Source: a virus
IMG/VR virus record: IMGVR_UViG_3300010373_000028
Location: 1-37,646 of that record
Direction: 5' to 3' (one strand)
DNA length: 37,646 bases
The notes beneath the pieces are model-generated. The model did no database searches. It saw only the letters and a list, made by a program, of their open reading frames with translations, and was not told the DNA's origin. Made by a program: the position numbers and the translations under genes. Position 1 is the first letter of the stretch, and every line of letters begins with the position of its first letter. Of the stretch, positions 1-37,646 are shown piece by piece.

Positions 1-123
1 ATATCTCAGCAACAAGCGCTCCAATGGTGAGGTTTTCCTATACCGCAAGCTCAAGCACAGGAAACATGAATGTTTGGATTTCGGCTAAGGAATCTTCATG
101 AAAAACGTCTTAGCAAAGACTCA
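1..123. repeat. Left copy of terminal direct repeat (circular overlap)
   Basis: This segment is identical to 37524-37646. The overlap runs through the end of one gene and the start of the next with reading frames continuous, so the contig closes into a circle of about 37,523 bp. An exact overlap of 123 bp looks like an assembler overlap from a circular or circularly permuted template. It is not by itself evidence for physical terminal repeats. Confidence 0.95.
3..101 (+). CDS. 3' end of small virion/tail-associated protein (partial copy)
   Basis: These bases repeat the last 33 codons of the gene complete at 37289-37624. The frame ends in TGA at 99-101, and the next gene starts inside that stop (ATGA). 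It is a partial duplicate created by linearising the circle, not a separate gene. Confidence 0.85.
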   Translation: MSATSAPMVRFSYTASSSTGNMNVWISAKESS

Positions 124-463
124 AATTTTCACAAATGCCTCAATGAATGGGAATTTAACCTCATCGGTGACCCCAATTTCATTTTTAGATAACATTTGCA
201 TTCAGCTTAATTTCACAGGAACTCCAACAGGTAATTTTTTTGTCCAAGGATCAGTCGATTATCAAACGGATTACCTTGGAAACGTGATTTCAACCGGAAA
301 CTGGATATCTTTAACGCTCGTTCCATCTCCCGTTGCTTCGGGAAGCGCTAATCAGATCCTTTTGGATATGAACCAGTTATCCTTTCCTTATATACGTGTG
401 ATTTATACTTATTCCAGTGGAAGCGGAACACTTAATGGCTTCATTGGTGGGAAGTCAGTATGA
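98..463 (+). CDS. Small beta-rich virion/tail-associated protein, paralogue of the 37289 gene product
   Basis: This 121-residue protein is rich in Ser, Thr, Gly and Asn with alternating beta-strand-like segments and no signal peptide or membrane segment. It resembles the product of the gene just upstream around the circle (37289-37624): both have a K.L..TQI.TN.SM.G...SSV start, a GNW or NDGVNF-type middle, and a YIRV.YTYSSG or VRFSYTASS ending before a glycine- or serine-rich tail. The two genes overlap by ATGA, and this one overlaps the large fibre gene by four bases, so all three are probably translated together. I infer a fibre-associated or baseplate-like structural role from position. 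No enzymatic motif is visible. Confidence 0.7.
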   Translation: MKNVLAKTQIFTNASMNGNLTSSVTPISFLDNICIQLNFTGTPTGNFFVQGSVDYQTDYLGNVISTGNWISLTLVPSPVASGSANQILLDMNQLSFPYIRVIYTYSSGSGTLNGFIGGKSV

Positions 464-3400
464 CACAATACATTCGCTATCCGAGTGGATCAGATGGCAG
501 CGGCAGTTCAGTTAAGACCCAAGGAGTTTTTGTTGATTATGTAAATGGATCAGACGTTACCGGTACCGGTACACTTTCTAATCCCTATAAAACATATACT
601 CATGCGCTTTCCACCATTACGGATGCTAGCTCAAGTAAATATTATGCTATTTATTTGATGCCAGGAACCTATATAGAAACCTCTTTTGTAATTGAGCCTT
701 GGATTTCAATCATCGGGGCAGGAACGGAATCGACTTCAGTATCCGTGGAAAGTGGATCAGTCACATTAGGAATTAATTGGGCTTCAGAATTTTCTCTAGT
801 CAACATTCAAGGAATCACTTTCGGTTTAGGAACCTTTTTTGATTTAGATCCTTCTTCACTTCCTAATGCAAACGCGACAGTTTATATAGATGAGATTTTG
901 GTTAATACTGCGTATTTTGGAGGAGCGACCACTGGAAGTTGGGTTTATGATATACGTGATAGTGAATTTGGTACAGTCGTTGTTAATTCATGTTCTGTAA
1001 GAGATCTTGGTTCAATCTATGATAATTCTTTAACGGTTCATGATGATTATACTGCTGCAAGTTATCTTTGTATTGGATGCGATCAGAATACTGTAGATCT
1101 AGCAGCTACTAATAATCACGGGATCACAGGTCATTTTTATGCTGGAACCCCTATTGTTATATTAGAAGCTTCTGGTGTTAATACGGTTCTCTATGTGGAT
1201 GCGATTTCCTATGTCGCTCCCACTCTTTCAGCATCTGCTACTTTTAATCTTTCCACTCTTTCAGATGGGATTTTGGCAAATTATACTCCTGTCAATTACA
1301 CAGCAGTCAATGACGCGGTCCAGGGTCATCTGCATGGCATTGATGATGCTATTGGAACTTTAGGATCAAATAGCGTTGCGTTTGCAGTTCATCAGAACAC
1401 TCAGCAAACAATCCCTAATAATTCACTTACTAAAGTTAACTGGGACACGAAAGATTTTGACGTTGGTAATTATTTCAGCACCGCTACTTCCAGATATACT
1501 CCTTTGGCTCCCGGAGAATATTTATTTATCGCTCAGCCCGCATGGGTAACTCCGAGCTCTTCAGCGAATGTCAGTTTTGAGATTAGGAAAAATGGAATTG
1601 CAATTGCGAACAATTTATTGACCGCTATTGGCAATACTAGTGTCACTAATATTCCGGCTCTTCCTGTGATTGTTTCGATGAATGGAATTAATGACTATGT
1701 TGATGTCGCAGCTTATGTTTCAGGTAATGGTGGGGCAAGTTTAGGATTAGCGAATTCTGTTCCTAATTTATATTTTACTGGTGCTCTCCTTGATCAAAAA
1801 GCTTCCATCATTACGCCATCGACTCTTTTAAATACTATTTATTACTCAAAGCAAGGTTCGGATACATCTGGAAATGGAACCATTGATTTTCCATTTGCTA
1901 CTCCGAATTATGCGCTCACTTATGCTTTAACTTTATCTCCCACAGCATCCAATCCTATTAGTATTTTCGGAATGTCTGGGACTTATACCATTAGTAGCAC
2001 CGGTGCTCTGATTTATCCGAACATTAATTGGTTAGGAAACTATGATGTTACTTGGACTTCAAGTACGATTACATCAATTACTCTTGCTCCTAATGCTTCT
2101 TGGAGCTCCAGTCAGGCCTATGTCATCATCAATGGGATTAATATTGATAGTACGATGACATTATTTTTAGACAGTACCGGGTATACTAATTTTCTAGTTA
2201 ATTTTTATATTGAAAACTTCTCTACTCAACAATCTACTACTTTCACAGTAGGAAGCTCTTCTCACACAGCTTATTTTTATCTTAATGATAATATCGATTT
2301 AGCCCAAGGCGCTTCTCAAAATACTAATTTTAACTCAGTTAACGTTTATGCACGAGGGGGGCATACTTTCTCAAACGACGGTGGCCATGTAAATTTAACG
2401 GCAAATAATAATAATTGCGTTTTACTGTCCACTGGAAATAATGGAATGGGCTTAGTGAGTCTCACTTCAGGCACAACCTATAATATTACGACAACTCTTT
2501 GTGCTGGGAAATCAGTTAATTTCAGTAGTATCAATGCGAGTGGGGCGGGTGGTCTCACTATTAATGTTGATTCCACTACCTACATGGGGAACTTCCCTGC
2601 GATTACAGGAGGTCATTATTTTTATCAAAACATTAGCTTCTATAATGAAAACTATGCGTTTGCTCTTACAGATGGAGCCACTGTTAACTGGAATACTCTT
2701 TTATACCCTAGCGCTTCATGGGTAATCGGAGGAAGTAGTCATACATTAACTCCCACTTCCGGAATGGTTACCGGAGCTCTCTATCAGCTTATTTTAAGGC
2801 AAAATTCAGTTGGAGGATTTAATCCTTTATTTTCATCTGCCATTACTTTTCCAACAGGTCAGCCTTTTGTTAATTTGGCAGCTAATGCTTATACGACTTA
2901 TCTATTTTACTGTGTCGATGGCACTAATCTCATTTGTCTTAATTCAAGAGTACTTGAGACGAGCTTGATTACCGCTTGTGGGTCTGGAGCGGGATCCACT
3001 CATCTCACTTCAGCAAGTACTAATAATGCTACTCTTTACGGCGTGAGTGCTGGAGCTTCACTTCCTTCGGCACCCACTAATCCATCATTTGCTACTTTTA
3101 TTGGATATGGAGCTGGTCAAAGCTATTCTACTTCAGGAAATGCCAATGATGGCCATGTAGGAGTGGGATATGCAGCCTTATCCACAACGACTACGTCATA
3201 TGGAAATACGGCTATCGGTTTCACGGCTTTAGAGCTTTTAACTTCCTCAAGTAATAATACAGCAGTCGGATGGGGAGCAGGTATTCAGCTTACGAGTGGG
3301 ACCGGTCAAAACTGCCTATTTGGAGTTTTTGCAGGAAGCGGAGGAACCGGTCAAACCATCGCAAACAACGTGATGATTGGATATCATGCGGGTTGGAATT

Positions 3401-4437
3401 CAACTACTGCCGCACAAAATGTGGTGATAGGTTCATCTTCCGGAGCTACTTTAAATACCGGTACTAATAACGTAGTCATTGGCCATTCCTCAGACGTTTC
3501 AGCTTCAAATGCATCCAATCAAATCGTGATTGGTGAAGGGGTGACTGGGTTAGGAAATAACACTGCCGTTATAGGAAATAGTAATCTTTCCACGATATGC
3601 ACCGCTTCGACTACTGGAAACTGTGATCTAGGATCATCAACGAATCCTTTTGGCACCCTCTTTATGGGTTCGTCTACCAATTATATGGTTTTTAATGTTT
3701 CCACTCAAACTTCAAACGGGACAAATTTTACCATTCCAGATGCCGGTACCGGATCCGCCGAATTTACTCTTCAAAATATTACAGCTGCCACAACCAGTAT
3801 TACAATGGTCAAATGGTTTAAATATTTTTCAAATAGCGCATCACGAGTTGTATTTACAATTCCTGCTACATTCGCACAAGGAGATGTTTTTGAAGTCATC
3901 GGACAAGGTACGGGCGGTTGGACTATAAATTACGGCACCGGGGTAAGTATTAAGCTTAACGCTAATCTGAGTACGACTGTATCGACCGGATATCTTCAGT
4001 CCACCGATCAATATGACGTTATTAAGTTAATTGCCGAATCAAGCACTGTTTTAGTTCCTGAGTACGTAAAAGGTAATCTCGTGATGGATACAGGTACCTT
4101 TTTTAATTCTTGCAATTCTAATTATCCATCCTCATTAGTATTTGTTACAACCACTACTCGAACACTTCAACTTTCAGATGCCGGAAGCTATCTTGCCTGC
4201 GCAAATGCTTCAGCTCAAGTGATTACAGTTCCTACAAATGCATCAGTAACTTTTGGTTTTGGAACTAAGATTGATTTTGTACAACGCGGAGCAGGTCAAG
4301 TGAGTTTTACTCCTGCCGCCGGAGTTACGATTGAAAGTAAAGCAGGAAACTTAAAGCTCGCAGCTGAATATAGTGGGGCAACATTAATCTATTTAGGTTC
4401 TAATGTTTGGTCACTTATCGGAGATTTAACTTCATGA
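460..4437 (+). CDS. Large tail fibre/spike protein with YadA-head-like repeats
   Basis: This 1325-residue protein is the largest in the genome. The N-terminus (about 1-90) carries a YVNGSDVTGTGT segment, and a second YYSKQGSDTSGNGT segment near 465-480 begins a similar module; this SDxxGxGT...PFATPNYAL pattern is typical of parallel beta-helix (pectate-lyase-like) spike domains. Residues about 870-1050 contain repeated N.AIG..A, N.AVGWGAG, NNVMIGYHAG and NNVVIG motifs, the left-handed beta-roll repeat of YadA-type adhesin heads. The C-terminus is beta-rich with no recognisable S74 peptidase dyad. It starts in ATGA overlap with the preceding small virion gene and ends in ATGA overlap with a lectin-like gene. 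It is most likely the host-receptor-binding fibre or spike. The depolymerase possibility is inference only. Confidence 0.8.
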   Translation: MTQYIRYPSGSDGSGSSVKTQGVFVDYVNGSDVTGTGTLSNPYKTYTHALSTITDASSSKYYAIYLMPGTYIETSFVIEPWISIIGAGTESTSVSVESGSVTLGINWASEFSLVNIQGITFGLGTFFDLDPSSLPNANATVYIDEILVNTAYFGGATTGSWVYDIRDSEFGTVVVNSCSVRDLGSIYDNSLTVHDDYTAASYLCIGCDQNTVDLAATNNHGITGHFYAGTPIVILEASGVNTVLYVDAISYVAPTLSASATFNLSTLSDGILANYTPVNYTAVNDAVQGHLHGIDDAIGTLGSNSVAFAVHQNTQQTIPNNSLTKVNWDTKDFDVGNYFSTATSRYTPLAPGEYLFIAQPAWVTPSSSANVSFEIRKNGIAIANNLLTAIGNTSVTNIPALPVIVSMNGINDYVDVAAYVSGNGGASLGLANSVPNLYFTGALLDQKASIITPSTLLNTIYYSKQGSDTSGNGTIDFPFATPNYALTYALTLSPTASNPISIFGMSGTYTISSTGALIYPNINWLGNYDVTWTSSTITSITLAPNASWSSSQAYVIINGINIDSTMTLFLDSTGYTNFLVNFYIENFSTQQSTTFTVGSSSHTAYFYLNDNIDLAQGASQNTNFNSVNVYARGGHTFSNDGGHVNLTANNNNCVLLSTGNNGMGLVSLTSGTTYNITTTLCAGKSVNFSSINASGAGGLTINVDSTTYMGNFPAITGGHYFYQNISFYNENYAFALTDGATVNWNTLLYPSASWVIGGSSHTLTPTSGMVTGALYQLILRQNSVGGFNPLFSSAITFPTGQPFVNLAANAYTTYLFYCVDGTNLICLNSRVLETSLITACGSGAGSTHLTSASTNNATLYGVSAGASLPSAPTNPSFATFIGYGAGQSYSTSGNANDGHVGVGYAALSTTTTSYGNTAIGFTALELLTSSSNNTAVGWGAGIQLTSGTGQNCLFGVFAGSGGTGQTIANNVMIGYHAGWNSTTAAQNVVIGSSSGATLNTGTNNVVIGHSSDVSASNASNQIVIGEGVTGLGNNTAVIGNSNLSTICTASTTGNCDLGSSTNPFGTLFMGSSTNYMVFNVSTQTSNGTNFTIPDAGTGSAEFTLQNITAATTSITMVKWFKYFSNSASRVVFTIPATFAQGDVFEVIGQGTGGWTINYGTGVSIKLNANLSTTVSTGYLQSTDQYDVIKLIAESSTVLVPEYVKGNLVMDTGTFFNSCNSNYPSSLVFVTTTTRTLQLSDAGSYLACANASAQVITVPTNASVTFGFGTKIDFVQRGAGQVSFTPAAGVTIESKAGNLKLAAEYSGATLIYLGSNVWSLIGDLTS

Positions 4438-5270
4438 GTATTGGTACTTTCTCAGCTCAAGATTATCAGTATCCACTTGATATGATCCCTTCTGCTTCAT
4501 TTGCTTATTCTATAAGACAGCTCAGTAAAAGCTTTTCTAGCTCCATTATGACGATTCGTAGAACGAGTGATGGCACTTCTACTAATCTTTCATTTGATTC
4601 AAACGGTAAAATTAGTAACAGCTCTCCAGTGAGCGCAGGCGGAACTTTAGGTACCTGGATGAGTGGCACTAATGTATTTATTAGCTCTTGGACTGATCAA
4701 AGCTCTCATGGAAACACGATTACTCAAGCTACTACTACTGCTCAACCTCAATTAGCAAGCGCGGGAGCGTTATTAACTCCCGGGCCCGCTTTTACTCTCA
4801 CTCAAGGAGAAATCTTTATTACCGCACTCACCCAAGGATCTCTTACGCCTCCTTTTACTACTTTTCATGTTGGTCAATATACTTCTACGACAGCAGCAAA
4901 CTACACGATTTGTGATTCTTGGGTTTCTCCTCGTTATACTGTAAGATTTGCTGGAGCTAGTGGTACTCCCCCATGGGCTGGAGAGCTTGGAACGATAATG
5001 ACTACTAATGCTTTATCAGTGAATACCTTATATCTTCTTTCAGGATATAATGATTCAACGAGTGCAAGTATTTATGTGAACGGCGTAGCTAATAATACTT
5101 TGTCAGGCACTAATACTTTAGGGTTTACTGGAATCGTTTTAGGAAGAGTTGCAGGAGGAAATGGGGGGATGATTGGGAATATCACAGAAGTGATCGTTTA
5201 TAACTCAGATCTTACTACTTCTCAGTTTCAAGCAATGAATTCAAATATTAATAATTTTTATGGTATCTAA
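4434..5270 (+). CDS. Lectin/LamG-like fibre-associated protein
   Basis: From the ATG at 4434 the protein has 278 residues. This start overlaps the stop of the fibre gene (ATGA), the usual arrangement here; an in-frame ATG at 4407 would lie inside the fibre gene. The sequence contains W.DQSSHGN, an FTTFHVGQYTS strand, a LGTIMTTNALSVNTLYLLSGY region and a C-terminal VLGRVAGGNGG.IGNITEVIVYNSDLT segment. That ending is characteristic of concanavalin A-like/LamG jelly-roll domains found in phage adhesins. It probably forms part of the receptor-binding apparatus with the upstream fibre, perhaps binding sugars. The family call rests on motif pattern, not alignment. Confidence 0.7.
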   Translation: MSIGTFSAQDYQYPLDMIPSASFAYSIRQLSKSFSSSIMTIRRTSDGTSTNLSFDSNGKISNSSPVSAGGTLGTWMSGTNVFISSWTDQSSHGNTITQATTTAQPQLASAGALLTPGPAFTLTQGEIFITALTQGSLTPPFTTFHVGQYTSTTAANYTICDSWVSPRYTVRFAGASGTPPWAGELGTIMTTNALSVNTLYLLSGYNDSTSASIYVNGVANNTLSGTNTLGFTGIVLGRVAGGNGGMIGNITEVIVYNSDLTTSQFQAMNSNINNFYGI

Positions 5271-5282
5271 AAGGAGTAAAAT

Positions 5283-5423
5283 ATGTCCCCTTACAAAAGT
5301 GAAGCACAAAGACGCTATTTTCATGTGGCAGAAAAAGAAGGAAAGATCTCAAAAAAAGTAGTCAAAGAATTTGATGAGGCTTCTAAAGGAAAGAAGCTTC
5401 CAAAAAAGAAAAAGAAGAAGTAA
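5283..5423 (+). CDS. Small basic phage protein (46 aa)
   Basis: The frame encodes 46 residues starting MSPYKSEAQRRYFHVAEK and ending in a run of lysines. An AAAGGAG ribosome binding site lies 6 bases upstream of the ATG. Short proteins with this KSEAQRRYFH start are common near phage tail or lysis genes; I know of no established function. The basic tail suggests nucleic-acid binding or a role inside the particle, but this is inference. Confidence 0.75.
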   Translation: MSPYKSEAQRRYFHVAEKEGKISKKVVKEFDEASKGKKLPKKKKKK

Positions 5424-5465
5424 TTTCCTTGATTAAATAAATTTAAATACTTTAAAATAGAAGAG

Positions 5466-5819
5466 ATGGTTAAGAAGAAAAAAGAAACTCATGATAGCTT
5501 CTATTTTTTCTTTAAATTTATCCCTTTTCTTTTAACCATTTGCTCTTTTATTAGCGGCATTTTAGTGACGATTGTTTCAAGCTCTTTTTGGATCAGTAAG
5601 AATGTAGCCACTGTTCCTTATGTGGACTCTAAACATGAGGAAGCACTAAAGTTTGCTGATAAAGTAGCAAGCGATCATGCTGAGATGGTGAAAAAAGATA
5701 TGCTTGCAGAAATTAGGGCGCAAGGGTCTGATATCAAAGCGATGGCGACAAAAGAAGATATTTTACTAGACTCTGTAAGAACGATTCAAAACAGAATGTT
5801 TGATGAGAGAAAAAAATGA
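5466..5819 (+). CDS. Single-pass membrane protein with coiled-coil, candidate lysis protein
   Basis: This 117-residue protein has a lysine-rich N-terminus, one strong membrane segment at about residues 13-40 (FFFKFIPFLLTICSFISGIL region), and a charged helical C-terminus (about 55-117) that looks like a coiled coil. It sits directly upstream of a lytic transglycosylase. That context suggests a holin- or spanin-like role or an accessory membrane anchor. Canonical holins usually have two or three membrane segments, so a spanin-like or unknown membrane role is equally possible. Confidence 0.65.
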   Translation: MVKKKKETHDSFYFFFKFIPFLLTICSFISGILVTIVSSSFWISKNVATVPYVDSKHEEALKFADKVASDHAEMVKKDMLAEIRAQGSDIKAMATKEDILLDSVRTIQNRMFDERKK

Positions 5820-5836
5820 ATTACGGAAAGGATTTT

Positions 5837-6310
5837 ATGAATGAAGAAAAGATCATTTCCTTAATCAAAGATTGCGCAAAGAGCTTTAGATTAGATCCTA
5901 ATTTGTGCTTAGCTATTGCCGAGCATGAAAGTGCGTTTGATCCAACGCGAGCTAGATTTGAGCCAGGGTGGAAGTATTTTGTGAATACGGCAAAATATGC
6001 CGAGCAGTTAAGAATCACTGAAGCTACTGAACGAGCTCAGCAGGCTTTTAGCTATAATGTGTTTCAGGTAATGGGAAGCGTGCTCAGAGAACTTGGCTTT
6101 AATGGAGCACTTTTACTCATGATCCAGCCACAATTAGGAGTCTTTTATGGCTGTAAGAAAATTTCGATGCTCTCAAAAAAGTACCCAGACGAAAAAGATG
6201 TGATTTCAAGCTTTAATCAAGGTGGTCCTTATAAAGAGGGTGAACTCTATAAGAACCAACCCTACGTGGACGCAGTAGGTAAGTTTCTAATGGAATGGAG
6301 ATCAAAATGA
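5837..6310 (+). CDS. Endolysin: lytic transglycosylase (SLT/lysozyme fold)
   Basis: The protein (157 residues from 5837) has the lytic transglycosylase layout: AIAEHESAFDP near the N-terminus, with the catalytic Glu expected in the ES pair, then YNVFQVMG matching the family's G-L-M-Q-I-M block, and SSFNQGGPY matching the AYNAG block. It should cleave the glycan strands of peptidoglycan. An in-frame ATG at 5816 overlaps the previous stop by ATGA, but GGAAAGGA sits four bases before the ATG at 5837, so I prefer the latter. No signal peptide is visible, so release would need a membrane partner such as the products on either side. Confidence in the enzyme class is good. Confidence 0.85.
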   Translation: MNEEKIISLIKDCAKSFRLDPNLCLAIAEHESAFDPTRARFEPGWKYFVNTAKYAEQLRITEATERAQQAFSYNVFQVMGSVLRELGFNGALLLMIQPQLGVFYGCKKISMLSKKYPDEKDVISSFNQGGPYKEGELYKNQPYVDAVGKFLMEWRSK

Positions 6311-6462
6311 CATTAATTACTTCAATTTTAGCTGTTGTGATTGCCGTAGATCATGCCCTTGCAGCTACAGATGCAGTGAAGGCTAATTCCACTGGCCAGC
6401 TTATTGTGAATGCGATTGGAGCAGCTTTAAGCGCAGTGATGGATGTGATTGGGAAGGTTTGA
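6307..6462 (+). CDS. Tiny hydrophobic protein, candidate holin
   Basis: A 51-residue frame starts in ATGA overlap with the endolysin stop. The product begins MTLITSILAVVIAVDHALAA, then has a second apolar stretch (LIVNAIGAALSAVMDVIG). The first segment could be a membrane helix or a signal-like peptide ending at an A-x-A site. Tight coupling to the endolysin suggests a lysis function such as a small holin or antiholin. This is inference from position and hydrophobicity. Confidence 0.6.
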   Translation: MTLITSILAVVIAVDHALAATDAVKANSTGQLIVNAIGAALSAVMDVIGKV

Positions 6463-6463
6463 G

Positions 6464-6547
6464 TGGAGAAAAAAGGATTCGAACCTTTGAAGGCATAATG
6501 CCCACAGATTTACAGTCTGCTCCCTTTGGCCTCTTGGATATTTCTCC
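6464..6547 (-). tRNA. tRNA-Tyr (anticodon GTA)
   Basis: On the - strand, GGAGAAA pairs with TTTCTCC as the seven-pair acceptor stem. The anticodon arm is CAGA-CTGTAAA-TCTG with anticodon GTA. The T arm is AAAGG-TTCGAAT-CCTTT, and a long variable arm precedes it, as expected for bacterial tRNA-Tyr. The discriminator is A; CCA is not encoded. It lies 6 bases downstream of tRNA-Asn in the same transcript direction and runs convergently into the lysis genes. Confidence 0.93.
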
Positions 6548-6553
6548 ATAGAA

Positions 6554-6626
6554 CTGAGGAGAAGGGATTCGAACCCCTGCTTTTCCGGTTAACAGCCGGG
6601 TGCCTTACCAGCTTGGCCACTCCTCA
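6554..6626 (-). tRNA. tRNA-Asn (anticodon GTT)
   Basis: On the - strand the acceptor stem TGAGGAG pairs fully with CTCCTCA. The anticodon arm is CCGG-CTGTTAA-CCGG with anticodon GTT, the T arm is AGGGG-TTCGAAT-CCCTT, and the discriminator is G, usual for Asn. No CCA is encoded. With tRNA-Tyr it forms a two-tRNA unit read opposite to the flanking genes. Confidence 0.93.
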
Positions 6627-6657
6627 ATATAAAGTATTTTAGTTAACATGTTCTCTA

Positions 6658-7041
6658 ATGAGAAACAAATTTCGAGCTAAACGTACCCATTTTGCAGGCC
6701 AATGGTTTGATAGTGGGGCTGAGAGTGAATGCTATGCTTTTTTAAAGTTACTTGAAAGGGCTGGTGAAATTAAAGACATTGAGCGTCAAGTAACTGTCTA
6801 TTTAACCAAGGCCAGGATCAGCTACCGCGTGGATTTTAAGATCTATGATCTGAAGCTATTTGAGGATGTCTGGGTGGAATATAAAGGATTTGAGACGCCC
6901 GAGTGGAGAATCAAACGGAAACTTTGGATGTTCTACGGACCCGGGCGTCTAAGGGTCTATAAAGGCAGAGGATCTCACATGGAAGTCACAGATGAGATTG
7001 TCCCTGCACCTGAGTCTCTTGATAATCAGAATCCCTTTTGA
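6658..7041 (+). CDS. DUF1064-type phage endonuclease (PD-(D/E)XK fold)
   Basis: This 127-residue protein matches the DUF1064 pattern throughout: KFRAKRTHFAGQWFDSGAES at the N-terminus, FLKLLERAGEIKDIERQ in the first helix, YRVDFKIYD with a probable catalytic Asp (about 59), VWVEYKGFETPEW with an E-x-K pair (about Glu74 and Lys76), and RIKRKLWMFYGP afterwards. The family is regarded as a small PD-(D/E)XK nuclease related to phage Holliday-junction or T7 endonuclease I-like resolvases. It probably processes branched DNA during recombination or before packaging. It is divergent from the tRNA pair and overlaps the 3' end of a - strand gene by 56 bases. Confidence 0.85.
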   Translation: MRNKFRAKRTHFAGQWFDSGAESECYAFLKLLERAGEIKDIERQVTVYLTKARISYRVDFKIYDLKLFEDVWVEYKGFETPEWRIKRKLWMFYGPGRLRVYKGRGSHMEVTDEIVPAPESLDNQNPF

Positions 7042-7213
7042 TGATTGAAATACAAACGGATTCGAGCAGATTAGAAACCGAAAGCCCTCGTGAATAGGCT
7101 ACCTTTTTGATCCCTCGGATCACCTCTTCTCGAATCTTGATTTGTAGAGGCATTTTACTGGTTTGATATGTGTTATCAGGGATATGAATATCAACTCTCA
7201 TAGCTTGCGTCAT
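6986..7213 (-). CDS. Ribbon-helix-helix DNA-binding protein (probable)
   Basis: The - strand frame encodes up to 75 residues; in-frame ATG starts lie at 7213, 7201 and 7153. From about residue 21 it reads MPLQIKIREEVIRGIKKVAY, then SRGLSVSNLLESVCISIIKR, the strand-helix-turn-helix arrangement of Arc/CopG-like proteins. It fills the otherwise empty 7042-7213 space and its 3' end overlaps the nuclease gene. It points away from the ssDNA-binding gene, and two TTTAGCATG copies lie in the intergenic space, so it may repress one or both directions. No strong ribosome binding site is seen. Confidence is moderate because the gene is short. Confidence 0.6.
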   Translation of the reverse strand: MTQAMRVDIHIPDNTYQTSKMPLQIKIREEVIRGIKKVAYSRGLSVSNLLESVCISIIKRDSDYQETQVQGQSHL

Positions 7214-7258
7214 TTAGCATGGGGTTATTAACCGAGCAACTAAATTATGTTTAGCATG
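7213..7258. promoter_or_regulatory. Divergent control region with repeated TTTAGCATG
   Basis: TTTAGCATG occurs at 7213-7221 and again at 7250-7258, with the odd palindrome GGTTATTAACC between them at 7223-7233. The segment separates the - strand ribbon-helix-helix gene from the ssDNA-binding gene, so the repeats are candidate operator sites. No promoter is clear enough to place. Confidence 0.45.
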
Positions 7259-7284
7259 CTTTTAGGCTTGCTAGCAGGCAGGCT

Positions 7285-8103
7285 ATGTGGCATGCCTACT
7301 TCATGGAAAGATATGGAAGTTGTCAAAAGTGCATGGGTCATGGGTGTAATCGTTGTGATTTCATGGGCTTTGACGGCTCTGCCTTAACTTATCTAGATAA
7401 CCAAAGAAAGTCAGATAAAGAAGCTACGCCAAAAGACGATCCTTATTCGCAGGGGTTAGAGCGCTTGAATGTAGGGTGTAATCCCTTATTCAAGACTGAA
7501 ACTTACGCGATGAAACAGGCTATTTTGGCTCTGAATCTGGCTTTAAAGAAAGAAGGACAAAATATGCAGTTTAATGTGAAAAAGAATGAAACCAGTTTAA
7601 GTGGGAATGACTTTATTCTCTTAAAAGATAAGGAATCCATTAGCGGCGTTTTTCAAGGGAACCCTTTTGAGTTTAAGGTTCATTGGCTTAATAATAGATC
7701 CGAGAAGTGCAATGGAAAAAATTGTACGCAGTGTTCCGCGGGAAACAAACCACGATTTCGGTTTAGACTGAATATGATTGTTAAAGAAGGCGATCAGTTC
7801 AAAGCTAAGATCTTTGAAAATAGTTTTAGGGTTTACGAACAACTAAGGGCTTTGAACGAGTCTGATTATGACCTTGAAGATGTCTTCGTTAAAATTACCA
7901 GAAGCGGGGAGGGAACCGATACACAGTATTCGATTCTCCCCCTTAAAAACGGGGCTCTGACAGATAATCATAAAAAGCTGATTAGTACGGTGAAACTTCA
8001 TAATTTGGATCAGTTTAATAGCTCTCAGGCGGCTAATAATCAAGAAAAGATTCCAGAAGAGGTATCTGATTCCAATGAAGATTTTAATGACATCCCATTT
8101 TGA
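7285..8103 (+). CDS. Single-stranded DNA-binding protein with N-terminal CxxC zinc motif
   Basis: The 272-residue frame has three parts. Residues 13-24 contain C-x2-C-x4-C-x2-C followed by DFMGFDG, a DnaJ-like zinc motif. Residues about 94-235 form the core with HWLNNRSEKC, CNGKNCTQC and KPRFRFRLN, which looks like a zinc-stabilised phage ssDNA-binding protein, then VYEQLRALNESDYDLEDV and VKITRSGEGTDTQYSILPL. The acidic C-terminus ends SNEDFNDIPF, matching the SSB tip (D-x-I/L-P-F) that recruits repair and replication partners. It should coat ssDNA during replication or recombination. An internal ATG at 7564 (Met94) has AAGGA upstream and could give a second, 179-residue product lacking the first zinc motif. 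Confidence 0.75.
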   Translation: MWHAYFMERYGSCQKCMGHGCNRCDFMGFDGSALTYLDNQRKSDKEATPKDDPYSQGLERLNVGCNPLFKTETYAMKQAILALNLALKKEGQNMQFNVKKNETSLSGNDFILLKDKESISGVFQGNPFEFKVHWLNNRSEKCNGKNCTQCSAGNKPRFRFRLNMIVKEGDQFKAKIFENSFRVYEQLRALNESDYDLEDVFVKITRSGEGTDTQYSILPLKNGALTDNHKKLISTVKLHNLDQFNSSQAANNQEKIPEEVSDSNEDFNDIPF

Positions 8104-8172
8104 TTGTGTTTAGATCACTTCACTGAAAGTTGAAATTATCATAGATTGTTCTCCGATTTTGCTTATGAATAG

Positions 8173-8211
8173 GAGCCTTTTACCTTGATTGGTAACAGGC
8201 TCTTTTTTTTT
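8173..8211 (+). terminator. Rho-independent terminator after the ssDNA-binding gene
   Basis: GAGCC pairs with GGCTC, an internal TTACC pairs with GGTAA across a small internal loop, and a run of eight T follows directly. It ends the + strand unit of the nuclease/ssDNA-binding region. Confidence 0.88.
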
Positions 8212-8212
8212 A

Positions 8213-8282
8213 ATTAATTAACGTCTATAAACAGCTATTAACGTTTATATCAACAGCATGCTTTGTTAATTAACAGCCTAAA
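8213..8282. promoter_or_regulatory. AT-rich control region upstream of the TnpA-like gene
   Basis: The segment holds TTAATTAA twice, TTAACGT or AACGT elements, and an inverted repeat TATAAAC (8225-8231) / GTTTATA ten bases later. A related TATAAAC/GTTTA palindrome precedes the 13003 gene. These look like operator half-sites, but the binding protein is unknown. Confidence 0.4.
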
Positions 8283-8295
8283 AAGGAGAATCCAT

Positions 8296-8730
8296 ATGGC
8301 TAAAGTGACCGTTTTAAAAACGCAGCGTCAGAGTTTCACAGACGAAGAGAGAATCCAGCTTCTAAAAGATTGGAAAGAGTCTGGGAAGACGATGAGAGAG
8401 TTTGCTCAGAGTCGGGGACTCACCGCAGCAAGTCTGCATCAGTGGAGAGAGCGCTATCCTAATGCTCTTAGCACTCTACCCATTAAGCTCGTTCAAAGTA
8501 CTCCTATAAGCGATCCTCATGCGTCTAATACCCAACTCCCAACTCCATTCACCACGGAAGATGTGACCACTGAAGTTGAGGAGCTGAACACGAGGATTAT
8601 GGAGCTAGAACAGACGAATAGAGAAGTTCTAGATAGGGTTAAGAAATTAACGGAAGAGATTTATGGGTATCAAAAGACTTTTGGAAGAGTGATGTTCCAA
8701 CGAGAAATGGAGCGGAATCCGGGAGTATGA
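8296..8730 (+). CDS. IS66 TnpA-like helix-turn-helix protein, domesticated
   Basis: I start at the ATG at 8296 because AAGGAG lies seven bases upstream; this gives 144 residues. Residues about 12-54 read FTDEERIQLLKDW, KESGKTMREFA, QSRGLTAASLHQWRERY, the IS3/IS66-type transposase helix-turn-helix (DEE-R...SG.....FA...GL....L..WR.RY). A proline/threonine-rich linker and a long coiled coil (about 95-135, EELNTRIMELEQTNREVLDR) follow. IS66 elements carry TnpA, TnpB and the DDE transposase TnpC; only A- and B-like proteins (this one and 12302-12835) occur here. It probably binds specific DNA, perhaps the repeats in the following gene-free region. The exact role is unknown. Confidence 0.75.
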   Translation: MAKVTVLKTQRQSFTDEERIQLLKDWKESGKTMREFAQSRGLTAASLHQWRERYPNALSTLPIKLVQSTPISDPHASNTQLPTPFTTEDVTTEVEELNTRIMELEQTNREVLDRVKKLTEEIYGYQKTFGRVMFQREMERNPGV

Positions 8731-8738
8731 GCTTGTGA

Positions 8739-8759
8739 CCGGTAGTGTACAGCTACCGG
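8739..8759 (+). other. Perfect 7-bp hairpin after the TnpA-like gene
   Basis: CCGGTAG pairs with CTACCGG around a seven-base loop, nine bases after the stop codon. No T-run follows, so it is not a standard intrinsic terminator. It could be a 3'-end or processing signal, or a protein-binding site. Confidence 0.5.
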
Positions 8760-8870
8760 AACCCAAGACAACAGTTTATGAGTCAGTTATCGAAAGTTAT
8801 GCAATGTGTTATTAGTATTTTATATCTAAGTCAATAGAAAAAATCACTTCACTCTATCTATTCGATTTCT

Positions 8871-8919
8871 AAGGGGAACCCGGTGTATTGGGCGCCCCTT
8901 AGAGATCCATTTATGGATA
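8871..8919. other. Paired inverted repeats in the gene-free region
   Basis: AAGGGG (8871) pairs with CCCCTT (ending 8900), with a nested CCC/GGG pair; immediately after, ATCCAT-TT-ATGGAT (8906-8919) forms a second hairpin. Function is not evident. They lie between the TnpA-like gene and the iteron array. Confidence 0.45.
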
Positions 8920-9030
8920 TCTGCGCAGCACAGTATGCTCAGTACAATGCATGATGTCTCAGATCAATGCTAAATGCGTGCCTGCCAGTCCCATAACCAC
9001 CACAACCACAAGAAATATGAGGTAATAGTA

Positions 9031-9064
9031 CTCCTGCAGAAGTTGGAACTAAAAGTTGCAGGAG
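9031..9064. other. Perfect 8-bp inverted repeat next to the iteron array
   Basis: CTCCTGCA (9031-9038) and TGCAGGAG (9057-9064) form a perfect stem; the loop holds a smaller AGTT/AACT pair. It directly abuts the repeat array at 9065, so the two may form one recognition site. It could extrude as a cruciform. Confidence 0.5.
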
Positions 9065-9148
9065 ACTTTTGTCACTTTTGTCACTTATGCTTTTAAGATT
9101 TGCTTCACTTTGCTTCACTTTGCTTAGGTTTGCTTGAGTTTGCTTGCG
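9065..9148. repeat. Iteron-like tandem repeats (9-bp and 10-bp units)
   Basis: ACTTTTGTC occurs at 9065 and 9074 with a partial third copy at 9083. After a short spacer, TTTGCTTNNN repeats five times in exact 10-bp steps starting at 9099, 9109, 9119, 9129 and 9139. The TTTGCTT core is invariant while the last three bases vary. A 10-bp step places every copy on the same helix face, as in iteron origins or cooperative operator arrays. A replication origin or partition-like site is inferred from this layout only. Confidence 0.65.
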
Positions 9149-9204
9149 CTCTGTTCCAGAAAAGCTAAAGTTTGTTGACAAAGGCTACTTGGTGAGGCAT
9201 TAAA

Positions 9205-9242
9205 CGAAAAAAGGCCAGCTGGAGTTTAATCCAACTGACCTT
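9205..9242 (-). terminator. Rho-independent terminator, - strand
   Basis: Read on the - strand, AAGGTCAGTTGGA pairs with TCCAGCTGGCCTT around a short A+T-rich loop and runs into six T. Two of the stem pairs are G-T on the - strand but would be C-A mismatches on the + strand, so the functional RNA is the - strand one. It marks the 3' end of the structured transcript to its right. Confidence 0.82.
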
Positions 9243-9382
9243 ATATTGTTTGTTAAGTTGATCGCTTTGTCGCATATCGCGAATAAACAATCAACTTAAT
9301 AATCAATAAATTTTTAAAAAGTTTCAGTTTTAGGAACTGTCGACCAAACCGTCTCTTAAAACTTAAACTTAGGGGCTTATTA

Positions 9383-9435
9383 GTGGGACCCGATTCCCAC
9401 AACAAATTACGCTATTAGTGGCACCTGGTTGCCAC
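9383..9435 (-). repeat. Twin hairpins with a compensatory base-pair change
   Basis: Two six-pair hairpins, 35 bp apart, share flanks and loops: on the - strand GTGGCA-ACCAGG-TGCCAC and GTGGGA-ATCGGG-TCCCAC, each preceded by TTGT or TTGTT and followed by TAATA. The fifth stem pair is C-G in one and G-C in the other, so the pairing and not the sequence is conserved. Confidence 0.7.
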
Positions 9436-9922
9436 AAGGAGCTGAGCAGGACCTTTACAGTCCAACGACCAGCTCTGGTGTAGAGATACACTCCCCTCGC
9501 ACATAATGCAAGGGCTAGCATAGCCGGAAGAGTGTCTAAGATCTTCTGGCATCCAGATTGGCGACGAGGCGGCTCCAGGCCGTTCAGTAGCACTCTCTCA
9601 GAGAGACCGCTTAAAGGGTTATCCGGACCATAAGCGACCGAGGCAGACTAAGCCTTTCCTGCTGAGAGATCGATTAAGACTTCCTCCCTTTAGTCAGATT
9701 GGAATGGGGGGTAGGGGGGCTATTATCTCTCCTTTGCTCAGAGGCTCACCATCCGTTCAGGTTTCTGAACGCGAAGTAAGCAGCTTCTTCGAAGCTTTCC
9801 CTTATAAGCCTTTTCTGCTTTAGAGTTTCCGATAGGAAACGATATTTTGTCTTTTATTTGTTCTTTTTTTTTTAATTCTTAATAATAAATAAAAAAATCT
9901 TAGTTTTTGTAGTGAATTAACA

Positions 9923-9936
9923 AAGCGCAAGCGCTT
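9923..9936. promoter_or_regulatory. Inverted repeat AAGCGC-AA-GCGCTT
   Basis: This perfect inverted repeat sits between the presumed start of the - strand RNA and the + strand genes beginning at 9990-9999. It is a candidate operator for the two divergent transcripts. The flanks (TTAACA, TTAACT) are also partly symmetric. Confidence 0.45.
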
Positions 9937-9998
9937 AACTAAAAATAGACTACTTACTACGCGTTCAATGCCAGAATTCCGTCCTGAAAGTGAGAGAT

Positions 9999-10220
9999 AT
10001 GAAGTTCAATCAATATCCTGAGCAAAAATGGTTCACTCCCACTTCACTAGCTGAAGCAGCTTATAAGATGGTTCTTGAGAATAAAGTTGGAACTCCTGAA
10101 TTCCAAGCACTGATTAATATTTACGGGCTTGAGAGAATAGATCAGCTAGTGAGCGAAGAGCATTCTAAGTTTTTAAAACGCGAGCAAGAAAAAAAAAGTG
10201 ATGATAAAATTGATGAATGA
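9999..10220 (+). CDS. Small protein, first of a tandem paralogous pair
   Basis: From ATG 9999 it has 73 residues; a GTG at 9990 would add three. It contains LAEAAYKMVLENKVGTPEFQ and LINIYGLERIDQLVSEEHSKF. The next gene encodes a similar core (LKETVYELYRDGKASTPEFK and LVSYYGRERVKRMIHEER), so this is a tandem duplication. The shared block is helix, K-x-x-TPEF, helix, YG.ER, EE. I do not recognise the family. The charged C-terminus ends KKSDDKIDE. It overlaps its paralogue by ATGA. Confidence 0.65.
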   Translation: MKFNQYPEQKWFTPTSLAEAAYKMVLENKVGTPEFQALINIYGLERIDQLVSEEHSKFLKREQEKKSDDKIDE

Positions 10221-10426
10221 CTCATGACCCACTTAGGTTCATCAAACTCTCAGGCAATGAGGAGCTCTGGAAGGACGCTAAAACGCTCAAGGAGACCGTA
10301 TACGAGCTTTATAGGGATGGGAAAGCCTCTACCCCTGAGTTTAAGTCTCTTGTGTCCTATTACGGCAGGGAACGCGTTAAAAGAATGATCCACGAAGAAA
10401 GAGTCAGAAGGTCAAAGGTCAAATGA
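10217..10426 (+). CDS. Small basic protein, second of the tandem paralogous pair
   Basis: This 69-residue protein shares the TPEF...L...YG.ER....EE block with the preceding gene but is more basic, ending ERVRRSKVK. It starts in ATGA overlap with its paralogue and ends in the same overlap with a membrane peptide gene, so three tiny genes are translationally linked. The basic charge suggests nucleic-acid contact. Function is unknown. Confidence 0.65.
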   Translation: MTHDPLRFIKLSGNEELWKDAKTLKETVYELYRDGKASTPEFKSLVSYYGRERVKRMIHEERVRRSKVK

Positions 10427-10557
10427 GTCAGATTACAAAAGGGGCAATCTTAATCTTTCTCACCCTTCTCACACTTAAAATTATTCACGACCATTTTCAG
10501 AAGCTCAAATACCAAAAGGAACTTCAATACTGGGAATCGAGAAAGAAGTTCGACTGA
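10423..10557 (+). CDS. Tiny single-pass membrane protein (44 aa)
   Basis: The frame begins MSQITKGAILIFLTLLTLKI, a clear membrane helix at residues about 6-21, followed by a charged amphipathic tail (HDHFQKLKYQKELQYWESRKKFD). The start overlaps the upstream stop by ATGA. It could be a superinfection-exclusion type peptide or an anchor; there is no direct evidence. Confidence 0.6.
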   Translation: MSQITKGAILIFLTLLTLKIIHDHFQKLKYQKELQYWESRKKFD

Positions 10558-10572
10558 AGATAAAAAATCTGA

Positions 10573-10602
10573 TTGCTTTTAAGTAGCGCGCATAGGTATA
10601 CC
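10573..10602 (+). promoter_or_regulatory. Candidate promoter TTGCTT-N18-TATACC
   Basis: TTGCTT at 10573-10578 and TATACC at 10597-10602 are spaced by 18 bases, followed 27 bases later by the next start codon. The same pair with a 17-base spacer precedes the 13003 gene, suggesting a repeated phage early promoter. Confidence 0.5.
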
Positions 10603-10628
10603 AGACCTACAGAAGGAGCAACCAGCTT

Positions 10629-11096
10629 ATGTTATTATCTGACAAAGAGTTTCAGTCGGTGAAAACTTATTTGGATAAGCATTTTGGGAAGAAGGTTCCT
10701 ACTCCCGAAGAAGTTTTAGAAATCGCGAAAGATGAAAAAAGTGCGATTCACTCTTATTTCGAATGGGATGATAAAAAAGCTGCTAAACAATATCGGCTTT
10801 TTCAGGCGAGGTCTTTAATTAAAATAGTTCTGATCGAGGACTCACCTCGTGAGATTCCCTCTTACGAATATCTAAAAATTGAGTCTGGAAATAACTTAGG
10901 ATCTTATTTTTCAAATAATGAAGAATCTCATTCCTTTGAAGATCTCATGATTCCAAGCGCATTATCCGAACTGAAATCTTTTAAAGAACGCTATAAAAAT
11001 CATATCAAGCTTGTTCCTGTCATTGATGCCATTAACCAATTATTAAAGGAGTACGAACATGGCGAAGAAGAAACAAAGGCAAGAATCTGTAGTTAA
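10629..11096 (+). CDS. Conserved-type phage protein of unknown function (155 aa)
   Basis: AAGGAG lies ten bases upstream of the ATG. The N-terminus ([42 protein letters not shown]) has a helical [16 protein letters not shown] motif that I associate with early phage proteins of unknown function. The rest is helical and acidic. It overlaps the next gene by 38 bases, so the two are probably co-expressed and perhaps partners. Confidence 0.65.
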
Positions 11097-11802
11097 TCTT
11101 GATGAAATAGAGCTTGTTGAGGTGAGTGATCAAGAAGAAGAAAAAGAAGAAGAAGAAGTTAAAAAAGAAAAAAAGTTTTCTTCTGAACAAAAGATATTAA
11201 TTCCTCCCATCGCTCTTAAGAGAGTAAAAATCACAATCGTTGGAGAAACCCCTCTTTTAGTTCAAAAGTTCTCTGAGAAAGCCAGGCGTCAGATCGAAGA
11301 TAAACAACAAGGAAGAGGAAAACCTGGGCGTGGTCAAAGGGATCCTGAGCAAGAATTTAAGGACTCTTTATACGTGATTGATGAGAAAAAAAAGATTTAT
11401 GGAGTTCCAGCGTCAGGAATAAAAAACGCGTGCGTTTCAGCTTGCAGGTTTATCACAGGAGTCCCTATGACGATTGCAAGAGGAGCTTTCCATGTGATTG
11501 ATGACGGAAGTGGTCTTATTCCGATTTCTGGATCGGATCCTGAGATGGAATTTGGACCTGTCATGGATAGTAGACCCGTTCGAATTGGCAAAGGTTTAGC
11601 AAAAGTAGCTGACATGAGGTATCGCGGCAGATTTGATAAGTGGGCAGTTACGTTTCAAGTGCTCTATAACTCAGGCGTCATTTCGGCTGAGCAGCTTTTA
11701 AACCTTTTTGAAAACGCAGGGTTCGCAGTGGGACTTTGTGAGTACCGCCCTGAGAAAAACGGAAATTATGGAATGTTTCGCGTCAGCAGGGAAAACGCCT
11801 AG
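11059..11802 (+). CDS. Phage early protein of unknown function, possibly RAMP-like fold
   Basis: The 247-residue protein starts behind AAGGAG (11047-11052). Residues about 12-45 are a low-complexity, Glu/Lys-rich linker. The folded part contains [22 protein letters not shown], a [13 protein letters not shown] segment, [42 protein letters not shown] and [21 protein letters not shown] recognise it as a recurring early phage protein next to the 155-residue partner. The strand order and R-rich motifs are reminiscent of Cas7/RAMP folds, which would suggest nucleic-acid binding, but that is a guess. It lies just before the G-rich repeat region. Confidence 0.65.
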
Positions 11803-12301
11803 GCAGGAGGGGAGGGGCGTCGAGTGGAAAGGAACAGACGGAACAGATCGGACTGGCTGTAAATGAACGGAGTCGAATAGCAGGGACAGGATAGGACGCG
11901 TTAGGAAAGGCTGGAGGTACAAGGAACGCAACCCAGTGGATCCGTCAGCAACGCAAAGGCAGTAGGGGCTGCGCACGGATGTTAGGGGAGGGGAGCGGAA
12001 CGGAACCGCTAGGAACGGCTGTCTAGGAACGGCTGTCATGGAGGGGAATCGCCCGAAAACTAATGGAACGGCTGGAAATGCAGCGCGGGGACATGAAGGG
12101 ATCCGCAAGTAGCGGACAGTAAGGAACGGCTGGAGATGACGGGAAGGAACAGCTTGGAAAGGATTGTCCTGGAACGGAACGGCTGTAACCGACCGAAGGG
12201 GATTGGCGGGGCCTGTACGGGAATGGAAAGGCTGGACTGGGGTCGTTCGGAAGCGAATGCAACATAGATGTGCGTAAAGGAATGGCGGGAAAGGATAATC
12301 A
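11803..12301 (+). repeat. G-rich, gene-free region with dispersed GGAACGGCTG repeats
   Basis: This 499-bp gap is strongly purine-biased and G-rich on the + strand and far more G+C-rich than its surroundings. GGAACGGCTG occurs exactly five times (near 12012, 12025, 12065, 12123 and 12175) with several one- or two-base variants (GGAAAGGCTG, GGAACAGCTTG, GGACTGGCTG, GGAATGGCGG), all in the same orientation. Clusters such as GGAGGGGAGGGG also occur. Long - strand frames here are Pro/Ser/Leu-rich products of the repeats, not proteins. Candidates are an R-loop-forming origin, a protein-binding array or a structured untranslated RNA. The sequence does not decide. Confidence 0.7.
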
Positions 12302-12835
12302 ATGTCTCAGATCATCCATTTATTCCAAAATGTGGATTTAAGATGTCAGCATGATGGGCTAGGTAAAATTTGCCTAGATAAGAAAATCAATCCTAAAAAG
12401 CTCTCTCCTGGGGAGTACGCGGTCTTTACTAATAATAGTAAAGACCGCGTAAAACTCTTCGCTGCCCATAACGTCATTGCCTATCTGAGACTTTACCCAG
12501 GTGAAGGAAAGATTGATCCAAGAACTATTCAATATATCCCTAAAGCGTTTGAGAGCACGGGGAAAATTGATTACGACAAAGCATTAAAAGAGTTTGTCAC
12601 TTCAAATCTTATTAAAAAGAAGAAACTAAGCCCTCTTGAGGCCGCCTCTGAAATTAAAAAGCTAAAAGAGATGGGCGCAGAAGGCATTCCGGTTTCACCT
12701 GAAAAAGAAGAGATTCTGGAAGAAGATACTAAAATTATTAAAAAGCATAAGAAAAAGACAATTCATCAATCAAAATCTAAAGATCCGGATCCTAAACAAG
12801 AACAGATGTTTGGCGGATGGTTTAAAGATAAATAG
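12302..12835 (+). CDS. IS66 TnpB/Orf2-like protein, domesticated
   Basis: Residues 12-20 read DLRCQHDGL, the exact spacing of the D-x-R-x3-D-G-L signature of IS66 Orf2 (TnpB). Residues about 37-72 (GEYAVFTNNSKDRVKL, then AYLRLYPGEGKID) match the family's G..F.F....DR.K.L......Y.RL..G.F block. A lysine- and glutamate-rich C-terminal extension to residue 177 is not part of IS66 Orf2 and ends EQMFGGWFKDK. In IS66, TnpB is required for transposition but its activity is unclear. No transposase or terminal repeats are visible here, so I infer co-option by the phage, possibly with the TnpA-like protein. It starts right after the G-rich region. Confidence 0.75.
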   Translation: MSQIIHLFQNVDLRCQHDGLGKICLDKKINPKKLSPGEYAVFTNNSKDRVKLFAAHNVIAYLRLYPGEGKIDPRTIQYIPKAFESTGKIDYDKALKEFVTSNLIKKKKLSPLEAASEIKKLKEMGAEGIPVSPEKEEILEEDTKIIKKHKKKTIHQSKSKDPDPKQEQMFGGWFKDK

Positions 12836-12980
12836 TTTAAATAAGTTAATCCTTTTAATTGTAATCTATTAACACTTACTTATTCCCGATAACTGTCATT
12901 ATCAACACTATAAACGCGTTTACTTGTTATTTTTAAAGATAAAAAAAGTTATTGCTTCTTGCATGCTGTTCGTATATACC
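12836..12980 (+). promoter_or_regulatory. Operator/promoter region before the small-gene run
   Basis: The gap contains a GATAA/TTATC inverted repeat near 12889, a perfect 12-bp palindrome TAAACGCGTTTA at 12911-12922, and a likely promoter TTGCTT (12952-12957), 17-base spacer, TATACC (12975-12980). The first small gene follows with AAGGAG. A repressor binding the palindrome could control this promoter. Confidence 0.55.
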
Positions 12981-13002
12981 TTGTGTCAAGGAGAACGAGT
13001 TT

Positions 13003-13206
13003 ATGAAAATGACAGGAAATGAGATTAAAAATTTAGAAGATACAATTCTTAAGAATTTCGAAGGTGCTGATATGGGTAACAAAATGATTCGGGATAGGCT
13101 TTTCCATTATGCTTTGACGATAATGAAATCACAGTTTGATAATTTTGAAGATTTTAAAAACTATGTAGAGTCTGAATGTGATGGTATTTGGAATTTGGAA
13201 TCATAA
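13003..13206 (+). CDS. Small acidic helical protein (67 aa)
   Basis: I start at ATG 13003 because AAGGAG (12988-12993) precedes it; an upstream in-frame ATG at 12952 lies inside the promoter. The protein is helical (EIKNLEDTILKNFEGADMG, FHYALTIMKSQFDNFEDFKN) and acidic. Its layout (N-terminal K.N, long helix, FK segment) resembles the next two genes, so all three may share an ancestor. Function is unknown. It is the first gene behind the candidate promoter. Confidence 0.6.
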   Translation: MKMTGNEIKNLEDTILKNFEGADMGNKMIRDRLFHYALTIMKSQFDNFEDFKNYVESECDGIWNLES

Positions 13207-13232
13207 TTAAATCCTGTGCCGGGAGAACAATC

Positions 13233-13457
13233 ATGAAAGCTGAAAAAGTTAATAAAGACGGAGAAGAATTAAAAACTTTTATTATAAAAGAATTTTTTAA
13301 ATTTGCTGAACGAATGAGAAAAGAAGGAAGTGATGATATCTATACATCATATGTGATCACTTGTTTATGTTTGGATGGTTTTAAAGAAAATTTATCTCCT
13401 CGGGATTTTAAAATAGTTATTAAGATGTTTCAGAATATTATTGGAGAACAATCATGA
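13233..13457 (+). CDS. Small protein, first of a tandem duplicate pair
   Basis: The 74-residue product begins MKAEKVNKDGEELKTF and continues EFFKFAERMRKEGSDDIYTSYV. The following gene is a clear duplicate. Both starts carry the same leader (GGAGAACAATCATGAAAGCT), so the ribosome binding site was copied with the gene. It is an all-helical, lysine-rich protein of unknown function. Confidence 0.65.
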   Translation: MKAEKVNKDGEELKTFIIKEFFKFAERMRKEGSDDIYTSYVITCLCLDGFKENLSPRDFKIVIKMFQNIIGEQS

Positions 13458-13660
13458 AAGCTAAAAAAGTTAAGAAAGATGAACGAAGTATTATAGCTGA
13501 GAGGTTTTTTGAATTTATAAAGGAAATGAGAAAAGAAAATATTGATGACGATTATACTGGGTATGTTGTTGCAGGAATATGCCTATCTCAACTGAGAAGA
13601 TGTTTTAGTAATTCTGGGTTCAATCAATTAATAAAAGAATATATAGAAAAAAGTAAATAA
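13454..13660 (+). CDS. Small protein, second of a tandem duplicate pair
   Basis: The 68-residue product begins MKAKKVKKDERS and shares FFEFIKEMRKENIDDDYTGYV and a Cys-Leu motif with its neighbour. It overlaps that gene by four bases (ATGA). Divergence is highest in the C-terminal third. Function is unknown. Confidence 0.65.
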   Translation: MKAKKVKKDERSIIAERFFEFIKEMRKENIDDDYTGYVVAGICLSQLRRCFSNSGFNQLIKEYIEKSK

Positions 13661-13669
13661 AACTAAAAA

Positions 13670-13701
13670 GGGAAGAAAATCCCCGCAACGAGATTCTTCC
13701 C
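13670..13701 (+). other. Hairpin in the leader of the 13722 gene
   Basis: GGGAAGA and ATC (13670-13681) pair with GATTCTTCCC (13692-13701), leaving a two-base bulge and a ten-base loop. It ends about nine bases before the AAGGA of the next gene and has no T-run. It may influence translation or RNA stability between the two gene groups. Confidence 0.5.
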
Positions 13702-13721
13702 CCAAAAAAAGGACAATAACG

Positions 13722-13913
13722 ATGAATGTGAAAATAACATGTGGCAGCGGCTTAGTCAAACTTCTCTATGATGGTGTGGTTTTAAAATACTTAAACGATG
13801 ATGATCTTGAATCATTACGAGCTGATATCTTTATGGCCCAAATGGAAAGATCCATTCAAAAAGAAATGGCTTTAGAATTTATCGAGCAGGAAAACGAGGT
13901 TCAGAGTGAATGA
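13722..13913 (+). CDS. Small acidic protein of unknown function (63 aa)
   Basis: An AAGGA site lies eight bases upstream. The product has two short beta-like segments (VKITCGSGLVKLLYDGVVLKYL) followed by an acidic helix (DDLESLRADIFMAQMERSIQKE). No recognised family. It overlaps the next gene by eight bases. Confidence 0.6.
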   Translation: MNVKITCGSGLVKLLYDGVVLKYLNDDDLESLRADIFMAQMERSIQKEMALEFIEQENEVQSE

Positions 13914-14121
13914 ACAAAAGAAAAGCTACGCTGATCTGATCTCAGATATTGAAGAAGAGATCTCTAAAATTAGAAAGCTTATTTACGAATATATTTGCAT
14001 TGGAGATCTAAAAGACCTCGAAGAGGCTAGAACGTTAATAGCACTAGCGGTGCTTGAAAGGCTGAGAAAGGAAGGTTTAAATGGACAAGATGAGGATTCC
14101 ACAAGCTTACATCAAACGTAA
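13906..14121 (+). CDS. Small helical protein (71 aa), GTG start
   Basis: It starts at GTG 13906 with GAGG six bases upstream, inside the end of the previous gene. The product is helical (LISDIEEEISKIRKLIYEYI, LEEARTLIALAVLERLRKEG) and probably forms a coiled coil. It overlaps the ribbon-helix-helix gene by 41 bases. Function is unknown. Confidence 0.55.
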   Translation: MNEQKKSYADLISDIEEEISKIRKLIYEYICIGDLKDLEEARTLIALAVLERLRKEGLNGQDEDSTSLHQT

Positions 14122-14290
14122 CGATGAATTAGGTACCGTTATCATTCGTATGAAGCTATCCACTAAAGAGAGGCTTAGTCAAACGGCCAAGGAATTAGGC
14201 ACCTCCATGGCTAGGCTTTCAGATGTTGCCATTCAGGATTGGTTAGATCGCTACCATAAAAGAGACAAAAAAAATAAGACACTAGAGTGA
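14081..14290 (+). CDS. Ribbon-helix-helix-like regulatory protein (69 aa)
   Basis: After a short N-terminus the protein reads GTVIIRMKLSTKERLSQTAK, then ELGTSMARLSDVAIQDWLDRY: a beta strand followed by two helices, as in MetJ/Arc-type DNA-binding proteins. AAGG precedes the start. It probably regulates phage transcription; the palindromes at 12911 or 8225 are possible targets, by inference only. Confidence 0.65.
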   Translation: MDKMRIPQAYIKRNDELGTVIIRMKLSTKERLSQTAKELGTSMARLSDVAIQDWLDRYHKRDKKNKTLE

Positions 14291-14312
14291 GCCAAAAGAG
14301 TCAGACATCTCC

Positions 14313-14477
14313 ATTTGCTTAAAGTTCGTTGTCGTATTTGAAAACGATTGTATCATTTCTATTGAAGCAGCCGACCGTGATGATGCTGCAGAAAAAGCCA
14401 TGAAAGGCGTCATGGAGTTCACGCAGAAAAAAAGAAGTGAGCTTTATGGAGTCAGAGAAGTGCATATTTATCAATAA
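14313..14477 (+). CDS. Small protein with no standard start codon (possible ATT start)
   Basis: The frame reads LKFVVVFENDCIISIEAADR, then DDAAEKAMKGVMEFTQKKRSELYGVREVHIYQ, a convincing small alpha/beta protein (strand, strand, helix, strand) in a space otherwise lacking a gene. No ATG, GTG or TTG occurs in frame before the conserved-looking start; the frame opens after a TAG at 14285-14287, and ATT at 14313 is the best initiator candidate. A short GTG frame overlaps upstream in another phase. It may use ATT, depend on a frameshift, or be a decaying gene. Confidence 0.45.
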   Translation: MCLKFVVVFENDCIISIEAADRDDAAEKAMKGVMEFTQKKRSELYGVREVHIYQ

Positions 14478-14554
14478 ATGATACTTTTTCATTGAAAACG
14501 GACAGTATTCGAATCAAAATCTAAAAATCTCTACAAATTTCCAGGAAGGAAATC

Positions 14555-14944
14555 ATGGATCCTAGGATGGGATTAGATTCGTTCTCCGAACTCCAAGACT
14601 ATTGGTACGATAAATTAAAAGATCTTGGGTTTAAAGAGATTGAACAAAAAAAGAAACCGGGTGGGCCTGATTTTTTAAAAATCTGGCACCACTCCTACTT
14701 TCAAAAAAGATACTCGCCTGAAAGATTTAGATCCAAAGAACAATACTACCGATTAGCTTCTCAATTTTTTAACGATTATTCGTTTCCCACCCTCATTGAA
14801 TCTCAGATCTGGGAACTTCACTCAGAAGGTGTCCCCATGCGTCTTATTTCAGAAAGGCTCACCATTAAAACATGCCAAGTGTTTCAAACCATTCGAGAAC
14901 TGAAGCAAAAAATGATCAAATTCTTTGCGAGCCAGGACCCGTAA
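14555..14944 (+). CDS. Helix-turn-helix-containing phage protein (129 aa)
   Basis: A GGAAGGAAATC leader precedes the ATG. Residues about 8-60 (FSELQDYWYDKLKDLGFKEIE, then RSKEQYYRLASQFFNDY) form a helical module found in phage early or late regulators. The C-terminus (SQIWELHSEGVPMRLISERLT, TIKTCQVFQTIRELKQKMIK) has a sigma-like helix-turn-helix layout. It may be a transcriptional regulator of late genes; its place before the terminase supports this only loosely. Confidence 0.6.
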   Translation: MDPRMGLDSFSELQDYWYDKLKDLGFKEIEQKKKPGGPDFLKIWHHSYFQKRYSPERFRSKEQYYRLASQFFNDYSFPTLIESQIWELHSEGVPMRLISERLTIKTCQVFQTIRELKQKMIKFFASQDP

Positions 14945-15336
14945 TTAAAATTAGATCCGCGTACCCGTCAGACAAAAACTTAATCTATTCCACTTGGCTA
15001 AAGGGACTTTATTTTGGAAACGATTGGTTTCGTGAAATTAAAAAAGATCTCTACTTTGAAATCTATTCAGAAGTCATTCAAAAGATTCTTTCAAGACCCA
15101 ATATTGTTATTCAAGTTGCTTGCTTAGCCGATGATCCAGAAACGGTTCTCTCTTACGCAATACTTGAAAAAAAAGAAGATAGTTACGCTCTTCACTGGGT
15201 ATTCACTAAGTCCTCTTGGAGAAAACTTGGACTCGCTAAAAAACTAATCCCTGAAAATATCTCATACGTCACCCATCTGACTAAAGTTGGTAAATCGATT
15301 AAACCAAAAAAATGGCCCTTTATCCCATTTTTCTAA
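14872..15336 (+). CDS. GNAT-like acetyltransferase-fold protein
   Basis: The part that looks conserved starts at VIKIRSAYPSDKNLIYSTWL just after the stop of the previous gene, and ends with VFTKSSWRKLGLAKKLI, the acetyl-CoA-binding loop region of GNAT enzymes (though only a loose R-x-x-G-x-A motif). The only standard start is ATG 14872, which reads 24 residues out of frame within the preceding gene. ATT at 14945 with AGGA seven bases upstream is an alternative. Similar proteins occur near phage packaging genes. Substrate is unknown. Confidence 0.6.
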   Translation: MPSVSNHSRTEAKNDQILCEPGPVIKIRSAYPSDKNLIYSTWLKGLYFGNDWFREIKKDLYFEIYSEVIQKILSRPNIVIQVACLADDPETVLSYAILEKKEDSYALHWVFTKSSWRKLGLAKKLIPENISYVTHLTKVGKSIKPKKWPFIPFF

Positions 15337-15349
15337 GGAAGGAAAAACA

Positions 15350-15532
15350 ATGGAACAACAGGAACTGAAAACAAAATGCATTCAAGCTTACGTGAAACTC
15401 GGTGAGAGCGTTTATAGAACGAAGTATGAAGAAGAGCTCACCGGTAAGTTGCTTGCTGAGGTCAGTGAGCTCCACAGACAAATGGCAGAAATAGAAAAAA
15501 AACTCAAGGATGAGGAAAAAAAAGATGCTTAA
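15350..15532 (+). CDS. Small coiled-coil protein (60 aa)
   Basis: AAGGAAGG precedes the ATG at 15350; in-frame ATG codons upstream lie in the previous gene. The sequence (MEQQELKTKCIQAYVKLGES, then LLAEVSELHRQMAEIEKKLKDEEKK) is a long charged helix with heptad spacing. Function is unknown. It overlaps the next gene. Confidence 0.6.
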   Translation: MEQQELKTKCIQAYVKLGESVYRTKYEEELTGKLLAEVSELHRQMAEIEKKLKDEEKKDA

Positions 15533-15743
15533 AGAACAACCCATGAAACAAGTGATTTTGCAGTCTGCGACATTCCTCCTTGGCGGAATTACTGAGAGCA
15601 CTTTAAATCATACTCGTACACCTGGTTTTAAAATGGTAAGATCTCAAGCAGATCAAGGACTCATCATCACCCACCGAGATGAGCAGATTTTTATTCCTGA
15701 CACGAACGTAAAAGTTTATTATTTAGATAAGAACGATAAATAA
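15525..15743 (+). CDS. Small beta-rich protein (72 aa) of unknown function
   Basis: Possible starts are ATG 15510, 15525 and 15543. I choose 15525 for its position behind GAGGA. The product contains TPGFKMVRSQADQGLIITHR and DEQIFIPDTNVKVYYLD, alternating strands that suggest a small beta-barrel. It precedes the terminase genes; no known family is recognised. Confidence 0.55.
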   Translation: MLKEQPMKQVILQSATFLLGGITESTLNHTRTPGFKMVRSQADQGLIITHRDEQIFIPDTNVKVYYLDKNDK

Positions 15744-15769
15744 ATGCTGCTAACAGCTTGAGATCAGTG

Positions 15770-16180
15770 ATGAAAGTGATAGGACGTCCATTCAAAAAGG
15801 GGGAAAGTGGGAATCCAAGAGGGAGACCTGCCCTTCCCCCGGATCTAAGAAAACAGATTGCGAAAGATAAAGTATCTTTTCTTAAATTACTCCTTAGATA
15901 TTTATCTCTCACACATGAACAAAGACACGCTAGAGTTTCAGGTCCTGAAGTCACTGGCGCTGAAGAGATTATTCATGGATTAATTAATAAAGCGTCCACT
16001 GGAGATGGTCCGGCTACAAAGATCATCTTAGACACTGCTTTTGGTAAGATCCATGATGATGATGATAGTGAATTCTCTGATGAAGATATTAGGATTCTAA
16101 ACCGAGTAAAGGAACTGCGTGATCAGGAAATTAAAGAAGCACGATCACTTGATCAAACGAGCCCTTCAGGAGCAGTTTGA
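15770..16180 (+). CDS. Terminase small subunit-like protein (DUF5681-type N-terminus)
   Basis: The start is ATG 15770 (a TTG at 15758 is in frame). The N-terminus GRPFKKGESGNPRGRPALPP is the DUF5681 signature, common next to phage large terminases. The helical middle (EEIIHGLINKASTGDGPATKIILDTAFGK) fits this family, and an acidic DDDDSEFSDED segment follows. It overlaps the large terminase gene by 62 bases. It probably recognises phage DNA and directs the large subunit. Confidence 0.75.
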   Translation: MKVIGRPFKKGESGNPRGRPALPPDLRKQIAKDKVSFLKLLLRYLSLTHEQRHARVSGPEVTGAEEIIHGLINKASTGDGPATKIILDTAFGKIHDDDDSEFSDEDIRILNRVKELRDQEIKEARSLDQTSPSGAV

Positions 16181-17588
16181 TAATCCCTCAGGCTTTGATC
16201 TAAAAAGATTCTGCTTCAAAGAGCAATTTGAATTCATTAGTGACGCATCACGTTTCAAAGTAGCAGTATGCTCAAGGCGTTCTGGCAAGACAATCGCTTG
16301 TGCAGCTCATTTACTCTCAGTAGCAACCACACTTCACAACCGAGTCTGCCTCTACATCACACTCTCCAGGCTCAATGCAAAAAGAATCATTTGGAATAAC
16401 CTCCTCTCACTTAACCAGCGTTTCGGCTTAGGTGGAGAACCTAATGAAACTGAGCTTTCTATCTATTTCCCGTCAACCCAAAGCATGATTTATCTATCAG
16501 GTGCTAAGGATAAAAGTGAGATTGAAAAGTTTAGAGGAATGGCTATCTCTTTATGCTACATCGATGAAGTCCAAGCATTCCGTAGCTATATTAAAGATCT
16601 AATTGATGACGTCATTGGTCCTGCGCTCATTGACTACGCAGGAACACTCTGCCTCATAGGTACTCCTGGACCAGTCCCTTCTGGGTACTTCTACGACTGC
16701 GCTGAGAAAAGTGATAACTGGTCAAAGCACAGGTGGACCTTTTGGCAAAACCCATTCATTGAGCAAACATCACAACTCTCTCACAGTGAGATCCTTGAAG
16801 CGGAGCTAAAACGCAGAGGAGTAAACATCAATGACCCTAGTGTTCAAAGAGAGTGGTTTGGGAAATGGGTACTTGATTCAGATTCATTACTGATTAAATA
16901 TGATCCGATCAAAAACCATTACGACTCAGTCCCTCTAAAAAAACTAGTCTACATCCTTGGAATCGATATCGGGTTCATTGACTCTGACGCCTTAGCAGTC
17001 CTTGCTTGGTCAAATGAATCTAAAAGCATCTACCTCATAGACGAGGTCGTTAAACCTAAACAAGATCTCACCGATTTAATTGAGCAAGTGAAAAAGCTTC
17101 AGCTCAAATACGACTTCTCTAAGATAGTAATGGATGAGGGCGGTCTGGGTAAAAAGATGGCTGAAGAGATGAGAAGGCGCTATCACTTACCTATTCATCC
17201 GGCTGATAAACAGCGCAAGATGGAAAACGTTGCGCTCTTAAATGACGCATTAAGAACGGGAGTATTCTTTGCTAAAAAAGAAAGCAGATTTGCTGAGGAT
17301 TCCTACTTAGTAGAAGTCGATATTGATAAGTCCACTCCCGATAAGATTAAAGTAAAATCTGGATACCATTCTGATGTGATCGATTCTGTCATTTACGCCT
17401 TCAAAGAGTCTCCTGCATATGCCTACGTGAAACCTAAAGAGAAACCTAAATACGGTTCCGACGCATGGGCAAAAGCTGAAACGACACGAATGGAAGAAGC
17501 TGCTCTTGAATATTTCAAAAAGCAAGATGAAGTGAATAAGGAATATAATGAGTATTATTCGGATGAAAACAGTTATACAATTCGTTAG
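16119..17588 (+). CDS. terL: Terminase large subunit (ATPase/nuclease)
   Basis: The GTG-started frame encodes 489 residues. Walker A is CSRRSGKT (51-58) and Walker B CYIDE (146-150), followed by the LIGTPGP coupling motif near 179. The C-terminal RNase H-like nuclease has GIDIG (Asp283), VMDE (Asp339) and HSDVIDSV (Asp419/Asp422), the expected acidic cluster. It powers DNA translocation into the prohead and cuts the concatemer. No intein or intron is seen. The first 20-30 residues are weakly conserved, so the true start may lie slightly downstream. Confidence 0.95.
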   Translation: MIRKLKKHDHLIKRALQEQFDNPSGFDLKRFCFKEQFEFISDASRFKVAVCSRRSGKTIACAAHLLSVATTLHNRVCLYITLSRLNAKRIIWNNLLSLNQRFGLGGEPNETELSIYFPSTQSMIYLSGAKDKSEIEKFRGMAISLCYIDEVQAFRSYIKDLIDDVIGPALIDYAGTLCLIGTPGPVPSGYFYDCAEKSDNWSKHRWTFWQNPFIEQTSQLSHSEILEAELKRRGVNINDPSVQREWFGKWVLDSDSLLIKYDPIKNHYDSVPLKKLVYILGIDIGFIDSDALAVLAWSNESKSIYLIDEVVKPKQDLTDLIEQVKKLQLKYDFSKIVMDEGGLGKKMAEEMRRRYHLPIHPADKQRKMENVALLNDALRTGVFFAKKESRFAEDSYLVEVDIDKSTPDKIKVKSGYHSDVIDSVIYAFKESPAYAYVKPKEKPKYGSDAWAKAETTRMEEAALEYFKKQDEVNKEYNEYYSDENSYTIR

Positions 17589-17600
17589 AGGATGATCTCA

Positions 17601-17870
17601 ATGCCACTTCCGTTCTTTGATCAAAAAAGAAGAAATACTACTCTCATTGCTAGTAAAACAGTAGACTCACCTATCACCTCTGAAGTTAAAAACGAGATCT
17701 CAACTGGTGAAACAAGCCCTGATTTAAGAGCTGCTGCTGAAGACTTACTTAACGCAATTGATTCAAGATCGATTCTAGATATCATCAAAGCTTTAGACGC
17801 AAACTTCACTTTACGAGCTAGCCAGGAAGAAGAAACACAAAATGATCCATTTGAGGATATTGAAGCATGA
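17601..17870 (+). CDS. Small acidic protein downstream of terminase (89 aa)
   Basis: I start at ATG 17601 because AGAGGA lies eight bases upstream; ATG 17592 would overlap that site. Residues about 40-70 (SPDLRAAAEDLLNAIDSRSIL, DIIKALDANFTLR) form helices resembling small proteins often found between terminase and portal. The tail is acidic (NDPFEDIEA). Function is unknown. It is coupled by ATGA to the next gene. Confidence 0.65.
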   Translation: MPLPFFDQKRRNTTLIASKTVDSPITSEVKNEISTGETSPDLRAAAEDLLNAIDSRSILDIIKALDANFTLRASQEEETQNDPFEDIEA

Positions 17871-18229
17871 CTAAGCCACTGGGACTTGCTTATGGAATTA
17901 TGAGAAAGCGCCAACAGGCTAAGATTGATAAGTCTAAGCCTAAGATGTCAGGAGCTCATATCGCTAAAGGAATCATTCTCAAAAAGCAAAATGAAAAACA
18001 TATGGCTGTAGAGAACGATAAAATAGAAGAAGAAGAGCTTCTCATGGACGACCCGTTTGAGCTTGATATCATTGAGGAAGAAGAATCTTCCCCTCGGCCT
18101 CCAGATAATGACGAAAAGCTAGAATCGAAAGAAGAATTAGAAGAGTTAGAAGATCCAATAGAAGTAAGAGCTAAAAGATTAAAGGATAGAGTCAGAGGCA
18201 TTGTTCATAAGAAGAAAATTAAGGCTTAA
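17867..18229 (+). CDS. Charged protein of unknown function (120 aa)
   Basis: It starts in ATGA overlap. The N-terminal 40 residues are basic (LAYGIMRKRQQAKIDKSKPK) and the middle is highly acidic (EEEELLMDDPFELDIIEEEE), with a basic C-terminus. This layout is seen in small phage proteins next to the portal. It overlaps the convergent - strand gene by 11 bases. Confidence 0.6.
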   Translation: MTKPLGLAYGIMRKRQQAKIDKSKPKMSGAHIAKGIILKKQNEKHMAVENDKIEEEELLMDDPFELDIIEEEESSPRPPDNDEKLESKEELEELEDPIEVRAKRLKDRVRGIVHKKKIKA

Positions 18230-18494
18230 GATTTGAATAGGATGAAGCGACTTCAAGTCCCTTTTCCGTAAGATACCAATCTCCTCTACATCCGCATCCA
18301 CATCCTTTTATAAGGCCTCTTTTGCATAACTTTTTAAGTTTAGCTAACATTACTTTATAAGGGTGTGTAGTAGGGTATTCGGTTATAACTCCTTTTTCCC
18401 AGAAGCTAAAACCATCTTTAAAAAATGAAAATTTTGAATATTTGTGTTTCAAAAATAGCAACAAAACTTCTTCATCTTTTATTTTAAAGTTCAT
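18219..18494 (-). CDS. Winged-helix-like protein on the - strand (91 aa)
   Basis: GGAG lies seven bases before the ATG on the - strand. The sequence has helices at the N-terminus, HPYKVMLAKLKKLCKRGLIKG as a recognition-helix-like segment, a Cys-rich GCGCGC turn, and WYLTEKGLEVAS, the closing wing typical of MarR/PadR-like winged helices. It may be a regulator. It is the last of a three-gene - strand cassette between terminase and portal. Confidence 0.6.
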   Translation of the reverse strand: MNFKIKDEEVLLLFLKHKYSKFSFFKDGFSFWEKGVITEYPTTHPYKVMLAKLKKLCKRGLIKGCGCGCRGDWYLTEKGLEVASSYSNLKP

Positions 18495-18539
18495 CCCTAT
18501 CTCCGAGCTAAATGTCCGACTAAAAATATAAGAAGAAAA

Positions 18540-18761
18540 TTAAGACTTAATAGCTTTAATCACATCTAAAATAGTGGTGGTAACATTCTTTTCTGCTTCT
18601 ATAAGATCATATGCAATTTGTGATGCAGCATTGAAACCTTCTAAAAATAATCCTTCCGCATCAATTGCATTAATTTCTCTTTTGAACTCGGAGGTAAAAT
18701 TCTCAATTTTATCAAAATATCTATGAGCTGCTTCACGAGCTAGTTTCTCTTTAAGTTTCAT
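18540..18761 (-). CDS. Small helical protein on the - strand (73 aa)
   Basis: The start at 18761 overlaps the stop of the upstream membrane gene by ATGA. The product (MKLKEKLAREAAHRYFDKIE, FNAASQIAYDLIEAEKNVTT) is all-helical. No family is recognised. Coupled translation suggests it works with the membrane protein. Confidence 0.55.
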   Translation of the reverse strand: MKLKEKLAREAAHRYFDKIENFTSEFKREINAIDAEGLFLEGFNAASQIAYDLIEAEKNVTTTILDVIKAIKS

Positions 18762-18952
18762 CCTTGCCCCCAAACTAAATGTCCGCATAAGAATCCAAAA
18801 GCAAATGGAATAGCAGGATAAATATGCGCAGCTGAGAAGATCGTATAGCTAATAGTAGCTTGATAGCCTCCTTCACTAAATGCATAGATGTCATAACCAA
18901 TGAGCGCTGCTATTGAGACTCCAATCACCCATACTGTGATCCTTTTTTGCAT
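18758..18952 (-). CDS. Small membrane protein of phage type (64 aa), - strand
   Basis: From the ATG at 18952 the protein has two apolar segments (VWVIGVSIAALIGYDIYAF and YPAIPFAFGFLCGHL) and ends HLVWGQG. The pattern YD....GG...TIS......A..YP.IPF..G.L.GH..WGQ recurs in small phage membrane proteins near terminase genes. The longer upstream frame is out of place. It starts 22 bases from a divergent + strand gene. A role in lysis or exclusion is conjecture. Confidence 0.65.
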   Translation of the reverse strand: MQKRITVWVIGVSIAALIGYDIYAFSEGGYQATISYTIFSAAHIYPAIPFAFGFLCGHLVWGQG

Positions 18953-18974
18953 GTAAACAACGATACATCCTTCG

Positions 18975-19199
18975 ATGGATGAGCAAACAAAAAAAATAAA
19001 GAATTTGATCAAATTAATGAGGAAACAGGGTCTTTTAGAACTAAAACTAAATGACTTACACCTTGTTTTATCTCCAGCAGCATTCCAATTAAGCAAGCGT
19101 CAATCATCTGACACTCCTGCTACTGATGCAAACTTAGATTCAGAGTATTCCCTTGATGAGATAGCGCTTTGGTCGACTCCTGGAGTGCCAAATGCCTAA
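18975..19199 (+). CDS. Small portal-adjacent protein (74 aa)
   Basis: The protein has KIKNLIKLMRKQGLLELKLN followed by a beta-like LHLVLSPAAF segment and an acidic end with DEIALWSTPG. Short proteins with this layout are common directly upstream of podovirus-type portal genes. It overlaps the portal start by eight bases. Function is unknown. Confidence 0.65.
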   Translation: MDEQTKKIKNLIKLMRKQGLLELKLNDLHLVLSPAAFQLSKRQSSDTPATDANLDSEYSLDEIALWSTPGVPNA

Positions 19200-21111
19200 G
19201 ATTGAGAGAAAAGATTCCGGCAAAAAAGAGATCCAGGCAAAGACAGTTAATACTGAATCTAAATACAACGCCTATGACTGGTGGAATGCTCCTACTAAAA
19301 AAGAACTTGCAGGTCAGCTTCTCTCAAATGTGCTCTTCTTACGTGAAAAAAACTGGTACCGCTATAGGCAAGCTTCTCTCTATACGAATATGTACGGCAA
19401 TATGCCGCTTGCAGGTTGGGCTGGAACTCAATTCACACGGATGAATACAGGAAATAGACTCCCGGGCGATAGGCCTACGATGTCTGTAATCACATCATGC
19501 GTAGACGCGATTGTATCTAGAATCACCCGTGATAAACCAAGACCTTTATTCCTGACCGACAATTCAGACTATAAGCAGCGAAAAATTGCGAAAGAGATGA
19601 ATTCATTTATTCAAGGGGAATTCTGGCAAACTAAAGCTTACCAAATCTGTCCTGAGATGTTTAGAGACGCCTGTGTGCTTGGAAGTGGCGCAGTTAAGAT
19701 TCTAGAAGATGAGAATAAAAGAGTGGCTCTTGAAAGACGACTCACCACTGAGCTTCTAGTGGATCCTAATGACTCAATCTACGGATTCCCTAGGCAACTC
19801 TATGAGATGAAGTTAGTAGACCGTTCAGTGCTCATGAGTCAGTTCCCGAATTATAAAAGCTTAATTGAAAAAGCTGAACCTGGCTACGTAGATACCTGGG
19901 GAGAGACCGATAAAACGATTTCTGACATGATCTTAGTGGTGGAAGGTTGGCATCTAAGATCAGGTCCTAATTCTAATGATGGGATGCATGCGCTTGCGTG
20001 TTCATCTGGACTTCTCTTTGAAGAAAGTTACAATAAAAAAACATTCCCATTCGTATTTAGTCATTACGCATCTCGTCTCATGGGATTTTGGGGACAAGGA
20101 TTACCTGAGCGTCAATTTGGAACCCAGATGGAGATTAATAAACTTTTAATCACCATCTCAAGAAGTATTAATTTAATTGGAGTTCCTAGAATCTTTGTGG
20201 AAGATGGATCTGCGATAGTACAGTCTCATTTTAATAATGAGGTGGGAGGAATTATTAAATACCGGGGCACTCCTCCAAGTTTTCAGGTAGCTCCCTGTAT
20301 CGCTCCAGAGATCTATCAACAGCTCCAGCGTTTGATACAATTTGCGTATGAGCAAGAAGGGATCTCTCAGCTCTCAGCTACTAGCCAAAAGCCTGCGGGC
20401 CTTAACTCAGGAGAAGCGATTCGATCTTATGACAACATTCAAACAGACCGCTTTGCGTCTATTGAAAAAGCTTATCACCAAATCTATATCGATCTGGCCT
20501 ATCAGATTATCGACAAAGCCAAAGATATCGCAGAAAGAGACGGAAAATACCAAACAGTATTTCCAGATAAAGATGGAGTCAGACAAATTGACCTTCCAAA
20601 ATTTAATCTAGCTGAAGATCCTTTTGTGATCCAAGCATATGACTCGTCATCTTTGCCTAAAGAGCCAGGAGGTAGGCTTGAGAAGATTGTTGAGATGATG
20701 CAAGCTTCTCTCATTGAGCCTCAAGAAGGAAGACGCTTACTTGGATACCCTGACATTGAACAAATAGATAAACTGCAGAACGCTCCTGAAGAAAGAATCT
20801 ATTCCATCTTAGATAAGATCGTCGAAGACGGAGAAGTCACTCCTCCAGATAGCTTCTTAAATATTGAATTAGCTATTAAGCTCACTAATCAATATTACAA
20901 TCTTTATATCAATAATGGTCTTGAAGAGAAAAAAGCGGATGCTCTAAGAACCTTTAGTAGATTACTCAATGAAGAAAAGATGAAAGCAGAGCAGTTTGCA
21001 CAAGCTCAGATGCAGGAGCAGCAGATGCAAGCTCAAGGAGGAGGTGAGCAGATGCCACCTCAAGCGATGCCAATGGCTCCTCCACAATCAGAATTATTAC
21101 CAACCATGTAA
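19192..21111 (+). CDS. Portal protein
   Basis: The 639-residue protein has the size and layout of podovirus-type portals. It contains WYRYRQASLYTNMYG near residues 50-70, SVITSCVDAIVSRITRDKPR, then FRDACVLGSGAVKIL, ERRLTTELLVDPND, ERQFGTQMEINKL (probable crown or stem region), and ATSQKPAGLNSGEAIRSYDN. The C-terminus is Gln/Met/Pro-rich. It forms the dodecameric ring at one vertex through which DNA is packaged. It overlaps the preceding small gene by eight bases. Confidence 0.9.
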   Translation: MPKIERKDSGKKEIQAKTVNTESKYNAYDWWNAPTKKELAGQLLSNVLFLREKNWYRYRQASLYTNMYGNMPLAGWAGTQFTRMNTGNRLPGDRPTMSVITSCVDAIVSRITRDKPRPLFLTDNSDYKQRKIAKEMNSFIQGEFWQTKAYQICPEMFRDACVLGSGAVKILEDENKRVALERRLTTELLVDPNDSIYGFPRQLYEMKLVDRSVLMSQFPNYKSLIEKAEPGYVDTWGETDKTISDMILVVEGWHLRSGPNSNDGMHALACSSGLLFEESYNKKTFPFVFSHYASRLMGFWGQGLPERQFGTQMEINKLLITISRSINLIGVPRIFVEDGSAIVQSHFNNEVGGIIKYRGTPPSFQVAPCIAPEIYQQLQRLIQFAYEQEGISQLSATSQKPAGLNSGEAIRSYDNIQTDRFASIEKAYHQIYIDLAYQIIDKAKDIAERDGKYQTVFPDKDGVRQIDLPKFNLAEDPFVIQAYDSSSLPKEPGGRLEKIVEMMQASLIEPQEGRRLLGYPDIEQIDKLQNAPEERIYSILDKIVEDGEVTPPDSFLNIELAIKLTNQYYNLYINNGLEEKKADALRTFSRLLNEEKMKAEQFAQAQMQEQQMQAQGGGEQMPPQAMPMAPPQSELLPTM

Positions 21112-21140
21112 ATAAACCCTAATATTAGGAGATATAACTA

Positions 21141-22067
21141 ATGTCAGAAGCTCAAGTCCAGGAAGGACAGGCACCAGAATCAGAGTCTGATAAACAAATA
21201 GACACGGTTAATGAGACAGCGAAAGCTGAATCAGTCCCTGCTGAAGTGACAGCAGATGGCAAAGACGAAGCGCTTAGCTCAAAGTACGCTGCTCTTGCGA
21301 AAAGAGAAAAGCTACTTCGTCAGCGGGCCATGCAAGAAAGAAAAGAGATTGAAGCTCAGAAGGCTTCTTTTTTAGCTGAGAAAAAAGAGTTAGAAGCTCA
21401 GCGAGAAGAACTAGCCAGATATCGAGCTTGGAAAGAGCAGATGCAACTGGATCCTAAAGGAGTATTGGATCAAGCTGGAGTCTCTTATGACAAGCTCACT
21501 AATCAATACTTAAACGCAGATCCTCAAAGCCAAGAGATTATGGACTTAAAGCGTGAGCTCATGACGATTCGTCAAGAGCAAGAGCAAGCACGCCTTCAGT
21601 ACCAAAAATCTCAAGCAGAAAGTTATGAGCAGGCTAAGAAGCAAATTAGAACTGAAGTAAGCCTGCTTGTAGATGGCGATGAGAATTTTGAGGCGATTCA
21701 AAAGCAAGGGGATATTGCCATTGACGCTGTAGTGGAACTCATTGAGAAGACCTACAACGAAGATGGGTACATTATGCCTATTGATCAAGCGACTCGTGAG
21801 GTTGAAGATTATCTGGTTTCAGAAGCCATGGAATTCATGAAGCTAAAAAAGATCCAAAGTAAGCTCAATCCTCCTAAAGAAAAACTAAAAGCTCCTGAGG
21901 AATCAGAAGCTAAAGAGAAGACACAAACTAGCCAGAAGACACAAACACAATCACCTACCTTGTCAAATAGGCATACGCCTTCGGCAAGGCGTTATAGCGA
22001 GAAGGAGAGGCTCCAGAGAGCTATCTTACGCGCTCAAGGAATCGATCCTGACTCTGCTACACATTAA
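21141..22067 (+). CDS. Head scaffolding-like protein (coiled coil)
   Basis: This 308-residue protein is highly charged, with a long Glu/Lys/Gln-rich coiled coil (about 50-180: KYAALAKREKLLRQRAMQER and following) and a C-terminal basic segment (RRYSEKERLQRAILRAQGID). It lies between portal and capsid genes, the usual place for a scaffold. AGGAGATATAACTA precedes the ATG. No protease motif is seen. Confidence 0.8.
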   Translation: MSEAQVQEGQAPESESDKQIDTVNETAKAESVPAEVTADGKDEALSSKYAALAKREKLLRQRAMQERKEIEAQKASFLAEKKELEAQREELARYRAWKEQMQLDPKGVLDQAGVSYDKLTNQYLNADPQSQEIMDLKRELMTIRQEQEQARLQYQKSQAESYEQAKKQIRTEVSLLVDGDENFEAIQKQGDIAIDAVVELIEKTYNEDGYIMPIDQATREVEDYLVSEAMEFMKLKKIQSKLNPPKEKLKAPEESEAKEKTQTSQKTQTQSPTLSNRHTPSARRYSEKERLQRAILRAQGIDPDSATH

Positions 22068-22076
22068 AGGAATAAT

Positions 22077-23105
22077 ATGTCAGCAACTTACGCAAATGTC
22101 GTAAATCAGTTAGCGGGCTTAAAAGAGCTCTATCCAAAGGATGGGGATTTTTTACAAGATACTATTTATAAAAAGAATCCACTTTTTGCCCTTATGCCTA
22201 AAAACGAGTCTCCTCAAGGAATGGGCGGAAAATATATTCCTTGCCCTATCGTATTTGGGGGACCTGCGGGCGGTAGAAGTGCTAATTTCTCAAATGCTCA
22301 AGGAAATCAGACTGCACCTAATTTGGATTCTTTTTTCGTATATAGGACTTCAAACTATGTTGTGGCAACAATTACTAACGAGCTTTTAGAGGCAACGGCG
22401 GGAGATGCCGGGGCTTTCATGAACGAAGCAAAATTAGTGATGGACACGGCATTCAGAATTATTACCAATGACGTTGCACTAGATTTATATAACGGTGGAG
22501 CATCAAGTGGTGAAAGGGGTACTTTTGGATTAAACGGAGGAAGTGGAAGCATTTCTTCTGGCGTAATTACTTTAGATAGCCCTGCTCAGATAGTTAACTT
22601 TGAAGTTGGAATGCCATTAGTCAGTTATTCTGTTAGTGGTTCGACACCCACACAATCTACAGGAGCTGCTGTAGGTTATGTGGTGGCTATCAACAGAGGC
22701 ACTGGGGTTCTAAGTGTTAGTACCACACAAGGTGGTTCTGCTGGCACTCCAAGTAACTGGAGCACGAGCTTCCCATACTTAGCAGTCCAAGGGGATATTA
22801 ATTTCGTATCCAGTGGTCTTGCTACTGCTAATGCGGTTAAGATCTCAGGGCTTGGTGCATGGTTACCATCCGTTGCTCCATCTCCAGGAGAAAATTTCTG
22901 GGGAGTCGATCGATCAGTTGATTCTAGACTTTATGGACAGATCTTTAACGGTTCAACAGAGTCAATTGAAGAAGCATTAATCGATGGGGCATCTTTATGT
23001 GCGCGTGAAGGTGGACAACCTGATTATGCATTTATGAATTTCACTTCATATGCATCTCTCGAAAAATCACTTGGGAGTAAGGTTCAATATGTGAGCGTCA
23101 AGCAT
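22077..23105 (+). CDS. Major capsid protein, exon 1 of 5 (split by four group I introns)
   Basis: AAAGGA precedes the ATG. Exon 1 encodes residues 1-343, including LYPKDGDFLQDTIYKKNPLF, GGKYIPCPIVFGGPAGGRSA and TNELLEATAGDAGAFMNEAK, typical of HK97-fold capsid proteins next to podovirus portals. Without splicing the frame stops at 23118-23120 after VKHRSLC. The missing C-terminus lies downstream in pieces; the proposed join is 22077-23105, 23310-23355, 23563-23711, 23904-23915 and 24141-24221, giving 438 residues ending NVALSQ. Exon 1 ends in CAT, whose T forms the T-G wobble of intron I's P1. The capsid identity rests on family pattern and position; the splice sites follow from intron pairing and frame. 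Confidence 0.85.
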
Positions 23106-23309
23106 CGATCGTTATGTTAGTGCTTGTAAAATTCTCTCTAATTGACTTGGAGGCCCGACAGGGTAACAAGGCGGAAAACGAAAGTTGCCGTGAACGACTA
23201 AACGAGAGAACCTGTAAACAGGATGCGATAGTCTGAACTGCATGAATAAATAAAGATGCAGAGAAGAATCCGAAGAGGTTCTTCCCTCTGAAAAGAGAGT
23301 AACAAAATG
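23106..23309 (+). ncRNA. Group I intron I in the capsid gene (204 nt)
   Basis: P1: exon CAAGCAT pairs with intron GTGCTTG, with T-G at the cut. P3: TTCTCTC with GAGAGAA. P4: CTTG with CAAG. P5: CCC-GACA-GGG. P7: GACTA with TAGTC. P8: CCTG with CAGG. P9 region: TGCAT/ATGCA, GAAGAA/TTCTTC and CTCT-GAAA-AGAG. The intron ends GTAACAAAATG; loop ATGT can pair with exon ACAT as P10. Size and core fit a minimal group I ribozyme. No open reading frame lies inside. Confidence 0.9.
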
Positions 23310-23355
23310 GACATGGCTGATATTGCTTTTCAAGGGATCACCATTAATGCTCCGT
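23310..23355 (+). CDS. Major capsid protein, exon 2 of 5 (46 nt)
   Basis: It encodes DMADIAFQGITINAP and the first base of the next codon. It joins in phase 0 to exon 1 (giving SVKH-DMAD). It ends GCTCCGT, where the T is the P1 wobble base of intron II. Read through unspliced, a TAG follows at 23365. Confidence 0.85.
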
Positions 23356-23562
23356 TAAATTCCTAGCGGAGGATAAATTCTCTCTGATTGACTTGGAAGT
23401 CCTGAAGAGGATGACAAGGCGGAAGACGATGAGTCACCGTGAACGACTGAGTGAGAGAACTCTAAATGAGATGCGACAGTCTGAACATTGGATATAACTA
23501 AATGAAACCAGTGAGAGAAATCCGAAGCGGTTTCTCCCGTCGAAAGATGAGTAACAATGTTG
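23356..23562 (+). ncRNA. Group I intron II in the capsid gene (~207 nt)
   Basis: P1: exon CTCCGT pairs with GCGGAG. P3: TTCTCTC with GAGAGAA, as in intron I. P5: TCCT-GAAG-AGGA. P7: GACTG with CAGTC, changed from GACTA/TAGTC of intron I by a compensatory pair. P8: CTC/GAG. P9.1: GAGAAA/TTTCTC with the same TCCGAAG loop start as introns I and IV. The 3' end may be 23559 (GTAACAATG) or 23562; the latter allows a GGA/TCC P10 and gives NAP-Y-GPI, which I prefer. Both keep the frame. Confidence 0.88.
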
Positions 23563-23711
23563 ATGGACCTATTACAGTGATTCCGGACCGAAATTGCCCA
23601 GCCAAGACAGCGTTTCTACTTCAGTTAGATACTTGGAAGTTAAGATCGCTTGGTAAGGTCCCACACGTACTTACGTACGGAATGGAAGGGCTTGAGGCTT
23701 TGCGAGTTGGT
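23563..23711 (+). CDS. Major capsid protein, exon 3 of 5 (~149 nt)
   Basis: It encodes GPITVIPDRNCPAKTAFLLQ, then LDTWKLRSLG and TYGMEGLEALRVG, the conserved C-terminal part of this capsid family. If intron II ends at 23559, the exon gains three bases (PFDGP instead of PYGP). It ends GGT; read unspliced, a TAA follows after ten codons. Confidence 0.85.
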
Positions 23712-23903
23712 AGACATAGTGCCCGTTTGGTGAGGAATCACTAAATGCATAATCCCGAATATCGGTTAAAATCTGGAAGCAGACAAGACCGAAGCGTAAA
23801 ACATTTGAACTACGCTCGAACGACTGACAAGGGCAACGAGTACCGTTGGATATACAGTCTCATCTCACACTATAACAATATGAAATGTGAGCTAAGATCC
23901 ATG
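23712..23903 (+). ncRNA. Group I intron III in the capsid gene (192 nt), distinct type
   Basis: P7 is GACTG (in GAACGACTGAC) with CAGTC, P8 CAAC with GTTG, and P9 CTCACA with TGTGAG. P1 is weaker: CGAGTTGGT pairs with GCCCGTTTG through several wobbles and one T-C mismatch. P10 is good: loop TAGT with exon ACTG. I cannot assign P3-P6 with confidence. It lacks the TCCGAAG hairpin and GTAAC end of the other three, so it is probably from a different intron lineage. Confidence 0.78.
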
Positions 23904-23915
23904 ACTGCAGACGCT
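23904..23915 (+). CDS. Major capsid protein, exon 4 of 5 (12-nt micro-exon)
   Basis: ACT GCA GAC GCT encodes Thr-Ala-Asp-Ala. It joins RVG of exon 3 to LEIRIG of exon 5, giving RVGTADALEIRIGLYGN, which reads as a continuous conserved capsid segment. Its last bases GACGCT pair with GGCGTC as P1 of intron IV. Confidence 0.8.
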
Positions 23916-24140
23916 AAACAATCTATGGCGTCTATAAACTTTCACTAATTGACTTAGAAGCCCTGAGAAAAAAAGAATCAGGGTGATAAGGCGGAACTTA
24001 ACAAGACCGTGAACGACTAAATGTGAAAGCCCAGAGATGGGATGCGATAGTCTGAACACTAGCTATATATAAAACTAGTGAGGAAGATCCGAAGAGTTCT
24101 TCCCGCCTATTGAAAGATAGGTCATTAAAGTAACAGAATG
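23916..24140 (+). ncRNA. Group I intron IV in the capsid gene (225 nt)
   Basis: P1: GACGCT with GGCGTC, T-G at the cut. P3: CTTTCAC with GTGAAAG, compensated relative to introns I and II. P4: CTTA with TAAG, compensated against CTTG/CAAG. P5 is longer: CCCTGA/TCAGGG. P7: GACTA/TAGTC. P8: CCCA/TGGG. P9 region: CACTAG/CTAGTG, GGAAGA/TCTTCC with TCCGAAG loop, and CCTAT/ATAGG. It ends GTAACAGAATG, and loop TCTA pairs with exon TAGA (P10). It encodes no protein. Confidence 0.9.
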
Positions 24141-24221
24141 TTAGAAATAAGAATCGGACTTTACGGAAATCTCACATGTAATGCCCCCTGCTATAATGCA
24201 AACGTGGCATTATCACAATAG
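24141..24221 (+). CDS. Major capsid protein, exon 5 of 5 (C-terminus)
   Basis: It encodes LEIRIGLYGNLTCNAPCYNA and NVALSQ, then TAG. This is the expected C-terminal strand of the capsid protein, and it joins in phase 0 to the micro-exon. There is no start codon or ribosome binding site of its own, so it can only be made by splicing. Confidence 0.85.
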   Translation, partial: LEIRIGLYGNLTCNAPCYNANVALSQ

Positions 24222-24252
24222 AAGTTGTATTACTCCTTAGTCATCAAACCTT

Positions 24253-24297
24253 GAGGATGGGGGAGCAGTTTAGAGATGTGACTGCTTCCTCGTCCTT
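24253..24297 (+). other. Strong hairpin after the capsid gene
   Basis: GGATGGGGGAGCAGT (24255-24269) pairs along its whole length with ACTGCTTCCTCGTCC (24281-24295), using three G-T or T-G wobbles that only work in + strand RNA. The tail is TTCTTGCC, not a real T-run. It may be an imperfect terminator, an RNase III-type processing site or a stability element separating capsid from the next gene. Nothing else is seen in 24222-24410. Confidence 0.65.
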
Positions 24298-24410
24298 CTT
24301 GCCTAAAAAACAAATAGACATGCATGAAAGAATTAAACGCGGACCCCATATAGAATAAACAGCTGCAGGCTATATGGTGAATCGTTGGCAGCGAATGAAG
24401 GTCTATTTCC

Positions 24411-25013
24411 ATGGCAAATGCAAGAATGCCCCAGTTTCTTTGGTCATACCAAAAAATGCTTACAATGATTGATGGCACAGTCACCTTTGGTGCAAGCGGT
24501 GCTGTCTCGTCCTATACAGGACGTGGAATATCATCTGTCACAAAACTAACAACCGGCATTTATCAGATTCAGTTGACTGATGATTTCAATTATTTCGTAA
24601 ATGGTGATTTCAGAATGGAATCTGGAGTATCCGGAGGCGCTGTCACTGATGGCTCTTTTGTTACAAATACTCTTTATCAGATTCAAACTTTAGGAACCAC
24701 AAACTGGGGGGCGGTAGGTCTTCCTTCGGGTTTAACCCCAGCGGTTGGGATGGTCTTTGTTGCAACAGGCGCAGGTGGCAGCGGTGGGGGAACTGTTAAA
24801 GCTATTGGAGTAAGTGGAATTAACAGTGTTGAGATTGCTCAAAATGTACAGACTGAGCTCTATAATACTGGAACCAATATCGGATCCACCATCGTGGTTC
24901 AGACCCTTGCTCCTACAAGTAGCTCGGTCACTACTCCGATCCCTGCAAGTCCGGCAAACGGATCTATAATGGCTTTCACATTATTTTTCAGAAATTCAAG
25001 CGTCCTTTATTGA
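24411..25013 (+). CDS. Head/virion structural protein downstream of capsid (200 aa)
   Basis: The protein contains GRGISSVTKLTTGIYQIQLT, a GGAVTDGSFVTNTLYQIQTL strand pair with TTNWGAVGLPSGLTPAVGMV, and a Gly-rich turn (FVATGAGGSGGGTVKAIGVS). Proteins with this YQI..LGTTNW..IGLP.G.TP.VGM.FVATG pattern commonly follow the capsid gene in short-tailed phages. It is probably a virion component such as head decoration. AAGG lies nine bases before the ATG. A terminator follows directly. Confidence 0.7.
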   Translation: MANARMPQFLWSYQKMLTMIDGTVTFGASGAVSSYTGRGISSVTKLTTGIYQIQLTDDFNYFVNGDFRMESGVSGGAVTDGSFVTNTLYQIQTLGTTNWGAVGLPSGLTPAVGMVFVATGAGGSGGGTVKAIGVSGINSVEIAQNVQTELYNTGTNIGSTIVVQTLAPTSSSVTTPIPASPANGSIMAFTLFFRNSSVLY

Positions 25014-25024
25014 TCATTAAAATG

Positions 25025-25058
25025 GGCGCAAAGATCTTCTCCTTCTTTGCGCCTTTTT
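25025..25058 (+). terminator. Rho-independent terminator closing the head module
   Basis: GGCGCAAAG pairs perfectly with CTTTGCGCC over an eleven-base loop and is followed by TTTTT. It separates head genes from the tail operon that starts at 25075. Confidence 0.95.
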
Positions 25059-25074
25059 CATACGAGGCAAATGG

Positions 25075-26070
25075 ATGGCAATACTTCCTTTAGTACCTCA
25101 AAACGTCTATGTGCAAGCAGGAAACGGAAAGATCTTAATTTCTTGGTCAATCAGCTTAGGCGCTACTAGCTACAGCGTTCAAAGATCCACTGATGGGATT
25201 AATTTCACAACTGTTGGATCTCCTACTGCGACCCAATATTTAGATTCATCTATTACTGTAGGGGTTCAGTATTATTACCAAGTAGCAAGTGTGAATTCTA
25301 CAGGCACTAGTGGCTACAGTGCTCCTCAAAGCATCATTGCTGCTAATGAAGGTCAGCTTCCGCTGGGTAATCTCAGACTCATGTGCCAGCAAAGAGCAGA
25401 CATGGTGAACTCTCAGTTCGTGAGTCTTCCAGAATGGAACTCATTTATTAATCAGGCTTACTATGAGCTTTACGATTTACTGATTAAGACCTATGAATAC
25501 TACGCCGTTCAGGCCCCTTATACATTCACAGCTGATGGAGTGAATCAACAGTTTGACCTACCTAATGACTTTTATAAGCTTTTAGGAGTAGATCTATCAT
25601 TAGGCACAGGAGCTACTGCGTGGATCAGTCTAAAACAATTTAATTTTATTGATAGAAACTCTTATGTTTATCCACAACTTCAAACGACTGCATTAGGAGT
25701 GTTTAACCCAAGGTATGAAATCATCGGAAATACTATTTTTCTTATTCCTATCCCTCCAGGAGGGCAGCAATTTCGCCTTTGGTATGCGCCTAGGCTTACT
25801 CAGCTTTTACAAGATACTGATATCATGGATGGCGTTAGTGGTTGGACTCAATATGTAATAGCCAGAGCTGCTAAATATGCTCTTGATAAAGAAGAATCAG
25901 ATACGACTAAGCTTGATGCTGAGCTTTTATTTTTAAAGGACCGTATTGAATCCACCGCTCAGAATAGAGACGCAGGACAGCCTGCCACAGTTGCTAATAC
26001 CAGACTTTCTTTTAATAACTGGGGAAGCAATGGAGACGGATGGAGTAATGGAAGCTGGGGTGGATTCTAA
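25075..26070 (+). CDS. Head-tail adaptor with N-terminal fibronectin type III domain
   Basis: Residues about 1-93 are a fibronectin type III domain (VPQNVYVQAGNGKILISWSI, SYSVQRSTDGINF, YYYQVASVNSTGTSGYSAP). The remainder, LRLMCQQRADMVNSQFVSLP, then INQAYYELYDLLIKTYEYYA, DLPNDFYKLLGVDLSL and WYAPRLTQLL, is the helical fold of podovirus tail adaptors (T7 gp11 or P22 gp4 type). It should dock on the portal and receive the tail nozzle. The fused FN3 domain may be exposed and bind surface sugars; that is inference. It ends GGF directly before the next ATG. Confidence 0.75.
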   Translation: MAILPLVPQNVYVQAGNGKILISWSISLGATSYSVQRSTDGINFTTVGSPTATQYLDSSITVGVQYYYQVASVNSTGTSGYSAPQSIIAANEGQLPLGNLRLMCQQRADMVNSQFVSLPEWNSFINQAYYELYDLLIKTYEYYAVQAPYTFTADGVNQQFDLPNDFYKLLGVDLSLGTGATAWISLKQFNFIDRNSYVYPQLQTTALGVFNPRYEIIGNTIFLIPIPPGGQQFRLWYAPRLTQLLQDTDIMDGVSGWTQYVIARAAKYALDKEESDTTKLDAELLFLKDRIESTAQNRDAGQPATVANTRLSFNNWGSNGDGWSNGSWGGF

Positions 26071-26397
26071 ATGAGTCTCCCTATTTATAAGACAGATCTC
26101 ATGGAGTTTAGCTTCTTTCAGACAGCTTGGGCGCAACAGTTAAATCCGGTAGTTGCTAGCCCATTTGTGAACGGAAACTTTCTGAAACAGATCACTCTGA
26201 CCGCTGGAACTCCTAATGTGATTAATCATCTTCTTGGAAGAAATCTTCAAGGATGGTTTTTAACTCGGCAAAGACCATCTACTGACAGTCTCCATTTCGC
26301 TTCTATTTATGATGGTCAAGATAAAAACACGACTCCAAACTTAACTTTAATTCTTAATACTAGTTTTACTGTATCAGTTGATATTTTTGTCTTCTAA
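26071..26397 (+). CDS. Small tail-module protein (108 aa)
   Basis: The gene begins at the base after the adaptor stop codon. It contains LKQITLTAGTPNVINHLLGR, a NLQGWFLTRQR segment, and a C-terminal NTTPNLTLILNTSFTVSVDI, all beta-rich. The INH.LGR.LQGW...RQR pattern recurs in small phage proteins beside the adaptor. A role in tail assembly is inferred from context. Confidence 0.7.
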   Translation: MSLPIYKTDLMEFSFFQTAWAQQLNPVVASPFVNGNFLKQITLTAGTPNVINHLLGRNLQGWFLTRQRPSTDSLHFASIYDGQDKNTTPNLTLILNTSFTVSVDIFVF

Positions 26398-26409
26398 GAG
26401 AGGGAACTT

Positions 26410-27993
26410 ATGGCAGGTGAAACATTTACTCCAAATATGAATCTTCCAGTTCCCGCTGTGGGAACCACAACTGGACCATCTTACGCTGATGATATCAATG
26501 ATTGCATGGATGTGATTGATTCACACGATCATAGCAGCGGTTATGGGGTCCAAATTACACCTGCGGGCATCAATATTAATTCAGACTTTGATATTAATAA
26601 TTACAATATAACTGAACCTAGAACTGTTAGATTCTATCCTCAGACATCAACCCTAATCGGGGGTTCTGATTTATGTTGTATTTATTCAGTCGGTCCTGAG
26701 CTTTATTATACAGACGGTAATAATAACCCGGTTCAAATAACTGATAACGGATCTATAGCTGGTGCTACTGGTACTATAGGAGGATTAACATCACCGGCAT
26801 CTGCTTCTTATGTTGCCGTTTCTAGCACATTCATATTCCAATCCAATGCAAACGTTGCAGCAAGCTTAGACGTACGAAACGTCATTTTAAGAAACTCAGC
26901 TGCGAGCTCTTATGGATTAACTCTTTCTCCTCCTGCTTCCATGGGGGCAAATTATCCGATCACATTTCCAACACTTCCATCTTCTCAGAAAATCATGACG
27001 CTTGATAATTTGGGCAATATGGCAGCTCCTTATACTGTCGATGGAAGCACAATTACCATTAGCTCAAACGTAATAGGAGTTCCAGCCGGTGGAATCACTT
27101 CTACACAGCTGGGTACCGCATCTGTCATAGCTGGTAAATTAGGTGGGGGTGCAGTTACGACAGGAACTATTGCTACAGGAGCTGTAACTGCAGCTACCAT
27201 TGCAACTGGCGCTGTAACTGCAAGCGCTCTTGGATCTGGATCAGTAACTTCAGCCGCATTAGGAATTGGATCAGTCACCTCTGTTGCTATTGCTGCTAAC
27301 TCGATTGCAACAGGTGCAATTCAAGCAGGTGCCGTTGTAAGTACTAATATCGGAACCAACACAATTCAGACTTCAAATTACCAAGATCAAAGCGTGACAG
27401 CCACTAAGATGGCTCTTAACACAATCACAAATTCACAATTAGCTGCAAACTGTGTTCAGTCATCTAATATTCTGGCTGGAAATGTGGGGACCACACAACT
27501 TGCTTCAACCTCAGTGACTCAAGATAAACTTCAGGCAAGCTCACTCGGCACTTCAGCCACTTTAGGCAACGTGATGGCCAGTGCTGATATCATATTAGAT
27601 AATTTCACAGCCACTACTTATACAAACATAGCAAGTGGCACAATTGTCACTTCAGGAAATAGACCCGTCATGTGCATTATGTGTTGTTATCCGTCCGGAA
27701 CTGGATTTCCTGGAAATATCGAATGGGGTGATCTTTCTCAACTTGGGGGTAATGTTAATTTGGAGCTTCAAGTATTAAGAGATACTACTCCAATAGGCTC
27801 TTATATTACGGCAGAAGGTATTGCTTCTAGCAATTTGGGTTACCATACTTCTTGGAGTTACTCTTGGATTTGGGTCGATGTACCTCCTTCAGCCGGAACT
27901 CACACTTATTATTTACAAGCTTCTATTACAGGGGATGCTACAGGGCTTTATATCGACATAAACTATTATCGTTTTATAGTTTATGAACTTTAG
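26410..27993 (+). CDS. Tail fibre-like protein with AVTA/GSVT repeats
   Basis: GAGGG precedes the ATG. The N-terminus (MAGETFTPNMNLPVPAVGTT, ADDINDCMDVIDSHDHSSGYG) is a virion-attachment-like segment with the DxHDHSSG motif common in phage fibres. Residues about 225-370 are a repetitive fibrous rod with units such as GAVTTGTIATGAVTAATIAT and GSVTSAALGIGSVTS (5- to 10-residue period). The C-terminal 140 residues form a globular beta-rich tip. It is likely a side fibre or a binding protein. Confidence 0.78.
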   Translation: MAGETFTPNMNLPVPAVGTTTGPSYADDINDCMDVIDSHDHSSGYGVQITPAGININSDFDINNYNITEPRTVRFYPQTSTLIGGSDLCCIYSVGPELYYTDGNNNPVQITDNGSIAGATGTIGGLTSPASASYVAVSSTFIFQSNANVAASLDVRNVILRNSAASSYGLTLSPPASMGANYPITFPTLPSSQKIMTLDNLGNMAAPYTVDGSTITISSNVIGVPAGGITSTQLGTASVIAGKLGGGAVTTGTIATGAVTAATIATGAVTASALGSGSVTSAALGIGSVTSVAIAANSIATGAIQAGAVVSTNIGTNTIQTSNYQDQSVTATKMALNTITNSQLAANCVQSSNILAGNVGTTQLASTSVTQDKLQASSLGTSATLGNVMASADIILDNFTATTYTNIASGTIVTSGNRPVMCIMCCYPSGTGFPGNIEWGDLSQLGGNVNLELQVLRDTTPIGSYITAEGIASSNLGYHTSWSYSWIWVDVPPSAGTHTYYLQASITGDATGLYIDINYYRFIVYEL

Positions 27994-28004
27994 GAAACTA
28001 GTGA

Positions 28005-31000
28005 ATGGCGCTTAACAAACAAGTTATTAATATTAACTTCTCTCAAGGACTTGATCTTAAGACAGATCCCTGGCAGCTATCTTCTGGGCGCTTTTTGATA
28101 TTAGAAAACAGTGTATTTGATAAATCAGGACGATTAACCAAAAGAAATGGATATGGTGCTCTTGAACCACTTCCAGACAAGTCTTACACCACAATAACGA
28201 GCTATAAAGGTGATTTGATTGCAATCGGAAATAGTCTGCAAGTTTATGATGAAAAAAGTAATATATGGATCGACAAAGGTTATATTAGGACGGTAAATTT
28301 TTCTGTTAAAGAACTAGGTAGATCTGAAACGGGAGTTAAAACAGTATTTTCAGATGTTTCTAGTAATTTGATTTGTTGCAGCATCATAAAAGATAACGAT
28401 GGAACACTTTATTATCAAATAGTAGATACGACTAGCGGTCAAATATTAGTTGATTTAACAATAATCGGAAATCCGGTATTCGGTTATCCTATAGATACAG
28501 CCTATGTATATGCAGTAGGTAATTTTTTCTTTATTCCTTTTAATTATACAACCGGAGGACTTTATTATTGGTACTGTCTAACTGTATCAGCTCAAACATT
28601 GATTTCTTCTCAACAAGGAAATAATACAGGATATAAACTTTTAGCCAGTAATGTAGGTTCTGGAAGTTATTTTTCGGGATGTGTTGCAAATAATTATTTA
28701 TATTTCGTATATACATTTGCACCTAACGGATACATGAATTTTCAGACATTAAGTTCATCTATCGTTTTATCAACTAGTGTACCTATTAATGTCACTCCAT
28801 TAGCCGGAAGTTTAACATCTCAAGATGTTATTAAAATGTGTGCAGATGTATCTGGACAGCAACCAATTATTTGGATCAATTATATTGCTTTTAATTCATC
28901 GACTTCTAGTAACAATCTTTTCACAAGTGCCTATAATTCGGCATTAATTCAAGTACTAGCCCCAACGGCGATAACCGATACATTAGCAGTAGTAAGTAAT
29001 ATAAAACAATTTACTTCTTCGGTAGACAGAAACCAAAATTTCATTTTTTTTGAAATTGCAGATACTTATGATGGAACAATAGTTAGTAATTATATTTGCG
29101 TATTTTCCATTTATGTTACAGGTCAAGCTCTGAGCGCAGGACGGGTAATTGCCTATGGATTAGCATTAGCTTCAAATGCTTTTGTTGTCCCAAATATTAT
29201 CGTAGAGCCATTGTCTGGTTTTCCCTTAGAGTTAGGTTATGTACAGTATAAAGTTTTTGTTGCTGCTTATTTTCAAAATGATCCACAAAAGACTCTTTTT
29301 ATTTTAGATTATTTAGGAGACGTTTTAGCGAAATTGGCTTACGGGAATTTCTTTCCAAATAGCCTTCTTCCAGTAGTACCGGTAATAGGAAATAATGCCT
29401 ATTGTCCTTATCTTTTTCAATATCAGACAAATGGATTAGTTTCTCAAGCAAACCTAGCACTTATAAATTATTCAACGTCAGAAGTTCCAAGTTATGAAAT
29501 AGCTAATTGCCTTCATATAACTAGTGGAATTTTGTGGATGTACGATGGAACTTTCCCAGTAGAATTGGGATTTCATTTATATCCTGATTACGTCAAGGTC
29601 GTTACTGCTACTACTGGAGGCTCCATTACTCAAGGAACTTATACTTATTATGTCACTTATGAATGGAGTGATGCTCAAGGAAATATACATAGAAGTGCTC
29701 CATCCTTACCAATCAGTATTGTTGTTCCTGCCGGAACTTCAACCAATAAAAATACGATTACTGTTTCAAATTTAAGAGTGACTTACAAAGTAAGTCCTTA
29801 TCCTGTATACATTGTTATCTATAGAACTTCCGTCAATCAACCAATACCTTATTGCGTAAATAGCGGAAGTAATTTAATTGTAAATAATACAAGAACTAAT
29901 ACGGCAACTTTTGTAGATACTTTAATAGACAGTGATATTGCAGGAGAAACAATTTTATATACTTACGGAGGAGAAGTCGAAAATATAGGTCCTCCCGCTT
30001 GTAAATCAGCCACGATTTATAAGTCAAGAATGTTTATCATTCCTTCCGAATATCCAAATCAAATCTGGTTTTCAAAATCAGTACTTCAAAATACACCCGT
30101 GGAATTTTCGGATGTATTAACAATATACACGGGTCCTGTCATCTCTGGACAAGACGTCGCAGGAGATAATGTCACAATCACTTCCATGGATGATAAAATC
30201 ATCTTAGGAAAATCAAACGGCGCCTTTTGCTATCTTTATGGAAATGGACCAGATAATACTGGCGCAAATAATGATTTCTCAGAACCTCTTCCAATCACTT
30301 CACCAGTGGGATGCACCAATCAGTTAAGTATTGTTCCTATTCCTACAGGTCTTATGTTTGAATCAGAAGGAAACGGCATCTGGATCTTGAGACGTGATCT
30401 CATTACCATGTTTATTGGCGCAGATGTGGATGATTATAAAGATAGACAAGTAGTAACTTCTATTAATATTCCACGTCAAAATGAGGTGCGCTTCTCATTA
30501 GACGACGGAACCATCTTAGTTTACGACTACTTCTATAATCAATGGACTACGTTTGAAGATAATAAAGCGATTTGCACTGAGAATATCAATGGGCTGCAAA
30601 CTCTTTTATTAGCTGACGGTACTGTAAGACAAGAGACTTTAGGCTCTTATCATGACGCTGGTAAAGCAGTTTACATGAAGTTCCAAACCGGTTGGATAAA
30701 CGCGGCTGGCATCCAAGGATTTCAAAGAGCCTATTACATGTATATTTTAGCCAATTATCAGTCTCCTCATAAGCTTTATGTGCAGATTGCTTATGACTAT
30801 AATCCATCTCCTGTTCAAGCTGAACTCATCACTCCTATTCAACAAAACTTAGTTTATGGAGAGGATCCTGTTTGGGGATCAAGCAGTCCTTGGGGAGGCG
30901 ATGGAACGGTTGAGCAATGGAGAGTCTTTTTCCAAAGGCAAAAGTGTCAGTCCTTTCAAATTACAGTCACAGAAGTTCCCTATCCGGGATTGGCTTATGA

Positions 31001-31100
31001 TCCAGGAGCTGGGTTAACGATTTCATCACTTAATATCGTTGTAGGAATAAAATCAGGTTATGCAAGACTCAGAACAGGCGCATCAACACAAACCGGGTAA
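28005..31100 (+). CDS. Tail hub/nozzle protein (P22 gp10- or T7 gp12-like)
   Basis: The 1031-residue beta-rich protein starts KQVININFSQGLDLKTDPWQ and continues FLILENSVFDKSGRLTKRNG, the classic opening of podovirus tail nozzle/hub proteins. Later segments include IWFSKS...FSDVLTIYTGP, ITSMDDKIILGKSNGAFCYL, and VRFSLDDGTILVYDYFYNQWTTFE, which look like beta-propeller blades. It would plug the adaptor ring and form the distal tail tube. The last 41 bases overlap the next gene. Confidence 0.82.
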   Translation: MALNKQVININFSQGLDLKTDPWQLSSGRFLILENSVFDKSGRLTKRNGYGALEPLPDKSYTTITSYKGDLIAIGNSLQVYDEKSNIWIDKGYIRTVNFSVKELGRSETGVKTVFSDVSSNLICCSIIKDNDGTLYYQIVDTTSGQILVDLTIIGNPVFGYPIDTAYVYAVGNFFFIPFNYTTGGLYYWYCLTVSAQTLISSQQGNNTGYKLLASNVGSGSYFSGCVANNYLYFVYTFAPNGYMNFQTLSSSIVLSTSVPINVTPLAGSLTSQDVIKMCADVSGQQPIIWINYIAFNSSTSSNNLFTSAYNSALIQVLAPTAITDTLAVVSNIKQFTSSVDRNQNFIFFEIADTYDGTIVSNYICVFSIYVTGQALSAGRVIAYGLALASNAFVVPNIIVEPLSGFPLELGYVQYKVFVAAYFQNDPQKTLFILDYLGDVLAKLAYGNFFPNSLLPVVPVIGNNAYCPYLFQYQTNGLVSQANLALINYSTSEVPSYEIANCLHITSGILWMYDGTFPVELGFHLYPDYVKVVTATTGGSITQGTYTYYVTYEWSDAQGNIHRSAPSLPISIVVPAGTSTNKNTITVSNLRVTYKVSPYPVYIVIYRTSVNQPIPYCVNSGSNLIVNNTRTNTATFVDTLIDSDIAGETILYTYGGEVENIGPPACKSATIYKSRMFIIPSEYPNQIWFSKSVLQNTPVEFSDVLTIYTGPVISGQDVAGDNVTITSMDDKIILGKSNGAFCYLYGNGPDNTGANNDFSEPLPITSPVGCTNQLSIVPIPTGLMFESEGNGIWILRRDLITMFIGADVDDYKDRQVVTSINIPRQNEVRFSLDDGTILVYDYFYNQWTTFEDNKAICTENINGLQTLLLADGTVRQETLGSYHDAGKAVYMKFQTGWINAAGIQGFQRAYYMYILANYQSPHKLYVQIAYDYNPSPVQAELITPIQQNLVYGEDPVWGSSSPWGGDGTVEQWRVFFQRQKCQSFQITVTEVPYPGLAYDPGAGLTISSLNIVVGIKSGYARLRTGASTQTG

Positions 31101-31488
31101 GTTTGTTACCGGTCCTTTTATTGAAAGTGAACATAGAGAGTATCTTGAGACGTGGCTAAAGGAGCGCTCTTATGATCCTTCTCGAGCAGAAAATTTACCC
31201 AGTCTGGGACTGGTTTGTTTTTATGACAAAGTCCCTGCAGCCATAATCTTTTTAAGAAATTGTGAAAATGGAATCGGGATGATTGATGGATTAACCAGTG
31301 ATCCAAATCTTCCATTTGAGATCAGGAATCAGGCTGTTAGAATCGCGGTATCTAGGCTTCTTCAGATTTGTCAGGCTTTAAATATAAAACAGATCATATC
31401 TTTCACGGATTCAGAAAGAGTCATTGATCTATCAAAAGAATTTGGCTTTTCAGAAACAAAACATAAGGTCATTTGTAGAGAGATTTAA
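31060..31488 (+). CDS. GNAT-like protein in the tail operon (142 aa)
   Basis: The frame overlaps the tail-hub 3' end by 41 bases. From about residue 15 it reads FVTGPFIESEHREYLETWLK and later VPAAIIFLRNCENGIGMIDG, LTSDPNLPFEIRNQAVRIAV and ISFTDSERVIDLSKEFGFSE. This is an acetyltransferase-fold pattern frequently found beside phage ejection genes. The pyrophosphate-binding loop is not obvious, so it may be structural and not catalytic. Confidence 0.65.
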   Translation: MQDSEQAHQHKPGKFVTGPFIESEHREYLETWLKERSYDPSRAENLPSLGLVCFYDKVPAAIIFLRNCENGIGMIDGLTSDPNLPFEIRNQAVRIAVSRLLQICQALNIKQIISFTDSERVIDLSKEFGFSETKHKVICREI

Positions 31489-31509
31489 TCCCAAGGAAGG
31501 GGTTTAGTG

Positions 31510-32874
31510 ATGGGTTTTGTAAAAGACGCAGTATCTGGGGTTGGTAATTTTTTTGGGGGTATAGGAAAAGGAGTAGGTAGATCTTTTTCAGGGACTTTTG
31601 ATCCCGCCAATGGCTCTGGGTTTAAAGCAAGCTATATCAATCCTGAGACCGGACAAAACCTAGCTCCAATGACTGATTTAAGATCTGCTATTCCAGGTGT
31701 AGCAGCTAATGATGTCCTGCTATCCGGCTACGGGGTGGGTGATTCTATAGGCAATCAGCAAAGATTCGTAGACGCCCTCCAAAGGGCTAATTCCATTGAT
31801 CAATGGGGATCTGCTTTACAGAACCTAGGCGGCCTCTATGGCCAGCAGCAAGGGTTAGCAAATCAGCTCCAGGCGCAAGCTAATGGACAAGGTCCTAATC
31901 CGTCTCAAGACATGCTTAATCAAGCCACCCGTCAGAATGTCCTAAACCAAAGAGCCATGATGGCGTCTCAAAGAGGCGCAGGTGGAAACCCTGCGCTTTT
32001 AGCCAGGCAAGCTGCTCAACAAGGCTCCATGATTCAACAACAGGCGGCAGGACAAGCGGCTACCATGAATTCTCAACAGCGCCTAGCTGCACTTCAAGCG
32101 CTTCAAGGTCAGCAAGGGATGATGGGCAATACCTTAGGTGCCCAAGGACAGATGGCTGGTCAAATTGCTGGGATGCAGGGTCAAGGACTCCAGAACATCA
32201 CAGGCAATAATATGAATATGTACAATACTAAACAAAACTTATTTGCCAATCAACAGAGGAATCAGCTGGCACAAGAAATGGCCAGAAATGAAGCATTAGT
32301 AAATATGCAATCGAATGTGAATAATGCGAATGCTGGAATTGGACAAGTAAATGCCGCTGCTCAAGGGCGTATGTGGGGAGGATTATTTGATAAGGCAGGA
32401 TCTGCTGTCGCCGGAGCTGCTATGGCCGCTCATGGTGGGAGAGTGGGATATTGGGATGGAGGATCGGTAGGAGCTGATCAGATGCCTTCTGAATTTGATC
32501 AGTTAAAAACTCCTGAAATGGATTCTAAAAATCCTCAAAACCTGGCTAAAAATATGGTCCAAAAAGACAGCATGGCAGGTCTTGAAGGAGATTATCAAAA
32601 AGTTCATCAATTTACTCCGATGATGTCTTTTGTCCATTCTTTCTTGTCAGAATATAGTCATCCATCACAAACGAAACAAATGGCTTTCGACGGCGGTAAG
32701 ATAGGTGGAACTCCAGAATATCGTGGAAATGATTACAGAAATGACCGGGTTCCTATCATGGCATCTCCGGGTGAAATCATTATTCCAAATTCAATTACTC
32801 AATCAAAAGATGCTGCAGAAAAGGCAAAACGATTTGTAGAAGCGATTATGATGCGCGAAAAAAAACAGTCTTAA
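31510..32874 (+). CDS. Gln/Ala-rich internal virion (ejection) protein candidate
   Basis: AAGGAAGGGG precedes; a GTG at 31507 is in frame. The N-terminus is Gly-rich (VSGVGNFFGGIGKGVGRSFS), residues about 115-270 are long Gln/Ala/Met-rich helices, and the C-terminus has HGGRVGYWDGG, FDGGKIGG and DRVPIMASPGEIIIPNSIT. Such a GG-rich/SPGE-I-IP ending occurs in podovirus internal or ejection proteins. It lies with two other large candidate ejection proteins. Confidence 0.7.
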   Translation: MGFVKDAVSGVGNFFGGIGKGVGRSFSGTFDPANGSGFKASYINPETGQNLAPMTDLRSAIPGVAANDVLLSGYGVGDSIGNQQRFVDALQRANSIDQWGSALQNLGGLYGQQQGLANQLQAQANGQGPNPSQDMLNQATRQNVLNQRAMMASQRGAGGNPALLARQAAQQGSMIQQQAAGQAATMNSQQRLAALQALQGQQGMMGNTLGAQGQMAGQIAGMQGQGLQNITGNNMNMYNTKQNLFANQQRNQLAQEMARNEALVNMQSNVNNANAGIGQVNAAAQGRMWGGLFDKAGSAVAGAAMAAHGGRVGYWDGGSVGADQMPSEFDQLKTPEMDSKNPQNLAKNMVQKDSMAGLEGDYQKVHQFTPMMSFVHSFLSEYSHPSQTKQMAFDGGKIGGTPEYRGNDYRNDRVPIMASPGEIIIPNSITQSKDAAEKAKRFVEAIMMREKKQS

Positions 32875-32893
32875 AAAATACGAGAGGCTGAAA

Positions 32894-34429
32894 ATGAATT
32901 TCAGTGGGTATAAGAAAGTCAAGGAAGACGAAAAGATAGCAGTTTTAAAGCATCATGATGGTCATGAGATTAGGATTGCAAAAAAAGCTCTATCTTATCC
33001 TATGAGAAAGAAGCTTTCAGCTCTTCCTCTTCACATGAAAAGAGGGGGAAGGATTCCGGGACTTGAAATTGATTTAGAAGAAAGTTCATCAAGAGATCCC
33101 GTTTTAGAGATTGACAGATACGAAGAAGCGCCTCGGTCAAGCAGGATGGAAGATGAGCGTAGAGAGCATGAACCTGAAATAAGAGAGGTTAGACAAGAAA
33201 TTATTCCTTCTGAAAGTTCTATTTCAGGACCCTATGATGTTGTGACTCAAAGTCAAAATGATCCAAATAAATCTTTTTTAATTCAAGAAGGTCAAAGAGA
33301 ACCTGAACCTCAAGTTCTAAGCTCAATATCAGGTCCATATGATGTTGTAAAACAGGGTCAAAATCAAAATACTCAAGAATCTCAAAAAGGTCCTTCTGAG
33401 TCTTTCATGAAGGATTATTACGGTACAGGTAATCAAAATAACCACGTTCAACAGATGCAACCTCAAATTGATATTAATCAGATGGTTGCTAGGAAAGAAG
33501 AAGTTTTAAAAACATTAGTCGGAGAATGGAAGCATCTCCAAGATTCTTATCATAATTATAAGATTGATCCTGAAGCCTATATGAAAAAGATGAATCTAGG
33601 CGATAAAATCTTAATGAATATTGGGATGATTATTAGCGGCGGTGGAGCTGCAATGGCAGGGATTGAAAGCACGGCAGTTAAGATGATTGAAAATAGGATC
33701 AAGCAAAATATCGCTGCTCAGGAATCAGAACTTGGTAAAAGAAAAAACATGCTTGACGATTATGTTAAGTTCATTGGAAATTTACCTGCTGCTAAAGAAA
33801 TGTTAGGCGCTATGCAACTAGCTAGCGTTTCTGAGTATATGAAAGGCAAAGCTAATCAAATTCAGGATCCTCAGAAAAAACAAAGAGCTCTTGAATTATC
33901 TGGAAAAGTGGATCAAGAGGTTCACGGGATGCTCCAAGGAATTGCTGTTAAAGAGGTGGAACAGTTAGCCAAAGCTCAACAACAAATGCAACAGATGCAA
34001 TCCATGGATCCAAACGGCATATATGCAAAAGTTCCAAAAGAGCACCAGAAGGAAGCTTTTAAAGAAGCTGAAGAAAACGAAAAGATAATTAAAGCTAATA
34101 ATTATATATTAAGAAAAATGGATGAGATTAATGAATTAAATACTATTGGAAGAAGAACATTAGAACCTTTCCAAGTTAAATCAAGATTAAATGCTGCTCA
34201 AACAGCACTCGCTTCTATATTGAGTCGCGAATTAGCAAATAAATTTACAGAATTTGAGTTTCATAAAATGCAAGATTTGTTTTCTTCTTTAACCGATGAT
34301 CCTGAAAGTTATCAATTTAAAAGAGACCAAGTGGAAGAGCTTATTAAAATGAAACTGGGAGGTAGCAGACTTAAAGAATTTAATGTTAAGTCAAATTTTC
34401 CTCAATATAGAAGGCCTCATAAAAAATAA
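32894..34429 (+). CDS. Internal virion (ejection) protein candidate with repeated SISGPYDVV
   Basis: The 511-residue protein has a basic N-terminal domain (1-70; LKHHDGHEIRIAKKALSYPM), a disordered Glu/Gln/Ser-rich linker with SSISGPYDVV repeated near 110 and 145, then an apolar region (DKILMNIGMIISGGGAAMAG) and long helices. A short HDGHEIRIA N-terminus and helical body are usual for ejection proteins that thread through the tail. The apolar patch may insert into membrane. GAGG precedes the ATG. Confidence 0.7.
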   Translation: MNFSGYKKVKEDEKIAVLKHHDGHEIRIAKKALSYPMRKKLSALPLHMKRGGRIPGLEIDLEESSSRDPVLEIDRYEEAPRSSRMEDERREHEPEIREVRQEIIPSESSISGPYDVVTQSQNDPNKSFLIQEGQREPEPQVLSSISGPYDVVKQGQNQNTQESQKGPSESFMKDYYGTGNQNNHVQQMQPQIDINQMVARKEEVLKTLVGEWKHLQDSYHNYKIDPEAYMKKMNLGDKILMNIGMIISGGGAAMAGIESTAVKMIENRIKQNIAAQESELGKRKNMLDDYVKFIGNLPAAKEMLGAMQLASVSEYMKGKANQIQDPQKKQRALELSGKVDQEVHGMLQGIAVKEVEQLAKAQQQMQQMQSMDPNGIYAKVPKEHQKEAFKEAEENEKIIKANNYILRKMDEINELNTIGRRTLEPFQVKSRLNAAQTALASILSRELANKFTEFEFHKMQDLFSSLTDDPESYQFKRDQVEELIKMKLGGSRLKEFNVKSNFPQYRRPHKK

Positions 34430-34431
34430 AT

Positions 34432-37257
34432 ATGGTAACCATCTACAGTAAAAAAACTGGCCAAGCAGAGAGTCTTCCAGAAGAAGAAGCAAGACGAGCG
34501 TTGTCTGAAGGAACTCATGAGCTTTATTTCAGATCTCCTGAAGGAAAAATCATATCAGGTCCGGCAAATGAATCTCATCAAATCATGTCAGAAGGCTATC
34601 AACCTCCTTCTGAAAAAGATTATGAAAAGCTTTTAGATTATGCCAAATATGAAACTCCCGAAGAAGGAGCTAAGGCCTTTTTACAAGGAGCCGCCAAATC
34701 TTTATCCGGAGGCTTATCCACCGGTCTTCAAATAGCGGCGGGGGATACTCCTGAATCGATTAAAAAAAGAGAAGAACACCATCCGGGTAAATCTCTTGCC
34801 GGAGAGGCTCTCCCCTACTTAACTCCTTATGGCGCTCCTGGACTTATTACCAAAGCAGGAGCAGGGGCTGCTAAAGCTTTAGGGTTAGGAGCAAAGGGCG
34901 CAGGATATATTAATAAGTTAGGCTCTTATGCCGTTAAAGGAGCTGTAGAAGGCGCTTTAATGGCAGGCACTGATGAAGTGTCAAAAGCCATGTCTGGAAC
35001 TCCTGGACAGACTTTAGGCAGTGCTGCAGCCCATATGGGGATGACCGGGATCTTAACAGGAACACTTTCAGGTGCTGTTGGAGCAGCTCATCCTTTATGG
35101 TCAAGTGCTAATGAAAAGCTATTAGGCGACGTTCTAGGCGCTTTTAAAGATAAAGCCAATGGAGTTGAAAGCGCTATTGAGCCACTTATTAGAAGCTCCG
35201 GGATGGATATTGCTCCTGAGATGAAAGCCGTACTAGAAGGAAATCCCACTTTCAAAAGATGGTATCAGACCATGATGCATGGAGATACTATCGGAGCAAA
35301 GAAACTCCAAGATGAATCAAAAGAGTTTACTAAAGAAACAGTCAAAGAGATTTTAAAAACAATCAATAAGGATGAAGCTTTTTTAACATCTTTACATGAA
35401 TTTTCAGTCAATGACGCTGGAAACGCCATCAAAGAGCGAATGGTAAGAGAGCTTGAGGCTCTCAAAGATAAAAGTGATCTTTTATATAAACCCATTAATG
35501 AAGCTCTTCCTAATATTATTATTCCTGAAACTATTGGTCCTTATGGACAGGTGATTGAATCTCCACTCAGGGATTTAGAAAGAAAGTTTGGTGAGATTTC
35601 AGAAGAAAATGGATGGAATAAAATTTCAAGCTCTCAAGAACAAAAAGTGATTAATGATTATCTGCCAGACATTAAGCTTCAAAAAACTGCTGATGATTTA
35701 AAGAAATTAGCTTCAAATATCGGAAATAGGACGTTAGGAAGAAATACTCCTGAGCTTTGGTTTGTAGGAGGGAAATTGAAATCAGCAGTAGAAGATGCTT
35801 ATCAAAATGTCTTAACCAGAGTGGTAGATAAAGAAGCACCTTTACTTTCAGAACAGTTAAAAAAAGCGAATGCTTATTATGCAGAACTGAAGAAATTAAC
35901 TCAGACTTTAAATGAAGAATTCAGGGTTGGAAAGCATTCCGGAATTAAATCTTTTATTTCTAAATTTAAAGAGCTAACAGGAGAAGAAGTTTTTAAAAGA
36001 GTCTCTCCTAAAGACAATGCTGCTTTTTTAGAAAAGCTATCAATGGAGTTTCCTTCTTCGTCGGAACTAGTAAAAGAATCCTATATCCAGCAAGCTTTGA
36101 AGTATGCCAAAACAGATACTGAAGAGCTTTTAAGTCCTAAGAAGTTTTTTAATAAAGTATTTGATGGCTGGACACCTGAAATAAGAGATTTCGTCTTAAA
36201 TAAAGAAGTCTCTCAAGGGGTAACACAAAGTCAGAGACTAAAAGCAATTCAGGAGCTCGTTAATAAGGTTCCTTCTAATGCTAATCCAAGTGGGTCTGCA
36301 GGGATGATTCAAAAACTCATGAAAAATACTCCTGCTGAGGTTTTAGCAGTGATTTCATGGTTAACAGGTCATGGTTTAGGATCCGGATATGTCACTGCAA
36401 AGCTTGCTAAACTTGTAGGAACTGAAGGACCTGATTACGCAAAAGTAGCTTTACTTAAATTTCTAGGAAGTGATCAACCCGTTAATTCAGCTGCTTTTAA
36501 AGCGATGTCTGAATTTATTACTTCAGCTACTAAAGGACAAAATAAGATTATCAATGCGTCAAAGGACTTATTTAAAGGCGGAACTGGAGTGATTGTCTCT
36601 CAAGCTACAGAAAACGAATTTAAAAAAACTGAACGTGATCTTCAGAAAATGAAAAGTAGTCCTGAAAGCTTTTTAGATAAGTCTGAGAATCTCACTCATT
36701 ATCTTCCAGATGTTGGAATTGAAATTGGATCTTTAGCAGGAAGCGCTCTTGATATCTACCAAGAAGGAAAACCTTACCCTGATTCAAATTTGATCTTAGA
36801 TGAAAGTGTCATGCCATCTAAAGAAAAAGTAGCAGAATATCAGAGAAAACTAGGTCTCATGAATCAACCTTTAAGGATCTTTAATTATATCAAAGATTCT
36901 ACCATTACTGACCAAGACCGTGAAATTATCAAAAAGATGTATCCTGGGTTTTATCAAACTTCGGCTCAAGCTTTAGTGAATCAGGTGATGGATCAAAAGG
37001 AGAAAGAAAAGTTAATCCCTTATAAGTTAAGACTTTCACTTTCTAAGTATTTAGAGATGCCCCTTGATTCAAGTATCACTCCACAAAGCGTCTTTATGAA
37101 TCAGCAGTCCTTTGGGCCTTTAGCATCTTTGACTCAGGAAGAAAAACAGCAAATTCAAAAGCCTACTCAAGGGGGACTTAAAGCTTTAGGGAAATACCCG
37201 GTACAAAATCAAACGGCTTTACAAGCAAGAGAACTTCATCAGGTGACTAAAAACTAA
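34432..37257 (+). CDS. Large internal virion (ejection) protein candidate (941 aa)
   Basis: It starts two bases after the previous stop. The N-terminus (about 1-60) has EEEARRALSEGTHELYFRSP; residues about 75-200 are Gly/Ala-rich and apolar (FLQGAAKSLSGGLSTGLQIA, LGLGAKGAGYINKLGSYAVK), probably membrane-active; the remainder is helical. No lysozyme motif is visible, unlike T7 gp16. By size, position and composition it is the biggest of three presumed ejection proteins. Confidence 0.7.
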   Translation: MVTIYSKKTGQAESLPEEEARRALSEGTHELYFRSPEGKIISGPANESHQIMSEGYQPPSEKDYEKLLDYAKYETPEEGAKAFLQGAAKSLSGGLSTGLQIAAGDTPESIKKREEHHPGKSLAGEALPYLTPYGAPGLITKAGAGAAKALGLGAKGAGYINKLGSYAVKGAVEGALMAGTDEVSKAMSGTPGQTLGSAAAHMGMTGILTGTLSGAVGAAHPLWSSANEKLLGDVLGAFKDKANGVESAIEPLIRSSGMDIAPEMKAVLEGNPTFKRWYQTMMHGDTIGAKKLQDESKEFTKETVKEILKTINKDEAFLTSLHEFSVNDAGNAIKERMVRELEALKDKSDLLYKPINEALPNIIIPETIGPYGQVIESPLRDLERKFGEISEENGWNKISSSQEQKVINDYLPDIKLQKTADDLKKLASNIGNRTLGRNTPELWFVGGKLKSAVEDAYQNVLTRVVDKEAPLLSEQLKKANAYYAELKKLTQTLNEEFRVGKHSGIKSFISKFKELTGEEVFKRVSPKDNAAFLEKLSMEFPSSSELVKESYIQQALKYAKTDTEELLSPKKFFNKVFDGWTPEIRDFVLNKEVSQGVTQSQRLKAIQELVNKVPSNANPSGSAGMIQKLMKNTPAEVLAVISWLTGHGLGSGYVTAKLAKLVGTEGPDYAKVALLKFLGSDQPVNSAAFKAMSEFITSATKGQNKIINASKDLFKGGTGVIVSQATENEFKKTERDLQKMKSSPESFLDKSENLTHYLPDVGIEIGSLAGSALDIYQEGKPYPDSNLILDESVMPSKEKVAEYQRKLGLMNQPLRIFNYIKDSTITDQDREIIKKMYPGFYQTSAQALVNQVMDQKEKEKLIPYKLRLSLSKYLEMPLDSSITPQSVFMNQQSFGPLASLTQEEKQQIQKPTQGGLKALGKYPVQNQTALQARELHQVTKN

Positions 37258-37288
37258 ACGTAAATACAACTTTTGAAAGAGGCTAGAT

Positions 37289-37624
37289 ATGTCTAGGAAA
37301 ATTTTACCCCCAACACAAATCATCACCAATCAGAGCATGACAGGTAGTTTTGTTTCAAGCGTGATTAATACTCAATTTTATGATCGCATCTTTTTACAAG
37401 TCACTTGGAGTGGCGCTGCTGTAGGATCTGCTGAACTTCAGTATTCAAATGATGGCGTTAATTTTACCGCTCCCTCAGCCAATAAAATTACCATTAATAA
37501 TAATCCTTCAAACTATATTATCGATATCTCAGCAACAAGCGCTCCAATGGTGAGGTTTTCCTATACCGCAAGCTCAAGCACAGGAAACATGAATGTTTGG
37601 ATTTCGGCTAAGGAATCTTCATGA
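37289..37624 (+). CDS. Small beta-rich virion/tail-associated protein (111 aa)
   Basis: AGAGG precedes the ATG. It starts KILPPTQIITNQSMTGSFVS, resembles the following gene (98-463) and ends VWISAKESS. Its TGA overlaps the next ATG, whose reading frame continues at the left end of the window. The duplication of this gene supports a paired or heteromeric structural role, probably attaching fibres; this is inference. Confidence 0.7.
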   Translation: MSRKILPPTQIITNQSMTGSFVSSVINTQFYDRIFLQVTWSGAAVGSAELQYSNDGVNFTAPSANKITINNNPSNYIIDISATSAPMVRFSYTASSSTGNMNVWISAKESS

Positions 37625-37646
37625 AAAACGTCTTAGCAAAGACTCA
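37524..37646. repeat. Right copy of terminal direct repeat (circular overlap)
   Basis: It is identical to 1-123. It contains the 3' end of the 37289 gene and the first 26 bases of the gene annotated at 98-463. Confidence 0.95.

Follow-up and report, generated by a model that had tools for sequence, protein, structure and literature searches.

Does the gap between the stop codon at 8730 and the start codon at 9990 of this phage contig encode a large structured RNA and, if so, on which strand and of what kind? The window, that is the whole 37,646-bp viral contig that was analysed, belongs to a tailed phage by gene content, and its recognised protein genes (terminase, portal, tail, SLT lysis, DUF1064/resolvase-like, SSB-like and HTH) are all encoded on the plus strand. 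Relatives of its terminase were found in other uncultured viral contigs at ~60% identity or below, with one in a deltaproteobacterial MAG of bog origin, while a search for relatives of the SSB-like gene found none. The sole other RNA genes of the window are two tRNA genes:

6463-6627, minus strand: tRNA-Tyr and tRNA-Asn.

Among related records, tRNA-Asn was present in three and tRNA-Tyr in one (L488, L490, L492 and L497), and in the related record inspected closely the tRNA borders a plus-strand operon. At 8263-8730, the window encodes a lone HTH_Tnp_1 (transposase OrfA-like) protein; no transposase was recognised next to it, and the phage collection contained no match. Downstream of this HTH gene, at 8868-8911, lies a strong two-tier hairpin, CTAAGGGG...CCCCTTAG.

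The best explanation of the locus, to which we assign a probability of roughly 0.4, is an orphan stand-alone minus-strand non-coding RNA gene of a tailed phage, most likely producing a trans-acting scaffold:

9205-9880, minus strand: putative stand-alone structured non-coding RNA, with its 3' end at ~9205-9211 and an uncertain 5' end.

Transcription of this region as a minus-strand structured RNA, whatever its role, is rather probable; granted that, a trans-acting scaffold role, argued by analogy, would have about an even chance. Both tRNA genes share the minus strand, as opposed to the recognised protein genes, which provides supporting context. Counted against an RNA gene are the lack of homologues, the lack of a convincing minus-strand promoter, poor folding of one internal segment and absence of the RNA from relatives carrying tRNA-Asn, all detailed below.

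The non-coding status of the region is established, as claimed in an earlier note on this DNA. No open reading frame in the gap carried a convincing coding signal; the longest one within the RNA region spans 74 aa, codon scores were at shuffle level, and a protein family search (PHROG) with the ORFs of the region gave no match. The same coding test was passed by true neighbour genes of like size (9990-10220 and 10217-10426). The GC content of 9437-9723 is 0.54, a level seen in 1% of comparable windows, the contig as a whole averaging 0.396. About 680 nt separate the terminator described below from an AT-rich putative promoter region, with a putative 5' end near 9860-9880. Scanning upstream of the RNA for minus-strand promoters revealed none with at least 9/12 matches, the best (8/12) being located in 9880-9970.

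The 3' boundary is marked by two adjoining elements:

9211-9242, minus strand: intrinsic terminator, a 13-bp stem (6 G-C pairs, two G-U pairs) followed by a U tract.
9244-9308, minus strand: long imperfect AT-rich hairpin of ~27 pairs, an inverted repeat directly upstream of the terminator.

The minus-strand intrinsic terminator that the earlier note had placed here is the strongest of the contig: its stem (9242-9211) is the longest terminator-like stem on both strands of the 37.6 kb, the runner-up having 9 pairs. Read on the plus strand, the stem has A-C mismatches in place of both G-U pairs and is not followed by a T run. Just past the terminator, repeats occur, and an inverted repeat brackets the putative RNA gene:

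9099-9148, no strand: five iteron-like 10-bp direct repeats TTTGCTTNNN, in register, holding 5 of the 8 TTTGCTT motifs of the window.
9065-9086, no strand: iteron-like 9-bp repeats ACTTTTGTC (x2.4), like the five TTTGCTTNNN candidate origin or regulator-binding repeats.
9142-9155, no strand: left arm of the 14-bp inverted repeat (13/14 match).
9919-9932, no strand: right arm, partner of 9142-9155.

These repeats underlie the main rival explanation, a replication or transcription control region composed of the iterons, the AT-rich dyad at 9244-9308 and a transcript of the minus strand that ends next to them, e.g. an origin RNA with a regulatory or priming function, in which case the fold would serve origin control and not a free particle. 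Such an arrangement is consistent with the repeats located 60-150 bp beyond the terminator (five of 10 bp, in register, and two to three of 9 bp), with the SSB-like and HTH genes upstream of the region and with the 14-bp inverted repeats on both sides (0/200 shuffles in a post hoc test). However, no GC-skew turning point was found here and no replication initiator gene was recognised; moreover, a primer RNA would not need an intrinsic terminator ahead of the repeats, and the five-way junction described below would be left unexplained. We regard a control region as unlikely, though it is the nearest competitor of a stand-alone RNA gene.

Fold propensity of the region as a whole is likewise established. 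Minimum free energies over 9205-9880 were -225.1 kcal/mol on the minus strand (z -6.6) and -225.6 kcal/mol on the plus strand (z -6.8), with 0/80 shuffles reaching such values for either strand, and the choice of strand is thus not given by global folding. Most of the excess stability resides in the last 98 nt (9211-9308: -45.3 kcal/mol, z -10.4, 0/200 shuffles), and the most structured 120-nt window, sampled over the whole contig, begins at 9251. With these 98 nt removed, the interior (9312-9840) gave z -2.4 on the minus and -4.2 on the plus strand, which is not exceptional relative to comparable 560-nt tiles elsewhere in the contig (mean z -1.36, sd 1.48, extreme -6.05). The extreme value belongs to the minus strand of tile 8401-8960. 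Segment 9560-9720 folded worse than shuffles on the minus strand (z +1.7). The dense hairpins reported by the earlier note are thus supported less well than stated: folding over 9205-9880 is strong (z -6 to -7), but the signal is uneven, and the interior is near background beyond the five-way junction and 9734-9800. The interior elements are as follows:

9408-9522, minus strand: five-way junction, a 7-bp closing stem with four hairpins (-51.3 kcal/mol, z -3.96, 0/200 shuffles).
9378-9402, minus strand: hairpin B of a tandem pair, UUGUGGGAAUCGGGUCCCACUAAUA, direct repeat.
9413-9437, minus strand: hairpin A of the tandem pair, UUGUGGCAACCAGGUGCCACUAAUA, direct repeat.
9734-9800, minus strand: pair of neighbouring hairpins in the 5' part (z -3.4, 1/200 shuffles).
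9649-9663 and 9805-9819, minus strand: direct repeat AGCAGGAAAGGCUUA / AGCAGAAAAGGCUUA, 14/15 identical, which may be due to chance.

The minimum-energy structure of the five-way junction on the minus strand coincides with its centroid. Tandem hairpins A and B are identical at 21 of 25 positions and differ by one compensatory C-G/G-C stem swap and two loop changes; their pattern occurs twice in the window against 0.1 expected occurrences. Judged from the two copies, the swap would be internal evidence for selection, albeit a single and strand-neutral event.

Could the region be mostly spacer or foreign higher-GC DNA, with only the 3' hairpin-terminator functional and ending another minus-strand transcript? 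The minus-strand interior, unremarkable for this genome once the last 98 nt are removed, as well as the failure to find homologues and the absence of the RNA from relatives, would fit this explanation. Against it, the five-way junction and the 5' hairpin pair both fold better than almost every shuffle, the duplicated hairpin contains a compensatory pair, and no minus-strand gene was recognised that the terminator could serve, which makes a spacer rather unlikely.

With regard to strand, the earlier note had argued that G-U pairs fix the minus orientation. Two such pairs in the terminator and two in the CCTTGCA hairpin at 9494-9514 do favour it, but a tally over helices common to both strands was nearly balanced, with 15 favouring minus and 13 favouring plus. 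The minus strand, as originally proposed, is nevertheless the probable one, not through G-U pairs in general but because the terminator exists on this strand only and because the five-way junction is better there by 9 kcal/mol (-42.3 kcal/mol and z -3.2 on plus). A functional plus strand, on which a structured RNA or leader would precede the early gene at 9990 and end at a weak plus-strand hairpin at 9825-9840, would account for the slightly better interior folding on that strand and for the U-rich tail following this hairpin (9825-9870). Its stop signal, however, has 6 pairs only and no immediate U tract, its promoter candidate (9917-9946) is located downstream of the region, and both the clear terminator and the better five-way junction are on the minus strand, making this reading quite improbable.

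No known family could be assigned to the RNA. An Rfam scan at gathering threshold gave no family match in the region, and a cmscan of a 1.4-kb stretch against 4227 Rfam families at E up to 5 yielded nothing above chance level, the hits being to unrelated families of mostly eukaryotic or viral origin. GOLLD was unmatched in this all-family scan, as were the conserved cores or family models of group I introns, group II introns and HEARO; the group II intron model RF01998, run alone, gave no match either. The ROOL model (RF03087), when run alone at E up to 10, found no match in the region and was likewise silent on positive control genomes. This agrees with the earlier statement that the RNA is not visibly ROOL or GOLLD. 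A diverged ROOL, GOLLD, group I/II intron or HEARO beyond the reach of Rfam models would suit the size, phage origin and nearby tRNAs, which fit the ROOL/GOLLD setting (PMC12286853), but with 0/4227 families matched it is quite improbable. Intron and retron-like readings were rejected, as were a tRNA array and a CsrB-like RNA (14 GGA in the RNA against 10 expected).

Searches for homologues were also negative. Using blastn against phages and plasmids, only low-complexity or ~30-nt chance matches were obtained. A synteny search covering relatives of the terminase (75) and of the gene at 11059 (83), performed with nhmmer, blastn and a single-sequence covariance model of the five-way junction (R1), gave no homologue, and none was present in the 30 whole relative records examined. 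DNA-motif scans with the tandem-hairpin pattern returned coding or chance hits, and the matches listed for AGCAGRAAAGGCTTA and paired CCACTAATA were likewise coding or due to chance. In 58 genomes around the bacterial MAG with the related terminase, poly-A matches were found, together with a coding chance match in L400. No homologue was found in the viral contigs, related phage records or phage, plasmid and bacterial sets searched, so that evidence from covariation comes from the one duplicated hairpin. A minus-strand tRNA-Asn resembling that of the window is present in three relatives, and a comparable structured gap was seen in none of them (0/3); the RNA is thus not a conserved feature of the lineage.

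For the ~650-nt minus-strand structured RNA of the earlier note, a minus-strand RNA of about 650-680 nt is still the best reading, with the reservations that much of the interior folds near background and that whole-region energy does not settle the strand. According to this reading, transcription would start in the AT-rich divergent promoter region (~9880-9970, minus strand) and stop at the intrinsic terminator, the sequence of which is given by 9242-9211. The predicted stable product of 650-680 nt would consist of an A-rich 5' leader, the 5' hairpin pair and the five-way junction with its tandem hairpin pair, and the long hairpin joined to the terminator stem is predicted to protect the 3' end. 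The most likely role of such an RNA would be that of a stable, trans-acting particle or scaffold, a role suggested for the large phage RNAs ROOL and GOLLD; the repeated hairpins would then be candidate sites at which protein or RNA docks. We further put forward, as a doubtful possibility, that it belongs to a class of large structured phage RNAs not described before and possibly confined to one uncultured lineage, which would have a five-way junction and duplicated docking hairpins and serve during infection as an RNA particle or scaffold. The candidate is a single sequence at present, and its main value is that of a well-delimited candidate.

A side finding that may outweigh the RNA in importance is a VIPR system in the same phage (10629-12301), comprising a Vipr protein and a period-5 GGA-rich array. 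A homologue of SUSP1 Vipr (PDB 36pp; E 2e-10 by profile, 1e-4 by single sequence) is encoded at 11059-11802, the gene upstream of it (10629-11096, phrog_15946) recurs beside Vipr in relatives, and the non-coding stretch after the Vipr gene (11803-12301) contains a G-rich array in which GG recurs with period 5. A Vipr gene with a period-5 GG array is the layout of VIPR systems, the vrRNA of which contains 9-16 tandem pentanucleotides with GG in phase and a pentamer consensus of GGY 'or a related consensus' (PMC13142463). The third base of the array unit here is mostly A (GGA/NN, not GGY/NN), with 44 GGA in 11803-12301 and 37 in 7948-8348 of the nearest Vipr relative, L406; most other relatives examined had few, mostly under 10. 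The GGA arrays of the window and L406 possibly represent a variant guide consensus. Targets of VIPR guides, sought in the 9205-9880 RNA and in the sequences searched, showed no excess over control.

How does the RNA compare with known systems? Very few phage RNAs of such size are known to us, the best studied being ROOL and GOLLD, whose cage function is, to our knowledge, unknown. ROOL forms a homo-octameric cage; many GOLLD members exceed about 800 nt, and the GOLLD family model has a conserved 3' region. Like the vrRNA of VIPR systems (PMC13142463), the RNA is intergenic and belongs to a phage with a Vipr gene, here 1.2 kb away, but 9205-9880 has no period-5 GG repeat (at most 5/12 in phase against 8/12 in the array at 11803-12301), so that it is not a vrRNA and this identity was ruled out. 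ROOL and GOLLD, which are encoded in phages and often neighbour tRNA islands, assemble into RNA-only cages (PMC12286853). With GOLLD, our candidate has in common that it is large, ornate, encoded by a phage or prophage and near tRNAs, whereas it is shorter (~680 nt up to the putative promoter region), has no internal tRNA and no cmscan match. It differs from ROOL in the lack of a covariance-model match and resembles it in being phage-encoded, about 570-680 nt long, multi-branched and intergenic. The setting described for ROOL, a phage or prophage RNA often near a tRNA island (PMC12286853), may be matched in part: this phage contig has tRNA genes in the neighbourhood, but only two, 2.6 kb away on the same strand as the RNA and not forming a tRNA island. 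If the stand-alone RNA gene is real, an unrelated RNA of ROOL/GOLLD size and setting would offer an independent test of the purpose of such RNAs.
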